Assembly (NCBI GenBank): GCA_903919985.1
Contig: CAIXKG010000200.1
Location: 1-38,981 of the forward strand
DNA from: an uncultured Opitutia bacterium
GTDB taxonomy: Bacteria; Verrucomicrobiota; Verrucomicrobiia; Opitutales; Opitutaceae
Length of the DNA stretch: 38,981 bases
Direction of reading: 5' to 3'
Shown here: positions 1-38,981 of the stretch, piece by piece
Position numbering within the stretch: the first letter of the stretch is position 1
Layout: every line of letters starts with the position of its first letter
The notes under the pieces: model-generated
The model's input: only the letters and a program-made list of their open reading frames with translations
What the model was told of the DNA's origin: nothing
The model's database searches: none
Translations under genes and position numbers: made by a program

Positions 1-1469
1 GCCTCCGGCGAATTTTTCCACGCGTAGCGCACGGCCACGGGCTCCTTCACGTCCGGCGCCGAAACGAGCAAGGCGTCGCGGTCGATCTTGGCGCTCGCCG
101 GCCGGAAAACTTTGTTCGGCCCGGCGACTTCGAGCGACTGTACAGGCTTGTCGTGTGCAATCAGACCCGAACTGGCGTGGGCAAATTTGATGCGCAGCGC
201 CGAGCCTTCCCGGGTCGCGCCGGTGAAGGTGGGTCCGGTGTCGTCGCTGATCGCGCCGTAGAGCCGATTTTTGGCGAGCAGTGCGAGGCGACGGCCCACG
301 TCCTGTTTGTTGGTCGGATGCACGTTGTCGGGATTCCCGAGGTCGATCGCGAGCGCCTGACCGGTCTGCGGCAGCGCCAGGGTCTGGGTCTGAGCCTCGC
401 GGAGAAAGGCGTACGTGGCGTTGGTTTTGTCCTCGGGTGCCTTGTAGTTCGCGAGACTGACCCAGTAAAAAGGGAAGTCGCCCTGACCGAAATGGCTGCG
501 CCAGCCCGTGATCATGGCGGAAAAGAGCGCGTGATATTCGGACGCATGATCGGCGTTGCTTTCGCCCTGGTACCAAAGCGCTCCGCGCAACGCGTACGGT
601 AGCAGCGGATTTATCATGCCGTTAAAAAGACCGGTCGGAGTCCACGAATCGCCCGGGCCACGGGGCGCGCGAGGTTTGGGGTTGTCCTTGAGAAACGTTT
701 TATACGCGACGTCACTTTTCGCTTTTGCGACGGATTCCCGCTGATTCCAAGCGACCGAAGCGAAGTCAAAAGCGGATTTCCTCGCGGGAAACTCCGCCAG
801 GTTTTGAGCCCAGCGCTCATGCATAAAAGCGAAGTCCGGACGGCGGGCGGTCGCCGGGCTCAGCCATGATTCGACAGGCGACCCGCTCCACGAACTATGC
901 ACGACACCGACGGGCACGTTGAGCTTTTTAAAAATATCCCGGGCAAAAAAATAACCCACCGCGGTAAAGTTTCCAACGGTCTCCGGTGCGGCCTGCAGCC
1001 AACCGCTGGTGGCAACCGTGTCGGCGGGAGTCTCCGCGACCTGCCGCGCGATTTGCACGTGACGGATGAGCGGAAAGCGGGCGCTGGCGATTTCGGCCGC
1101 CGCGTTGTCGGCCTGTTTCACCGTGAACTCCATGTTCGACTGGCCCGAGCACAACCAGACTTCGCCGACGACCACGTCATGGACGGTTACCGTGTTGTTT
1201 CCCGCGACGACGAGATCGGTGCCTTCGTTGCTGGCCGCCGAGGCCTCAAGAAAAACCATCCACCGGCCATCGCTGCTCGTGGTCGTGCCGAGCGTTTGAC
1301 CGTGAAACGAAACGACGATGTGTTCTCCCGGCGCGGCTCGTCCCCAGACCGGAATGGGTTTCTCCCGCTGCAACACCGCGTGATTCGTGAAGAGCGGCGC
1401 GAGGGTCACCTCGGCGCGCAACGCACCCCCGAGCAATCCCAAGCATAAAAAACGTAGCGCTGGCTTCAT
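1..1469 (-). CDS. Sialate O-acetylesterase (SASA/DUF303 family), 3' partial
   Basis: Secreted esterase expected to remove O-acetyl groups from sialic acids or from acetylated plant polysaccharides; it acts outside the cytoplasm. The reading frame starts at the ATG at 1469 and stays open for 489 codons to the window edge, so the C-terminus is missing. Residues 1-19 form a signal peptide ending in ALRA. The SGNH-like nucleophile block CSGQSNM is at residues 107-113 (Ser111), and the conserved WYQGESNA block follows in the second half; both are hallmarks of this family. The catalytic Asp-x-x-His block is probably the DNVHP segment. The gene is divergent from the CE15 esterase across about 100 bp, so the two may form a small polysaccharide-degradation locus. 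The true substrate (sialic acid or acetyl-xylan type) cannot be told from sequence. Confidence 0.9.
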   Translation of the reverse strand, partial: MKPALRFLCLGLLGGALRAEVTLAPLFTNHAVLQREKPIPVWGRAAPGEHIVVSFHGQTLGTTTSSDGRWMVFLEASAASNEGTDLVVAGNNTVTVHDVVVGEVWLCSGQSNMEFTVKQADNAAAEIASARFPLIRHVQIARQVAETPADTVATSGWLQAAPETVGNFTAVGYFFARDIFKKLNVPVGVVHSSWSGSPVESWLSPATARRPDFAFMHERWAQNLAEFPARKSAFDFASVAWNQRESVAKAKSDVAYKTFLKDNPKPRAPRGPGDSWTPTGLFNGMINPLLPYALRGALWYQGESNADHASEYHALFSAMITGWRSHFGQGDFPFYWVSLANYKAPEDKTNATYAFLREAQTQTLALPQTGQALAIDLGNPDNVHPTNKQDVGRRLALLAKNRLYGAISDDTGPTFTGATREGSALRIKFAHASSGLIAHDKPVQSLEVAGPNKVFRPASAKIDRDALLVSAPDVKEPVAVRYAWKNSPE

Positions 1470-1571
1470 CAAAATTAAGTTAGCCGCGGGGCGCATATTT
1501 CCGAGCGCCAAAAACGGTTGCGCACCCCGTGCCGGCTTGCGCCGTCGGAGCGCCCGACGAAACTTTCCGTC

Positions 1572-2873
1572 ATGAACTCCCGCCTTTGTTTCGTCACGGT
1601 GTCTGTGCTGGGGCTCGTGAGCGCCACGCTGTTCGCGGCTCCCGCTCCGGCAATTACCGACGAGGCAAAAGTCCCGCCTTACCATCTGCCCGATCCGCTG
1701 CGCGCGGTCGATGGTACGGTGATTCGTGATGCGACCACTTGGCGGACCCGGCGCCGTCCGGAGTTGATCGAATTGTTTTCCCGCGAAGTGTACGGCCGTA
1801 CGCCCTTCGGCCGGCCCGCGGCCATGCGCTTCGAAGTTACCTCCATCGATCGCCGCGCTTTAGGCGGCAAAGCCACGCGCAAGGAAATCACGCTTTGGTT
1901 CACGGGAAAAACGGACGGCCCGCGCCTGCACTTGCTGATCTATCAACCAAACGGCACGGGCGCTCCGCCGCCGGTTTTCCTCGGACTGAATTTTTTCGGC
2001 AACCACACCGTGAACGCTGATCCCGGCATTGCACTCGCCGAGCCGCTCACGTTCTACGATGTCGATCACTACCGGCCGGCCCCCTCGACGACGTCCGCTG
2101 CTTCGGACCAGCGCGGCGTGCACGCCTCGAAATGGCTCGTCGAAACCGTCATCGCGCGCGGCTACGCCACCGCGACCGCCTGGTGCAACGACCTTTGTCC
2201 GGATCGAATCGATGGGTTGAAGGAAAACGTCGGTGCGCTTTCCGCCACGGGCGACACCGAGGCCCGCGCCGGCGACGCCTGGGGCGCGTTGGGAATTTGG
2301 GCGTGGGGCTTGAGCCGGGCGCTGGACTACATCGAGAGCGATCCGGAACTCGACGCGAAGCGCGTGGCAGTGCACGGGTTTTCCCGGCTCGGCAAAGCGG
2401 CCGACTGGGCCGCGGCGCAGGACGAACGTTTCGCGATGCTCATCTCCAACGAAAGCGGCTGCGGCGGCGCGGCGCTCAGCCAACGAATCTACGGCGAGAC
2501 GGTGGCGATCATCAACGGCAAGTTTCCGCACTGGTTCGCCCGAAATTTTCGCCGTTACGACGATAACGAAGCGGCGCTGCCGGTGGACCAGCATGAACTG
2601 CTCGCGTTGATTGCGCCGCGGCCGCTGTACGTTGCGAGCGCCGACGGCGACCAGTGGAGTGATCCGAAAGGCGAATTTCTCGGCGCCAAGGGCGCGGAAC
2701 CGGTTTACGCCCTATTCAACAAAAGAGGTTTGGGTGCTGCGGTGCCGCCGCCGCTCGACACACCCATCGGCGAAATGATCGGTTACCACGATCGCACCGG
2801 TAAACACGACATGACCGACTACGACTGGGCGCAGTATTTGCGATTCGCTGATCGGCATTTTAATCGGAATTAG
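1572..2873 (+). CDS. Glucuronoyl esterase (carbohydrate esterase family 15), secreted
   Basis: Predicted 4-O-methyl-glucuronoyl methylesterase, which cleaves ester links between glucuronoxylan and lignin. I take the ATG at 1572 (433 residues) over the upstream ATG at 1518 because it puts a clean signal peptide (MNSRLCFVTV..., about 23 residues) at the N-terminus. The alpha/beta-hydrolase nucleophile motif GFSRLGK has Ser271; the NESGCGG block (Glu294) and the late GKHD block (His412) complete the likely Ser-Glu-His triad. The spacing between these residues fits my memory of the Opitutus terrae CE15 enzyme. The segment LPVDQHELLALIAPRP is typical of bacterial CE15 and of proteins often annotated as acetylxylan esterase. 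Length is usual for one-domain CE15. No carbohydrate-binding module is seen. Confidence 0.9.
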   Translation: MNSRLCFVTVSVLGLVSATLFAAPAPAITDEAKVPPYHLPDPLRAVDGTVIRDATTWRTRRRPELIELFSREVYGRTPFGRPAAMRFEVTSIDRRALGGKATRKEITLWFTGKTDGPRLHLLIYQPNGTGAPPPVFLGLNFFGNHTVNADPGIALAEPLTFYDVDHYRPAPSTTSAASDQRGVHASKWLVETVIARGYATATAWCNDLCPDRIDGLKENVGALSATGDTEARAGDAWGALGIWAWGLSRALDYIESDPELDAKRVAVHGFSRLGKAADWAAAQDERFAMLISNESGCGGAALSQRIYGETVAIINGKFPHWFARNFRRYDDNEAALPVDQHELLALIAPRPLYVASADGDQWSDPKGEFLGAKGAEPVYALFNKRGLGAAVPPPLDTPIGEMIGYHDRTGKHDMTDYDWAQYLRFADRHFNRN

Positions 2874-2905
2874 CGCGGGCGGACGCTCCGCACGACTCAC
2901 GCCCG

Positions 2906-4393
2906 TCATGGTTGGTTTCCCTCCGTGGACTGGAGGGGACGATTTAAAAAGTCGCGCAATTCGCCCGCGAGCTTCGGGCCGAAGCCGGCGATCTCGCGGA
3001 TCTGTTCCACGTCCGCCGCCCGCAGGCGGTCGATGCTGCCGAAGTGGGCCAGCAATGCCGCGCGTCGCACTGGGCCCAGACCGGGAAAATCGTCGAGCAC
3101 ACTTTCGCGGATTTTACGCGTGCGCAAATCGGCGTTGTACGTGTTGGCGAAACGGTGGGCTTCGTCGCGCAGCCGCTGGAGCAAATTAAGTGCGGGCGAA
3201 TTGAGCGGTAGATTAAGCGGCGGACGCTCGTCGGAAAAAATGATGGTCTCATGTTTTTTCGCGAGGCCGATCAAGGCCGGCGGCGTGAGGTCGAGGGCGA
3301 TGAACGCCTTCAACGCGGCCCCAATCTGGCCGCGGCCGCCATCGATCACGACGAGATCTGGCATCGGCTTACCTTCGTCGCGCAGGCGCCGGTAGCGCCG
3401 GCCGACGACTTCTTCCATCGCGCGAAAATCGTCGTTGCCGACGAAGCTTTTGATTTGGAAGCGACGGTAGTTGTCCTTGTCTGGGCGGCCGTCGGCGAAC
3501 CGCACCATCGAGGCGACCACGAACGTCCCGGAAATGTGTGAAATGTCGAAGCACTCGAGAATCCGCGGCGGCGGATCGAGTGCGAGCGCTGCGCCCAAGG
3601 CGCGCAGCGCTTCGACGCTCGCGTCGGGGAGCGTGGGATCGATGCGCTCAAACGTGCGCGTCTTCGCGAGCGTTTTTTCGAGCGCGAAAACGACGTCGCG
3701 CAATTCCGCGGCTTTTTCAAAGTTTTGTTTCTCGGCCGCGGCGCGCATTTCGGTCCGGAGCGTTTCCAGCCATTCACGGGATTTTCCCTCCAGAAACGTG
3801 CAGCCTTCGTCGACCCGGCGCCGGTAATCGTCGGTCGTGGTGAGATTTTTAAAACTGTAAATTTCCTCGCGCACGTCGTCGTAGAGCTGCCACGTGCCAT
3901 CGGGCAATTTCTTCGGCGTCGCATCACCGAGCAAGATACCGAATTGCCGACGCATCTGCGCCAGGGTCTTGCGCAGGAGGCCGCTGTGCGCGAACGGACC
4001 GAAATGCCGCGAGCGCTCATCTTTTTTGAAACGTGTCAGACGAAAACGCGGCAACTCCTCGCCGGGATCGACCCGCACGAGCAAGAAGCGTTTGTCGTCG
4101 GTGAAGTCGGTGTTGTATTTCGGCTTCCACTGCTTGATCAGCTTGCCCTCGAGCAGCAGGGCCTCGGGCTCGGACTTCACTTCGTGGACATCGAAGTCAG
4201 CGATCATCTCGATTAACGCCCGGATTTTCGGGTGCCACGTCATCGCCCGTGACGGCGTGAAATAAGACGAGACGCGTTTCTTCAGGCTCTTGGCTTTGCC
4301 CACGTAGATGATCCGTCCAAGCCGGTCTTTCATCAGATAGATCCCGGGCTTATCGGGGAGACGTCGGACTTTTTCTTTTAAATCGGAGCTCAC
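2906..4393 (-). CDS. uvrC: UvrABC excinuclease subunit C, short form
   Basis: Nuclease subunit of nucleotide excision repair; makes the 3' and 5' incisions around a UvrB-bound lesion. I choose the GTG at 4393 (495 residues): the longer frame to 4573 would run into the upstream glycosyltransferase gene, and the GIY-YIG domain begins right after this GTG. Domains: GIY-YIG nuclease 14-95 (GIY 17-19, YVG 30-32), UVR helix pair about 208-242, RNase H-like endonuclease about 275-430 with Asp283, Asp351 and His413 in place, and C-terminal HhH2 about 434-485. It is shorter than E. coli UvrC (610). The zone about 140-200, which normally carries the four Fe-S cysteines, has none of them; the protein has only Cys198 and Cys281. 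The gene lies 14 nt behind the glycosyltransferase, so the two are probably co-transcribed. Confidence 0.95.
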   Translation of the reverse strand: MSSDLKEKVRRLPDKPGIYLMKDRLGRIIYVGKAKSLKKRVSSYFTPSRAMTWHPKIRALIEMIADFDVHEVKSEPEALLLEGKLIKQWKPKYNTDFTDDKRFLLVRVDPGEELPRFRLTRFKKDERSRHFGPFAHSGLLRKTLAQMRRQFGILLGDATPKKLPDGTWQLYDDVREEIYSFKNLTTTDDYRRRVDEGCTFLEGKSREWLETLRTEMRAAAEKQNFEKAAELRDVVFALEKTLAKTRTFERIDPTLPDASVEALRALGAALALDPPPRILECFDISHISGTFVVASMVRFADGRPDKDNYRRFQIKSFVGNDDFRAMEEVVGRRYRRLRDEGKPMPDLVVIDGGRGQIGAALKAFIALDLTPPALIGLAKKHETIIFSDERPPLNLPLNSPALNLLQRLRDEAHRFANTYNADLRTRKIRESVLDDFPGLGPVRRAALLAHFGSIDRLRAADVEQIREIAGFGPKLAGELRDFLNRPLQSTEGNQP

Positions 4394-4407
4394 GTGGAAT
4401 GAAAATA

Positions 4408-6417
4408 TTAGCGCACCGTGGGCGGAAGCGCCACTGGAGTCGCGGCCATTTCTGCCGGGGCTTCCAGCAAGGCGGTTCGTAGGTCGTCGTCCGAGAGGCG
4501 CCAGACCAACAGGGTGTGGGCGATTTGTGCGACTGGCTGATGGTGACGCAGCCAGGCAAAAAGTCGTGCGCAACGGAGATCATTGAGCGCACGAAATTCC
4601 GCGGACCAATACGAATCGCCCTTTTCGGCCATCAACCGTCGCGCTTCCGCTGGCGTCGCGGTGTAGTAGCGGGCGAACGCCGCCGATGCCGCCTGATAGC
4701 GGGTTTCGTAGACTTGATTCCACGGTCCGAAGGCGGGCGCATAAACCTGGAGCAAGGTGGTGCTGACCACGAAAAGCCCGGGTTGAAGCGGAGAAAGTCC
4801 GCGAGTTTCCGCTCCGTAGTAGGTGGTGAGGGACACGGCCGAAATCCCGTAGTCGGCCGGCGTGCCCATACCGAAATACCCGAAATGGATGGGTTCCTTC
4901 TCGCGTTGATGATCGCGGAGCCAGTCGCGTAGCGCCGGCAAGTCCATGCCCCAGTCGAGCGAGCTGTCGACGAGATGGCGCCAGGCTTGATCGGGTCCAC
5001 CGGAGATCCGGTTGAAAAATGCAAGGTAGTGCGGACGGATCATCCATGATTCGAGCGCAAACGCCGCGACCAACGCCGCGATGCCTCCGCGCCGCCACGC
5101 GGGCGCCCCGGCTAATGCCGGCCACGCTGCTCCCGCCAAGATGTACAAAGGCGGTAGCAAGGGCAGAAGATGCCGGTGCCCGATGTTGAGCCGCGCGAAT
5201 ACGAGCGTGCCGCCGAACACAAAAATAACCGTGAGCAGCGGGGCAAACGGATACCAGGCGGCTGCTGTAGCGCAGCGCCGCACAAGCGCGATCGATGCGA
5301 CAAGGAATAGCGGGAAAAAAGCCAGCGGCATTTTGACCAGAAACGCGTAGGGAAAAAATCCAGGCCAATGACCGAAACCGTAGTCTCCGTTGAAAAACGC
5401 GTAGCGATACGCGCTGGCGCGCCATACAAACTCATAGCCGAAAAGATACGCTTTCGGGAGCAGCCGGGCCGCGTCCAAGGCGTGCAGCAGGCGGATCGGC
5501 CAGCCGAGCTCGCCGTCGAATTGCACGGCAAATGGATTCGTGGTTGGGATCGAACCGGGCGTCGGCAGAAAACGGAAATTGTAGGCGGCCCAAATTGCGC
5601 CCCACGTGAACATGAGGTGAAGGAGGAGCAGCGCGGCGATTCCTGTCCCGATGGACGCACGTGACCGCCATGCACGTTGGCGGCCGACCTTGAGGGGCCA
5701 GGTGCCACGTTGCGCGCAGCGTACGAAGCCTAGCACAAGCGCGATGGGCAGAATCAACGGCGCCGACATTTTTGTCAGAAAAAGCAGTGCGAACAACGAT
5801 ACGCTAAGGAAGAACCGCGTCACGGTGATGCGTTGCAGCAGTTGCCACCATGCGTAGGTCGCGCCGAGGAGAACGCCCGCGAAAGCGAGGTCGGAGGTCA
5901 CGAGGCTGCCGTGCGCAAGAAGCGCGGGACAAAAAACCGCGAGGCCCAGCGCCACGAAACCGCCGCCGGTGCCATGCAGCGAACGGGCCCAGAAAAAAAT
6001 CAATGCGGCCGTCGCGGCGCCCAGCAACGCGATCATCGCGCGCGTCGACGCCAGAATTTGATCGGGGTCGTTGGTGGGGCGGTTTAGGAGCGACGCGCCG
6101 AGTCCCCAGACATCCGGTTGCTGCCACGCGGGGTCGGTCGCCGGCGGCAAGACCGGGCGAGAGACCAGCAAAGGCAGAGTGGCCCAGCGTTGCGGAAAAT
6201 TTCCATTCTCGGGCTGCAAACGAAAATCGCCTTTAAGCCAGTAAGCGTAGCCGGCGGCTAAATGAGCCGGCTCGTCGAATGCGACTGATTTCGAGCGGGC
6301 CGCGGACAACGCCATGGCGACATAGCTGCCGAGCAGGACGATAACAAGCAGGCCAACCCCGATCGACCTTCGGCCGGGGCGGCCGGCCGGGGGGTGATCT
6401 CGCGCGGGGGTTGGCAT
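4408..6417 (-). CDS. Polytopic membrane glycosyltransferase, PMT/ArnT-like (GT-C fold)
   Basis: A 669-residue integral membrane protein with a first membrane helix at about 20-40 followed by an acidic loop motif FDEPAH (Asp48, Glu49), the usual catalytic position in GT-C enzymes that use a polyprenyl-phosphate sugar donor. About ten further hydrophobic segments follow, ending with a soluble C-terminal part of about 200 residues. The motif HRHLLPLLPP resembles that of the glycosyltransferase family 39/83 group. It probably moves a sugar to a lipid or protein on the outer side of the inner membrane; the acceptor is unknown. The gene is divergent from cinA (72 bp between starts) and is followed closely by uvrC. 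The N-terminal codons lie in a very GC-rich GGCCGG tract. Confidence 0.75.
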   Translation of the reverse strand: MPTPARDHPPAGRPGRRSIGVGLLVIVLLGSYVAMALSAARSKSVAFDEPAHLAAGYAYWLKGDFRLQPENGNFPQRWATLPLLVSRPVLPPATDPAWQQPDVWGLGASLLNRPTNDPDQILASTRAMIALLGAATAALIFFWARSLHGTGGGFVALGLAVFCPALLAHGSLVTSDLAFAGVLLGATYAWWQLLQRITVTRFFLSVSLFALLFLTKMSAPLILPIALVLGFVRCAQRGTWPLKVGRQRAWRSRASIGTGIAALLLLHLMFTWGAIWAAYNFRFLPTPGSIPTTNPFAVQFDGELGWPIRLLHALDAARLLPKAYLFGYEFVWRASAYRYAFFNGDYGFGHWPGFFPYAFLVKMPLAFFPLFLVASIALVRRCATAAAWYPFAPLLTVIFVFGGTLVFARLNIGHRHLLPLLPPLYILAGAAWPALAGAPAWRRGGIAALVAAFALESWMIRPHYLAFFNRISGGPDQAWRHLVDSSLDWGMDLPALRDWLRDHQREKEPIHFGYFGMGTPADYGISAVSLTTYYGAETRGLSPLQPGLFVVSTTLLQVYAPAFGPWNQVYETRYQAASAAFARYYTATPAEARRLMAEKGDSYWSAEFRALNDLRCARLFAWLRHHQPVAQIAHTLLVWRLSDDDLRTALLEAPAEMAATPVALPPTVR

Positions 6418-6489
6418 TTTTAAGTTAATGGTCTATATCGTGCGTTGATTGCGCCCGTCCTCCATTTCAATCTTCCTCTCGTTTATCGC

Positions 6490-7782
6490 ATGCGCGTAGT
6501 CCGCTTCGAACTTCTAACTCTCGGTGACGAATTACTGCTGGGGCTCACCGCCAACGGTCACCTTACGTTCATCGGTGCTCAACTTGGCCGTCGTGGCGTC
6601 ATGCTGGCCCGCAACGTTACGATCACCGACGAAGCCGACGCCATCGCTGCGCAATTTAGCGAAAGCTGGGCGCGTTCGGACGTCGTGATCACGACTGGCG
6701 GACTCGGTCCGACCTGCGACGATCGCACCCGCGAGGCCGTCGCGGCGGTGCTCGGACAGAAACTAGTGAGAAATGAAAGCACCGTGCAGCACATGTTGGA
6801 GCGTTTCGCGCGGCTGGGGCGCAAGATGACGGATAATAATTTGAAGCAGGCTGATTGTTTTGAGCGGGGCGAAGTCTTGCCCAATGCGAATGGCACGGCG
6901 CCGGGACTTTGGGTTGAGCAGGACGGAAAAATTTTGGTCATGTTGCCCGGTCCGCCGAACGAACTACAGCCGATGTTCACGGATCAGGTCATCCCGCGTC
7001 TGGCCCAGCGTGGTCTGCTGACCGCGCGCGAAGCCTACGTGCAAGTGCGTACGTCGGGCGTGGGCGAGAGTGCGCTCGAGACGCGGCTGCAGCCGGTGTT
7101 CGATCGCTTTGGCGACGCGCTCAGCATCGCGTTTTGCGCGCACGCGGGGCACGTCGACTGCCGCGTGAGTTCACCGAGCGGCCGGTTAAGCGATGAAGCA
7201 TTGCAGGGCATCGCGGCGGAATGCGCCGGAATGCTCGGGGAAGACTTCGTGTGCTACGGCCACGATTCGCTTTCAAAAGTCTGTGCGGACTTGCTGCGCG
7301 GGCAGGAAAAAACGCTCGCATTGGCGGAGACGGCGACGGGCGGATTGCTGGCGAATGCGTTTACGGATATTAGCGGTGCGTCGAAATTTTTTGCCGGCGG
7401 CTGTGTCTGTTATTCCAACGAGTCCAAGATGCAGTTGCTCGATGTGCCTGAGTGTTTGCTCGCGCAGCATGGCGCGGTGAGCGCGGAAAACGCCGTGGCG
7501 ATGGCGACGGGTGCCGCGGAAAAGTTGGGGGCGGATTATGCCATGGCGATCACCGGCTTCGCGGGCCCCTGCGGGGGAACGAAGGAAAATCCCGTCGGCA
7601 CCATCTACATCGCGCTCCATGCACCGCATGGGATGTGGTCGAAAAAACTTAATTACCCGGGCCCGCGCCAGACGGTGAAACAACGGGCGGTCAACGCGGC
7701 GCTCGATTGGTTGCGGCGTGAATTGGTGCGAGCGGCGAATGGCACGAGTCTTCCCGCAGGACGGCACGGGGTGATGCAGTGA
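6490..7782 (+). CDS. cinA: CinA family protein (MoCF-like domain plus NMN amidohydrolase-like domain)
   Basis: Two-domain CinA: N-terminal COG1058/molybdopterin-binding-like domain (about 5-170; ADP-ribose/NMN pyrophosphatase activity in characterised members) and C-terminal PncC-like nicotinamide-nucleotide amidase domain (about 262-412). The start is the ATG at 6490, which puts FELLTLGDELLLG at the usual N-terminal place; the earlier ATG at 6445 adds an unrelated extension. Markers are the TTGGLGPT block (68-75), LPGPPNEL (152-159), YSNESK (308-313) and TGFAGPCGGT (355-364). The motif normally read as AESCTGG is AETATGG here (279-285), so Thr281 replaces the conserved Ser. Role: recycling of nicotinamide mononucleotide. 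430 residues is normal for the family. Confidence 0.88.
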   Translation: MRVVRFELLTLGDELLLGLTANGHLTFIGAQLGRRGVMLARNVTITDEADAIAAQFSESWARSDVVITTGGLGPTCDDRTREAVAAVLGQKLVRNESTVQHMLERFARLGRKMTDNNLKQADCFERGEVLPNANGTAPGLWVEQDGKILVMLPGPPNELQPMFTDQVIPRLAQRGLLTAREAYVQVRTSGVGESALETRLQPVFDRFGDALSIAFCAHAGHVDCRVSSPSGRLSDEALQGIAAECAGMLGEDFVCYGHDSLSKVCADLLRGQEKTLALAETATGGLLANAFTDISGASKFFAGGCVCYSNESKMQLLDVPECLLAQHGAVSAENAVAMATGAAEKLGADYAMAITGFAGPCGGTKENPVGTIYIALHAPHGMWSKKLNYPGPRQTVKQRAVNAALDWLRRELVRAANGTSLPAGRHGVMQ

Positions 7783-7830
7783 GAGTTTTTTTGTAGTCAG
7801 GGTGAGCGCCCCCGCCCTCTAATTAGAAAC

Positions 7831-8742
7831 TCAGCCCAGCAAGTTTTTCAGCGCGGCCAGATATTTTTCCTGAGTCCGGGCAATGACTTCGCCCGGCAAA
7901 CGCGGCGCGGGCGGTTGCTGATCCCAACGCAGCGCCAGCAAATGATCGCGCACGAATTGTTTGTCGTAGCTCGGCGGTGAGCGGCCAGGCGCATAACTGT
8001 CGGCCGGCCAATAACGCGACGAATCAGGGGTGAGCACTTCGTCGATGAGGATGAGATTTCCTGCGGCGTCGGTGCCGAATTCGAATTTGGTGTCCGCGAG
8101 AATCATGCCGGCGGCGCGCGCGCGATCATGGCCGAATTGGTAAAGCGCGAGACTGGTGGCCTTCACTTTTTCATAGAGTGCGGCACCGATGGTGGCGGCG
8201 CCTTGGGCGTCGTCGATGGGCGTGTCGTGTTCGCCTTTGGGCGCCTTGGTCGTCGGCGTGAAAATTGGCTGGGCGAGACGATCCGCCTGACGCAGTCCGG
8301 CAGGCAGCGCGGTACCGCAAACGCGGCCGGTTTTCTGATAGGAACTCCAGCCGCTGCCGATGAGGTAACCGCGGGCGACGCATTCGATCGGAAGCGGCTT
8401 TAGTTTCCGCACAATCATGCTGCGCAGTTGGAGATCGAGATCCGTAATACCGCGACGGGCGAATTCTCCCGGCTGATCGGGCAAAAGGTGATTGGCGATC
8501 AGCCCGCAGGTTTGTTCGAACCACCATAGGCTCATTTGCGTGAGAATGATGCCTTTGCCGGGAATCCCGTCGGGCAGGATCACGTCAAAGGCCGAGAGAC
8601 GGTCCGTGGCCGTGAGCAGCAGGGCGTCGCCGAGATCAAAAATCTCTCTGACTTTCCCCGACGCGATCAGCGGAAACGGCAGGCCAGTGACCGTGGTGCG
8701 TGCGGTGGTGGGGAGCGCGGCGGCAATGGCGGCGAACGTCAT
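7831..8742 (-). CDS. purC: Phosphoribosylaminoimidazole-succinocarboxamide synthase (SAICAR synthetase)
   Basis: Purine biosynthesis enzyme that joins CAIR and aspartate with ATP to give SAICAR, in the cytosol. The N-terminal glycine-rich ATP loop SGKVREIFD, followed by DRLSAFDVILPDGIPGKG and ECVARGYLIGSGW, identifies the family beyond doubt. At 303 residues it belongs to the longer class (yeast Ade1-like) and not to the 237-residue E. coli class. The start ATG at 8742 has no Shine-Dalgarno sequence. It is convergent with cinA (48 bp apart) and divergent from tRNA-Glu. Confidence 0.96.
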   Translation of the reverse strand: MTFAAIAAALPTTARTTVTGLPFPLIASGKVREIFDLGDALLLTATDRLSAFDVILPDGIPGKGIILTQMSLWWFEQTCGLIANHLLPDQPGEFARRGITDLDLQLRSMIVRKLKPLPIECVARGYLIGSGWSSYQKTGRVCGTALPAGLRQADRLAQPIFTPTTKAPKGEHDTPIDDAQGAATIGAALYEKVKATSLALYQFGHDRARAAGMILADTKFEFGTDAAGNLILIDEVLTPDSSRYWPADSYAPGRSPPSYDKQFVRDHLLALRWDQQPPAPRLPGEVIARTQEKYLAALKNLLG

Positions 8743-8815
8743 ACGGGAGAATTCAAGGGAGTGCCGTCATGAGTCAGCAGAAAATAGCGGTCAGGGCCGG
8801 GTGAAATAAAAGTCC

Positions 8816-8843
8816 TTGCGCGAGGCAGGTCGCGCCGTACCGT
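8816..8843 (+). promoter_or_regulatory. Possible sigma-70 promoter of tRNA-Glu
   Basis: TTGCGC at 8816-8821 and TACCGT at 8838-8843 are spaced by 16 nt and end 16 nt before the mature tRNA 5' end. Both hexamers are imperfect; assigned mainly by position. Confidence 0.35.
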
Positions 8844-8859
8844 CGGCCGTTCCAAGTTA

Positions 8860-8936
8860 GTCCCCATCGTCTAGCCTGGTTAGGACACTACCCTTTCACG
8901 GTAAGAACCGGGGTTCGAATCCCCGTGGGGACGCCA
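8860..8936 (+). tRNA. tRNA-Glu (anticodon TTC)
   Basis: A 77-nt cloverleaf with a 7-bp acceptor stem (GTCCCCA with TGGGGAC), D-arm, anticodon loop CTTTCAC giving anticodon TTC, T-arm with GGTTCGAATCC, and an encoded 3' CCA at 8934-8936. The lower pair of the anticodon stem is a C-A mismatch. It closely resembles bacterial glutamate tRNA. Confidence 0.96.
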
Positions 8937-8943
8937 ATTTTAA

Positions 8944-8975
8944 AAAGCCCGCCGCTCGAATGAGTTGCGGGCTTT
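8944..8975. terminator. Bidirectional hairpin terminator
   Basis: Perfect 9-bp stem AAAGCCCGC (8944-8952) with GCGGGCTTT (8967-8975) around a 14-nt loop, starting 8 nt after tRNA-Glu. Read on the minus strand the stem is followed by TTTTTAAAATT, so it can also end the minus-strand transcript of the AAA ATPase gene, whose stop is about 40 nt upstream. Confidence 0.8.
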
Positions 8976-9013
8976 GTGCTTTCAGGGCGGGCAGCAGTGG
9001 CGTTCCCGGCGGT

Positions 9014-9682
9014 TTATTTTTTTCGCCGAAGCGGCTGGCTTTCCCGGGGGCGGACGGCGAGGTCTGCGACCATCGTGTTGAGTTCGGCGAGACCGAACCC
9101 GATCTTTTTGAAAAACGAGTTGTCGTGCCGTACCACGACGAACCGCGAATGGTGCGTCCATAGTTTGCGGAGCCGGGCATCGAGCTTCGCGGCCTGCTTG
9201 ATCGATTCATTGCGCACGGGATTGCCGCCCTCCACCTGCAGGCCGCCTATGGCGGCGCTCTCAAAAAAAATCACGCCGTCATAACGCGCGAGTTCGTGCT
9301 CGAGGGTGGTGCCGAGCGCGTCGAAAAAATCGCCCGGTGCTCCAGGCCAATAGGCCGCGCCATCTACCGTGCCGCGGTCGCAGAGCAGGATGCGGTCGGG
9401 GTAGCGCGCGGATTGCACGTCCTCGAGATTGCGTTGTACGTGGAAGATGGCGCGCTGCGCGGCGAGGAGGCCGGCGCGCTGGGTGTAGCGGGGAAAACCG
9501 CCGGAAAAAATTAACGTGGCCGCTTCTGGCACGACGACGACCCGCTCGCCGATTTCCCGGCGAAATAGGTCCGCCGCCGTGGTCTTTCCGCCGCCGGGCC
9601 CGCCGGTCAGCACGATGCGGCAGCGGCGGTCTCCGTTTTCGTCCTGCGATCGGTGGACAAGTTTGGGTTTCGGTCGCGCCAT
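9014..9682 (-). CDS. AAA_28-type P-loop NTPase
   Basis: A 222-residue nucleotide-binding protein with Walker A TGGPGGGKTT at residues 26-35, a CDRGTVDGAAYW block that looks like the Walker B/lid part, and the general pattern of the AAA_28 family (PF13521; related to nucleoside-kinase-like NadR domains). It may phosphorylate a small substrate or act as a regulatory NTPase; the substrate is unknown. The ATG at 9682 is preferred to the longer frame (9964), whose extra 94 residues are Arg-rich, of low complexity and overlap the next gene. The gene ends just before the shared terminator. Confidence 0.75.
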   Translation of the reverse strand: MARPKPKLVHRSQDENGDRRCRIVLTGGPGGGKTTAADLFRREIGERVVVVPEAATLIFSGGFPRYTQRAGLLAAQRAIFHVQRNLEDVQSARYPDRILLCDRGTVDGAAYWPGAPGDFFDALGTTLEHELARYDGVIFFESAAIGGLQVEGGNPVRNESIKQAAKLDARLRKLWTHHSRFVVVRHDNSFFKKIGFGLAELNTMVADLAVRPRESQPLRRKK

Positions 9683-9780
9683 GGTCACGGTGGGACGGAT
9701 TTTTTCGGGATCGATAAGTGGAAGCGCGGTTGAAATTTCGTTCGTCTGGCTGCGCCCACGCGGCCTTTCGCGCGGTCTGG

Positions 9781-10083
9781 TCAGCGGCGGGCCCGGCGAA
9801 AAGCCGACACTGCGCCGAAGGCTCCGGGCAACCAGCGCAGCACCGTGCCGAGCAATTTGAAGCGAGGAAACGCCACCCGCACGGCGACCCCGGCCAGGGG
9901 ACCCGCTGCGAACGTGGCGAAGGGTGCGAGCTGGCGCCAGAGACTGTAAGCGCGATCGATCCACGCCAGCGGTTTACTCACCGCCGCTGCGACCTCAAGG
10001 TAGTGCACGCGGCGGTGGGCCATCGACTGACGCACCACGGCCTTGCGGCGGGCCAGCTGGTTTAATTCTCCTTGGGGATACAT
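9781..10083 (-). CDS. Small YqjK-like protein
   Basis: A 100-residue basic protein with one weakly hydrophobic stretch (about 53-85). The N-terminal half is rich in Arg and Gln. It is last in the yqjD-yqjE-yqjK order known from E. coli and overlaps the end of the yqjE-like gene by 22 nt, so translational coupling is likely. The YqjK name rests mostly on this position; sequence similarity is weak by eye. Role unknown, presumably linked to the inner membrane with its two neighbours. Confidence 0.6.
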   Translation of the reverse strand: MYPQGELNQLARRKAVVRQSMAHRRVHYLEVAAAVSKPLAWIDRAYSLWRQLAPFATFAAGPLAGVAVRVAFPRFKLLGTVLRWLPGAFGAVSAFRRARR

Positions 10084-10454
10084 GCGCGGTCTTCCTTGAG
10101 CTCATCGATGGTCGCAGCGAACGGCCGCGGCTGGCGCGCGAGGTAGCGCTGGAACGCGATGACAATCGCCACCGCCGCACCTGAGTAGAGCAACGTCAGC
10201 CCACCCAGAACGGTGAGTCGCGCGCTTTCCCAGAAAAAATAAACCAGCGTGAGGCTCGCGAAGGTGAGGGCCATCGCGCCCGCAAACATCGCTGCACTGA
10301 TCCAGATGAACGATTGGAGCAGGCGGAATTTCTCCTCCTGCAGCTCGAGCGAAACAAGTTCGACCCGATCCTGCAGGCTGCCGAGGAGCGCGTCGCCGAG
10401 CTCGCGGAACGAGTCCAAGATGCCCGGCGGGTGATCGCGAGGGGACATGGTCAT
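10062..10454 (-). CDS. YqjE-like phage-holin-family membrane protein
   Basis: A 130-residue inner-membrane protein: an amphipathic N-terminus with DSFRELGDALLGSLQDRVELVSLELQ-type helix, then two hydrophobic segments (about 48-75 and 82-105). This is the layout of the YqjE / Phage_holin_3_6 group, which has no proven holin role and appears in stress-induced operons. It starts 5 nt after the yqjD-like gene and overlaps the yqjK-like gene. The start may be ATG 10454 or the next Met at 10448. The likely job is to help anchor or organise the YqjD-like protein in the membrane; this is inferred from context. Confidence 0.75.
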   Translation of the reverse strand: MTMSPRDHPPGILDSFRELGDALLGSLQDRVELVSLELQEEKFRLLQSFIWISAAMFAGAMALTFASLTLVYFFWESARLTVLGGLTLLYSGAAVAIVIAFQRYLARQPRPFAATIDELKEDRACIPKEN

Positions 10455-10459
10455 CGCCC

Positions 10460-10777
10460 TTACTTTGAGCGCCGGCTGACGAGCAGGCCAATCACGACGC
10501 CGACGCCCGCGGCGATGGCGAGCGACTGGTACGGGTTTTCGCGGATCGCCTCGTCGGCGGAACGGACGCCCGCCGCCACTTTTTTCTTCGTGCCGTCGTA
10601 GAGGTCCGACAGGCGTTCCTGGGCCGCGGTGAATCGCGCCCGCATGGCTTCCATGGCTTCGTGGGAGTGTTCGGAGACGGAGGTCTCCATCATTTTTTCC
10701 GCCTCCACCACGAGGTGACGGAGATCGTTGAGGAGTTCTTCGGGCGTTTCAGCTGGAATGTGAGTGCGATTTTTCAT
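10460..10777 (-). CDS. YqjD/ElaB family (DUF883) membrane-anchored protein
   Basis: A 105-residue protein with a long charged coiled-coil N-terminal part (1-70), the conserved RENPYQSLAIAAGVGVVIGLL C-terminal region with a single membrane helix (about 82-100) and an end in RRSK. This is the DUF883 pattern of E. coli YqjD, ElaB and YgaM, which bind ribosomes to the inner membrane in stationary phase. It is first in the yqjD-yqjE-yqjK-like set. RpoS-type stress control is known for the E. coli genes; here an ECF sigma factor gene lies about 1.3 kb upstream. Confidence 0.88.
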   Translation of the reverse strand: MKNRTHIPAETPEELLNDLRHLVVEAEKMMETSVSEHSHEAMEAMRARFTAAQERLSDLYDGTKKKVAAGVRSADEAIRENPYQSLAIAAGVGVVIGLLVSRRSK

Positions 10778-10846
10778 GGTGATTAATGGTTGCGGGGTTT
10801 TTTCGGGGAAATTTTTAGGCAGGGTAGCGGTCGGCGCAGGCTTGGG

Positions 10847-11131
10847 TTAGGCGGCGAAGCCGAACCGGTCTTTCACGGCCACCACGTCGATCGAGAGGCA
10901 TTCGCGCAGCATCGCGGCGGCGATGCGGTCGATCGCGACCTTGAGCATGCGGTCAAAGGCGTGGCCCGTCAGCGGCGCGCCGTGATGGCGGATGGCCTTG
11001 ATGCGGGCCCCGGCGGCCAGCAGATGCATGAGGAATTCCTCCGCTTCCACGGGGTCGTCGGTAAAATGGGTAAACACGCGGGTGCTGTGCTGAGGGCGTA
11101 CAATGTAATCGATGGCGAATTGGGTGAGCAT
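10847..11131 (-). CDS. Unrecognised 94-residue protein
   Basis: Small soluble protein, Ala-rich and predicted helical, with a His-rich centre (AIRHHGAPLTGHAFDRM). No family was recognised. It lies on the same strand between the yqjD-like gene (69 bp) and the release-factor-like gene (48 bp), in a tight minus-strand series. Codon use matches the neighbours and the start ATG is free, so I think it is a real gene of the same stress cluster. Confidence 0.55.
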   Translation of the reverse strand: MLTQFAIDYIVRPQHSTRVFTHFTDDPVEAEEFLMHLLAAGARIKAIRHHGAPLTGHAFDRMLKVAIDRIAAAMLRECLSIDVVAVKDRFGFAA

Positions 11132-11179
11132 GATTTTGGGGGATTTAAGGAAAGGCTGTAGTGGGTGGAGCGGGAGCGG

Positions 11180-11902
11180 TTATTGGACGGTGGTTTGGTT
11201 TGGGGAGAGGCGGGCATGAAACTCGCGGGCTCTTTCGAGCAACTGGGCGTCGGTCAGATGATGTTCATCGACCACGAGAGTACCCACGATGCGGCGGGCG
11301 ATTTCCGGACGATGAGATTTAACCCACGCGACAAACTGTTCCATCTCGCTGCCCTGGCCTTTGCCGCTGCCGAAAATCACGATCTCTCCGTCTTTCTTCA
11401 GCGACGCGGGCGTGGAGATGAGCGCGTTTACAACCGCACCGAAGAAACTGTTCGCATCCGGTTTCTCCATGCCCCGCGAAAAATCCTTGGAGTTGTGGGC
11501 GTGGCGGAAGAATTCGTGCGGGCCTTGGGACAGGATCTGCTGGGCCGCCTTGGGTGGCATCTCGGAGTGAAAAATCCGGGCCTGATGGTGATTGATGACT
11601 ACAAGCCAGTGAGATTTTCCGACAATGGTTGCTGGCAGCGGCGTTTCCGATTGCTCAAGAAACTTTCGCAGCTCGGTGAGTTCGAAAAGGTCGGTGACCT
11701 CCTTGGTGCGGGGGACATGGAGCGTGAGGGTGCGACCGTTGCGAGTGGCTTTGAGGTTACCGTTGGCCTCCTCGGTGACTGCGCCCAGCTGACGCAGCAG
11801 GATATGGACGTCATGCCAGACGAGATTGTGCGGCGCGGGATGGTGAAATATCGATTCGTAGGTCTGGAGTTGTGAGCCCGTGAGCGAGGAGGATGAGGTC
11901 AT
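11180..11902 (-). CDS. HicA-like / bacterial eRF1-like (baeRF-type) translation-related protein
   Basis: The 240-residue protein starts at ATG 11902; the 60 extra upstream codons overlap the sigma factor gene and are of low complexity. Residues about 15-70 (HNLVWHDVHILLRQLG, then NGRTLTLHVP) resemble the small dsRBD-like HicA fold that binds RNA. The C-terminal part (about 100-235), with INHHQARIFHSE, EIVIFGSGKGQGSEMEQFVAWV and VGTLVVDEHHLTDAQLL, resembles the eRF1 domain-3-like proteins sometimes annotated as translational machinery protein. A role in ribosome rescue or stress protection is suggested by the fold and the neighbours but not shown. No HicB antitoxin gene is adjacent, so a classical toxin-antitoxin pair is unlikely. 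Confidence 0.6.
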   Translation of the reverse strand: MTSSSSLTGSQLQTYESIFHHPAPHNLVWHDVHILLRQLGAVTEEANGNLKATRNGRTLTLHVPRTKEVTDLFELTELRKFLEQSETPLPATIVGKSHWLVVINHHQARIFHSEMPPKAAQQILSQGPHEFFRHAHNSKDFSRGMEKPDANSFFGAVVNALISTPASLKKDGEIVIFGSGKGQGSEMEQFVAWVKSHRPEIARRIVGTLVVDEHHLTDAQLLERAREFHARLSPNQTTVQ

Positions 11903-12044
11903 GTTGAAGTGGGTGGCGGGATGGAATGCGGTGGTCGTGTTCTGAAAACGAATGGGCAAACGGAAGGCGCGGCGCGGGGCGGATCTGGCGCTTTGGTTTG
12001 CATCGCTGGCTCGGGGTGCAGCCCTCGTGGAAAAACGGAACCGG

Positions 12045-12779
12045 TCAGGCGGCGAGGTGGCCATTTGCGTGGGCGGTTTCAAACCAAGCGGAAGGGGGTG
12101 AACCGGGCGCGAACTCCGGGCACGTCTCGGCGAGCAGTTTGCGAAGATTTTCGCGTGCGCGGGCGATGCGGCTCTTGACCGTCCCGACCTTGATGTGAAG
12201 CGCCTGCGCGATCGCCTCGTAGGAGTAGTGATGGATGTTGTGCAGCGTCAGAATCTCGCGCCGCTCGGCGGAGAGTCGCTCCATGCAGGTGGCGATGAGC
12301 GCGGAAAATTCCCCGTTAACGGCTTCGCGTGTGGGATCGGGCGCCTCTGAGGCGATGAGTTCGGTGAAGGTGGCGCCGGCGTGGGCTGTGAGCGGGTAGT
12401 CGAGCGAAAGCGTGGCGTGGCGGTGGCGCCGGACGTAATACCAGTAGCGGTTGCGCGCGAGATTCGTCGCGATGTGGTGCAACCACGTGGCGAGCGAGCA
12501 GTCGCCGCGGAAACGGCCGAGACCGCGATGCGCCCGGAGGAATGTGTCCTGCGTGATTTCCTCGGCGTCGGCCCGGTCGTGGAGCATGCCGAGGACCTTC
12601 GCGAAAGTTTTCCGCTCGTGGCGGTGCATGATCTCGATGAAAGACGTCTCGTCGCCGCCGTTGAAACGGCGCACAAGCCCGGCATCGATGGCGGCTTCGC
12701 ATTTAGCGGCGGCGTGTGGGCCGGCCTGATCGGCCGTGAACGAGTGCGGGGAGGCGGGGGTGTGGTGAACGGTGGACAT
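12045..12779 (-). CDS. ECF-type RNA polymerase sigma factor
   Basis: A 244-residue sigma-70 family protein of the extracytoplasmic-function class. Region 2 spans about 43-110 (DAEEITQDTFLRAHRGLGRFRG then WLHHIATNLARNRYW) and region 4 about 165-216, with a helix-turn-helix ending in VGTVKSRIARARENL. The N-terminal 35 residues are a His/Ala-rich extension; the ATG at 12779 is preferred because the longer frame runs through the PocR-AraC gene. No anti-sigma factor gene is seen nearby. It lies between the release-factor-like gene (142 bp downstream) and the PocR-AraC gene (35 bp upstream), so it probably directs this stress-type cluster. Its promoter motif is not known. Confidence 0.9.
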   Translation of the reverse strand: MSTVHHTPASPHSFTADQAGPHAAAKCEAAIDAGLVRRFNGGDETSFIEIMHRHERKTFAKVLGMLHDRADAEEITQDTFLRAHRGLGRFRGDCSLATWLHHIATNLARNRYWYYVRRHRHATLSLDYPLTAHAGATFTELIASEAPDPTREAVNGEFSALIATCMERLSAERREILTLHNIHHYSYEAIAQALHIKVGTVKSRIARARENLRKLLAETCPEFAPGSPPSAWFETAHANGHLAA

Positions 12780-12814
12780 GGCGGAAGGCTGGTTTCCAGA
12801 AGTGCGGTGGTGTT

Positions 12815-13792
12815 TCAGGCCGCGCTGGCGAAGGAGAAGGAACTGCTGATGGACCGTGCGGACTGGTGCAGCCGGTCGTGATAGCGCGAAGGCGATTCGC
12901 CGGCGATGCGGTGGAACACCCGGTTGAATTGCGAAAGCGACTGGAAGCCGGCCGCGAAGGCGGCCTCGCTCATGCGGGCGTGGGGATTGAGCAGCATATG
13001 CTTCACGGTCTCGACGCGTAGCCGCGCCAAGTACTCCGTAAACGTAAGGCCCGTCACCTTTTTGAAGACCTTGCAGAAATAAAACGCACTCATGTTGGCT
13101 ACGCGGGCAACATCCGCGAGGGCCAGATCCTCGCTCTGTTGCGCCGCGATGAACGCGCGCGCCCGGGCGATGGCGGGCAATTCGGACTGTGCTTCGCTGA
13201 CCATCACCTGATTGCTCAGCGAACCGAGGTGCTGGGCAAAAATTCCCAAGAGTCGAACGACGGAGTCGTAGTGTTTTTTCGCCACGACCCGAGTTTTGAA
13301 AAAAGCTGTTTCGAGCTCGTGACGGTCGACGCTCGATCCCCACTGGGTCAGTTGATTGGCGATACGGTTAAAATGGGTCCGTGAAGTTTTTTTCATGAAT
13401 ACCTGGCCCGTCTGCAAATAGCCGAGAACCTCGTTTCCGGCCCGCACCGGAATCGCGGATTCAGTCAGGCCGGCGAAGCACACCAGCGTTTTCGCCTCGG
13501 CGGCGGCTTCCGTTTCCACGCGCTGCTGGAGTTGCAGGCAGGCCGCGCACGATTTGTTGCTCGAGGCCAGCAGCGCGCAAAAGGCGTTGGCGTGCTTGGA
13601 GCCGTAAAGCGGGGATTGAAATGATCCTCGCTGCCGGAGCACCAGCGGCAGGCCCGTGGTAGCTTCGAAGGCCTTCTGGTATTCGCGAAAAATTTCGGAG
13701 CGCTGCAAATGCGGAATGGCACTGCGCTCGGCGGGGTTGCGGTCGTCCGCCGGCGTCGCGGAAATCAGAGATGTGGTTCGCATCGCCGACAT
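12815..13792 (-). CDS. AraC-family regulator with N-terminal PocR sensory domain
   Basis: A 325-residue transcription factor. Residues about 35-195 form a PocR domain with the usual cysteine set (Cys72, Cys82, Cys85, Cys105), which in this family binds a small ligand or senses redox state. Residues about 205-310 carry the two AraC helix-turn-helix motifs (ADVARVANMSAFYFCKVFKK and the ARMSEAAFAAGFQSLSQF segment). The start is ATG 13792; ATG 13783 is a second option. The 48 bp before the start contain a perfect inverted repeat CCTTAT-CTTT-ATAAGG inside a block also seen before the signalling operon, so autoregulation is likely. Its stop is 35 bp from the sigma factor gene; it may activate the stress cluster. 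Confidence 0.88.
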   Translation of the reverse strand: MSAMRTTSLISATPADDRNPAERSAIPHLQRSEIFREYQKAFEATTGLPLVLRQRGSFQSPLYGSKHANAFCALLASSNKSCAACLQLQQRVETEAAAEAKTLVCFAGLTESAIPVRAGNEVLGYLQTGQVFMKKTSRTHFNRIANQLTQWGSSVDRHELETAFFKTRVVAKKHYDSVVRLLGIFAQHLGSLSNQVMVSEAQSELPAIARARAFIAAQQSEDLALADVARVANMSAFYFCKVFKKVTGLTFTEYLARLRVETVKHMLLNPHARMSEAAFAAGFQSLSQFNRVFHRIAGESPSRYHDRLHQSARSISSSFSFASAA

Positions 13793-14305
13793 CTTACGGT
13801 AACGGAGCGCCGCGGGAAATTGGAGGTGCGACCTTATCTTTATAAGGAAAATTCTTAGGCCCACCGCGTAAAAACCCAGACATGCGCGGGAGCAAGGTCC
13901 GTCCGGTCTTTCGCAAACGATGTGAAACGGAAGAACGGAAACGGCCTTATGCGATCCCCGATGCGATCTCCTTGGACCAATATGACGACCGCGAGCTACC
14001 ATTTGGGGAAAGTACCCCAGGTTCGCGTTGAGGACTTCCATGCGCTTTGGCGTTTGCGCCCTGGTGCAAGGACACGGAGCAAAGTCCGTTCAAGAATTTT
14101 TCCTGGTGGTTTTGCCGCCGAGCCGTAGCGCCCTTTTCTGGGCGTGGACTCTGGCCGCGGAACGCCCGGGTCTGAAGGCCCCCTCGAAAGATTTAGAGCG
14201 GAAAAAACGTCCAAGGAGGGATTTTCCGGGTCCACGCGGCTCGACGTTCGACGCCGCGCAAAAGTGTGACGTGGTCGCGAGCGGTGCGGCCCGCGGTCGC
14301 CGCCT
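13793..14305. other. 513-bp gene-free stretch upstream of the PocR-AraC gene
   Basis: No credible protein gene is seen on either strand; short open frames here are Arg/Pro-rich and share no family features. The stretch holds the conserved 53-bp block (13807-13859) with its inverted repeat at 13832-13847, and a short hairpin CGCCC-TTTTCT-GGGCG at 14129-14144. It probably contains the AraC promoter on the minus strand. A plus-strand small RNA starting from the conserved block is possible but not supported by a clear terminator. Confidence 0.5.
13807..13859. promoter_or_regulatory. Conserved regulatory block, copy 1 (before pocR-araC)
   Basis: Shares 37 of 53 positions, without gaps, with 15733-15785. 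The core is GGAAATTGGAGG (13815-13826) - 8 nt - TATCT - 3 nt - TAAGG, ending in TTAG. It contains the perfect inverted repeat 13832-13847. It lies directly upstream of the start codon of the minus-strand AraC gene. It may be an operator or an alternative-sigma promoter. Confidence 0.6.
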
Positions 14306-14923
14306 TCAATCTTCGATTCGCGCAGGTTCCGGAGCTTCGATGTCCTGATATGCCCGGCGGATTTCTTCGAGGTGACTGCGATATTTTTCGGCGTCGCCGA
14401 AATCGATAAAATTTTTGTAACGACTGTGCGCACATTTCACGCAACCCGCGTGTTTAATGGGGCACCAGTGTTGCTCGGTTCGCGCGGCGATCTCGGTGAA
14501 GTACGCGAGGATGCCGTTGGCGTAGGCACAGTACTCGCAGTTAAGTTTTTCGAAGAAGTTCAGATAGTTCAGGCGATGGCGGTCGAACGCGATGTAGTCG
14601 CGCCGGCTGACTTTGGGTATGCCATAGATCGGAAAGCAGATCGCTTGATAGAGGGAGCCGATGACGTCCGTGAGAACAATGGGGAGCAGGCAGGCCCAAA
14701 TGACCGGGGCGGTGAGGAGAACGAGAAAACGGGAGTTCAGTAAATAGCGGTGGAAGCTGAGGCGGAGCTCCCGATGCTTGGTTTTCGCCACCGTAGTAAA
14801 CTGCACCTTCTTCTCGTGAATTTTGTAGCAGAACTCGGTTTCTTTCTTCCGAGTTTCGCGAATGAGTTCCTGTTCCAGCAGCCGGATCTGACCGAGCAGC
14901 GCTTCGAGTCTGTCATTTCTCAT
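14306..14923 (-). CDS. Conserved Cys-rich membrane protein of unknown function
   Basis: A 205-residue protein starting at ATG 14923 (the frame extends to 15001 but the first 26 residues are Pro-rich and unlike the rest). The N-terminal 60 residues are charged and helical (RLEALLGQIRLLEQELIRE), two hydrophobic segments lie at about 65-100, and the C-terminal half is soluble with CEYCAYANG, EQHWCPIKHAGCVKCAHSRY and a FIDFGD block. Five or more cysteines in CxxC and CxxxxxxCxxC spacing suggest metal or redox function. I recall a proteobacterial family of unknown role with the same YGIPKV-RRDYI-FDRHRL-YLN pattern; that link is from memory. It is between the unknown 160-residue gene and the PocR-AraC region. 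Confidence 0.8.
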   Translation of the reverse strand: MRNDRLEALLGQIRLLEQELIRETRKKETEFCYKIHEKKVQFTTVAKTKHRELRLSFHRYLLNSRFLVLLTAPVIWACLLPIVLTDVIGSLYQAICFPIYGIPKVSRRDYIAFDRHRLNYLNFFEKLNCEYCAYANGILAYFTEIAARTEQHWCPIKHAGCVKCAHSRYKNFIDFGDAEKYRSHLEEIRRAYQDIEAPEPARIED

Positions 14924-15135
14924 GGGATAAGCGGGTGGGCGTTTTTTTTGATGCGGTTGGGGCCGATGCGACGATGCCGGAGTAAATGCGGGGCCCGGCA
15001 TCCGAACGCAGAAGGGAAAAGCGATCGGGTGAAGTGCGGGCTGTGTCCCGGAGGAAGAGAACGCGGTTCACGGGATTGAGATGGTCGTCGCGGTCAGTCG
15101 GGCTGGACGATGCTGGGGCGGATAGCAGGGCGGGA

Positions 15136-15618
15136 TTATGCGCTGCGCAGGGTAGCTTCATTCACGCCGGGAGCGAAGAACGCGCAGCCTGCTTCCTTGG
15201 CTAGGCGTTGCACGGTCTGTAGGCGCGGCGAATCCACGCGATCAGGCAAATCGGCGCGGCCAAAGAGCGCGGCCACGGCGGTTGTGGCGTTGTGCCGCCC
15301 GGTCAGGCACTTTCCCAGCCAGCTTTCGACGGACAAAGGCAGCAGCCGGAGTACGCTGGACGTGGCGATGACGATCAAGTCGGCTTCGACCGCGGCAGCC
15401 ATCGCGTGCGCCCGATACTCCGGATCCTCCAGCGTCGAAAAACTCCACGGCGACAAGCGCGGTTCCGGGCCGTCCGGAATCCGGCGGAGCAGCGCGGTAA
15501 TAGTTTCCGCCGCCCACATCGCCGCGGCGATGTTTTCGTAGGCGAGGATAACGGTCATTTCGGCGGGCGTGCTGGCATCGGCGCAATCGAGTGCGGTCAA
15601 GGTGGCGGGGGTGTGCAT
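15136..15618 (-). CDS. Unrecognised 160-residue protein
   Basis: Soluble, Ala-rich protein with alternating predicted helices and strands: AEMTVILAYENIAAAMWAAETITALL, then ADLIVIATSSVLRLLPLSVESWL and a C-terminal CAFFAPG segment. This suggests a small Rossmann- or flavodoxin-like alpha/beta fold, but no family was recognised. The ATG at 15618 is chosen because the longer frame (15729) enters the conserved regulatory region. It is divergent from the histidine kinase operon, sharing its 211-bp intergenic region with the second copy of the conserved block, so co-regulation is likely. Confidence 0.65.
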   Translation of the reverse strand: MHTPATLTALDCADASTPAEMTVILAYENIAAAMWAAETITALLRRIPDGPEPRLSPWSFSTLEDPEYRAHAMAAAVEADLIVIATSSVLRLLPLSVESWLGKCLTGRHNATTAVAALFGRADLPDRVDSPRLQTVQRLAKEAGCAFFAPGVNEATLRSA

Positions 15619-15732
15619 GGCTTTGGTTTGATCGTACTGTTTGGGGGACTCGGAACTGCGGCGCGTCAAACAGGGCCAATATGACCGGGAGAGAAGATCG
15701 TCGCTAACATCGTTCCACCCTAGCAGCACGGC

Positions 15733-15785
15733 GCGTCGCCGGAAATTGGAGGAACAGCGGTATCTCGCTAAGGGAATTGCCTAGT
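15733..15785. promoter_or_regulatory. Conserved regulatory block, copy 2 (before the signalling operon)
   Basis: Same ungapped pattern as 13807-13859: GGAAATTGGAGG at 15741-15752, TATCT at 15761-15765, TAAGG at 15769-15773, CTAG at 15781-15784. It also contains the imperfect inverted repeat CTAAGG-GAATTG-CCTAG. It lies 45 bp before the plus-strand kinase start and about 115 bp before the minus-strand unknown gene, so it could serve either. Confidence 0.6.
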
Positions 15786-15829
15786 CTCGATAGGCCGCCG
15801 GCTGACAAGAAGCGCCTTGCCGCGCCCGC

Positions 15830-17095
15830 GTGACGCGTAACGCTACGACGGTGCCGTCGAGAGATTTTTCCACCCCGACCAAGGAAGAATTGATTGCGCG
15901 CTTGGAGCGTTTCGCGCGTGAGCGGACCGAATCCGAACGCGAACTGCGCGCCGCGGTGAAGGAGTTGCGCGACGTGAAAGCGGCGCTCGACGAACATGCG
16001 ATCGTCGCGATCACGGACGCGGCCGGAAAAATCACGTACGTAAACGACAAGTTTTGCGCGATTTCAAAAATCTCCCGCGAGGAATTGCTGGGCCAGAATC
16101 ATCGCATCATCAACTCGGGCTATCACCCTAAGGAATTTTTTCGCAGTCTGTGGGCGACCATCAGCCGCGGCGAAATTTGGCATGGTGAAATCCAGAACCA
16201 TGCGAAGGACGGGGAGATTTATTGGGTCAATACCACGATCTACCCGTTTGTCAGCGAGGACGGAAAGCCGGTCCAGTACGTCGCCATTCGCACGGACATC
16301 ACGCAGCGCAAGGCGGACGAAATTGAACTGCAGCAATTCGCATCCGATCTGGCGGAAAAGAACAAGGAGCTAGAGGCGATTGTTTATACCGTGTCGCACG
16401 ATCTGCGTTCGCCGCTGTTGAACGTCCAGGGCTTTGCGCGGCAGCTCGCGCAGGCGTGCGCTTCAATCCAAGGGGCGACCGCCGCGGCGCACGACGGCCT
16501 GGTTCCAGTCGCCGCGTTGAAGGCACCGCTCGAAACCACCATTCCGCAGGCGCTGCGGTTCATCAGCGCGGGCGTGCACAAAATGGAGATGCTGCTCGCC
16601 GGTTTGCTGCGCTACTCACGCTTGGGCCGGATGACGTTGAACATCGGCCCGATTCCCATGAACGAGCTGCTGGCGGAAATCGTCGCGGCGATGAGGTTCC
16701 AGATCGATCAGGCGGAGGCCGAAATCGTAGTCGATCTGCTCCCCGCCTGCCGCGGCGATCGCACCCAAACCAATCAGGTTTTTTCCAACCTGATCGACAA
16801 CGCGCTGAAGTTTCGCGATCCGGCCCGGCCGCTGCGGATCACGGTGACGGGTGGCATCGCCAGCGGGAAGGCGCTTTATCAGGTGGCGGACAACGGGATT
16901 GGCATTGCTCCCTCGCACCAGGCGAAGGTTTTCGAAATCTTTCATCGGTTGGACCCGGAGAAAACGACCGGCGAGGGCCTCGGTTTGACGATCGCCCAGC
17001 TCATCCTCGACCGGCAGCACGGCGGGATCAGGGTCGAGAGCCAGCCGGGCCAGGGTTCCAGTTTTTTCGTTTCCCTTCCGGCCGTCGAATCCTAG
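15830..17095 (+). CDS. PAS-domain sensor histidine kinase
   Basis: A 421-residue soluble kinase without membrane segments. The order is a coiled-coil N-terminus (about 18-52), PAS/PAC domain (about 53-170, with [23 protein letters not shown] and the PAC end [12 protein letters not shown]), HisKA with His190 in [10 protein letters not shown], and HATPase (N box [12 protein letters not shown] boxes DNGIGIAP and GEGLGL). The HisKA type resembles that of cyanobacterial phytochrome kinases. GTG at 15830 is the start: an in-frame stop lies at 15803-15805 and no ATG comes between. It is first in a four-gene operon; the small receiver 16 nt behind it is the likely phosphate acceptor. The PAS ligand is unknown. 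Confidence 0.92.
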
Positions 17096-17111
17096 GCGGC
17101 CGCCCCCAACT

Positions 17112-17567
17112 ATGAAAAACGCCCCGACTATTTTGATCGTCGATGACGATGAAGGTCATGCGATCCTGATCCGACAAAATCTGGAGCTGGCTGGTTTGAG
17201 TAACCGCATGGAGCATTTCTGGAATGGGCAGGAAGTTTTAGATTTTCTTTTTCTCCGTCAGCCCGACCGCTCCCGAGAAATTGGGGAAAATTATCTAGTC
17301 CTGCTCGATATGCGCATGCCGAAGGTCGACGGCGCGGAAGTCCTGCGGCAGATCAAGGCGGATCCGGAGTTACGCAAGCTGTCGGTCATTATGTTGACGA
17401 CGACGGAGGACGCCCGCGACGTGGAACGGTGCCACGAATTGGGGTGTAGCGTGTACGTGCAAAAGCCGGTAGACTACGACCGGTTTACCGAGGCGGTCCG
17501 CCGGCTCGGGCTTTTCGTGCCGCTAATGCTGACGCCACCGTTGAACGGGCCGCCGGCGAAGTCCTAG
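17112..17567 (+). CDS. Single-domain response regulator, Rcp1-like
   Basis: A 151-residue stand-alone receiver with acidic pocket DDDE (11-14), phospho-acceptor Asp66 in LLDMRMP, Thr in MLTTT and Lys in VQKPVD. The insertion after the second strand (FLFLRQPDRSREIGENYLVLLD) is typical of the Rcp1 type that partners phytochrome-class kinases. There is no output domain, so it probably relays phosphate or binds a partner protein. It sits between the PAS kinase (16 nt) and the hybrid kinase (2 nt gap), which suggests a relay within this operon. Confidence 0.93.
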   Translation: MKNAPTILIVDDDEGHAILIRQNLELAGLSNRMEHFWNGQEVLDFLFLRQPDRSREIGENYLVLLDMRMPKVDGAEVLRQIKADPELRKLSVIMLTTTEDARDVERCHELGCSVYVQKPVDYDRFTEAVRRLGLFVPLMLTPPLNGPPAKS

Positions 17568-17569
17568 TT

Positions 17570-18619
17570 ATGGCCAGGTCCGTCACGCCGCCGCTGATTC
17601 TGATCGTCGATGACGATGAGGGTCTTCGCATTCTGATGGCGGACGCTTTTCGCCACGAAGGATGCGAGGTGGCGACAGTCGATTCGGGGGGCGCGGCCCT
17701 GGCGTGGCTGGAGACCCGGACGCCGGCTTTGATGTTGCTTGATCTGAAGATGAAGGACCTCGGTGGCCCGGCGTTAATCGAGCGGCTCAAGCAGGAAAAT
17801 TCCCTGGTGCCGTTTGTCGTCGTGACCGGACAAGGCGACGAAAACGTCGCGGTCGAAGTGATGAAACAGGGTGCGCTCGACTACGTGATGAAGGACACGG
17901 GTCTGCTCGACCGGTTACCGATCGTGGTTAAACGCGCACTGGATGTGCTAGAGCGGAACCGGGCGCTGGCGGAGGCCGACACCGAAAGGGGGCTGCTGCA
18001 GAAGGAGATCGTTGAGATCAGTGAACGGGAGCAGCAACGCATCGGTCAGGATTTGCACGATGGTCTCGGGCAGCAGTTGACGGCGATCGAGATGCTGTGC
18101 GCAGGTCTTAAGAGTGATGTCGGGTCGCAGCCGGTGCTTAAGAAACAAGTGGAGCTGATCGCGAAATCGATCCGCGAGGCGATCACGTTTGTCCGTCGGG
18201 TATCGCGCGGACTGGCGCCGGAGAACGATGAACCCCGTGCGCTGGAAGTCAGCCTGACCGCACTCGCCGAGCTTTCGAATTCCCTGGGATCCACGCGGTG
18301 CTATTTTGAGTGCCCCGAGCCCGTCGTCATCGACGATGGGGTGAAGGCCGTATCGCTTTACCGGATTGCGCAGGAAGCGGTGAACAATGCGCTCAAGCAC
18401 AGCGGCGCTGGGGAAATCGTGGTGAGTCTCACGCAAACGGTCGAAGCCGTGAAACTCCGCATTTCCGACAACGGCGGCGGTTTCGACCACCGGAGCGGGA
18501 GTGGCATGGGGCAGCAGGTGATGAAACACCGCGCCGCCAGCATCGGCGCGGAATTGAAGGTCGATTCGAAGGCTGGCCACGGCGTGTCGGTTACGTGCAT
18601 CCTGCCCCGAGCGCTATGA
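17570..18619 (+). CDS. Receiver-HisKA_3 hybrid histidine kinase (NarX/UhpB-type)
   Basis: A 349-residue protein with an N-terminal receiver (about 8-125, Asp58 in LLDLKMKD), a coiled linker (126-150), HisKA_3 with His163 in RIGQDLHDGLGQQL, and a HATPase domain (YRIAQEAVNNALKHS, DNGGGF). HisKA_3 kinases normally pair with NarL-type regulators, and one follows directly, its ATG overlapping the stop (ATGA at 18616-18619). The receiver lets the activity respond to the upstream kinase. No sensor domain is present, so it acts as an internal relay stage. Confidence 0.93.
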   Translation: MARSVTPPLILIVDDDEGLRILMADAFRHEGCEVATVDSGGAALAWLETRTPALMLLDLKMKDLGGPALIERLKQENSLVPFVVVTGQGDENVAVEVMKQGALDYVMKDTGLLDRLPIVVKRALDVLERNRALAEADTERGLLQKEIVEISEREQQRIGQDLHDGLGQQLTAIEMLCAGLKSDVGSQPVLKKQVELIAKSIREAITFVRRVSRGLAPENDEPRALEVSLTALAELSNSLGSTRCYFECPEPVVIDDGVKAVSLYRIAQEAVNNALKHSGAGEIVVSLTQTVEAVKLRISDNGGGFDHRSGSGMGQQVMKHRAASIGAELKVDSKAGHGVSVTCILPRAL

Positions 18620-19326
18620 AACAGCCTAGAAAAAATTCGGCTGCGGCGAAAGTGGCCGTCCAGCCCCAGACGCCGGAGCGCAAAAAAATTCTGCTGGTGG
18701 ACGATCATCCCTTTATGCGGGCCGGGGTGGCTCAGTTGATCGATAAACAGCCCGATCTGGTCGTATGCGGAGAGGCCGGCGACCCGGGCGCCGCGATGGG
18801 TGTGCTCGCGAAAACGAAAGCCGACCTGGTGCTCTCCGATATCACCATGCCGGGACGCAGCGGTCTCGAGTTCATCAAAGATCTTTTGGCGCAGTATCCC
18901 AACCTGCCCATCATCGTGCTTTCGATGCATGACGAAATAATTTACGCCGAACGAGCGCTGCGCGCCGGCGCGCGTGGTTACATCATGAAGGAGGCCGGCG
19001 GGGAAAATCTCTTGGCCGCGATCCGGCAGGTTTTGGGCGGACAGGTCTATGTGAGTCTCAAAATGTCGGCGAACATCTTGGATAGTTTCTCCGGCCGGAA
19101 ATCCCGGGATTCAAACTCGCCATTTGGCAAACTCACGGACCGCGAGTTCGAGGTGTTTCAGCTCGTCGGCCAGGGGAAAAGCACACGGGACATCGCCGCG
19201 CAATTGAATCTTAGCCCCAAAACGGTCGATGTGCACCGCGGGCATATCAAAGAAAAATTAGATTTGAAGGATTCCACCGCCCTCGTTCGGCATGCGATCC
19301 GGTGGGTGGAAACCTCGAAGGGGTGA
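18616..19326 (+). CDS. NarL/FixJ-family response regulator
   Basis: A 236-residue regulator with receiver about 23-140 (acidic pair DD at 29-30, Asp75 in LSDITMPG, Lys in YIMKEAGG) and C-terminal LuxR-type helix-turn-helix about 170-220 (LTDREFEVFQLVGQGKST then LSPKTVDVHR). The start ATG overlaps the stop of the hybrid kinase by 4 nt, showing translational coupling. It is the DNA-binding output of the four-gene relay. The conserved block before the operon is a candidate binding site. Confidence 0.93.
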   Translation: MKQPRKNSAAAKVAVQPQTPERKKILLVDDHPFMRAGVAQLIDKQPDLVVCGEAGDPGAAMGVLAKTKADLVLSDITMPGRSGLEFIKDLLAQYPNLPIIVLSMHDEIIYAERALRAGARGYIMKEAGGENLLAAIRQVLGGQVYVSLKMSANILDSFSGRKSRDSNSPFGKLTDREFEVFQLVGQGKSTRDIAAQLNLSPKTVDVHRGHIKEKLDLKDSTALVRHAIRWVETSKG

Positions 19327-19409
19327 CCTTAGTCAATCGCGGGCGGGATGGTGCCGGCTGGGCGTTCCGTTGCCGGCCGGCGCGCATATTCGCTTAACCC
19401 GACGGGTCA

Positions 19410-20225
19410 TCATGATTTGGCGGCGGACGGCTTGTCGGTGGTGGCCGGCGCGCGGGTCGGGGAGGGAGCCGGTGGGGTGTGGCTAAAACTATTTTCCAGC
19501 CGCTCGATTTTTTCGCGCAACAGATGCACCTCGCGAATGAGGTGATGAATCTCGGATTCCTCCTTGAGCTGGGCTTTCTCGAGAAAAAAAGTTGCGACGT
19601 AGGCGGTGAACGTCCCGAAGAAGCTCAACCCGAAGACCACCAGAATCACGGCGACCACGCGACCGGTGGCCGTCACCGGGTAGTGGTCGCCGTAGCCGAT
19701 GGTGGTAATCGTGGCGAACGCCCACCATAGCGCATCGCCTGCGGAGTGGATGTTTGATCCGGCGACACCGTGCTCGAGCTCGAAAACTGCGATGGTTGCG
19801 AACAACACGGCGACCAGTGACATCAATCCCACCATGACAAACGTCCCCTTTGCCCGCTCGGTCGAGAAATGTTCGTAAACGGCGGCGAAGGATCGGAGGG
19901 CCCGCAGAATCCGGAGAACCCGGAACACGCGCCCCCACCGCAGCCAGCTGATTTCAGGAATGCTCGACAGCAGATCGATCCAGCCGCTGCGCAGAAACCG
20001 GCGCTTCGACGGCGCGAGCCAGAGATGCACGGCAAAATCCGCGAGGAAGACTGCGCACACGCCGTGATCGATCCGGCCGAGGAGGCGACGCGTTTCCGGG
20101 TCGACCGGCACGAGTAATTCCGCGGTGAGTGCGCCGAGCGAATAGAGCGAGAGCAAGAGCACCAGCAGCTCCAAGTAAATCACGCGGCCGTTGAGTCGGG
20201 CGGCTTCCCGGAGGCTAAGGCTCAT
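19410..20225 (-). CDS. Voltage-gated-type potassium channel
   Basis: A 271-residue ion channel of the six-helix type. An S4-like helix has arginines at about every third residue (residues 96, 99, 102, 105, 108, 111), the pore loop has the K+ selectivity filter TIGYGD (175-180), and S6 follows at about 188-212. A C-terminal coiled coil (about 215-248) is likely to hold the tetramer. It probably carries K+ across the inner membrane in a voltage-dependent way. It is convergent with the NarL gene (83 bp) and divergent from the nitroreductase. Confidence 0.92.
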   Translation of the reverse strand: MSLSLREAARLNGRVIYLELLVLLLSLYSLGALTAELLVPVDPETRRLLGRIDHGVCAVFLADFAVHLWLAPSKRRFLRSGWIDLLSSIPEISWLRWGRVFRVLRILRALRSFAAVYEHFSTERAKGTFVMVGLMSLVAVLFATIAVFELEHGVAGSNIHSAGDALWWAFATITTIGYGDHYPVTATGRVVAVILVVFGLSFFGTFTAYVATFFLEKAQLKEESEIHHLIREVHLLREKIERLENSFSHTPPAPSPTRAPATTDKPSAAKS

Positions 20226-20316
20226 GGAGCAAAGGTTGCGATCTGAAGGAGGAAGATTCCGGCGGCGGCGGTAAAGCTGGCCGCCGAATCGCCAAAGGCG
20301 ATTCCAACCCTCCGCG

Positions 20317-20357
20317 CCGCAAGATCTGCACAGCCTTGGCCAACCCGCGCGGAGCCC
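20317..20357 (+). repeat. 41-nt dispersed repeat, copy 1
   Basis: Matches 21846-21886 at 33 of 41 positions without gaps (CCGCAAGA...GCACAG...GCCAA...CGCGGAGCCC). Lies in the divergent region between the K+ channel and nitroreductase genes, 86 nt before the latter. Function unknown. Confidence 0.6.
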
Positions 20358-20443
20358 AGGCTAATTTTTTGGACTAGATTGCTCTCCCGGACCTGGCTGG
20401 CGCGCCGTGATCGACCGATTCCCCGTCGAACAATATTACCCTC

Positions 20444-21019
20444 ATGGAGACCATAGAATCGATTTATCACCGCCGCGCGGTGCGCCACTACACGCCTGAA
20501 GCGGTGCAACCGGCGGTGCTCATGCAATTGCTCGATGCGGCGGTGCAGGCGCCGAGCCCGTTGAATTCCCAGCCGTGGTCCTTCGCCGTTTTCTGCGGCC
20601 GAGCGCGGCTCGCCGGCTTTTCGACGCGGATCAAAGAGCATTTGCTGCTCACTCTGCCTTCGACGTGTGATTTGCACGAACATGTCGATCGGATGAACCG
20701 GCCCGAATACGATGCGTTTCACGGCGCGCCGGCCCTGGTGCTGATTTGCGCTAAACCGCAGGGATATTCGCGGGAGGAGTCCTGCGCGTTGGCCGCCCAG
20801 AATCTGATGCTGGCTGCGCACGCTTCGGGACTCGGCACCTGTCCGGTGGGCTTTGTGCGGTCTTGGTTTCGATTGCCGCACATCAAGGACGAGCTGGATA
20901 TCCCGGGAACGCACCTTCCGATGTTTCCGTTGGTCGTCGGGCATCCGGATGGGCGACCCGCGCCGCCGAATCATAAAAGGCCTGAAATTTTGGTTTGGGC
21001 CGATGGCGCGAGTGGGTGA
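20444..21019 (+). CDS. Nitroreductase-family FMN oxidoreductase
   Basis: A 191-residue flavoenzyme with the family start IESIYHRRAVRHYTPE (FMN-phosphate arginines), a PSPLNSQPWSFAV block that contacts the flavin, and LMLAAHASGLGTCPVG near residues 125-140. Such enzymes reduce quinones, nitroaromatics or related compounds with NAD(P)H as homodimers; the substrate here is unknown. It is convergent with the DksA-like gene, with 10 nt between the stops. The start ATG 20444 is supported by the conserved first helix. Confidence 0.9.
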   Translation: METIESIYHRRAVRHYTPEAVQPAVLMQLLDAAVQAPSPLNSQPWSFAVFCGRARLAGFSTRIKEHLLLTLPSTCDLHEHVDRMNRPEYDAFHGAPALVLICAKPQGYSREESCALAAQNLMLAAHASGLGTCPVGFVRSWFRLPHIKDELDIPGTHLPMFPLVVGHPDGRPAPPNHKRPEILVWADGASG

Positions 21020-21029
21020 AGACGGTGGG

Positions 21030-21419
21030 TCATGTTCGCGCTCGTGGCGCGTGAGCCACCGAGAAGCGAGTCCAAGGGAGCGCACGGAGGCGTTCCGCCG
21101 GAATCGGCTGGTGACTGGCGAGGCAGATGCCGTAGGTCCCCGCCAGCAGCCGCTCCAATGCGGCGTCCACCTCGGCGAGGTGGTTCGCCTCCGATTTCAC
21201 CTCGGAGATGAGATTTTCAAATTCGCTTTCGTCGGTGGCGCGGTCGCCGAAACCTGAATCGGTTTTTTCCAACGCCCCGGCTGCGGTCAGGTGGTCACGG
21301 GTTTTTCCCTGCAACTCGGCGCGCAGGCGTAGCAGCGTTTTCAAATGCCACTGCCATTTTGTCGGAATGCAGAATTTGGCCGCGGGGTTTGCGTTAGGTT
21401 TACGTGAGCGGGAGGTCAT
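21030..21419 (-). CDS. DksA/TraR-like protein without the zinc-finger cysteines
   Basis: A 129-residue protein with a DksA-type coiled coil (about 25-92: LKTLLRLRAELQG then SEVKSEANHLAEVDAALERLLAGTYG). The end YGICLASHQPIPAERLRALPWTRFSV matches the zinc-finger region, but of the four cysteines only Cys99 remains. Loss of zinc is known in some DksA paralogues and the fold can persist. It probably binds RNA polymerase through the secondary channel and adjusts transcription under stress. The ATG at 21419 is chosen by the usual length; it overlaps the upstream small gene by 20 nt. Confidence 0.8.
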   Translation of the reverse strand: MTSRSRKPNANPAAKFCIPTKWQWHLKTLLRLRAELQGKTRDHLTAAGALEKTDSGFGDRATDESEFENLISEVKSEANHLAEVDAALERLLAGTYGICLASHQPIPAERLRALPWTRFSVAHAPRART

Positions 21420-21759
21420 GGGATGATTGGGCGTGAAGGCGAGAATTCGAGTTCGACGGCTGGACTTCGGCGGTCGCAGAAATGGGGTGGCGTTGGCCCA
21501 GTGAGCAGAACGCACCGACTTCGTTTTGGGCGATCGTACGGATGATCACGGAGAATTCGGTCAGAGAAGGGTCGCGCTCGCCGGCATCGAGCGCCGGCAG
21601 GGCGGCCTGCGATAGCACCAGCGCCTCGATCAGGGCCTGTTCGCCGGCGAGGAAATGGGCGAGCGCGGACGTGACGGGCTCCCCCTGCAGCAGCGCCTCC
21701 CGGTGCGCGCGGATGGTTGGGCGCCGGGAGCGCGATGTCCGCACGAAGTTTTCTCGCAT
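21400..21759 (-). CDS. Unrecognised 119-residue protein
   Basis: Arg-rich N-terminus, then a helical part (SALAHFLAGEQALIEALVLSQAALPALDAGE) and a Ser/Asn-rich end. No family was recognised. It lies directly before the DksA-like gene and overlaps its start by 20 nt, which suggests co-expression. It may be a real small stress protein; a chance open frame in high-GC DNA is a clear alternative. Confidence 0.4.
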   Translation of the reverse strand: MRENFVRTSRSRRPTIRAHREALLQGEPVTSALAHFLAGEQALIEALVLSQAALPALDAGERDPSLTEFSVIIRTIAQNEVGAFCSLGQRHPISATAEVQPSNSNSRLHAQSSHDLPLT

Positions 21760-21845
21760 GAGATGACTGTGCCATTCGCGGCGCTTTCTGGCTCCGCACC
21801 GATTGGCGAACCATGCGCATGTTTTGGCTGCGCCGATTTTGGCTA

Positions 21846-21886
21846 CCGCAAGAAACGCACAGGCTCCGCCAAGCCACGCGGAGCCC
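21846..21886 (+). repeat. 41-nt dispersed repeat, copy 2, with hairpin
   Basis: Partner of 20317-20357. It contains a perfect 8-bp inverted repeat GGCTCCGC / GCGGAGCC around an 8-nt loop (21862-21885). It lies 49 nt before the DUF2934 gene and in a divergent intergenic region, as does copy 1. Confidence 0.6.
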
Positions 21887-21934
21887 GCCTCCCGCCGCGT
21901 TTGCTACAGTGGTGGCCATCAACCCGCACCATTC

Positions 21935-22144
21935 ATGAAAAATAACTCCGCCGTGCTGCACGAACCCACCGAGGCCGAAATTCAACATCAGGCGTACCTC
22001 ATTTGGTGTGAAGGGGGCTGCCGCGACGGCACCGCCTTGGAGGACTGGCGCGCCGCCCAGGAGCTGCTGCTGCACCGTCACGGCCGGGCCCATCCGGCGC
22101 CCAAAATACTCGCAGGCAAACGGCCCGCGCTCGGCGCTCGCTGA
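21935..22144 (+). CDS. DUF2934 family small protein
   Basis: A 69-residue soluble protein with the DUF2934 core: EAEIQHQAYLIWCEGG then ALEDWRAAQELLLHRHG, where the family usually has AYELYE-RG and DDW--AE. ATG 21935 is preferred over the upstream open frame, whose codons cover the dispersed repeat. Function unknown; such genes often occur in stress islands. It is 9 nt before the next gene and so may be first in the cbb3 oxidase operon. Confidence 0.75.
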   Translation: MKNNSAVLHEPTEAEIQHQAYLIWCEGGCRDGTALEDWRAAQELLLHRHGRAHPAPKILAGKRPALGAR

Positions 22145-22153
22145 ACCTCGGCC

Positions 22154-22411
22154 ATGGCCGTCGTACCACTCACCCTCACGATCAGTCTCTGCCTCGTCGT
22201 CACCTTCCTGGTTTTTTTCCTCTGCGAGCACGCGCGCGGGCGCCTGAGCAGTGCGGAACGCGATTCCCTGCTCCCGCTTGGCGATGAAACGCCCCACTTC
22301 GCCGCCGCGAAATCAGCCGCCGAGCCGAAGGCCAAGGCGCACGGCAGCGGCTGCGGCTGCCACGACGGCTTCCGCCCGCCGTGCCCCGGCTGCTTGAAAC
22401 ACCACGACTGA
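22154..22411 (+). CDS. CcoS-position small membrane protein with Cys/His-rich tail
   Basis: An 85-residue protein with one N-terminal membrane helix (about 5-25) and a cytosolic-type tail. The tail ends with Cys67, Cys69, His70, Cys77, Cys80, His83 and His84, a likely metal site. It is directly upstream of ccoNO (15 nt). Position and topology resemble CcoS, a small assembly protein of cbb3 oxidase, but CcoS normally lacks such a tail. I infer a role in copper delivery or CcoN maturation. The name is not certain. Confidence 0.65.
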   Translation: MAVVPLTLTISLCLVVTFLVFFLCEHARGRLSSAERDSLLPLGDETPHFAAAKSAAEPKAKAHGSGCGCHDGFRPPCPGCLKHHD

Positions 22412-22426
22412 TTTCAATTTTTTCCC

Positions 22427-24754
22427 ATGTCCGACAAGAAAATCACCCTCGAGTTTAACGACAAAGTCGTACGCCAGTTCCTGCTCGCCTCCGTCATTTG
22501 GGGCGCCGTGGGCATGATCGTGGGCGTGCTGATCGCGTCGCAGCTCAACTTCTGGCGTCTCAATTTCAACCTGCCGTGGCTCACCTTCGGCCGGTTGCGA
22601 CCCCTGCACACCAACGCGGTCATTTTCGCACTCGTGGGCAACATGATGTTTGCCGGCGTTTATTATTCCACCCAGCGGCTCGTGAAGGCGCGGCTCGCGA
22701 GTGATTTTCTCTCGGCGCTGCATTTCTGGGGCTGGCAGGCCATCATCGTCGCCGCCGCGATCACGCTCCCGCTCGGGTTCTCCCGCGGCAAGGAATACGC
22801 GGAGCTGATCTGGCCGATCGACATCGCCGTCACACTCATCTGGGTCGTGTTTGCGGTGAATTTTTTCTGGACGCTCGCGCGCCGGCGCGAGCCGAGCCTC
22901 TACGTCGCGATCTGGTTCTACATCGCGACGATCGTCACCGTGGCGATGCTCTACATCGTCAACCATCTCTCGTTGCCGACGAGTTTGGTGCACAGCTATC
23001 CGCTTTTCGGCGGGGTGCAGGATGCGCTCGTGCAGTGGTGGTACGGGCACAACGCCGTGGCGTTCTTCCTCACCACACCGATCCTCGGCATCATGTATTA
23101 CTTTCTGCCGAAGGCGGCGGAACGTCCGGTGTATTCCTACCGGCTCTCGGTGATTCATTTCTGGTCGCTCGTCTTCGTCTACATCTGGGCCGGTCCGCAT
23201 CATTTGCTGAACACCGCACTGCCCGGCTGGCTGCAAAATCTCGGCATGACCTTCTCGCTCATGCTCTGGGCCCCGTCATGGGGCGGCATGCTCAACGGCC
23301 TGCTCACGCTCCGCGGCGCCTGGCACAAACTCCGCACCGATCCGGTTCTGAAATTTTTCGCCGCCGCGGTCACATTTTACGGCATGGCGACGTTTGAGGG
23401 GCCGCTTCTCTCAATCAAGTCGGTCAACGCGCTCGCGCATTACTCCGACTGGATCATCGGCCACGTCCACGCCGGCGCCCTCGGCTGGAACGGCTTCATG
23501 GCGGCAGGCATGTTCTACTGGCTCGTGCCGCGGCTCTGGAGCAAACCGCTCCACTCGGTCGCGATGGCCAACCTGCACTTCTGGATCGGGACGGTCGGCA
23601 TTCTCCTCTACGTTGCGGCGATGTGGACGAGTGGGATCACGCAGGGCGTGATGCTCAACGCCACCACCGACGGTGGCACCGTCCTCGCTTACCCCAACTT
23701 TCTCGATACGCTTAATGCCATTCGATTCATGATGCTGATGCGCGTCGTAGGGGGCGCGCTGTATTTCACCGGTTGGTTGCTCATGGCTTTCAACCTCTGG
23801 AAAACCATCCGCCACGCCCAGCCGGTCAACGGCACGATCGAGGTGTTCGAAGATGAGCCGGTCGCCGCCGCCGCCGAAACCGGACTCTCGGTGCTCGGCA
23901 CTTTCCTCAACCCGCCCGTGCTGTTCTCGATCTTCGGCATCGCATTCGCGAGCGCGTGGATGTTTGGCAATCATCTCCTGAGCGTCGCCGGTCTCGTCGG
24001 TCTGATGCTCAGCGTCATTCTCGCTTACTCGCATTTCGAGTCGCGCGGCAAAGCCTGGGCGGGATGGTACGACCGGCTCCTCGTGAATTCGCTGCCGTTC
24101 ACCTTGCTGACGTTGCTCGCGGTGGTCGCCGGCGGGCTGATCCAGATCATCCCGACGGTGCTCGTCGAGAAAGCCGTGAATCTCGAGGACCGTCGGCAGA
24201 TTCCTTACACGCCGCTCGAACTCGCCGGTCGCGATCTCTATGTGCGCGAGGGCTGCTATAACTGCCATTCACAGATGATCCGTACGCTCGTCCCGGATGT
24301 CCTCCGCTACGGCGACTATTCGCGCCTCGGCGAATCGATCTACGATCACCCATTTCAATGGGGCTCGAAGCGCACCGGTCCGGATCTCGCCCGCGAAGGC
24401 GGGAAGTATCCGAACATCTGGCACCTCCGCCACCTTGAGGACCCGCGCGGCATTTCCCCCGGATCGAACATGCCGAACTATCCCTGGCTCATCGCGGCCA
24501 CGCTCGATACGAGCACGTTGTCCAAGAAGATCGCCGCCCAACGCGCGATTGGCGTGCCGTATCCGAACTGGACGCCCGAGCAAATCGCCACCCGCGTCGA
24601 CGAGCAAGCGAAGGCCATCGCTCAGGATCTGCGCACCGCCGGCGCCTTTGTCGCACCGGACAAAGAGGTCATCGCGCTCATCGCCTACCTTCAAAAGTTG
24701 GGCTCCTACGAGATCGTGCGCGGCGGGCCGACAAAAGTAGCGGGTAGCGAATAG
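22427..24754 (+). CDS. ccoNO: cbb3-type cytochrome c oxidase, CcoN-CcoO fusion
   Basis: A 775-residue fusion of the catalytic subunit and the monoheme cytochrome subunit of the high-affinity terminal oxidase. Part 1 (about 1-480) is CcoN with 12 or so membrane helices and the heme/CuB histidines in RPLHTNAV, WWYGHNAVAF, GPHHLLN and GHVHAG. Part 2 (about 500-775) is CcoO: a membrane helix, heme c site Cys610-Tyr-Asn-Cys613-His614 and SPGSNMPNYPWL with a likely axial Met. Fused ccoNO is known in Verrucomicrobiota and some other groups. It reduces O2 at low oxygen and pumps protons. It starts the main oxidase gene series ccoNO-Q-P-G-I. No Shine-Dalgarno sequence precedes ATG 22427. Confidence 0.96.
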   Translation: MSDKKITLEFNDKVVRQFLLASVIWGAVGMIVGVLIASQLNFWRLNFNLPWLTFGRLRPLHTNAVIFALVGNMMFAGVYYSTQRLVKARLASDFLSALHFWGWQAIIVAAAITLPLGFSRGKEYAELIWPIDIAVTLIWVVFAVNFFWTLARRREPSLYVAIWFYIATIVTVAMLYIVNHLSLPTSLVHSYPLFGGVQDALVQWWYGHNAVAFFLTTPILGIMYYFLPKAAERPVYSYRLSVIHFWSLVFVYIWAGPHHLLNTALPGWLQNLGMTFSLMLWAPSWGGMLNGLLTLRGAWHKLRTDPVLKFFAAAVTFYGMATFEGPLLSIKSVNALAHYSDWIIGHVHAGALGWNGFMAAGMFYWLVPRLWSKPLHSVAMANLHFWIGTVGILLYVAAMWTSGITQGVMLNATTDGGTVLAYPNFLDTLNAIRFMMLMRVVGGALYFTGWLLMAFNLWKTIRHAQPVNGTIEVFEDEPVAAAAETGLSVLGTFLNPPVLFSIFGIAFASAWMFGNHLLSVAGLVGLMLSVILAYSHFESRGKAWAGWYDRLLVNSLPFTLLTLLAVVAGGLIQIIPTVLVEKAVNLEDRRQIPYTPLELAGRDLYVREGCYNCHSQMIRTLVPDVLRYGDYSRLGESIYDHPFQWGSKRTGPDLAREGGKYPNIWHLRHLEDPRGISPGSNMPNYPWLIAATLDTSTLSKKIAAQRAIGVPYPNWTPEQIATRVDEQAKAIAQDLRTAGAFVAPDKEVIALIAYLQKLGSYEIVRGGPTKVAGSE

Positions 24755-24829
24755 GTCGAACCACGAAGGACCGACTCCCGCGCCCCGCTTTTCCTCCGCC
24801 TTCTCCACCCATTCCTTCTTTTCCCTCCC

Positions 24830-25027
24830 GTGTTCAAACGACTCGTCTTTGAAGAATCCGCTGCGCTGTTCACCATCACCGCTTTTGTCACCGCGGTCTC
24901 GATCTACGTCGCCGTCACTTGGCGCGCCGTGCGGATGAAGCGTCCGCAACTTGAGCGCTTTGAGAACCTGCCTTTCGCCATCGCCACGCCCGCCGCCGTC
25001 CATGACACCGACCAACTTTCCGCCTGA
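24830..25027 (+). CDS. ccoQ: CcoQ-like small cbb3 oxidase subunit
   Basis: A 65-residue protein from a GTG start at 24830, with one membrane helix (about 10-30) and a charged tail (WRAVRMKRPQLERFENLP). Size and position between ccoNO and ccoP match CcoQ (FixQ), which stabilises the oxidase. Its end overlaps the start of ccoP by 26 nt. Named mainly from context. Confidence 0.75.
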   Translation: MFKRLVFEESAALFTITAFVTAVSIYVAVTWRAVRMKRPQLERFENLPFAIATPAAVHDTDQLSA

Positions 25028-25580
25028 AGACACCGATCGTCTCCGTCACCACCGCTTCGACGGCATTCAGGAATTCGACAAGCGCCTCCCAAACTGGTGG
25101 CTGATGACACTCTACGGCTCGATCCTCTTCTGGGTCGGCTACTGGGGTTACTACCAATGGCTGAAAGCCGGCCCGGACGGCCCGCAGGAAATCACGCTGG
25201 CGATGAGCCGGATTGAGGCGGCTCGCCTCGCCTCGGCGCCGACGACGGACGATCCCAGCCTTTGGAAAATGAGCCGCAACCCTGTGATCGTCGAGTCGGG
25301 CCGGGCCACATTCAACACCACGTGCGCAAGCTGTCATACCGACAAGCTCACCGGCGCGATCGGCCCCAACTTGGTCGACCGGCTCTGGATTCACGGTGGC
25401 AAGCCCGCGGAAATCTACGTTACGGTAGACAAGGGCGTGCTCGCTAAAGGCATGCCGCCGTGGGGCCCCATCCTCGGCCCCAAGAAAGTCAGTGAGGCCG
25501 TCGCTTATATTCTCAGTTATCACACCGAAGGAGAACCCATCGAGGTGCAGGCCGCGTGGATTCCCGTGCTGCCGAAGTGA
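25002..25580 (+). CDS. ccoP: cbb3 oxidase CcoP subunit, single-heme short form
   Basis: A 192-residue membrane-anchored cytochrome c that passes electrons to CcoNO. The N-terminal part has the CcoP marker FDGIQEFDKRLPNWW and a membrane helix (about 33-53). Only one heme c site is found: Cys108-Ala-Ser-Cys111-His112, with Met151 in GMPPW as likely axial ligand. Typical CcoP is near 300 residues with two hemes, so one cytochrome domain is missing. ATG 25002 is chosen over ATG 24951 because it begins right at the conserved N-terminus. It is 30 nt before ccoG. Confidence 0.93.
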   Translation: MTPTNFPPEDTDRLRHHRFDGIQEFDKRLPNWWLMTLYGSILFWVGYWGYYQWLKAGPDGPQEITLAMSRIEAARLASAPTTDDPSLWKMSRNPVIVESGRATFNTTCASCHTDKLTGAIGPNLVDRLWIHGGKPAEIYVTVDKGVLAKGMPPWGPILGPKKVSEAVAYILSYHTEGEPIEVQAAWIPVLPK

Positions 25581-25610
25581 CGCGTACATTCGCGCCGTTT
25601 CTCCTTCGTC

Positions 25611-27053
25611 ATGTCCCCTCCCGTTGCTCCGCCGCCGAACCGCGATTCTGTCACCACGATTGCGGCCGATGGCTCGCGGCGTTTGCTCTATCCGGCGGAC
25701 ACCCACGGTAGATTCACGCGCGCGCGTCAGTGGTCGGCTGCAGGGCTGATCGTATTCTACCTTTCGCTGCCGTGGATCAAAGTTAACGGGTATCCGGCGG
25801 TATTCCTCGATATCACGGAGCGGCGCTTCCACCTCTTCGGCCTCACGCTGGCGGCGCAGGATCTCTGGCTGATGTTTTTCCTGATCACGGGCGTCGGCTT
25901 CTCGCTCTTCTTTATCACGGCGTTGTTGGGACGCATCTGGTGCGGCTGGGCTTGCCCGCACACGGTATTCCTCGACCACGTGTACCGCCGCATCGAACGC
26001 TGGATCGACGGCGATGCGGTCAGCCGCCGTGCGCTCGCCGCGGCGCCGCTGACGGCCGGAAAGTTTTTCAAACGCGCGCTGAAGCATACGCTCTACGTGC
26101 TCGTCTCGGCGGTGATCACGCACCTATTCCTCGCCTACTTTGTTTCTCTGCCGGCCGTGTGGGCGATGGTGAGCGCAGCGCCCGTGGAGCATTGGAGCGC
26201 GTTTGGCTTCGTCGCGGTCTATACCGGCGGGCTCTATTTCAACTTCGCCTGGTTTCGAGAGCAGCTCTGTATCGTCATCTGCCCGTACGGCCGCATCCAG
26301 TCGGCCTTGATCGACGACAACTCACTCGTGATTGGCTACGACGCGAAGCGCGGCGAACCCCGCGGGAAAGTGGGCCCGCCGAACGCCGGCGCGTGCGTCG
26401 CTTGCAACCGCTGCGTTCAGGTCTGCCCCACCGGCATCGATATCCGGCAGGGCCTGCAGATGGAGTGCATCGGCTGCACGGCGTGCATCGATGCGTGCGA
26501 CGACGTGATGGACCGGCTGCATCGTCCGCGGGGGCTGATTCGCTACGACTCGCAAACCGCCTTCGCCGGCAAAACCACCCGCTGGCTGCGGCCACGCACA
26601 ATTTTATACGGCGTGCTGCTCGCCGTGGGCGCGACCGTCGCGACTTGGGCGCTGTCGACGGTGCGACCAGCCAATCTTGGCGTTACTCGGATCACGGGCG
26701 CGCCCTACATCGTCAGTGCGGACTTTGTGCGGAATCAGTTTCTCGTGCGTCTGGTCAACAAGCGCAACGAGCCCGCGCGCTTCGTGCTCCGCGTCGGGGA
26801 CGCGCCGGCCGCACTTCGGCAGACCGGCCTGACCTCGACCATCGAAGTCGCCGCGCTCGCCGAGATAGTCCAGCCGTTGGTACTGCAGATGCCGCGTGCG
26901 GCGTACACCGGTCCGTTTCACTTCGAGATGCGCGTGCGAGACGAGGCGGGGACGTTTCACCTGGAACGCACCGCGGAGTTTCTCGGGCCGGAAGCGCGTT
27001 TATTGCGGGAAGACGAGGAGGATGAAAAACGTGAGCACGAATCCAAAAAATAA
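25611..27053 (+). CDS. ccoG: Cytochrome oxidase accessory protein CcoG (FixG/RdxA)
   Basis: A 480-residue membrane ferredoxin needed for cbb3 assembly; family members act as cupric reductases. Several membrane helices are present (about 43-60, 83-105, 160-185, 200-220). The WCGWACPHTVF motif follows the second. Two 4Fe-4S clusters are bound by CVACNRCVQVCP and CIGCTACIDACD. The C-terminal periplasmic part (about 340-470) has an Ig-like fold. It starts 30 nt after ccoP and overlaps the next small gene by 32 nt. Confidence 0.95.
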   Translation: MSPPVAPPPNRDSVTTIAADGSRRLLYPADTHGRFTRARQWSAAGLIVFYLSLPWIKVNGYPAVFLDITERRFHLFGLTLAAQDLWLMFFLITGVGFSLFFITALLGRIWCGWACPHTVFLDHVYRRIERWIDGDAVSRRALAAAPLTAGKFFKRALKHTLYVLVSAVITHLFLAYFVSLPAVWAMVSAAPVEHWSAFGFVAVYTGGLYFNFAWFREQLCIVICPYGRIQSALIDDNSLVIGYDAKRGEPRGKVGPPNAGACVACNRCVQVCPTGIDIRQGLQMECIGCTACIDACDDVMDRLHRPRGLIRYDSQTAFAGKTTRWLRPRTILYGVLLAVGATVATWALSTVRPANLGVTRITGAPYIVSADFVRNQFLVRLVNKRNEPARFVLRVGDAPAALRQTGLTSTIEVAALAEIVQPLVLQMPRAAYTGPFHFEMRVRDEAGTFHLERTAEFLGPEARLLREDEEDEKREHESKK

Positions 27054-27177
27054 ACCGTCGCGTCTCTGGATCTGGTTCGCCGCGGCTTGCATAGTGCAGG
27101 TCGCGGTCTGGACGGGATGGATTGTTTTCGCGTCGAAGCACCGCGTGGCCGAGGTACCGTTGGCGACGGCGCGCTGA
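27022..27177 (+). CDS. 51-residue membrane protein in the CcoH/FixH position
   Basis: One membrane helix (about 14-36) follows a Lys/Asn-rich start, then the short tail ASKHRVAEVPLATAR. Most FixH/CcoH proteins are about 150 residues and begin with a similar helix. This gene lies just where ccoH is expected, between ccoG and the TauE/SafE gene, and could be a minimal form. The ATG at 27022 has GAGGAGG directly before it but within the ccoG end. It overlaps ccoG by 32 nt and the next ATG is 2 nt behind. Confidence 0.55.
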   Translation: MKNVSTNPKNKPSRLWIWFAAACIVQVAVWTGWIVFASKHRVAEVPLATAR

Positions 27178-27179
27178 CC

Positions 27180-27875
27180 ATGGAACTCGCCTCGATCAAT
27201 TCGACCGGCGCTGCGTTTGTTGCCGGACTTGTCACGAGTCTGCATTGCGCGGGGATGTGTGGACCGCTGGCGTGTTCGCTCATGCCGCGCGGGCCGGAGC
27301 GTTCGAGTGCCGATGCGATCAGCACGACGTATCATCTTTCACGTTTGACCGCGTATGGCGTGCTTGGAGCGCTGGCGGGCGGACTCGGGCGCGCGCCACT
27401 TTCGTGGGTATCGCAGTCGGCGCTGCGTTGGCTGCCGTGGTTCACGGTGGTGCTGTTTCTGGCGATCGCGTTTCGCTGGGACCGGCATCTGCCGAAGATC
27501 GCGCTGCTCGGTCGCGGAGTTTTGAAATTGCAGACGTGGATGCAGGGTCGTTCGCGGGTGCAGGCGGCCGCAGTCCTTGGGTTTGCCACGCCGTTGCTGC
27601 CGTGCGGGCCGCTCTATTTTCTGGTCGCGTTGGCGTTGTTGTCGGGCTCGGCGCTGCGCGGGGTGGAGTTCATGGTGGCCTTCGGGCTCGGGACGGTGCC
27701 GTTGCTGTGGGTCGCGCAATCGCAATTTTTCTGGCTGCGAACAAAACTTTCGCCGCGGGCGATGGATGGTGCGCGTCAGACGCTCGCGCTCGCGGCGGCG
27801 TTGGTGGTTGCGTGGCGGCTGCGGGGCACGCTCGGTTTCGTCGGACCGGATCCGGCGTCGTGGATTTGTTTTTGA
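27180..27875 (+). CDS. TauE/SafE (UreH-like) membrane protein of the cco cluster
   Basis: A 231-residue polytopic inner-membrane protein of the sulfite exporter TauE/SafE superfamily. The start motif GLVTSLHCAGMCGPLA with Cys-x-x-x-Cys is typical of the group found with cbb3 genes and copper ATPases. A second repeat begins near GFATPLLPCGPLYF. It probably moves copper or a related ligand during oxidase assembly; this is from gene context. It begins 2 nt after the small gene and ends 1 nt before ccoI, so all are read as one unit. Confidence 0.85.
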   Translation: MELASINSTGAAFVAGLVTSLHCAGMCGPLACSLMPRGPERSSADAISTTYHLSRLTAYGVLGALAGGLGRAPLSWVSQSALRWLPWFTVVLFLAIAFRWDRHLPKIALLGRGVLKLQTWMQGRSRVQAAAVLGFATPLLPCGPLYFLVALALLSGSALRGVEFMVAFGLGTVPLLWVAQSQFFWLRTKLSPRAMDGARQTLALAAALVVAWRLRGTLGFVGPDPASWICF

Positions 27876-27876
27876 G

Positions 27877-30348
27877 ATGAGCGCGGCGGCCAATTTTCTG
27901 GACGTGGGCGGGGTACCCTCACCCCGCATTGGGGGCGTCGAGCGGGGTGGGGGCACCCCGCCCACAGTTGGGAGAAAGCCATCCGTGACTTGCCGCCACT
28001 GCGGTGCCGTGCTGCTCGACGCCCGCATGCAGGAATCCGGCTTCTGCTGCGTCGGCTGCGCCTACGTTTTCCGTCTCGTGCAGGAGCACGGCCTCGACGG
28101 CTATTACCGGATCAAGGACGAGATCACTGCGCCCGCGGATGCCGCGGTGTTTGAGTCTCGCGATTTCGGTTGGCTGGAAAGCGCGCAACGGGCAGCGGAG
28201 GATGCGACAAAAGAAATTCCGGGACTCACGCTCGACGTTCAAGGCCTCTCGTGCGCCGGTTGCGTTTGGCTGATCGAGCGGATCTTTCAGCCTCTGCCGG
28301 GAGCGCGGGATATATTCGTCAACGCGCAGTACGGTTCGATGCGGCTGCGCTGGCAGCGCGGCGAATTTTCCGCGGTGGAGTTCGCGCGCAAGCTTCAGGG
28401 TTTCGGTTATCTCGTCGGACCGGCCGGAGTGCATCCGACCGAACCGCAGAGCCGCGGGCTGGTGAAACGCATCGGGCTCTGCACGGCCTTCGCGATGAAC
28501 GTCATGCTGTTCACGCTGCCGGCGTACTTCGGCATGGCGCCGACGTTTACTTATGCGCCGTTGTTCGGGCTGCTCTCGTTGGTGTTCGCGACGCTGAGCT
28601 TGCTCACGGGCGGAATTTATTTTTTTACGCGAGCGGCGCAGGCCTTGCGAGCCCGCGCGCTCAGCATCGATCTGCCGATCGCGCTCGGCATCGCCGGCGC
28701 CTACACGGGCTCGCTCTACGGCTGGTTCGCCGCGCAGGAACGCTTCATCTACTTCGATTTTGTTTCGGCCTTCATTCTCTTGATGCTCGTGGGACGTTGG
28801 GCGCAGGTCGCGGCGGTCGAGCGGAACCAGCGACGCTTGCTCTTACTGCAACCGCGCCCGCACGCGGTGAGGCTGGCCGATGGCCACACCGTTTCGCCGG
28901 AAAGTCTGCTCGGCCACGAAACGATGTTCATCGCTTCGGGTAATTTCGTCCCGGTCGAGGCGCGACTCGTGACGTCGAAAGCGGAGTTCTCGCTCGCGTC
29001 GATCAACGGCGAAGCCGAGCCGCGGTTGTTTTCCGCCGGTCAGCGTGTGCCCTCGGGCGCGATGAACGTGGGACGCGAGGACGTGTCACTCGTTGCGCTC
29101 CAAGCGTGGGGCGAATCGCTGCTCGCGCAGTTGACGGCCCCGGCTGGAGCGTCGGGCTGGCGGCATGCGTTCCTGGAAAAAATTGTGCGCGGCTATCTCG
29201 CTGGGATTTTGCTCGCGGCCGCGCTGGCCGGCGTGGCGTGGTGGCTGGCGACCGGCGACGCGGTGCGGACGTGCGCGGTGGTGACTGCGACGCTGGTCGT
29301 GTCCTGCCCATGTGCCGTCGGACTCGCGTTTCCCCTCGCTGATGAAATGGCCACCGTGGCAGCGCGCCGGCGCGGCGTGTTTGTGCGCGAGGGCGAGTTG
29401 TGGGCGAAGCTCGGCCGTATCAGAAAAATCGTCTTCGACAAAACCGGGACGCTCACGTTGGAGACGCCGCAGCTGCAAAACCCCGAGGCCTTGGGCGCGT
29501 TGTTGCCCGAGCAACGCGCGGCTTTGCTCGCGCTCGTGCGGGCGCAATCGCATCCCGTGAGCCGGTGCCTGAGCGAGACCTTGCTCGCCGAGGCCGGCGG
29601 AAACGTGCTTGAAGGCGAGGTGCGTGAGACGGTGGGATTTGGCGTCGAACTCGGAGATTGGTCGCTCGGTCGCAGCGGATGGCGCGACGCCAACGCGCCG
29701 GGTGATGAAACGGTGTTCGCGTTCGCCGGACGCGCGCTCGCGCGCTTTCGCTTCAGCGAGGCGATGCGCGCCGATGCGCGCGCCGAAGTGGCCGCACTTC
29801 GTGCGCGTGGATTTGAGGTGCACATTCTCAGTGGTGATGCGCCGACAAAGGTCGAAGCGTTGGCGACGGCCCTCGGCTTGCCGTCCGCGCACGCTCGCTC
29901 GGCGATGTCGCCGCAGGAAAAGGCGGCGTGGCTCGACGAGCACGGTGCGACCGACGCGTTGATGTTGGGCGACGGGGCCAACGATAGTCTGGCGTTTGAT
30001 CGTGCGCTTTGTCGTGGCACGCCCGTGGTCCATCGCGGCGTGCTGGAGCGGAAGGCGGATTTTTATTATCTCGGCGGTGGCATTGGTGGGATTCGCGCTC
30101 TTATCGGGATCAACGACGTGCGCCGCCGCACGCAGCGGATCATTTTGGGCTTCTCGATCCTCTACAATCTTCTCGCCGTCGGGCTCGCGGTGGCCGGCCA
30201 GATGAACCCGCTGCTCGCCGCCGCATTGATGCCGCTGAATTCGCTTCTGACCCTGGCGCTGGTGACGGCGGGAATGCGTTCCGCCTTTCGCGTCGAACCC
30301 AAGGATAAATCCCTTCCAGTCCAACTGGGCCAGACCGCGAGGGTTTGA
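27877..30348 (+). CDS. ccoI: Copper-exporting P1B-type ATPase for cbb3 assembly (CcoI), with in-frame palindrome
   Basis: An 823-residue P-type ATPase that moves Cu to the periplasm for cbb3 maturation. It has an N-terminal Cys-rich metal domain (CRHCG 39-43, CCVGC 57-61), an HMA domain with CAGC (126-129), membrane ion site SCPC in VVSCPCAVGLAF, phosphorylation motif DKTGTLT and hinge GDGANDS. The start ATG 27877 is 1 nt after the previous stop. Residues 10-30 are encoded by a 62-nt REP-like palindrome and are not expected in the family; they lie before the first cysteine pair and so may be harmless. The last 20 residues also resemble a repeat seen again at the dinD end. Confidence 0.95.
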   Translation: MSAAANFLDVGGVPSPRIGGVERGGGTPPTVGRKPSVTCRHCGAVLLDARMQESGFCCVGCAYVFRLVQEHGLDGYYRIKDEITAPADAAVFESRDFGWLESAQRAAEDATKEIPGLTLDVQGLSCAGCVWLIERIFQPLPGARDIFVNAQYGSMRLRWQRGEFSAVEFARKLQGFGYLVGPAGVHPTEPQSRGLVKRIGLCTAFAMNVMLFTLPAYFGMAPTFTYAPLFGLLSLVFATLSLLTGGIYFFTRAAQALRARALSIDLPIALGIAGAYTGSLYGWFAAQERFIYFDFVSAFILLMLVGRWAQVAAVERNQRRLLLLQPRPHAVRLADGHTVSPESLLGHETMFIASGNFVPVEARLVTSKAEFSLASINGEAEPRLFSAGQRVPSGAMNVGREDVSLVALQAWGESLLAQLTAPAGASGWRHAFLEKIVRGYLAGILLAAALAGVAWWLATGDAVRTCAVVTATLVVSCPCAVGLAFPLADEMATVAARRRGVFVREGELWAKLGRIRKIVFDKTGTLTLETPQLQNPEALGALLPEQRAALLALVRAQSHPVSRCLSETLLAEAGGNVLEGEVRETVGFGVELGDWSLGRSGWRDANAPGDETVFAFAGRALARFRFSEAMRADARAEVAALRARGFEVHILSGDAPTKVEALATALGLPSAHARSAMSPQEKAAWLDEHGATDALMLGDGANDSLAFDRALCRGTPVVHRGVLERKADFYYLGGGIGGIRALIGINDVRRRTQRIILGFSILYNLLAVGLAVAGQMNPLLAAALMPLNSLLTLALVTAGMRSAFRVEPKDKSLPVQLGQTARV
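27904..27965. repeat. REP-like imperfect palindrome inside ccoI
   Basis: Outer arms GTGGGCGGGGT (27904-27914) and ACCCCGCCCAC (27955-27965) are perfect. Inner arms CACCCCGC (27920-27927) and GCGGGGTG (27942-27949) are also perfect, with a 14-nt loop. Most bases in between also pair. It is read in frame as residues 10-30 of CcoI (VGGVPSPRIGG then VERGGGTPPT). No second copy was seen in the window. Confidence 0.8.
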
Positions 30349-30430
30349 ATCTCCGCGGCTTAGGCGCGAGTCGGTCGCGAAGAGGAGGGCGCGTTCCTCG
30401 ATCGAAAATCCGGGATCTTCGACCTGATCG
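30330..30430. repeat. Degenerate repeat, copy A, at the ccoI 3' end
   Basis: Shares an ordered series of blocks with 31911-32012: GGCCAG, GGTTTGAAT, GTCGGT, TTCCT, GAAAATC and GATC with small spacing changes. In both copies it covers the last codons of the preceding gene (ending G-Q-x-x-x-V-stop) and about 75 nt beyond. It fills much of the 189-nt gap before the SGNH hydrolase gene; nothing else was recognised there. Confidence 0.45.
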
Positions 30431-30537
30431 GTGGGATCGGCGCTGGGGTTCGCTTCGTCTGTCCGCCGGGATACTTTTCGTATTTTGACTTCGCGCCGAT
30501 TTTTTTCATTGGTGGTTGTCCCGCTAAATTTTACCCC

Positions 30538-31341
30538 ATGAAAAAATACCTCGTCTCCACGCTCGCGCTCGTCGCGCTGCTCCCGTTTGCGCTCGCGCAA
30601 GCACCCGCTCCGGTTGCCGCCCCGGCCGCCCCCGCTGCGGCGCCGACTCCGCCCGTGCATGTCGATGCTTCGGCGGCCATCGAGAAAAAGGATGCCACCG
30701 GAAAATTCCAAAAGCGCCACGCCGACTTTTTGGCCCGCGGCAAAGAGGGACCGATGGGCGTGCTCTTTCTCGGCGATTCCATCACCGAGGGCTGGACGAA
30801 GGCGCCGCACATCTGGGAGCATTATTACGGAAAAATGCAGCCGGCCAATTTCGGGATCGGCGGCGACCAAACGCAGCACGTCGTCTGGCGGATCGAGAAC
30901 GGCGAACTCGACGGTATCCATCCCAAGGTCGTCGTGCTGATGCTCGGCACCAATAACTCGGGCAGCCACACCGCCGATGAGATCGCGGCCGCAGACAAAA
31001 AGATTGTCGCGATGATTCGCGCGAAAATCCCGGAAACGAAAGTGCTACTGCTCGCGATTTTCCCCCGCGGTCCCTCAAAAGACCGGCAGACCAATGCCGT
31101 GACCGAACGGACCATTGGGCTCGCCGCCAAGGCCATGGCCACAATCACGGCGGCGAACGACCAGCTCGCGAAGCTCGATGACGGCGTGAACATCCGCTAC
31201 CTCGACGTCGGAAAAAAATTTCTCGGCGACGACGGCAAGATCCCGTCGATCATCATGCCCGATCAACTGCACCCGACCGCTGCTGGCTATCAACTCTGGG
31301 CCGAGGCCATGCAGCCCTTGCTCGTAGAGATGATGAAGTAA
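30538..31341 (+). CDS. Secreted SGNH/GDSL hydrolase (PAF-acetylhydrolase-like)
   Basis: A 267-residue esterase with a signal peptide (1-20, cut after ALA-Q), a Pro/Ala-rich linker (22-42) and the four SGNH blocks: GDSITEGW (Ser81), GIGGDQT (Gly108), LGTNN (Asn139) and PDQLHPTAAGY (Asp242, His245). It resembles platelet-activating factor acetylhydrolase beta/gamma-like bacterial enzymes, probably acting on acetylated glycans or lipids in the periplasm or outside. It stands alone, between ccoI and the broken dinD. Confidence 0.92.
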   Translation: MKKYLVSTLALVALLPFALAQAPAPVAAPAAPAAAPTPPVHVDASAAIEKKDATGKFQKRHADFLARGKEGPMGVLFLGDSITEGWTKAPHIWEHYYGKMQPANFGIGGDQTQHVVWRIENGELDGIHPKVVVLMLGTNNSGSHTADEIAAADKKIVAMIRAKIPETKVLLLAIFPRGPSKDRQTNAVTERTIGLAAKAMATITAANDQLAKLDDGVNIRYLDVGKKFLGDDGKIPSIIMPDQLHPTAAGYQLWAEAMQPLLVEMMK

Positions 31342-31468
31342 ATTGGCGGTCGTCCGGACCAAGGCTCCACGTGGGCCCCGGTCTGTGAATGGCTTTTGAG
31401 AGGGCGTTTAAGACGCCTCGAATCCGAACGTCCGAGCAGCGGAACGCGAAAGCCTTGTGGCTTTGGCC

Positions 31469-31932
31469 ATGAGCAACGAAATTACGCCGTTTGAACAGAT
31501 CCGCCGGACCAACGCGGCGGGCAGCGGCTGGAAGACCATTTCGTTGATATCACCGAAATGGTCGAGATCGGTAAGGGCGGGCAGCGTCCGGTGAAAACCG
31601 TGATGATGTCGCGCTACGCCTGCTACCTCGTCATCCAGAATGCCGATCCGGCCAAGGCAATCGTCGCCGTCGGCCAAACCTACTTCGCCGTCCAGACCCG
31701 CCGGCCGGAACTGAATGATCGTGAAATCGAAGATCAGCGTCGCCTCACCATCCGCTCGGAGCTGAGCCTACACAACAACCAGCTGGCCGACGCGGCCAAG
31801 GATGCCGGGGTGATCGAGCCCCGCGTCTACGCGGTCGCGGGGCAGCTCAGTCTGCGCAAGCACCGCGTGACTCGAGGGAGATTCTCGCTCGCATCACAGC
31901 TTCCTGCGCGCGGCCAGGCTGTGAAGGTTTGA
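31469..31932 (+). pseudogene. dinD: Degraded dinD (DNA-damage-inducible protein D)
   Basis: A broken relative of DinD. From ATG 31469 the start (MSNEITPFEQIRRTNAAG) is like the DinD N-terminus. The next part, QRLEDHFVDITEMVEIG, continues in another frame from 31522, so about 40 codons are lost and the frame is shifted. The centre (VMMSRYACYLVIQNADP, then VGQTYFAVQTRR) is well kept to about 31830. After GVIEP the match ends and an unrelated tail runs to the stop at 31932. The C-terminal half of DinD is absent. A hairpin AAAGCC-TTGT-GGCTTT lies at 31449-31464, just before the ATG. In E. coli DinD is LexA-controlled and affects RecA. Confidence 0.85.
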
Positions 31933-32012
31933 ATTTCCTCTGCGTACGCGTGGGGAGGTGTCGGTGACGAGGACGCGAGCGAGTGTTCCTTGGTTGAAAA
32001 TCAAAGATCCGC
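31911..32012. repeat. Degenerate repeat, copy B, at the dinD remnant 3' end
   Basis: Counterpart of 30330-30430 (see there). About 65-70 percent identity by eye with a few small gaps. It spans the end of the dinD remnant and the following non-coding stretch up to the CusS-like gene at 32125. Confidence 0.45.
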
Positions 32013-32124
32013 CGGCCTGACCTCTTCGTGTTGGCCTTGCGCCCGCTCTCTCACACGAAGCGCACTCAAGCGCGCTGGCCAACTCAGATGATCCTGGTGA
32101 TCCGACGATCGGTTCCGCGCCGAA

Positions 32125-33519
32125 TCACGTCGCCGCGGTGACGAACGGCGTCGCTGGGTCGGCGTCGAGGCGCGGGAGCCGGACGATGAATTCGGTCCAC
32201 GTCTCATCGGCGCGACCGAGCGCGAGGCTGCCCTTGTGCGCTTGGACGATGGCGCGGCACAAACTCAGCCCGAGTCCGCTGCCGCCCGACGCGCGGTTGC
32301 GATCGCTGTCGAGCCGGAAGAACCGCTGGAAAAGCTCCGCGTGTTTTTCGGCGGGAATACCGCGGCCGGTGTTGGCGAGCGAGAACACCACCTCGGCTCC
32401 TTCTGCTTTCAACTCGAAGCGCAGTTCGCCGTTCGGCTGGTTGTAGCGCACGGCGTTGTCGACCAGGTTCAGCAACACGCGGCGCAGTAGCACGGCATCG
32501 CCGGTGACGCGCAATTCGGGCGCGACGGTCGTCGCGATTTTGATGCGCGCGGGCGCGGCCATGAGTTCGGCGTCTTCGATGGCTTCGGTGACCTGGGCGC
32601 TGAAATCGACGGGTAAAAATTCGAGCTGGGTTTTTCCCGCGTCGAACCGGGCGAGCAAGAGGAGATTCGCGGAGATTTTTTGCAGTGAACCGGTTTGTTC
32701 GAGCAGGCTCACGAGCAGTTTTTCATGCTCGGGATTGCCCGTGGTGGAGCGCAGGGCCTCCTCGATTTCGCCGCGCAGGATCGTCAGCGGCGTGCGCAAT
32801 TCGTGCGAGGCATCGGCGGTGAAACGTGAGGCCTGCTCGAAGCTGCGTTGCAGGCGGTCAAACATCGCGTTCAACACGCGGGTGTGTCGGCCGATCTCGT
32901 CGTCGGCCGGCAGCACCGGCAGGCGCGCATCGAGTCGCTCCGCGGTGATCGCAGCGGCGGCGGCGGTGATGTCGACGATCGGCCGGAGCGCGCGGCCGGC
33001 CATCCACCAACTGCCCAACCCGACGACGACGAGGACGACGGGCAGCGCGAGAAAATAAGCGGTCAGCAACTGCTCGACGGTCTCGCGCGCCGGTGCCGCG
33101 TCCGCCGCGATGAGTAACCGCAGGTCACCCCGTTTGAAATTTGCCAGGCGCAGCCGGTGGTCGCCGAGGCGCGCAAAGAAGAAACGCCGGCCGGACAGCG
33201 GGCGTTGCACGACGGGATTCAGGTCGGCGGGATAAACGTACAGGACGGTGCCCTTGGCCTCGAGGACGGCAAAACCATAGATCGACTTGGCGTTCTGCAA
33301 AACCGCAGCGGAGCGTTCGGCGCCGAGCCAGGCCTCGTTCGACGACGTCGGAATTTCCGCCGCGAGCAGATTCGAATTGGCCGTTAACCGGTGGTCGATT
33401 TCGGCGATTTCCTCGCGGTAGACATTGAGCGCAGACACCACGCCCAGCGTGAGCAACGCGAGCCCGGTCACCAATGCTGACCAAAGCGTGAGTTTCGTGC
33501 GCAGCCGCCAGCGATTCAT
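32125..33519 (-). CDS. CusS-like heavy-metal sensor histidine kinase
   Basis: A 464-residue membrane kinase: helix 1 about 11-32, a periplasmic sensor of about 120 residues (33-152), helix 2 about 153-175, HAMP about 175-230, HisKA with His239 in TADASHELRTPL, and HATPase with NLVDNAVRYN, NTGRGIP and GGSGLGLSL. The layout fits heavy-metal sensor kinases of the CusS/CopS type. ATG 33519 overlaps the end of the regulator gene by 4 nt (33516-33519), so the pair is translationally coupled. The metal cannot be read from sequence, but nearby boxes resemble CusR sites. Confidence 0.9.
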   Translation of the reverse strand: MNRWRLRTKLTLWSALVTGLALLTLGVVSALNVYREEIAEIDHRLTANSNLLAAEIPTSSNEAWLGAERSAAVLQNAKSIYGFAVLEAKGTVLYVYPADLNPVVQRPLSGRRFFFARLGDHRLRLANFKRGDLRLLIAADAAPARETVEQLLTAYFLALPVVLVVVGLGSWWMAGRALRPIVDITAAAAAITAERLDARLPVLPADDEIGRHTRVLNAMFDRLQRSFEQASRFTADASHELRTPLTILRGEIEEALRSTTGNPEHEKLLVSLLEQTGSLQKISANLLLLARFDAGKTQLEFLPVDFSAQVTEAIEDAELMAAPARIKIATTVAPELRVTGDAVLLRRVLLNLVDNAVRYNQPNGELRFELKAEGAEVVFSLANTGRGIPAEKHAELFQRFFRLDSDRNRASGGSGLGLSLCRAIVQAHKGSLALGRADETWTEFIVRLPRLDADPATPFVTAAT

Positions 33520-34190
33520 AGGCCGGCTTTCAACGTGTACCCCACGCCCCGCACCGTCTGCACCAAGGGCACGGCGTGGCCGTCGTCGATTTTGCGGCGC
33601 AGGCGCTGGATGCCGACGTCGACCACGTTCGTGCCCGGATCGAAATGATAATCCCACACGTGTTCGCACAACTGCGTGCGCGTGTGCACGCGGCCGGGCG
33701 AGCGCATCAGATACTCCAGCAGCGCAAATTCCCGGGTGGTGAGTTCGACTTTTCTCCCGGCGCGGCGCACCTCGCGGGTCGTCAGGTTGAGCGTGAGTTC
33801 ACCGAGCTGGAGGAGGCTCAGGCCTTCGCCTGACAACCGACGCCAGACCGCACGGAGGCGCGCGATCAGCTCCTCGATGGAAAACGGTTTGGTGATGTAG
33901 TCGTCCGCGCCAAGGTTGAGGCCCTCGACCCGTTCGGAAAGGCCTTCGCGCGCCGTGAGCAAAATGATCGGAACGCGGTTACGCTGTTCCCGCAGTTCCC
34001 GCAACACGCTGAGGCCGTCGCGTCCCGGGAGCATGATATCGAGCACCAGTGCGTCGAAACTTTCCGTGGACGCGAGATGCAGGGCATCGTCGCCGCGGTG
34101 GCAGACCGTGGGATTGAAACCGACCTCGCTGAGGCCTTTGCGCACGAAGGCCGCGATTTTCTTTTCGTCTTCCGCAATGAGGATGCGCAT
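33516..34190 (-). CDS. CusR-like OmpR-family response regulator
   Basis: A 224-residue regulator with receiver 1-115 (acidic pair E7/D8, Asp51 in VLDIMLPG, Lys in ITKPFS) and winged-helix DNA-binding domain about 125-222 (LTTREFALLEYLMRSPGRVHTR, then TNVVDVGIQRLRRKID). It is of the CusR/CopR type by overall sequence and by pairing with the kinase behind it. ATG 34190 begins right at the receiver; the longer frame adds 18 unlikely residues. It is 74 nt after the PepSY gene and probably in its transcript. Likely targets are the two 16-nt boxes at 34704 and 37291. Confidence 0.92.
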   Translation of the reverse strand: MRILIAEDEKKIAAFVRKGLSEVGFNPTVCHRGDDALHLASTESFDALVLDIMLPGRDGLSVLRELREQRNRVPIILLTAREGLSERVEGLNLGADDYITKPFSIEELIARLRAVWRRLSGEGLSLLQLGELTLNLTTREVRRAGRKVELTTREFALLEYLMRSPGRVHTRTQLCEHVWDYHFDPGTNVVDVGIQRLRRKIDDGHAVPLVQTVRGVGYTLKAGL

Positions 34191-34264
34191 GGGGGCAAAG
34201 CTGTCAGCGTGAACGGGCTCCGACAAGAGTCGGCCTCGGTTCACGGCGAGATGCGAATGGGCGA

Positions 34265-34609
34265 TTAATCGATGTCGAGCACCTTGCCATTCCCGGCGTC
34301 GATTTCGACCTCTTTGATTTTTCCGTCGGCCCCAACCACATCGAACGAATATTGGAGATTCCCGTCTTCGACTTCGAGTTCGGCCTTGATGACCTTGCCC
34401 GGGGCGGCGTCGAGAGCGGCCTTGAGCGCCACCTCCATCGAGATCTTGGCGAGGCCAGGGAGGTCGGCCGGCTGTACCTTACCCGTGGGGCGGATCGAAG
34501 CGACGGCGGTGGATTTCTTCTCGGCTTTGTCTGCGGAGCACGAGCTGGCCGCGCAGACCATGCCGAGCGCGAGAGCGCCGGAGATAAGGAAGGTACGGAT
34601 ATTTTTCAT
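34265..34609 (-). CDS. PepSY-domain protein, exported
   Basis: A 114-residue protein with a signal sequence (about 1-24, ending ...VCAASSCSADK, a weak lipobox at Cys24) and one PepSY domain (about 50-114: ALKAALDAAPGKVIKAELEVE, then DVVGADGKIKEVEID). PepSY proteins often sit beside metal-responsive two-component systems and may tune the sensor or metal transport. ATG 34609 gives the clean signal peptide. It is divergent from the TonB-dependent receptor, with a CusR-like box between them. Confidence 0.85.
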   Translation of the reverse strand: MKNIRTFLISGALALGMVCAASSCSADKAEKKSTAVASIRPTGKVQPADLPGLAKISMEVALKAALDAAPGKVIKAELEVEDGNLQYSFDVVGADGKIKEVEIDAGNGKVLDID

Positions 34610-34703
34610 GACGAAGGGAAGAAGATGGTTTGCGCCGTGATCGGCGGGATAGCAGTCACGGCGAACTGTACACGGCAAAAATGGCGAAGGGAATCTCCGC
34701 TCC

Positions 34704-34719
34704 ATGACAAAACGGTCAT
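34704..34719. promoter_or_regulatory. CusR-like box 1
   Basis: ATGACAAAACGGTCAT fits the core ATGACAA-N2-TTGTCAT of the E. coli CusR box in all but two bases; the outer pair extends the arms to CATGAC / GTCATG. It lies between the divergent PepSY and TonB receptor genes, 12 nt upstream of a possible promoter of the latter. Confidence 0.6.
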
Positions 34720-34731
34720 GCCCCCACCGGG

Positions 34732-34761
34732 TTGCGGGCGCCGGGTTTGCCTCGGTAAATT
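34732..34761 (+). promoter_or_regulatory. Possible promoter of the TonB-dependent receptor gene
   Basis: TTGCGG (34732-34737) and TAAATT (34756-34761), 18 nt apart, just downstream of CusR-like box 1, a layout that fits class II/III activation by an OmpR-type regulator. Predicted by eye only. Confidence 0.4.
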
Positions 34762-34833
34762 ACAACTCCGTCATCATCGGCGTCACACCCGCGTTACTTT
34801 TTTCCGCTACGCTGCCCGCCCGATTCCAAACGC

Positions 34834-37272
34834 ATGAAACTGTATCGTCTCGCCGCGCTGTCCTTCGCTCTTTCCGTCGCTTTGATGGCCCAAAAAACCG
34901 GGGAGGGGAGTGCCACCGGCACGATTGCCGATTCGGCGACCGGCCGTCCGGTGGAATACGTGGCCGTCACGGTTAAAAACAAATCCGATGGTCAGGCGGT
35001 GCGCTCGGGCGCGACGGACGCCAAAGGGGCTTTCGATTTGGAGAAAATCCCGTTCGGCCGTTACGATCTAAGTTACGGATTGGTGGGCTCCGACACACCC
35101 GACACCGCCGAATTCACGCTCGATGCCCAGCACGGCACCGCGAATCTTGGGCGCCTGCTGCTGACTGGGAGCAGCGTGGTGAAGCTGGACAAAGTGGAGG
35201 TGACGACCGGCAAGGAGGCCTTCTACAATTCGATCGACCGGAAAGTCTACAACGTCGGCAAGGACATCCAGAGTGTCACGGGCTCGGCGAGCGAGCTGCT
35301 CGCGAACGTACCGTCGGTGCAGGTCGATATCGAGGGCAACGTCAGCCTGCGCGGCGATGCCAACGTGCTGATCTTGGTGAACGGTAAAACCTCCACGATG
35401 ATGGGCAAAAATCGGGCCGCCGTCCTCGAGCAGATGCCTGCCGATGGCATCGAAAAAATCGAGGTCATCACCAACCCCTCCGCGAAATACAAACCCGACG
35501 GAACCGGCGGGATCATCAATATCACGCTGAAGAAAAAACAGGACCCCGGCTATTCCGGCAGCGCGCGCGCCTCCATCGGCAACAATCAGCGCTACAACGG
35601 GAGCGTCACCGCGAATTTCAACCCAGGGAAATACAACATCTACGGCAGCGCCAGCGTGCGTCAGGACGACCGGCCGCGCTCGGTGCACGACGAACGTTCC
35701 CATCCCGACGCCACCGGCACGCCGGTCGCCACCACTCAGGTTACCGCTGAGCATTCCCGGCCTCTGTCGCGCATCGTTCAGGCGGGCTTGGATTACAAAG
35801 CCGACGACCAGACGAAGATCGGCGGTTCGGTACATTATAACTACCGCGATTTTGTCCGTCACACCGTGGTTTCAAATCTCACGCGGACGGGTGGCGTTGT
35901 GACCACCGACTACGACCGGGTCCGCACCGATCCAGAATACGAAAAGGATTTGGAATTTACGGGGACGTTGCAGCACTCATTCGCCAAGGAGGGCGAGGAG
36001 CTGAACTTCGAGCTGCGCAACGGCAAGACCACGGAGCAGGAGGACAACCGCTACGCGAACATCTACCGCGACGGCAGCACCACTCGCCCGCTCGACAACG
36101 AACTGCTCAAGAATATCGAGACAAACACCGAAGCCGCGGCGGACTACGCGAATCCGTTTGGCGAGGATGCGAAACTGGAATCCGGCTACAACGGCCAGTG
36201 GAACCAGGTCGACATGGATTTTCGCGGGAGTTTTTTCGACCCGACGACGCAGGCATGGCGGGCGGATAGTTCCCGGACCAACCGCTTTGTCTACGACGGC
36301 GAGATTCACGCGCTCTACAGTACCTTAGCGCGTAAGTTCGGGGCCTTCGGACTGCTCGCTGGCCTGCGTTTCGAACAGGCCACCATTCACACAAATCAAA
36401 TCACCGCCGGGCTGAAGGACAGAAACGAGTACAACCATTTTTATCCTAGCCTCCACCTCAGCTATAATTTGTCGGACGCCCAACAGCTCCAGTTGAACTA
36501 CAGCCATCGCGTTCATCGTCCCGAGGGCGACGATCTTAATCCCTTTCCGCAGTACGATGATCCCAGCAATTTGCGCGTGGGTAATCCCCGCCTGCGGCCC
36601 GAGGACATCCATTCCGTCGAGGCGGGCTACCAATACAAAAATAACGACACGACCTACCTCGCCACCGTTTACTACCGCTATCGTTACAATGGCATGACTG
36701 AGGTCCGTCGTTTTGTGAACAGCGTCACGCTGCTGCCGGACTCGAACGGCACCACGCTGCTCACCACGCGGGAAAACCTCGGAGTCAACCGTTCCAGCGG
36801 TCTCGAATTCGGCGCCACCACGCGGTTGAAGGAACGCCTCTCACTGAATTTTAGTTCGAACGTGTATCGCTCGGAGATCGATGCCAGCAACCTCGGTTTC
36901 AGCGCGCGGCGCACCGCCATCGCGTGGGACGCGAAGCTCAACCTGAACTTCGACGTGTCGAAAACCACGCTCGTCCAGTTGAACACCAACTACACCGCGA
37001 AACGCCTCACGCCGCAGGGTTATCGATATCCCACCTATCTCGCGAACGTGGGCCTGCGCCACAATTTCAAGGACAAGAAAATGGCGTTTATTCTCAGTGT
37101 ATCGGATATCTTAAATTCGCTGAAGGAACGGACGCTGGTCGACACGCCGACCTTGCGGCAGGAAGTCACCCGTCGGCGCAGTTCACGAATCCTCTATGCC
37201 GGTTTCATCTATAATTTCGGCAAACCGGCCAAAAAATCGAAAGACGATCTCCAGTTCGACAACGCGCTCTGA
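34834..37272 (+). CDS. TonB-dependent outer membrane receptor with N-terminal carboxypeptidase-like domain
   Basis: An 812-residue outer membrane protein: signal peptide (1-19), a carboxypeptidase regulatory-like beta-sandwich (about 25-100), a plug domain (about 115-235, with NVPSVQVDIEGNVSLRG and ILVNGKTSTMMG), and a C-terminal 22-strand-type beta-barrel of the OMP_b-brl_3 kind. It ends in a beta-strand followed by a short charged tail. No clear TonB box was recognised. The nearest relatives by architecture are Bacteroidetes-like TonB receptors. A CusR-like box lies upstream and a YncE-like gene follows (93 bp), a pairing like yncD-yncE in E. coli. A role in metal or metal-chelate uptake or sensing is inferred. 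Confidence 0.9.
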   Translation: MKLYRLAALSFALSVALMAQKTGEGSATGTIADSATGRPVEYVAVTVKNKSDGQAVRSGATDAKGAFDLEKIPFGRYDLSYGLVGSDTPDTAEFTLDAQHGTANLGRLLLTGSSVVKLDKVEVTTGKEAFYNSIDRKVYNVGKDIQSVTGSASELLANVPSVQVDIEGNVSLRGDANVLILVNGKTSTMMGKNRAAVLEQMPADGIEKIEVITNPSAKYKPDGTGGIINITLKKKQDPGYSGSARASIGNNQRYNGSVTANFNPGKYNIYGSASVRQDDRPRSVHDERSHPDATGTPVATTQVTAEHSRPLSRIVQAGLDYKADDQTKIGGSVHYNYRDFVRHTVVSNLTRTGGVVTTDYDRVRTDPEYEKDLEFTGTLQHSFAKEGEELNFELRNGKTTEQEDNRYANIYRDGSTTRPLDNELLKNIETNTEAAADYANPFGEDAKLESGYNGQWNQVDMDFRGSFFDPTTQAWRADSSRTNRFVYDGEIHALYSTLARKFGAFGLLAGLRFEQATIHTNQITAGLKDRNEYNHFYPSLHLSYNLSDAQQLQLNYSHRVHRPEGDDLNPFPQYDDPSNLRVGNPRLRPEDIHSVEAGYQYKNNDTTYLATVYYRYRYNGMTEVRRFVNSVTLLPDSNGTTLLTTRENLGVNRSSGLEFGATTRLKERLSLNFSSNVYRSEIDASNLGFSARRTAIAWDAKLNLNFDVSKTTLVQLNTNYTAKRLTPQGYRYPTYLANVGLRHNFKDKKMAFILSVSDILNSLKERTLVDTPTLRQEVTRRRSSRILYAGFIYNFGKPAKKSKDDLQFDNAL

Positions 37273-37290
37273 TCCACCGCCTCTCCTCAA

Positions 37291-37306
37291 ATGACAAAAA
37301 CGTCAT
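37291..37306. promoter_or_regulatory. CusR-like box 2
   Basis: ATGACAAAAACGTCAT has the same arms and spacing as box 1 (two to three bases off the E. coli core ATGACAA-N2-TTGTCAT). It starts 18 nt after the receptor stop and ends 59 nt before the YncE-like start. Confidence 0.55.
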
Positions 37307-37365
37307 ATGCCGCCTGTTGCCACTCCTGCGGCGCTGCACCCAGCTCACGTCAGTTCCTTCACCCT

Positions 37366-38385
37366 ATGAAATTGTTCCTCTCCTTCGTCTCCGCGCTCTC
37401 CCTTGCCACGGTTTCCTTCGCGGCGGCCGCCGACTACCACATCGTGGCGCACTTCAATATCGGCGGCACCGGTGGCTACGACTATCTCCGCGTCGATCCC
37501 GTTGCTCGCCGGCTGTATGTCGCGCACGAAAAACGCGTCGAGGTCCTCGATGCCGACACCGGCAAAAAAGTGGGTGAGATCGGTCCCGCCACGCGGGCCC
37601 ACGGGATCGCCCTTGCGCCGGAGTTGAACCACGGGTTCGTCACGAGCGGCGTCGACGATCTGATCACGATGTTCGACTTGAAAACACTCGCGACGCTCAA
37701 ACAGGTGAAATCCACCGGCTCCAATCCCGACGCTATCGAATACGATCCCGAGTCGAAGAAAATTTACGTGGGCAATCACGGCAGCGGTGAAATTGTCGTG
37801 ATCGATCCAGCTTCAGGCGAAATCACCGGCACGCTCGCCTTGGGCGGCAAACTCGAGGGCATCGCTTTCGATGGCCGCGGCCAAGGCTACGTGATCGCCG
37901 AGGACAAAGCGGCGGTCCATGTGTTCGACACGCACACCCTCAAGGCGAAGGCCACGTGGGCGTTTGCTCCGGGCGAAGGTGGCACCGGCCTCGCCGTCGA
38001 CGCGGCCAATCACCGGCTCTTCGCCTCGTGCGGGAATAACAAAATGGTGGTACTCGATAGCGACAGCGGTAAATTTGTCGCCAGCGCGGTCATCGGTGAT
38101 GATCCCGACGGCCTCACCTTCGATCCGAAGAATCACCGCATCTTCACTTCCAACGTCGATGGTACGCTCACGGTGATTCAGCAGGATTCCGCTGATAAGT
38201 ATTCCGTGCTGCAAAACGTGAAGACCCCGCCGACCTCCAAGACCATCGCCTTCGATGCAAAGACGGGCAACGTGATCACCTGCGCGCCGCAATACGGACC
38301 GAAGCCCGCCCGCGTGGCCGGTGGACCCGCGCCGAAAGCCCCGATTATTCCGGGCTCGTTCGAAGCGGTGGTCGTCGGTCAATAA
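37366..38385 (+). CDS. YncE-like beta-propeller protein (YVTN family), secreted
   Basis: A 339-residue protein with a signal peptide (about 1-20, cut after AAA) and seven or so repeats of the YVTN type, such as RRLYVAHEKRVEVLD, KKIYVGNHGSGEIVVID and HRLFASCGNNKMVVLD. Such proteins form a propeller in the periplasm; YncE-type members occur beside TonB receptors and metal efflux genes, possibly as binding or sensor proteins. ATG 37366 gives the signal peptide; the earlier ATG at 37291 lies inside the CusR-like box. It is 18 nt before the outer membrane factor gene. Confidence 0.88.
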   Translation: MKLFLSFVSALSLATVSFAAAADYHIVAHFNIGGTGGYDYLRVDPVARRLYVAHEKRVEVLDADTGKKVGEIGPATRAHGIALAPELNHGFVTSGVDDLITMFDLKTLATLKQVKSTGSNPDAIEYDPESKKIYVGNHGSGEIVVIDPASGEITGTLALGGKLEGIAFDGRGQGYVIAEDKAAVHVFDTHTLKAKATWAFAPGEGGTGLAVDAANHRLFASCGNNKMVVLDSDSGKFVASAVIGDDPDGLTFDPKNHRIFTSNVDGTLTVIQQDSADKYSVLQNVKTPPTSKTIAFDAKTGNVITCAPQYGPKPARVAGGPAPKAPIIPGSFEAVVVGQ

Positions 38386-38403
38386 ACGAGTTTGGCTTTG
38401 CTG

Positions 38404-38981
38404 ATGACCTTTGCGCGTAACCGTCTGCAGGGCGTGCTCGCCTCCGTCGTGGGATTGCTGGCGGGTTGTGCCAGCCAGCCCCCGCCACCGCCGTCAGCGC
38501 TTTCGGCGGCTGCGCGGGCGGTTAGTTTCGATGCGCGTTCGCTGCGCGACGCTGGGCTGCGGCAATTTCTCGCTGAGAATCTTGGCGCGGCTCCGACCGA
38601 CGCTTGGGATTTTGAAACGCTGGGGTGGGTCGCATTCTATTATCATCCCTCGCTTGAACTGGCGCGCGCGCAATGGGCCACGGCGCGCGCGGTTGCGACC
38701 ACGGCGGGCGTGCGGCCGAACCCCACGCTCACGTTTACGCCGGGTTACAACTCCACGCGGGTGCCGGGAGTTTCACCGTGGATGCCCGGTATCAATTTCG
38801 ATTTTCTTTTCCCAACCGCGGGCAAGCGCGGCCACCAGGAGGCGATCGCGCGCAGCGATGCCGAGGCGGCCCGGCTCGCGGTTTTCTCCGCGGCGTGGCA
38901 AATCCGCGCGGAGTTGCGGCGTGCGCTGATGGATGCGACAGCCGCGGTGCGGCGCGAAGGTTTGCTGCGCGGGCAGCTCGA
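38404..38981 (+). CDS. TolC-family outer membrane factor (CusC/CzcC-like lipoprotein), 3' partial
   Basis: The first 192 residues of an outer membrane efflux protein, cut by the window end. A lipoprotein signal with lipobox LAGC (Cys22) is followed by a Pro-rich linker. The TolC-type first repeat follows: AFYYHPSLELARAQWATARA, then GVRPNPTLTFTPGY and a FLFPTAGKR segment. This pattern is typical of CzcC/CusC proteins of metal RND pumps, and adaptor and pump genes are expected beyond the window. It is 18 nt after the YncE-like gene and thus probably under the same CusR-like box. Confidence 0.88.
   Translation, partial: MTFARNRLQGVLASVVGLLAGCASQPPPPPSALSAAARAVSFDARSLRDAGLRQFLAENLGAAPTDAWDFETLGWVAFYYHPSLELARAQWATARAVATTAGVRPNPTLTFTPGYNSTRVPGVSPWMPGINFDFLFPTAGKRGHQEAIARSDAEAARLAVFSAAWQIRAELRRALMDATAAVRREGLLRGQL

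Follow-up and report, generated by a model that had tools for sequence, protein, structure and literature searches.

Two intergenic regions of an uncultured Opitutia bacterium, one upstream of a pocR-araC gene and the other beside a signalling operon, share a 53-bp block in the window (the whole stretch of 38,981 nucleotides that was analysed), raising the question of whether this block is a regulatory element and, if so, which proteins would recognize it. The alignment count agrees with the initial annotation, as positions 13807-13859 and 15733-15785 are identical at 37 of 53 positions without gaps. The core pattern GGAAATTGGAGG-N8-TATCT-N3-TAAGG has two exact matches in the window, with 0.00 expected in shuffled sequences, and two occurrences in the whole assembly (2.6 Mb, approximately 79% complete). 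When up to three mismatches are allowed, it is present in 11 of 252 family genomes (that of the window and ten others), the reversed control giving one match. At the two pattern-match loci read gene by gene, the match is located just upstream of pocR-araC, divergent from a PAS kinase.

Architecture of the promoter-operator module

The 53-bp block is part of a longer element, which continues past its low end to a -10 hexamer and a start codon (start codon at 13781 for copy 1 and at 15708 for copy 2). The pocR upstream regions of 16 relatives can be aligned with both window copies over 69 nt without gaps, giving, in the direction of pocR, the consensus ccTAgGgAatTtCccTAgcgAGATa.gGccgCggc.CCAATT.cC...TG.TA...T. 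Read on the minus strand, the module is composed of a 17-bp palindrome, CTARGGAAWTTCCYTAG, followed by a GAGATA...CCAATT box overlapping the -35 position and, exactly 21 nt after CCAATT, by an extended -10 (TGnTAnnnT). A sequence-only model of the module, R1, was built from 18 training sequences that include both window copies, so that the R1 scores of these copies listed below are not independent, as opposed to matches in non-training genomes. The features of the window are the following:

12815-13783, minus strand: pocR-araC, encoding a PocR sensory domain and an AraC HTH (Pfam PocR 6.3e-24, HTH_18 2.4e-22)
13791-13859, minus strand: copy 1 of the promoter/operator module (69 nt), preceding pocR-araC (R1 43.7 bits, E 6.3e-11, own genome)
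13842-13858, minus strand: palindrome of copy 1, CTAAGAATTTTCCTTAT, the best of the window (23.7 bits) and the proposed NarL site, with its centre at about -66 to -67
13815-13841, minus strand: GATA...CCAATTTCC box of copy 1, overlapping the -35 position and ranking second in the window (28.1 bits); CCAATT at 13818-13823
13791-13796, minus strand: pocR -10 hexamer TAAGAT, in the conserved TAnnnT column, without the TG of an extended -10, 7 nt before the ATG at 13783
15136-15621, minus strand: 160-residue gene, predicted flavodoxin-like fold, no Pfam or NCBIfam match
15717-15785, minus strand: copy 2 of the module, flanked by the 160-residue gene and the kinase operon (R1 50.8 bits, E 3.6e-13)
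15768-15784, minus strand: palindrome of copy 2, CTAGGCAATTCCCTTAG (22.3 bits)
15741-15767, minus strand: GAGATA...CCAATTTCC box of copy 2, the best of the window (30.1 bits); CCAATT at 15744-15749
15717-15722, minus strand: extended -10 of copy 2, TGC-TAGGGT by sequence, followed after 6 nt by an ATG (15708-15710) that opens a 14-codon ORF
15830-17095, plus strand: PAS histidine kinase, opening the phosphorelay operon (Pfam HATPase_c and PAS)
17112-17567, plus strand: receiver protein (Pfam)
17570-18619, plus strand: receiver-HisKA_3 kinase (Pfam)
18619-19326, plus strand: NarL/LuxR-type response regulator, proposed binder of the palindrome (Pfam Response_reg and GerE)

Regarding the inverted repeat, which the initial annotation placed in both copies and called perfect in the first, the perfect repeat CCTTAT-CTTT-ATAAGG does exist in copy 1, but it is confined to that copy. 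What is conserved instead is the 17-bp palindrome (13842-13858 and 15768-15784), imperfect in both window copies, each keeping five of eight symmetric pairs. Its symmetric matrix, with the 17-mer consensus CTAAGGAAATTCCTTAG, describes a two-fold symmetric site upstream of promoters: over 1.10 Mb of related loci it gave 59 matches, 56 of them no more than 400 bp upstream of pocR/kinase system genes, compared to two in the shuffled control. Two palindromes away from the pocR and kinase starts, at 9956 in L183 and at 6650 in L184, the latter just after the NarL gene, are possible further targets.

The distances between the parts are also conserved. CCAATT is separated from the -10 by 21 nt in 45 loci and 22 nt in four, whereas between palindrome and CCAATT the distance is 35 nt (39 loci) or 56-58 nt (16 loci). 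The start codon stands 6-10 nt past the -10 and is in frame in 43 related loci; it coincides with where transcription would be expected to begin and is too near for a Shine-Dalgarno site to be accommodated, and thus the pocR-araC mRNA is probably leaderless. A scan for sigma-70 -35/-10 patterns gave no match, as a degenerate -35 would lead one to expect.

Distribution among Verrucomicrobia

In the genome of the window, R1 finds only the two copies, the next place scoring 12.2 bits. Across the 252 Opitutaceae genomes there are approximately 66 places at E<1e-4, nearly all directly upstream of a pocR-araC orthologue and within about 170 bp of its start. The module precedes pocR orthologues in about 57 genomes, mostly in the pocR/kinase intergenic region, with the divergent PAS kinase on its other side in most genomes checked. 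This search of related genomes bears out the earlier proposal of a shared operator defining a small regulon, and sequence comparison thus supports the reading of the two blocks as copies of a conserved minus-strand promoter-operator module. Sites away from pocR were seen at a receiver gene and a PAS kinase in G185, at a GNAT gene in G164 and L125, and in a single case, in G015, ahead of a gene related to the 160-residue one, in keeping with the link to that gene made in the initial annotation. L125 (JAOBWF010000313.1) is a contig labelled Acidobacteria that carries an Opitutaceae-type pocR/NarL locus and a GNAT region closely resembling that of G164; it is probably mislabelled or from a mixed bin.

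The form with the 35-nt spacing was not found outside Opitutaceae in 372 sampled genomes of the order. In the NarL loci of the named genomes of other Verrucomicrobia, pocR is the first gene of a co-directional pocR-kinase-receiver-kinase-NarL operon, and the palindrome and CCAATT box recur upstream of it; the spacing from CCAATT to the -10 is unchanged, and the palindrome is shifted upstream by about 22 bp, or two helical turns. Module matches were also observed upstream of TonB-receptor regions (L098, 1949-2015; L100, 2019-2066; L101, 2042-2085), one of them adjoining another AraC-type gene, possibly as a related AraC-type site. The plasmid search gave no match, and a wider NarL regulon sought in the own genome yielded, beyond the window copies, only palindromes with three mismatches, indistinguishable from chance, the best match elsewhere in the window scoring 10 bits.

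Candidate regulators of the module

The presence of the module follows the NarL-type regulator of the operon, not the PocR-AraC proteins generally. A close NarL orthologue is present in 59 of 252 genomes, 58 of which carry the module; two genomes have only the module, one only NarL and 191 neither (Fisher p=1.6e-53, a value that overstates independence as the genomes are related, the pattern being still sharp; NarL and the module-bearing PocR subgroup are co-inherited, so that co-occurrence cannot fully separate the two). In G076, a module-only genome, the contig stops before NarL would be reached. G164, with the module and no NarL orthologue, was considered as an exception and set aside, since the same GNAT module adjoins a NarL operon in L125. 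PocR-AraC homologues, meanwhile, occur in 198 of 252 genomes, most of them without the module. Covariation points in the same direction, although it rests on one group of related loci: in L189, L196, L197 and L199 an altered half-site (TARGTA) accompanies a divergent NarL HTH, and the PocR HTH is ordinary where it was read (L189 and L197), which argues for NarL at the palindrome and for another protein, most simply PocR, at the box.

Based on these sequence comparisons, it is probable that NarL on the palindrome and an AraC-type protein on the CCAATT box together control pocR at this module. The cascade from PAS kinase to receiver, receiver-kinase and NarL would deliver phosphorylated NarL to the palindrome, from where, centred near -66 in this family and near -88 in other orders, on the same face of the DNA, it would control pocR. 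Beside RNA polymerase, an AraC-type protein would occupy the CCAATT box, PocR being the simplest candidate, with less certainty than for NarL. The normal target would be pocR-araC, from the intergenic region with the divergent PAS kinase in the family, and ahead of a single operon in other Verrucomicrobia.

It might also be considered that PocR-AraC alone binds the whole element and regulates its own gene, NarL being a mere genetic neighbour. The element nearly always adjoins pocR and stays with it where the kinase operon lies apart, and the asymmetric CCAATT box overlaps the -35 at a fixed distance from the -10, like a class II AraC site. That PocR would act alone is nevertheless rather unlikely: approximately 139 genomes have PocR homologues but no element, those examined having the same or near-identical recognition helices; the two-fold symmetry of the palindrome fits a NarL dimer better; and G015, lacking a module-type PocR but having NarL, uses the element at another gene. 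Nor does the box accompany this DNA-binding domain wherever it is encoded, as CCAATT at the proper spacing to a -10 is absent from all 13 motif-less pocR upstream regions, although such genes may simply not be autoregulating. A gene for an ECF-type sigma factor is located directly downstream of pocR-araC (12045-12827, minus strand), and it lends some appeal to the earlier suggestion of an alternative-sigma promoter with GGAAAT and TATCT as its plus-strand elements. This is very improbable, as these motifs are segments of the CCAATT and GAGATA boxes read on the complementary strand, the conserved -10 at fixed spacing and the start codon are on the opposite (minus) strand, no plus-strand gene follows copy 1, and the variable spacing falls between palindrome and box, not inside a -35/-10 pair; no plus-strand -35/-10 pair with fixed spacing ahead of a plus-strand gene was found. 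Two similar copies close together could likewise recall a dispersed repeat or an RNA structure, which is scarcely credible when the genome holds two copies only, those elsewhere are nearly always upstream of the same genes, and neither strand has an RNA folding signal (z between -0.9 and +1.0).

The joint NarL and AraC-type reading has counterparts in known systems. Operators of the NarL/LuxR family such as the DosR/DevR box are short two-fold symmetric sites that precede regulated promoters and have a GGG...CCC core, the DosR/DevR box being a 20-bp palindrome, TTSGGGACTWWAGTCCCSAA. The module palindrome is likewise symmetric with a GGG...CCC core; however, it differs by its TARGGA half-site, its tighter centre (17 bp), the second, asymmetric conserved box and the phylum. 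An identity with the DosR/DevR box was rejected, as the module has the 17-mer and not the 20-bp site. The box resembles class II sites of AraC/XylS proteins (SoxS and XylS type), which are also asymmetric, lie over the -35 and keep a fixed distance from the -10; here the target gene itself encodes an AraC-type protein, PocR-AraC, whose recognition of the box is a prediction. This protein shares its PocR sensory domain and AraC HTH with Salmonella PocR, the pdu/cob regulator, but it is linked to a phosphorelay, and no propanediol genes were seen nearby. A Salmonella-type equivalog was discarded, with an NF047788 score of 84.2 bits compared to the NCBIfam cutoff of 500, and a Salmonella PocR paper (PMC11264322) provided no binding site for comparison.

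The second copy and its genomic surroundings

In the window, pocR and copy 1 are separated from the kinase operon and copy 2 by two genes, encoding proteins of 206 and 160 residues. The 206-residue protein (14306-14926, minus strand) belongs to no known family, is probably membrane-bound, and is 77% identical to a protein of G015 and 52% to one of L181, the latter located near the NarL operon. For the 160-residue protein, the AlphaFold model (pLDDT 76) has an alpha/beta fold, with weak Foldseek matches to flavodoxins and flavoprotein/FMN reductases. Copy 2 could serve the kinase operon as well as this flavodoxin-like gene, or it could in part be a remnant. As a possible target of copy 2, the 160-residue gene would have a leader of about 90 nt. 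This role is plausible because its relative in G015 (33% identical) is itself preceded by a module copy, and in L181 the NarL operon has relatives of both intervening genes nearby.

Five other genomes in which pocR and the kinase operon are split have the module only at pocR, indicating that the pocR side is the constant target, that copy 2 may either function or in part be a remnant, and that control of the kinase operon by the module is not general. Copy 2 might therefore be a non-functional remnant of an ancestral pocR promoter that stayed behind at the kinase operon when pocR was relocated, as it also retains a -10 and a leaderless ATG opening a 14-codon ORF, with no pocR following. We consider this a lesser, though appreciable, possibility, as copy 2 outscores copy 1 (50.8 vs 43.7 bits) and the similarly split G016, with two module copies, keeps the palindrome and box on the kinase side in spite of a lost -10 (39.8 bits). 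The 14-codon peptide is no more PocR-like than shuffled peptides, and its candidacy as a leftover PocR N-terminus was dismissed, as 286 of 300 shuffles matched or surpassed it.

A gene cluster for cbb3 oxidase and its assembly (22427-30348, plus strand) is found near the phosphorelay in the window; it comprises fused ccoN/ccoO and ccoG together with genes for a TauE-like protein and for a copper P-type ATPase. In G016 (L108) a similar cluster is placed between pocR and the phosphorelay operon. Genes for a nitroreductase and a DksA-like protein are also close to the system in the window. These neighbours suggest low-oxygen control, a link that we only infer since neither the module nor its palindrome is present at the cbb3 operon promoter in the window or in G016. 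It is conceivable, albeit speculative, that phosphorelay and PocR ligand sensor meet across Verrucomicrobia at one leaderless promoter whose palindrome and box stay in helical phase, as the hub of a low-oxygen or redox switch.

A search of the open-access full-text literature found no description of the module or its regulon. The module is well conserved and apparently undescribed; as a regulatory device it is of an ordinary kind, and the proteins that would bind it are predicted ones. It provides a concrete operator for which the regulator, the start site and a leaderless mRNA are predicted, and connects a PocR-AraC protein with a multi-step phosphorelay, while its two spacings (35 and 56-58 nt) constitute a natural helix-phasing experiment.
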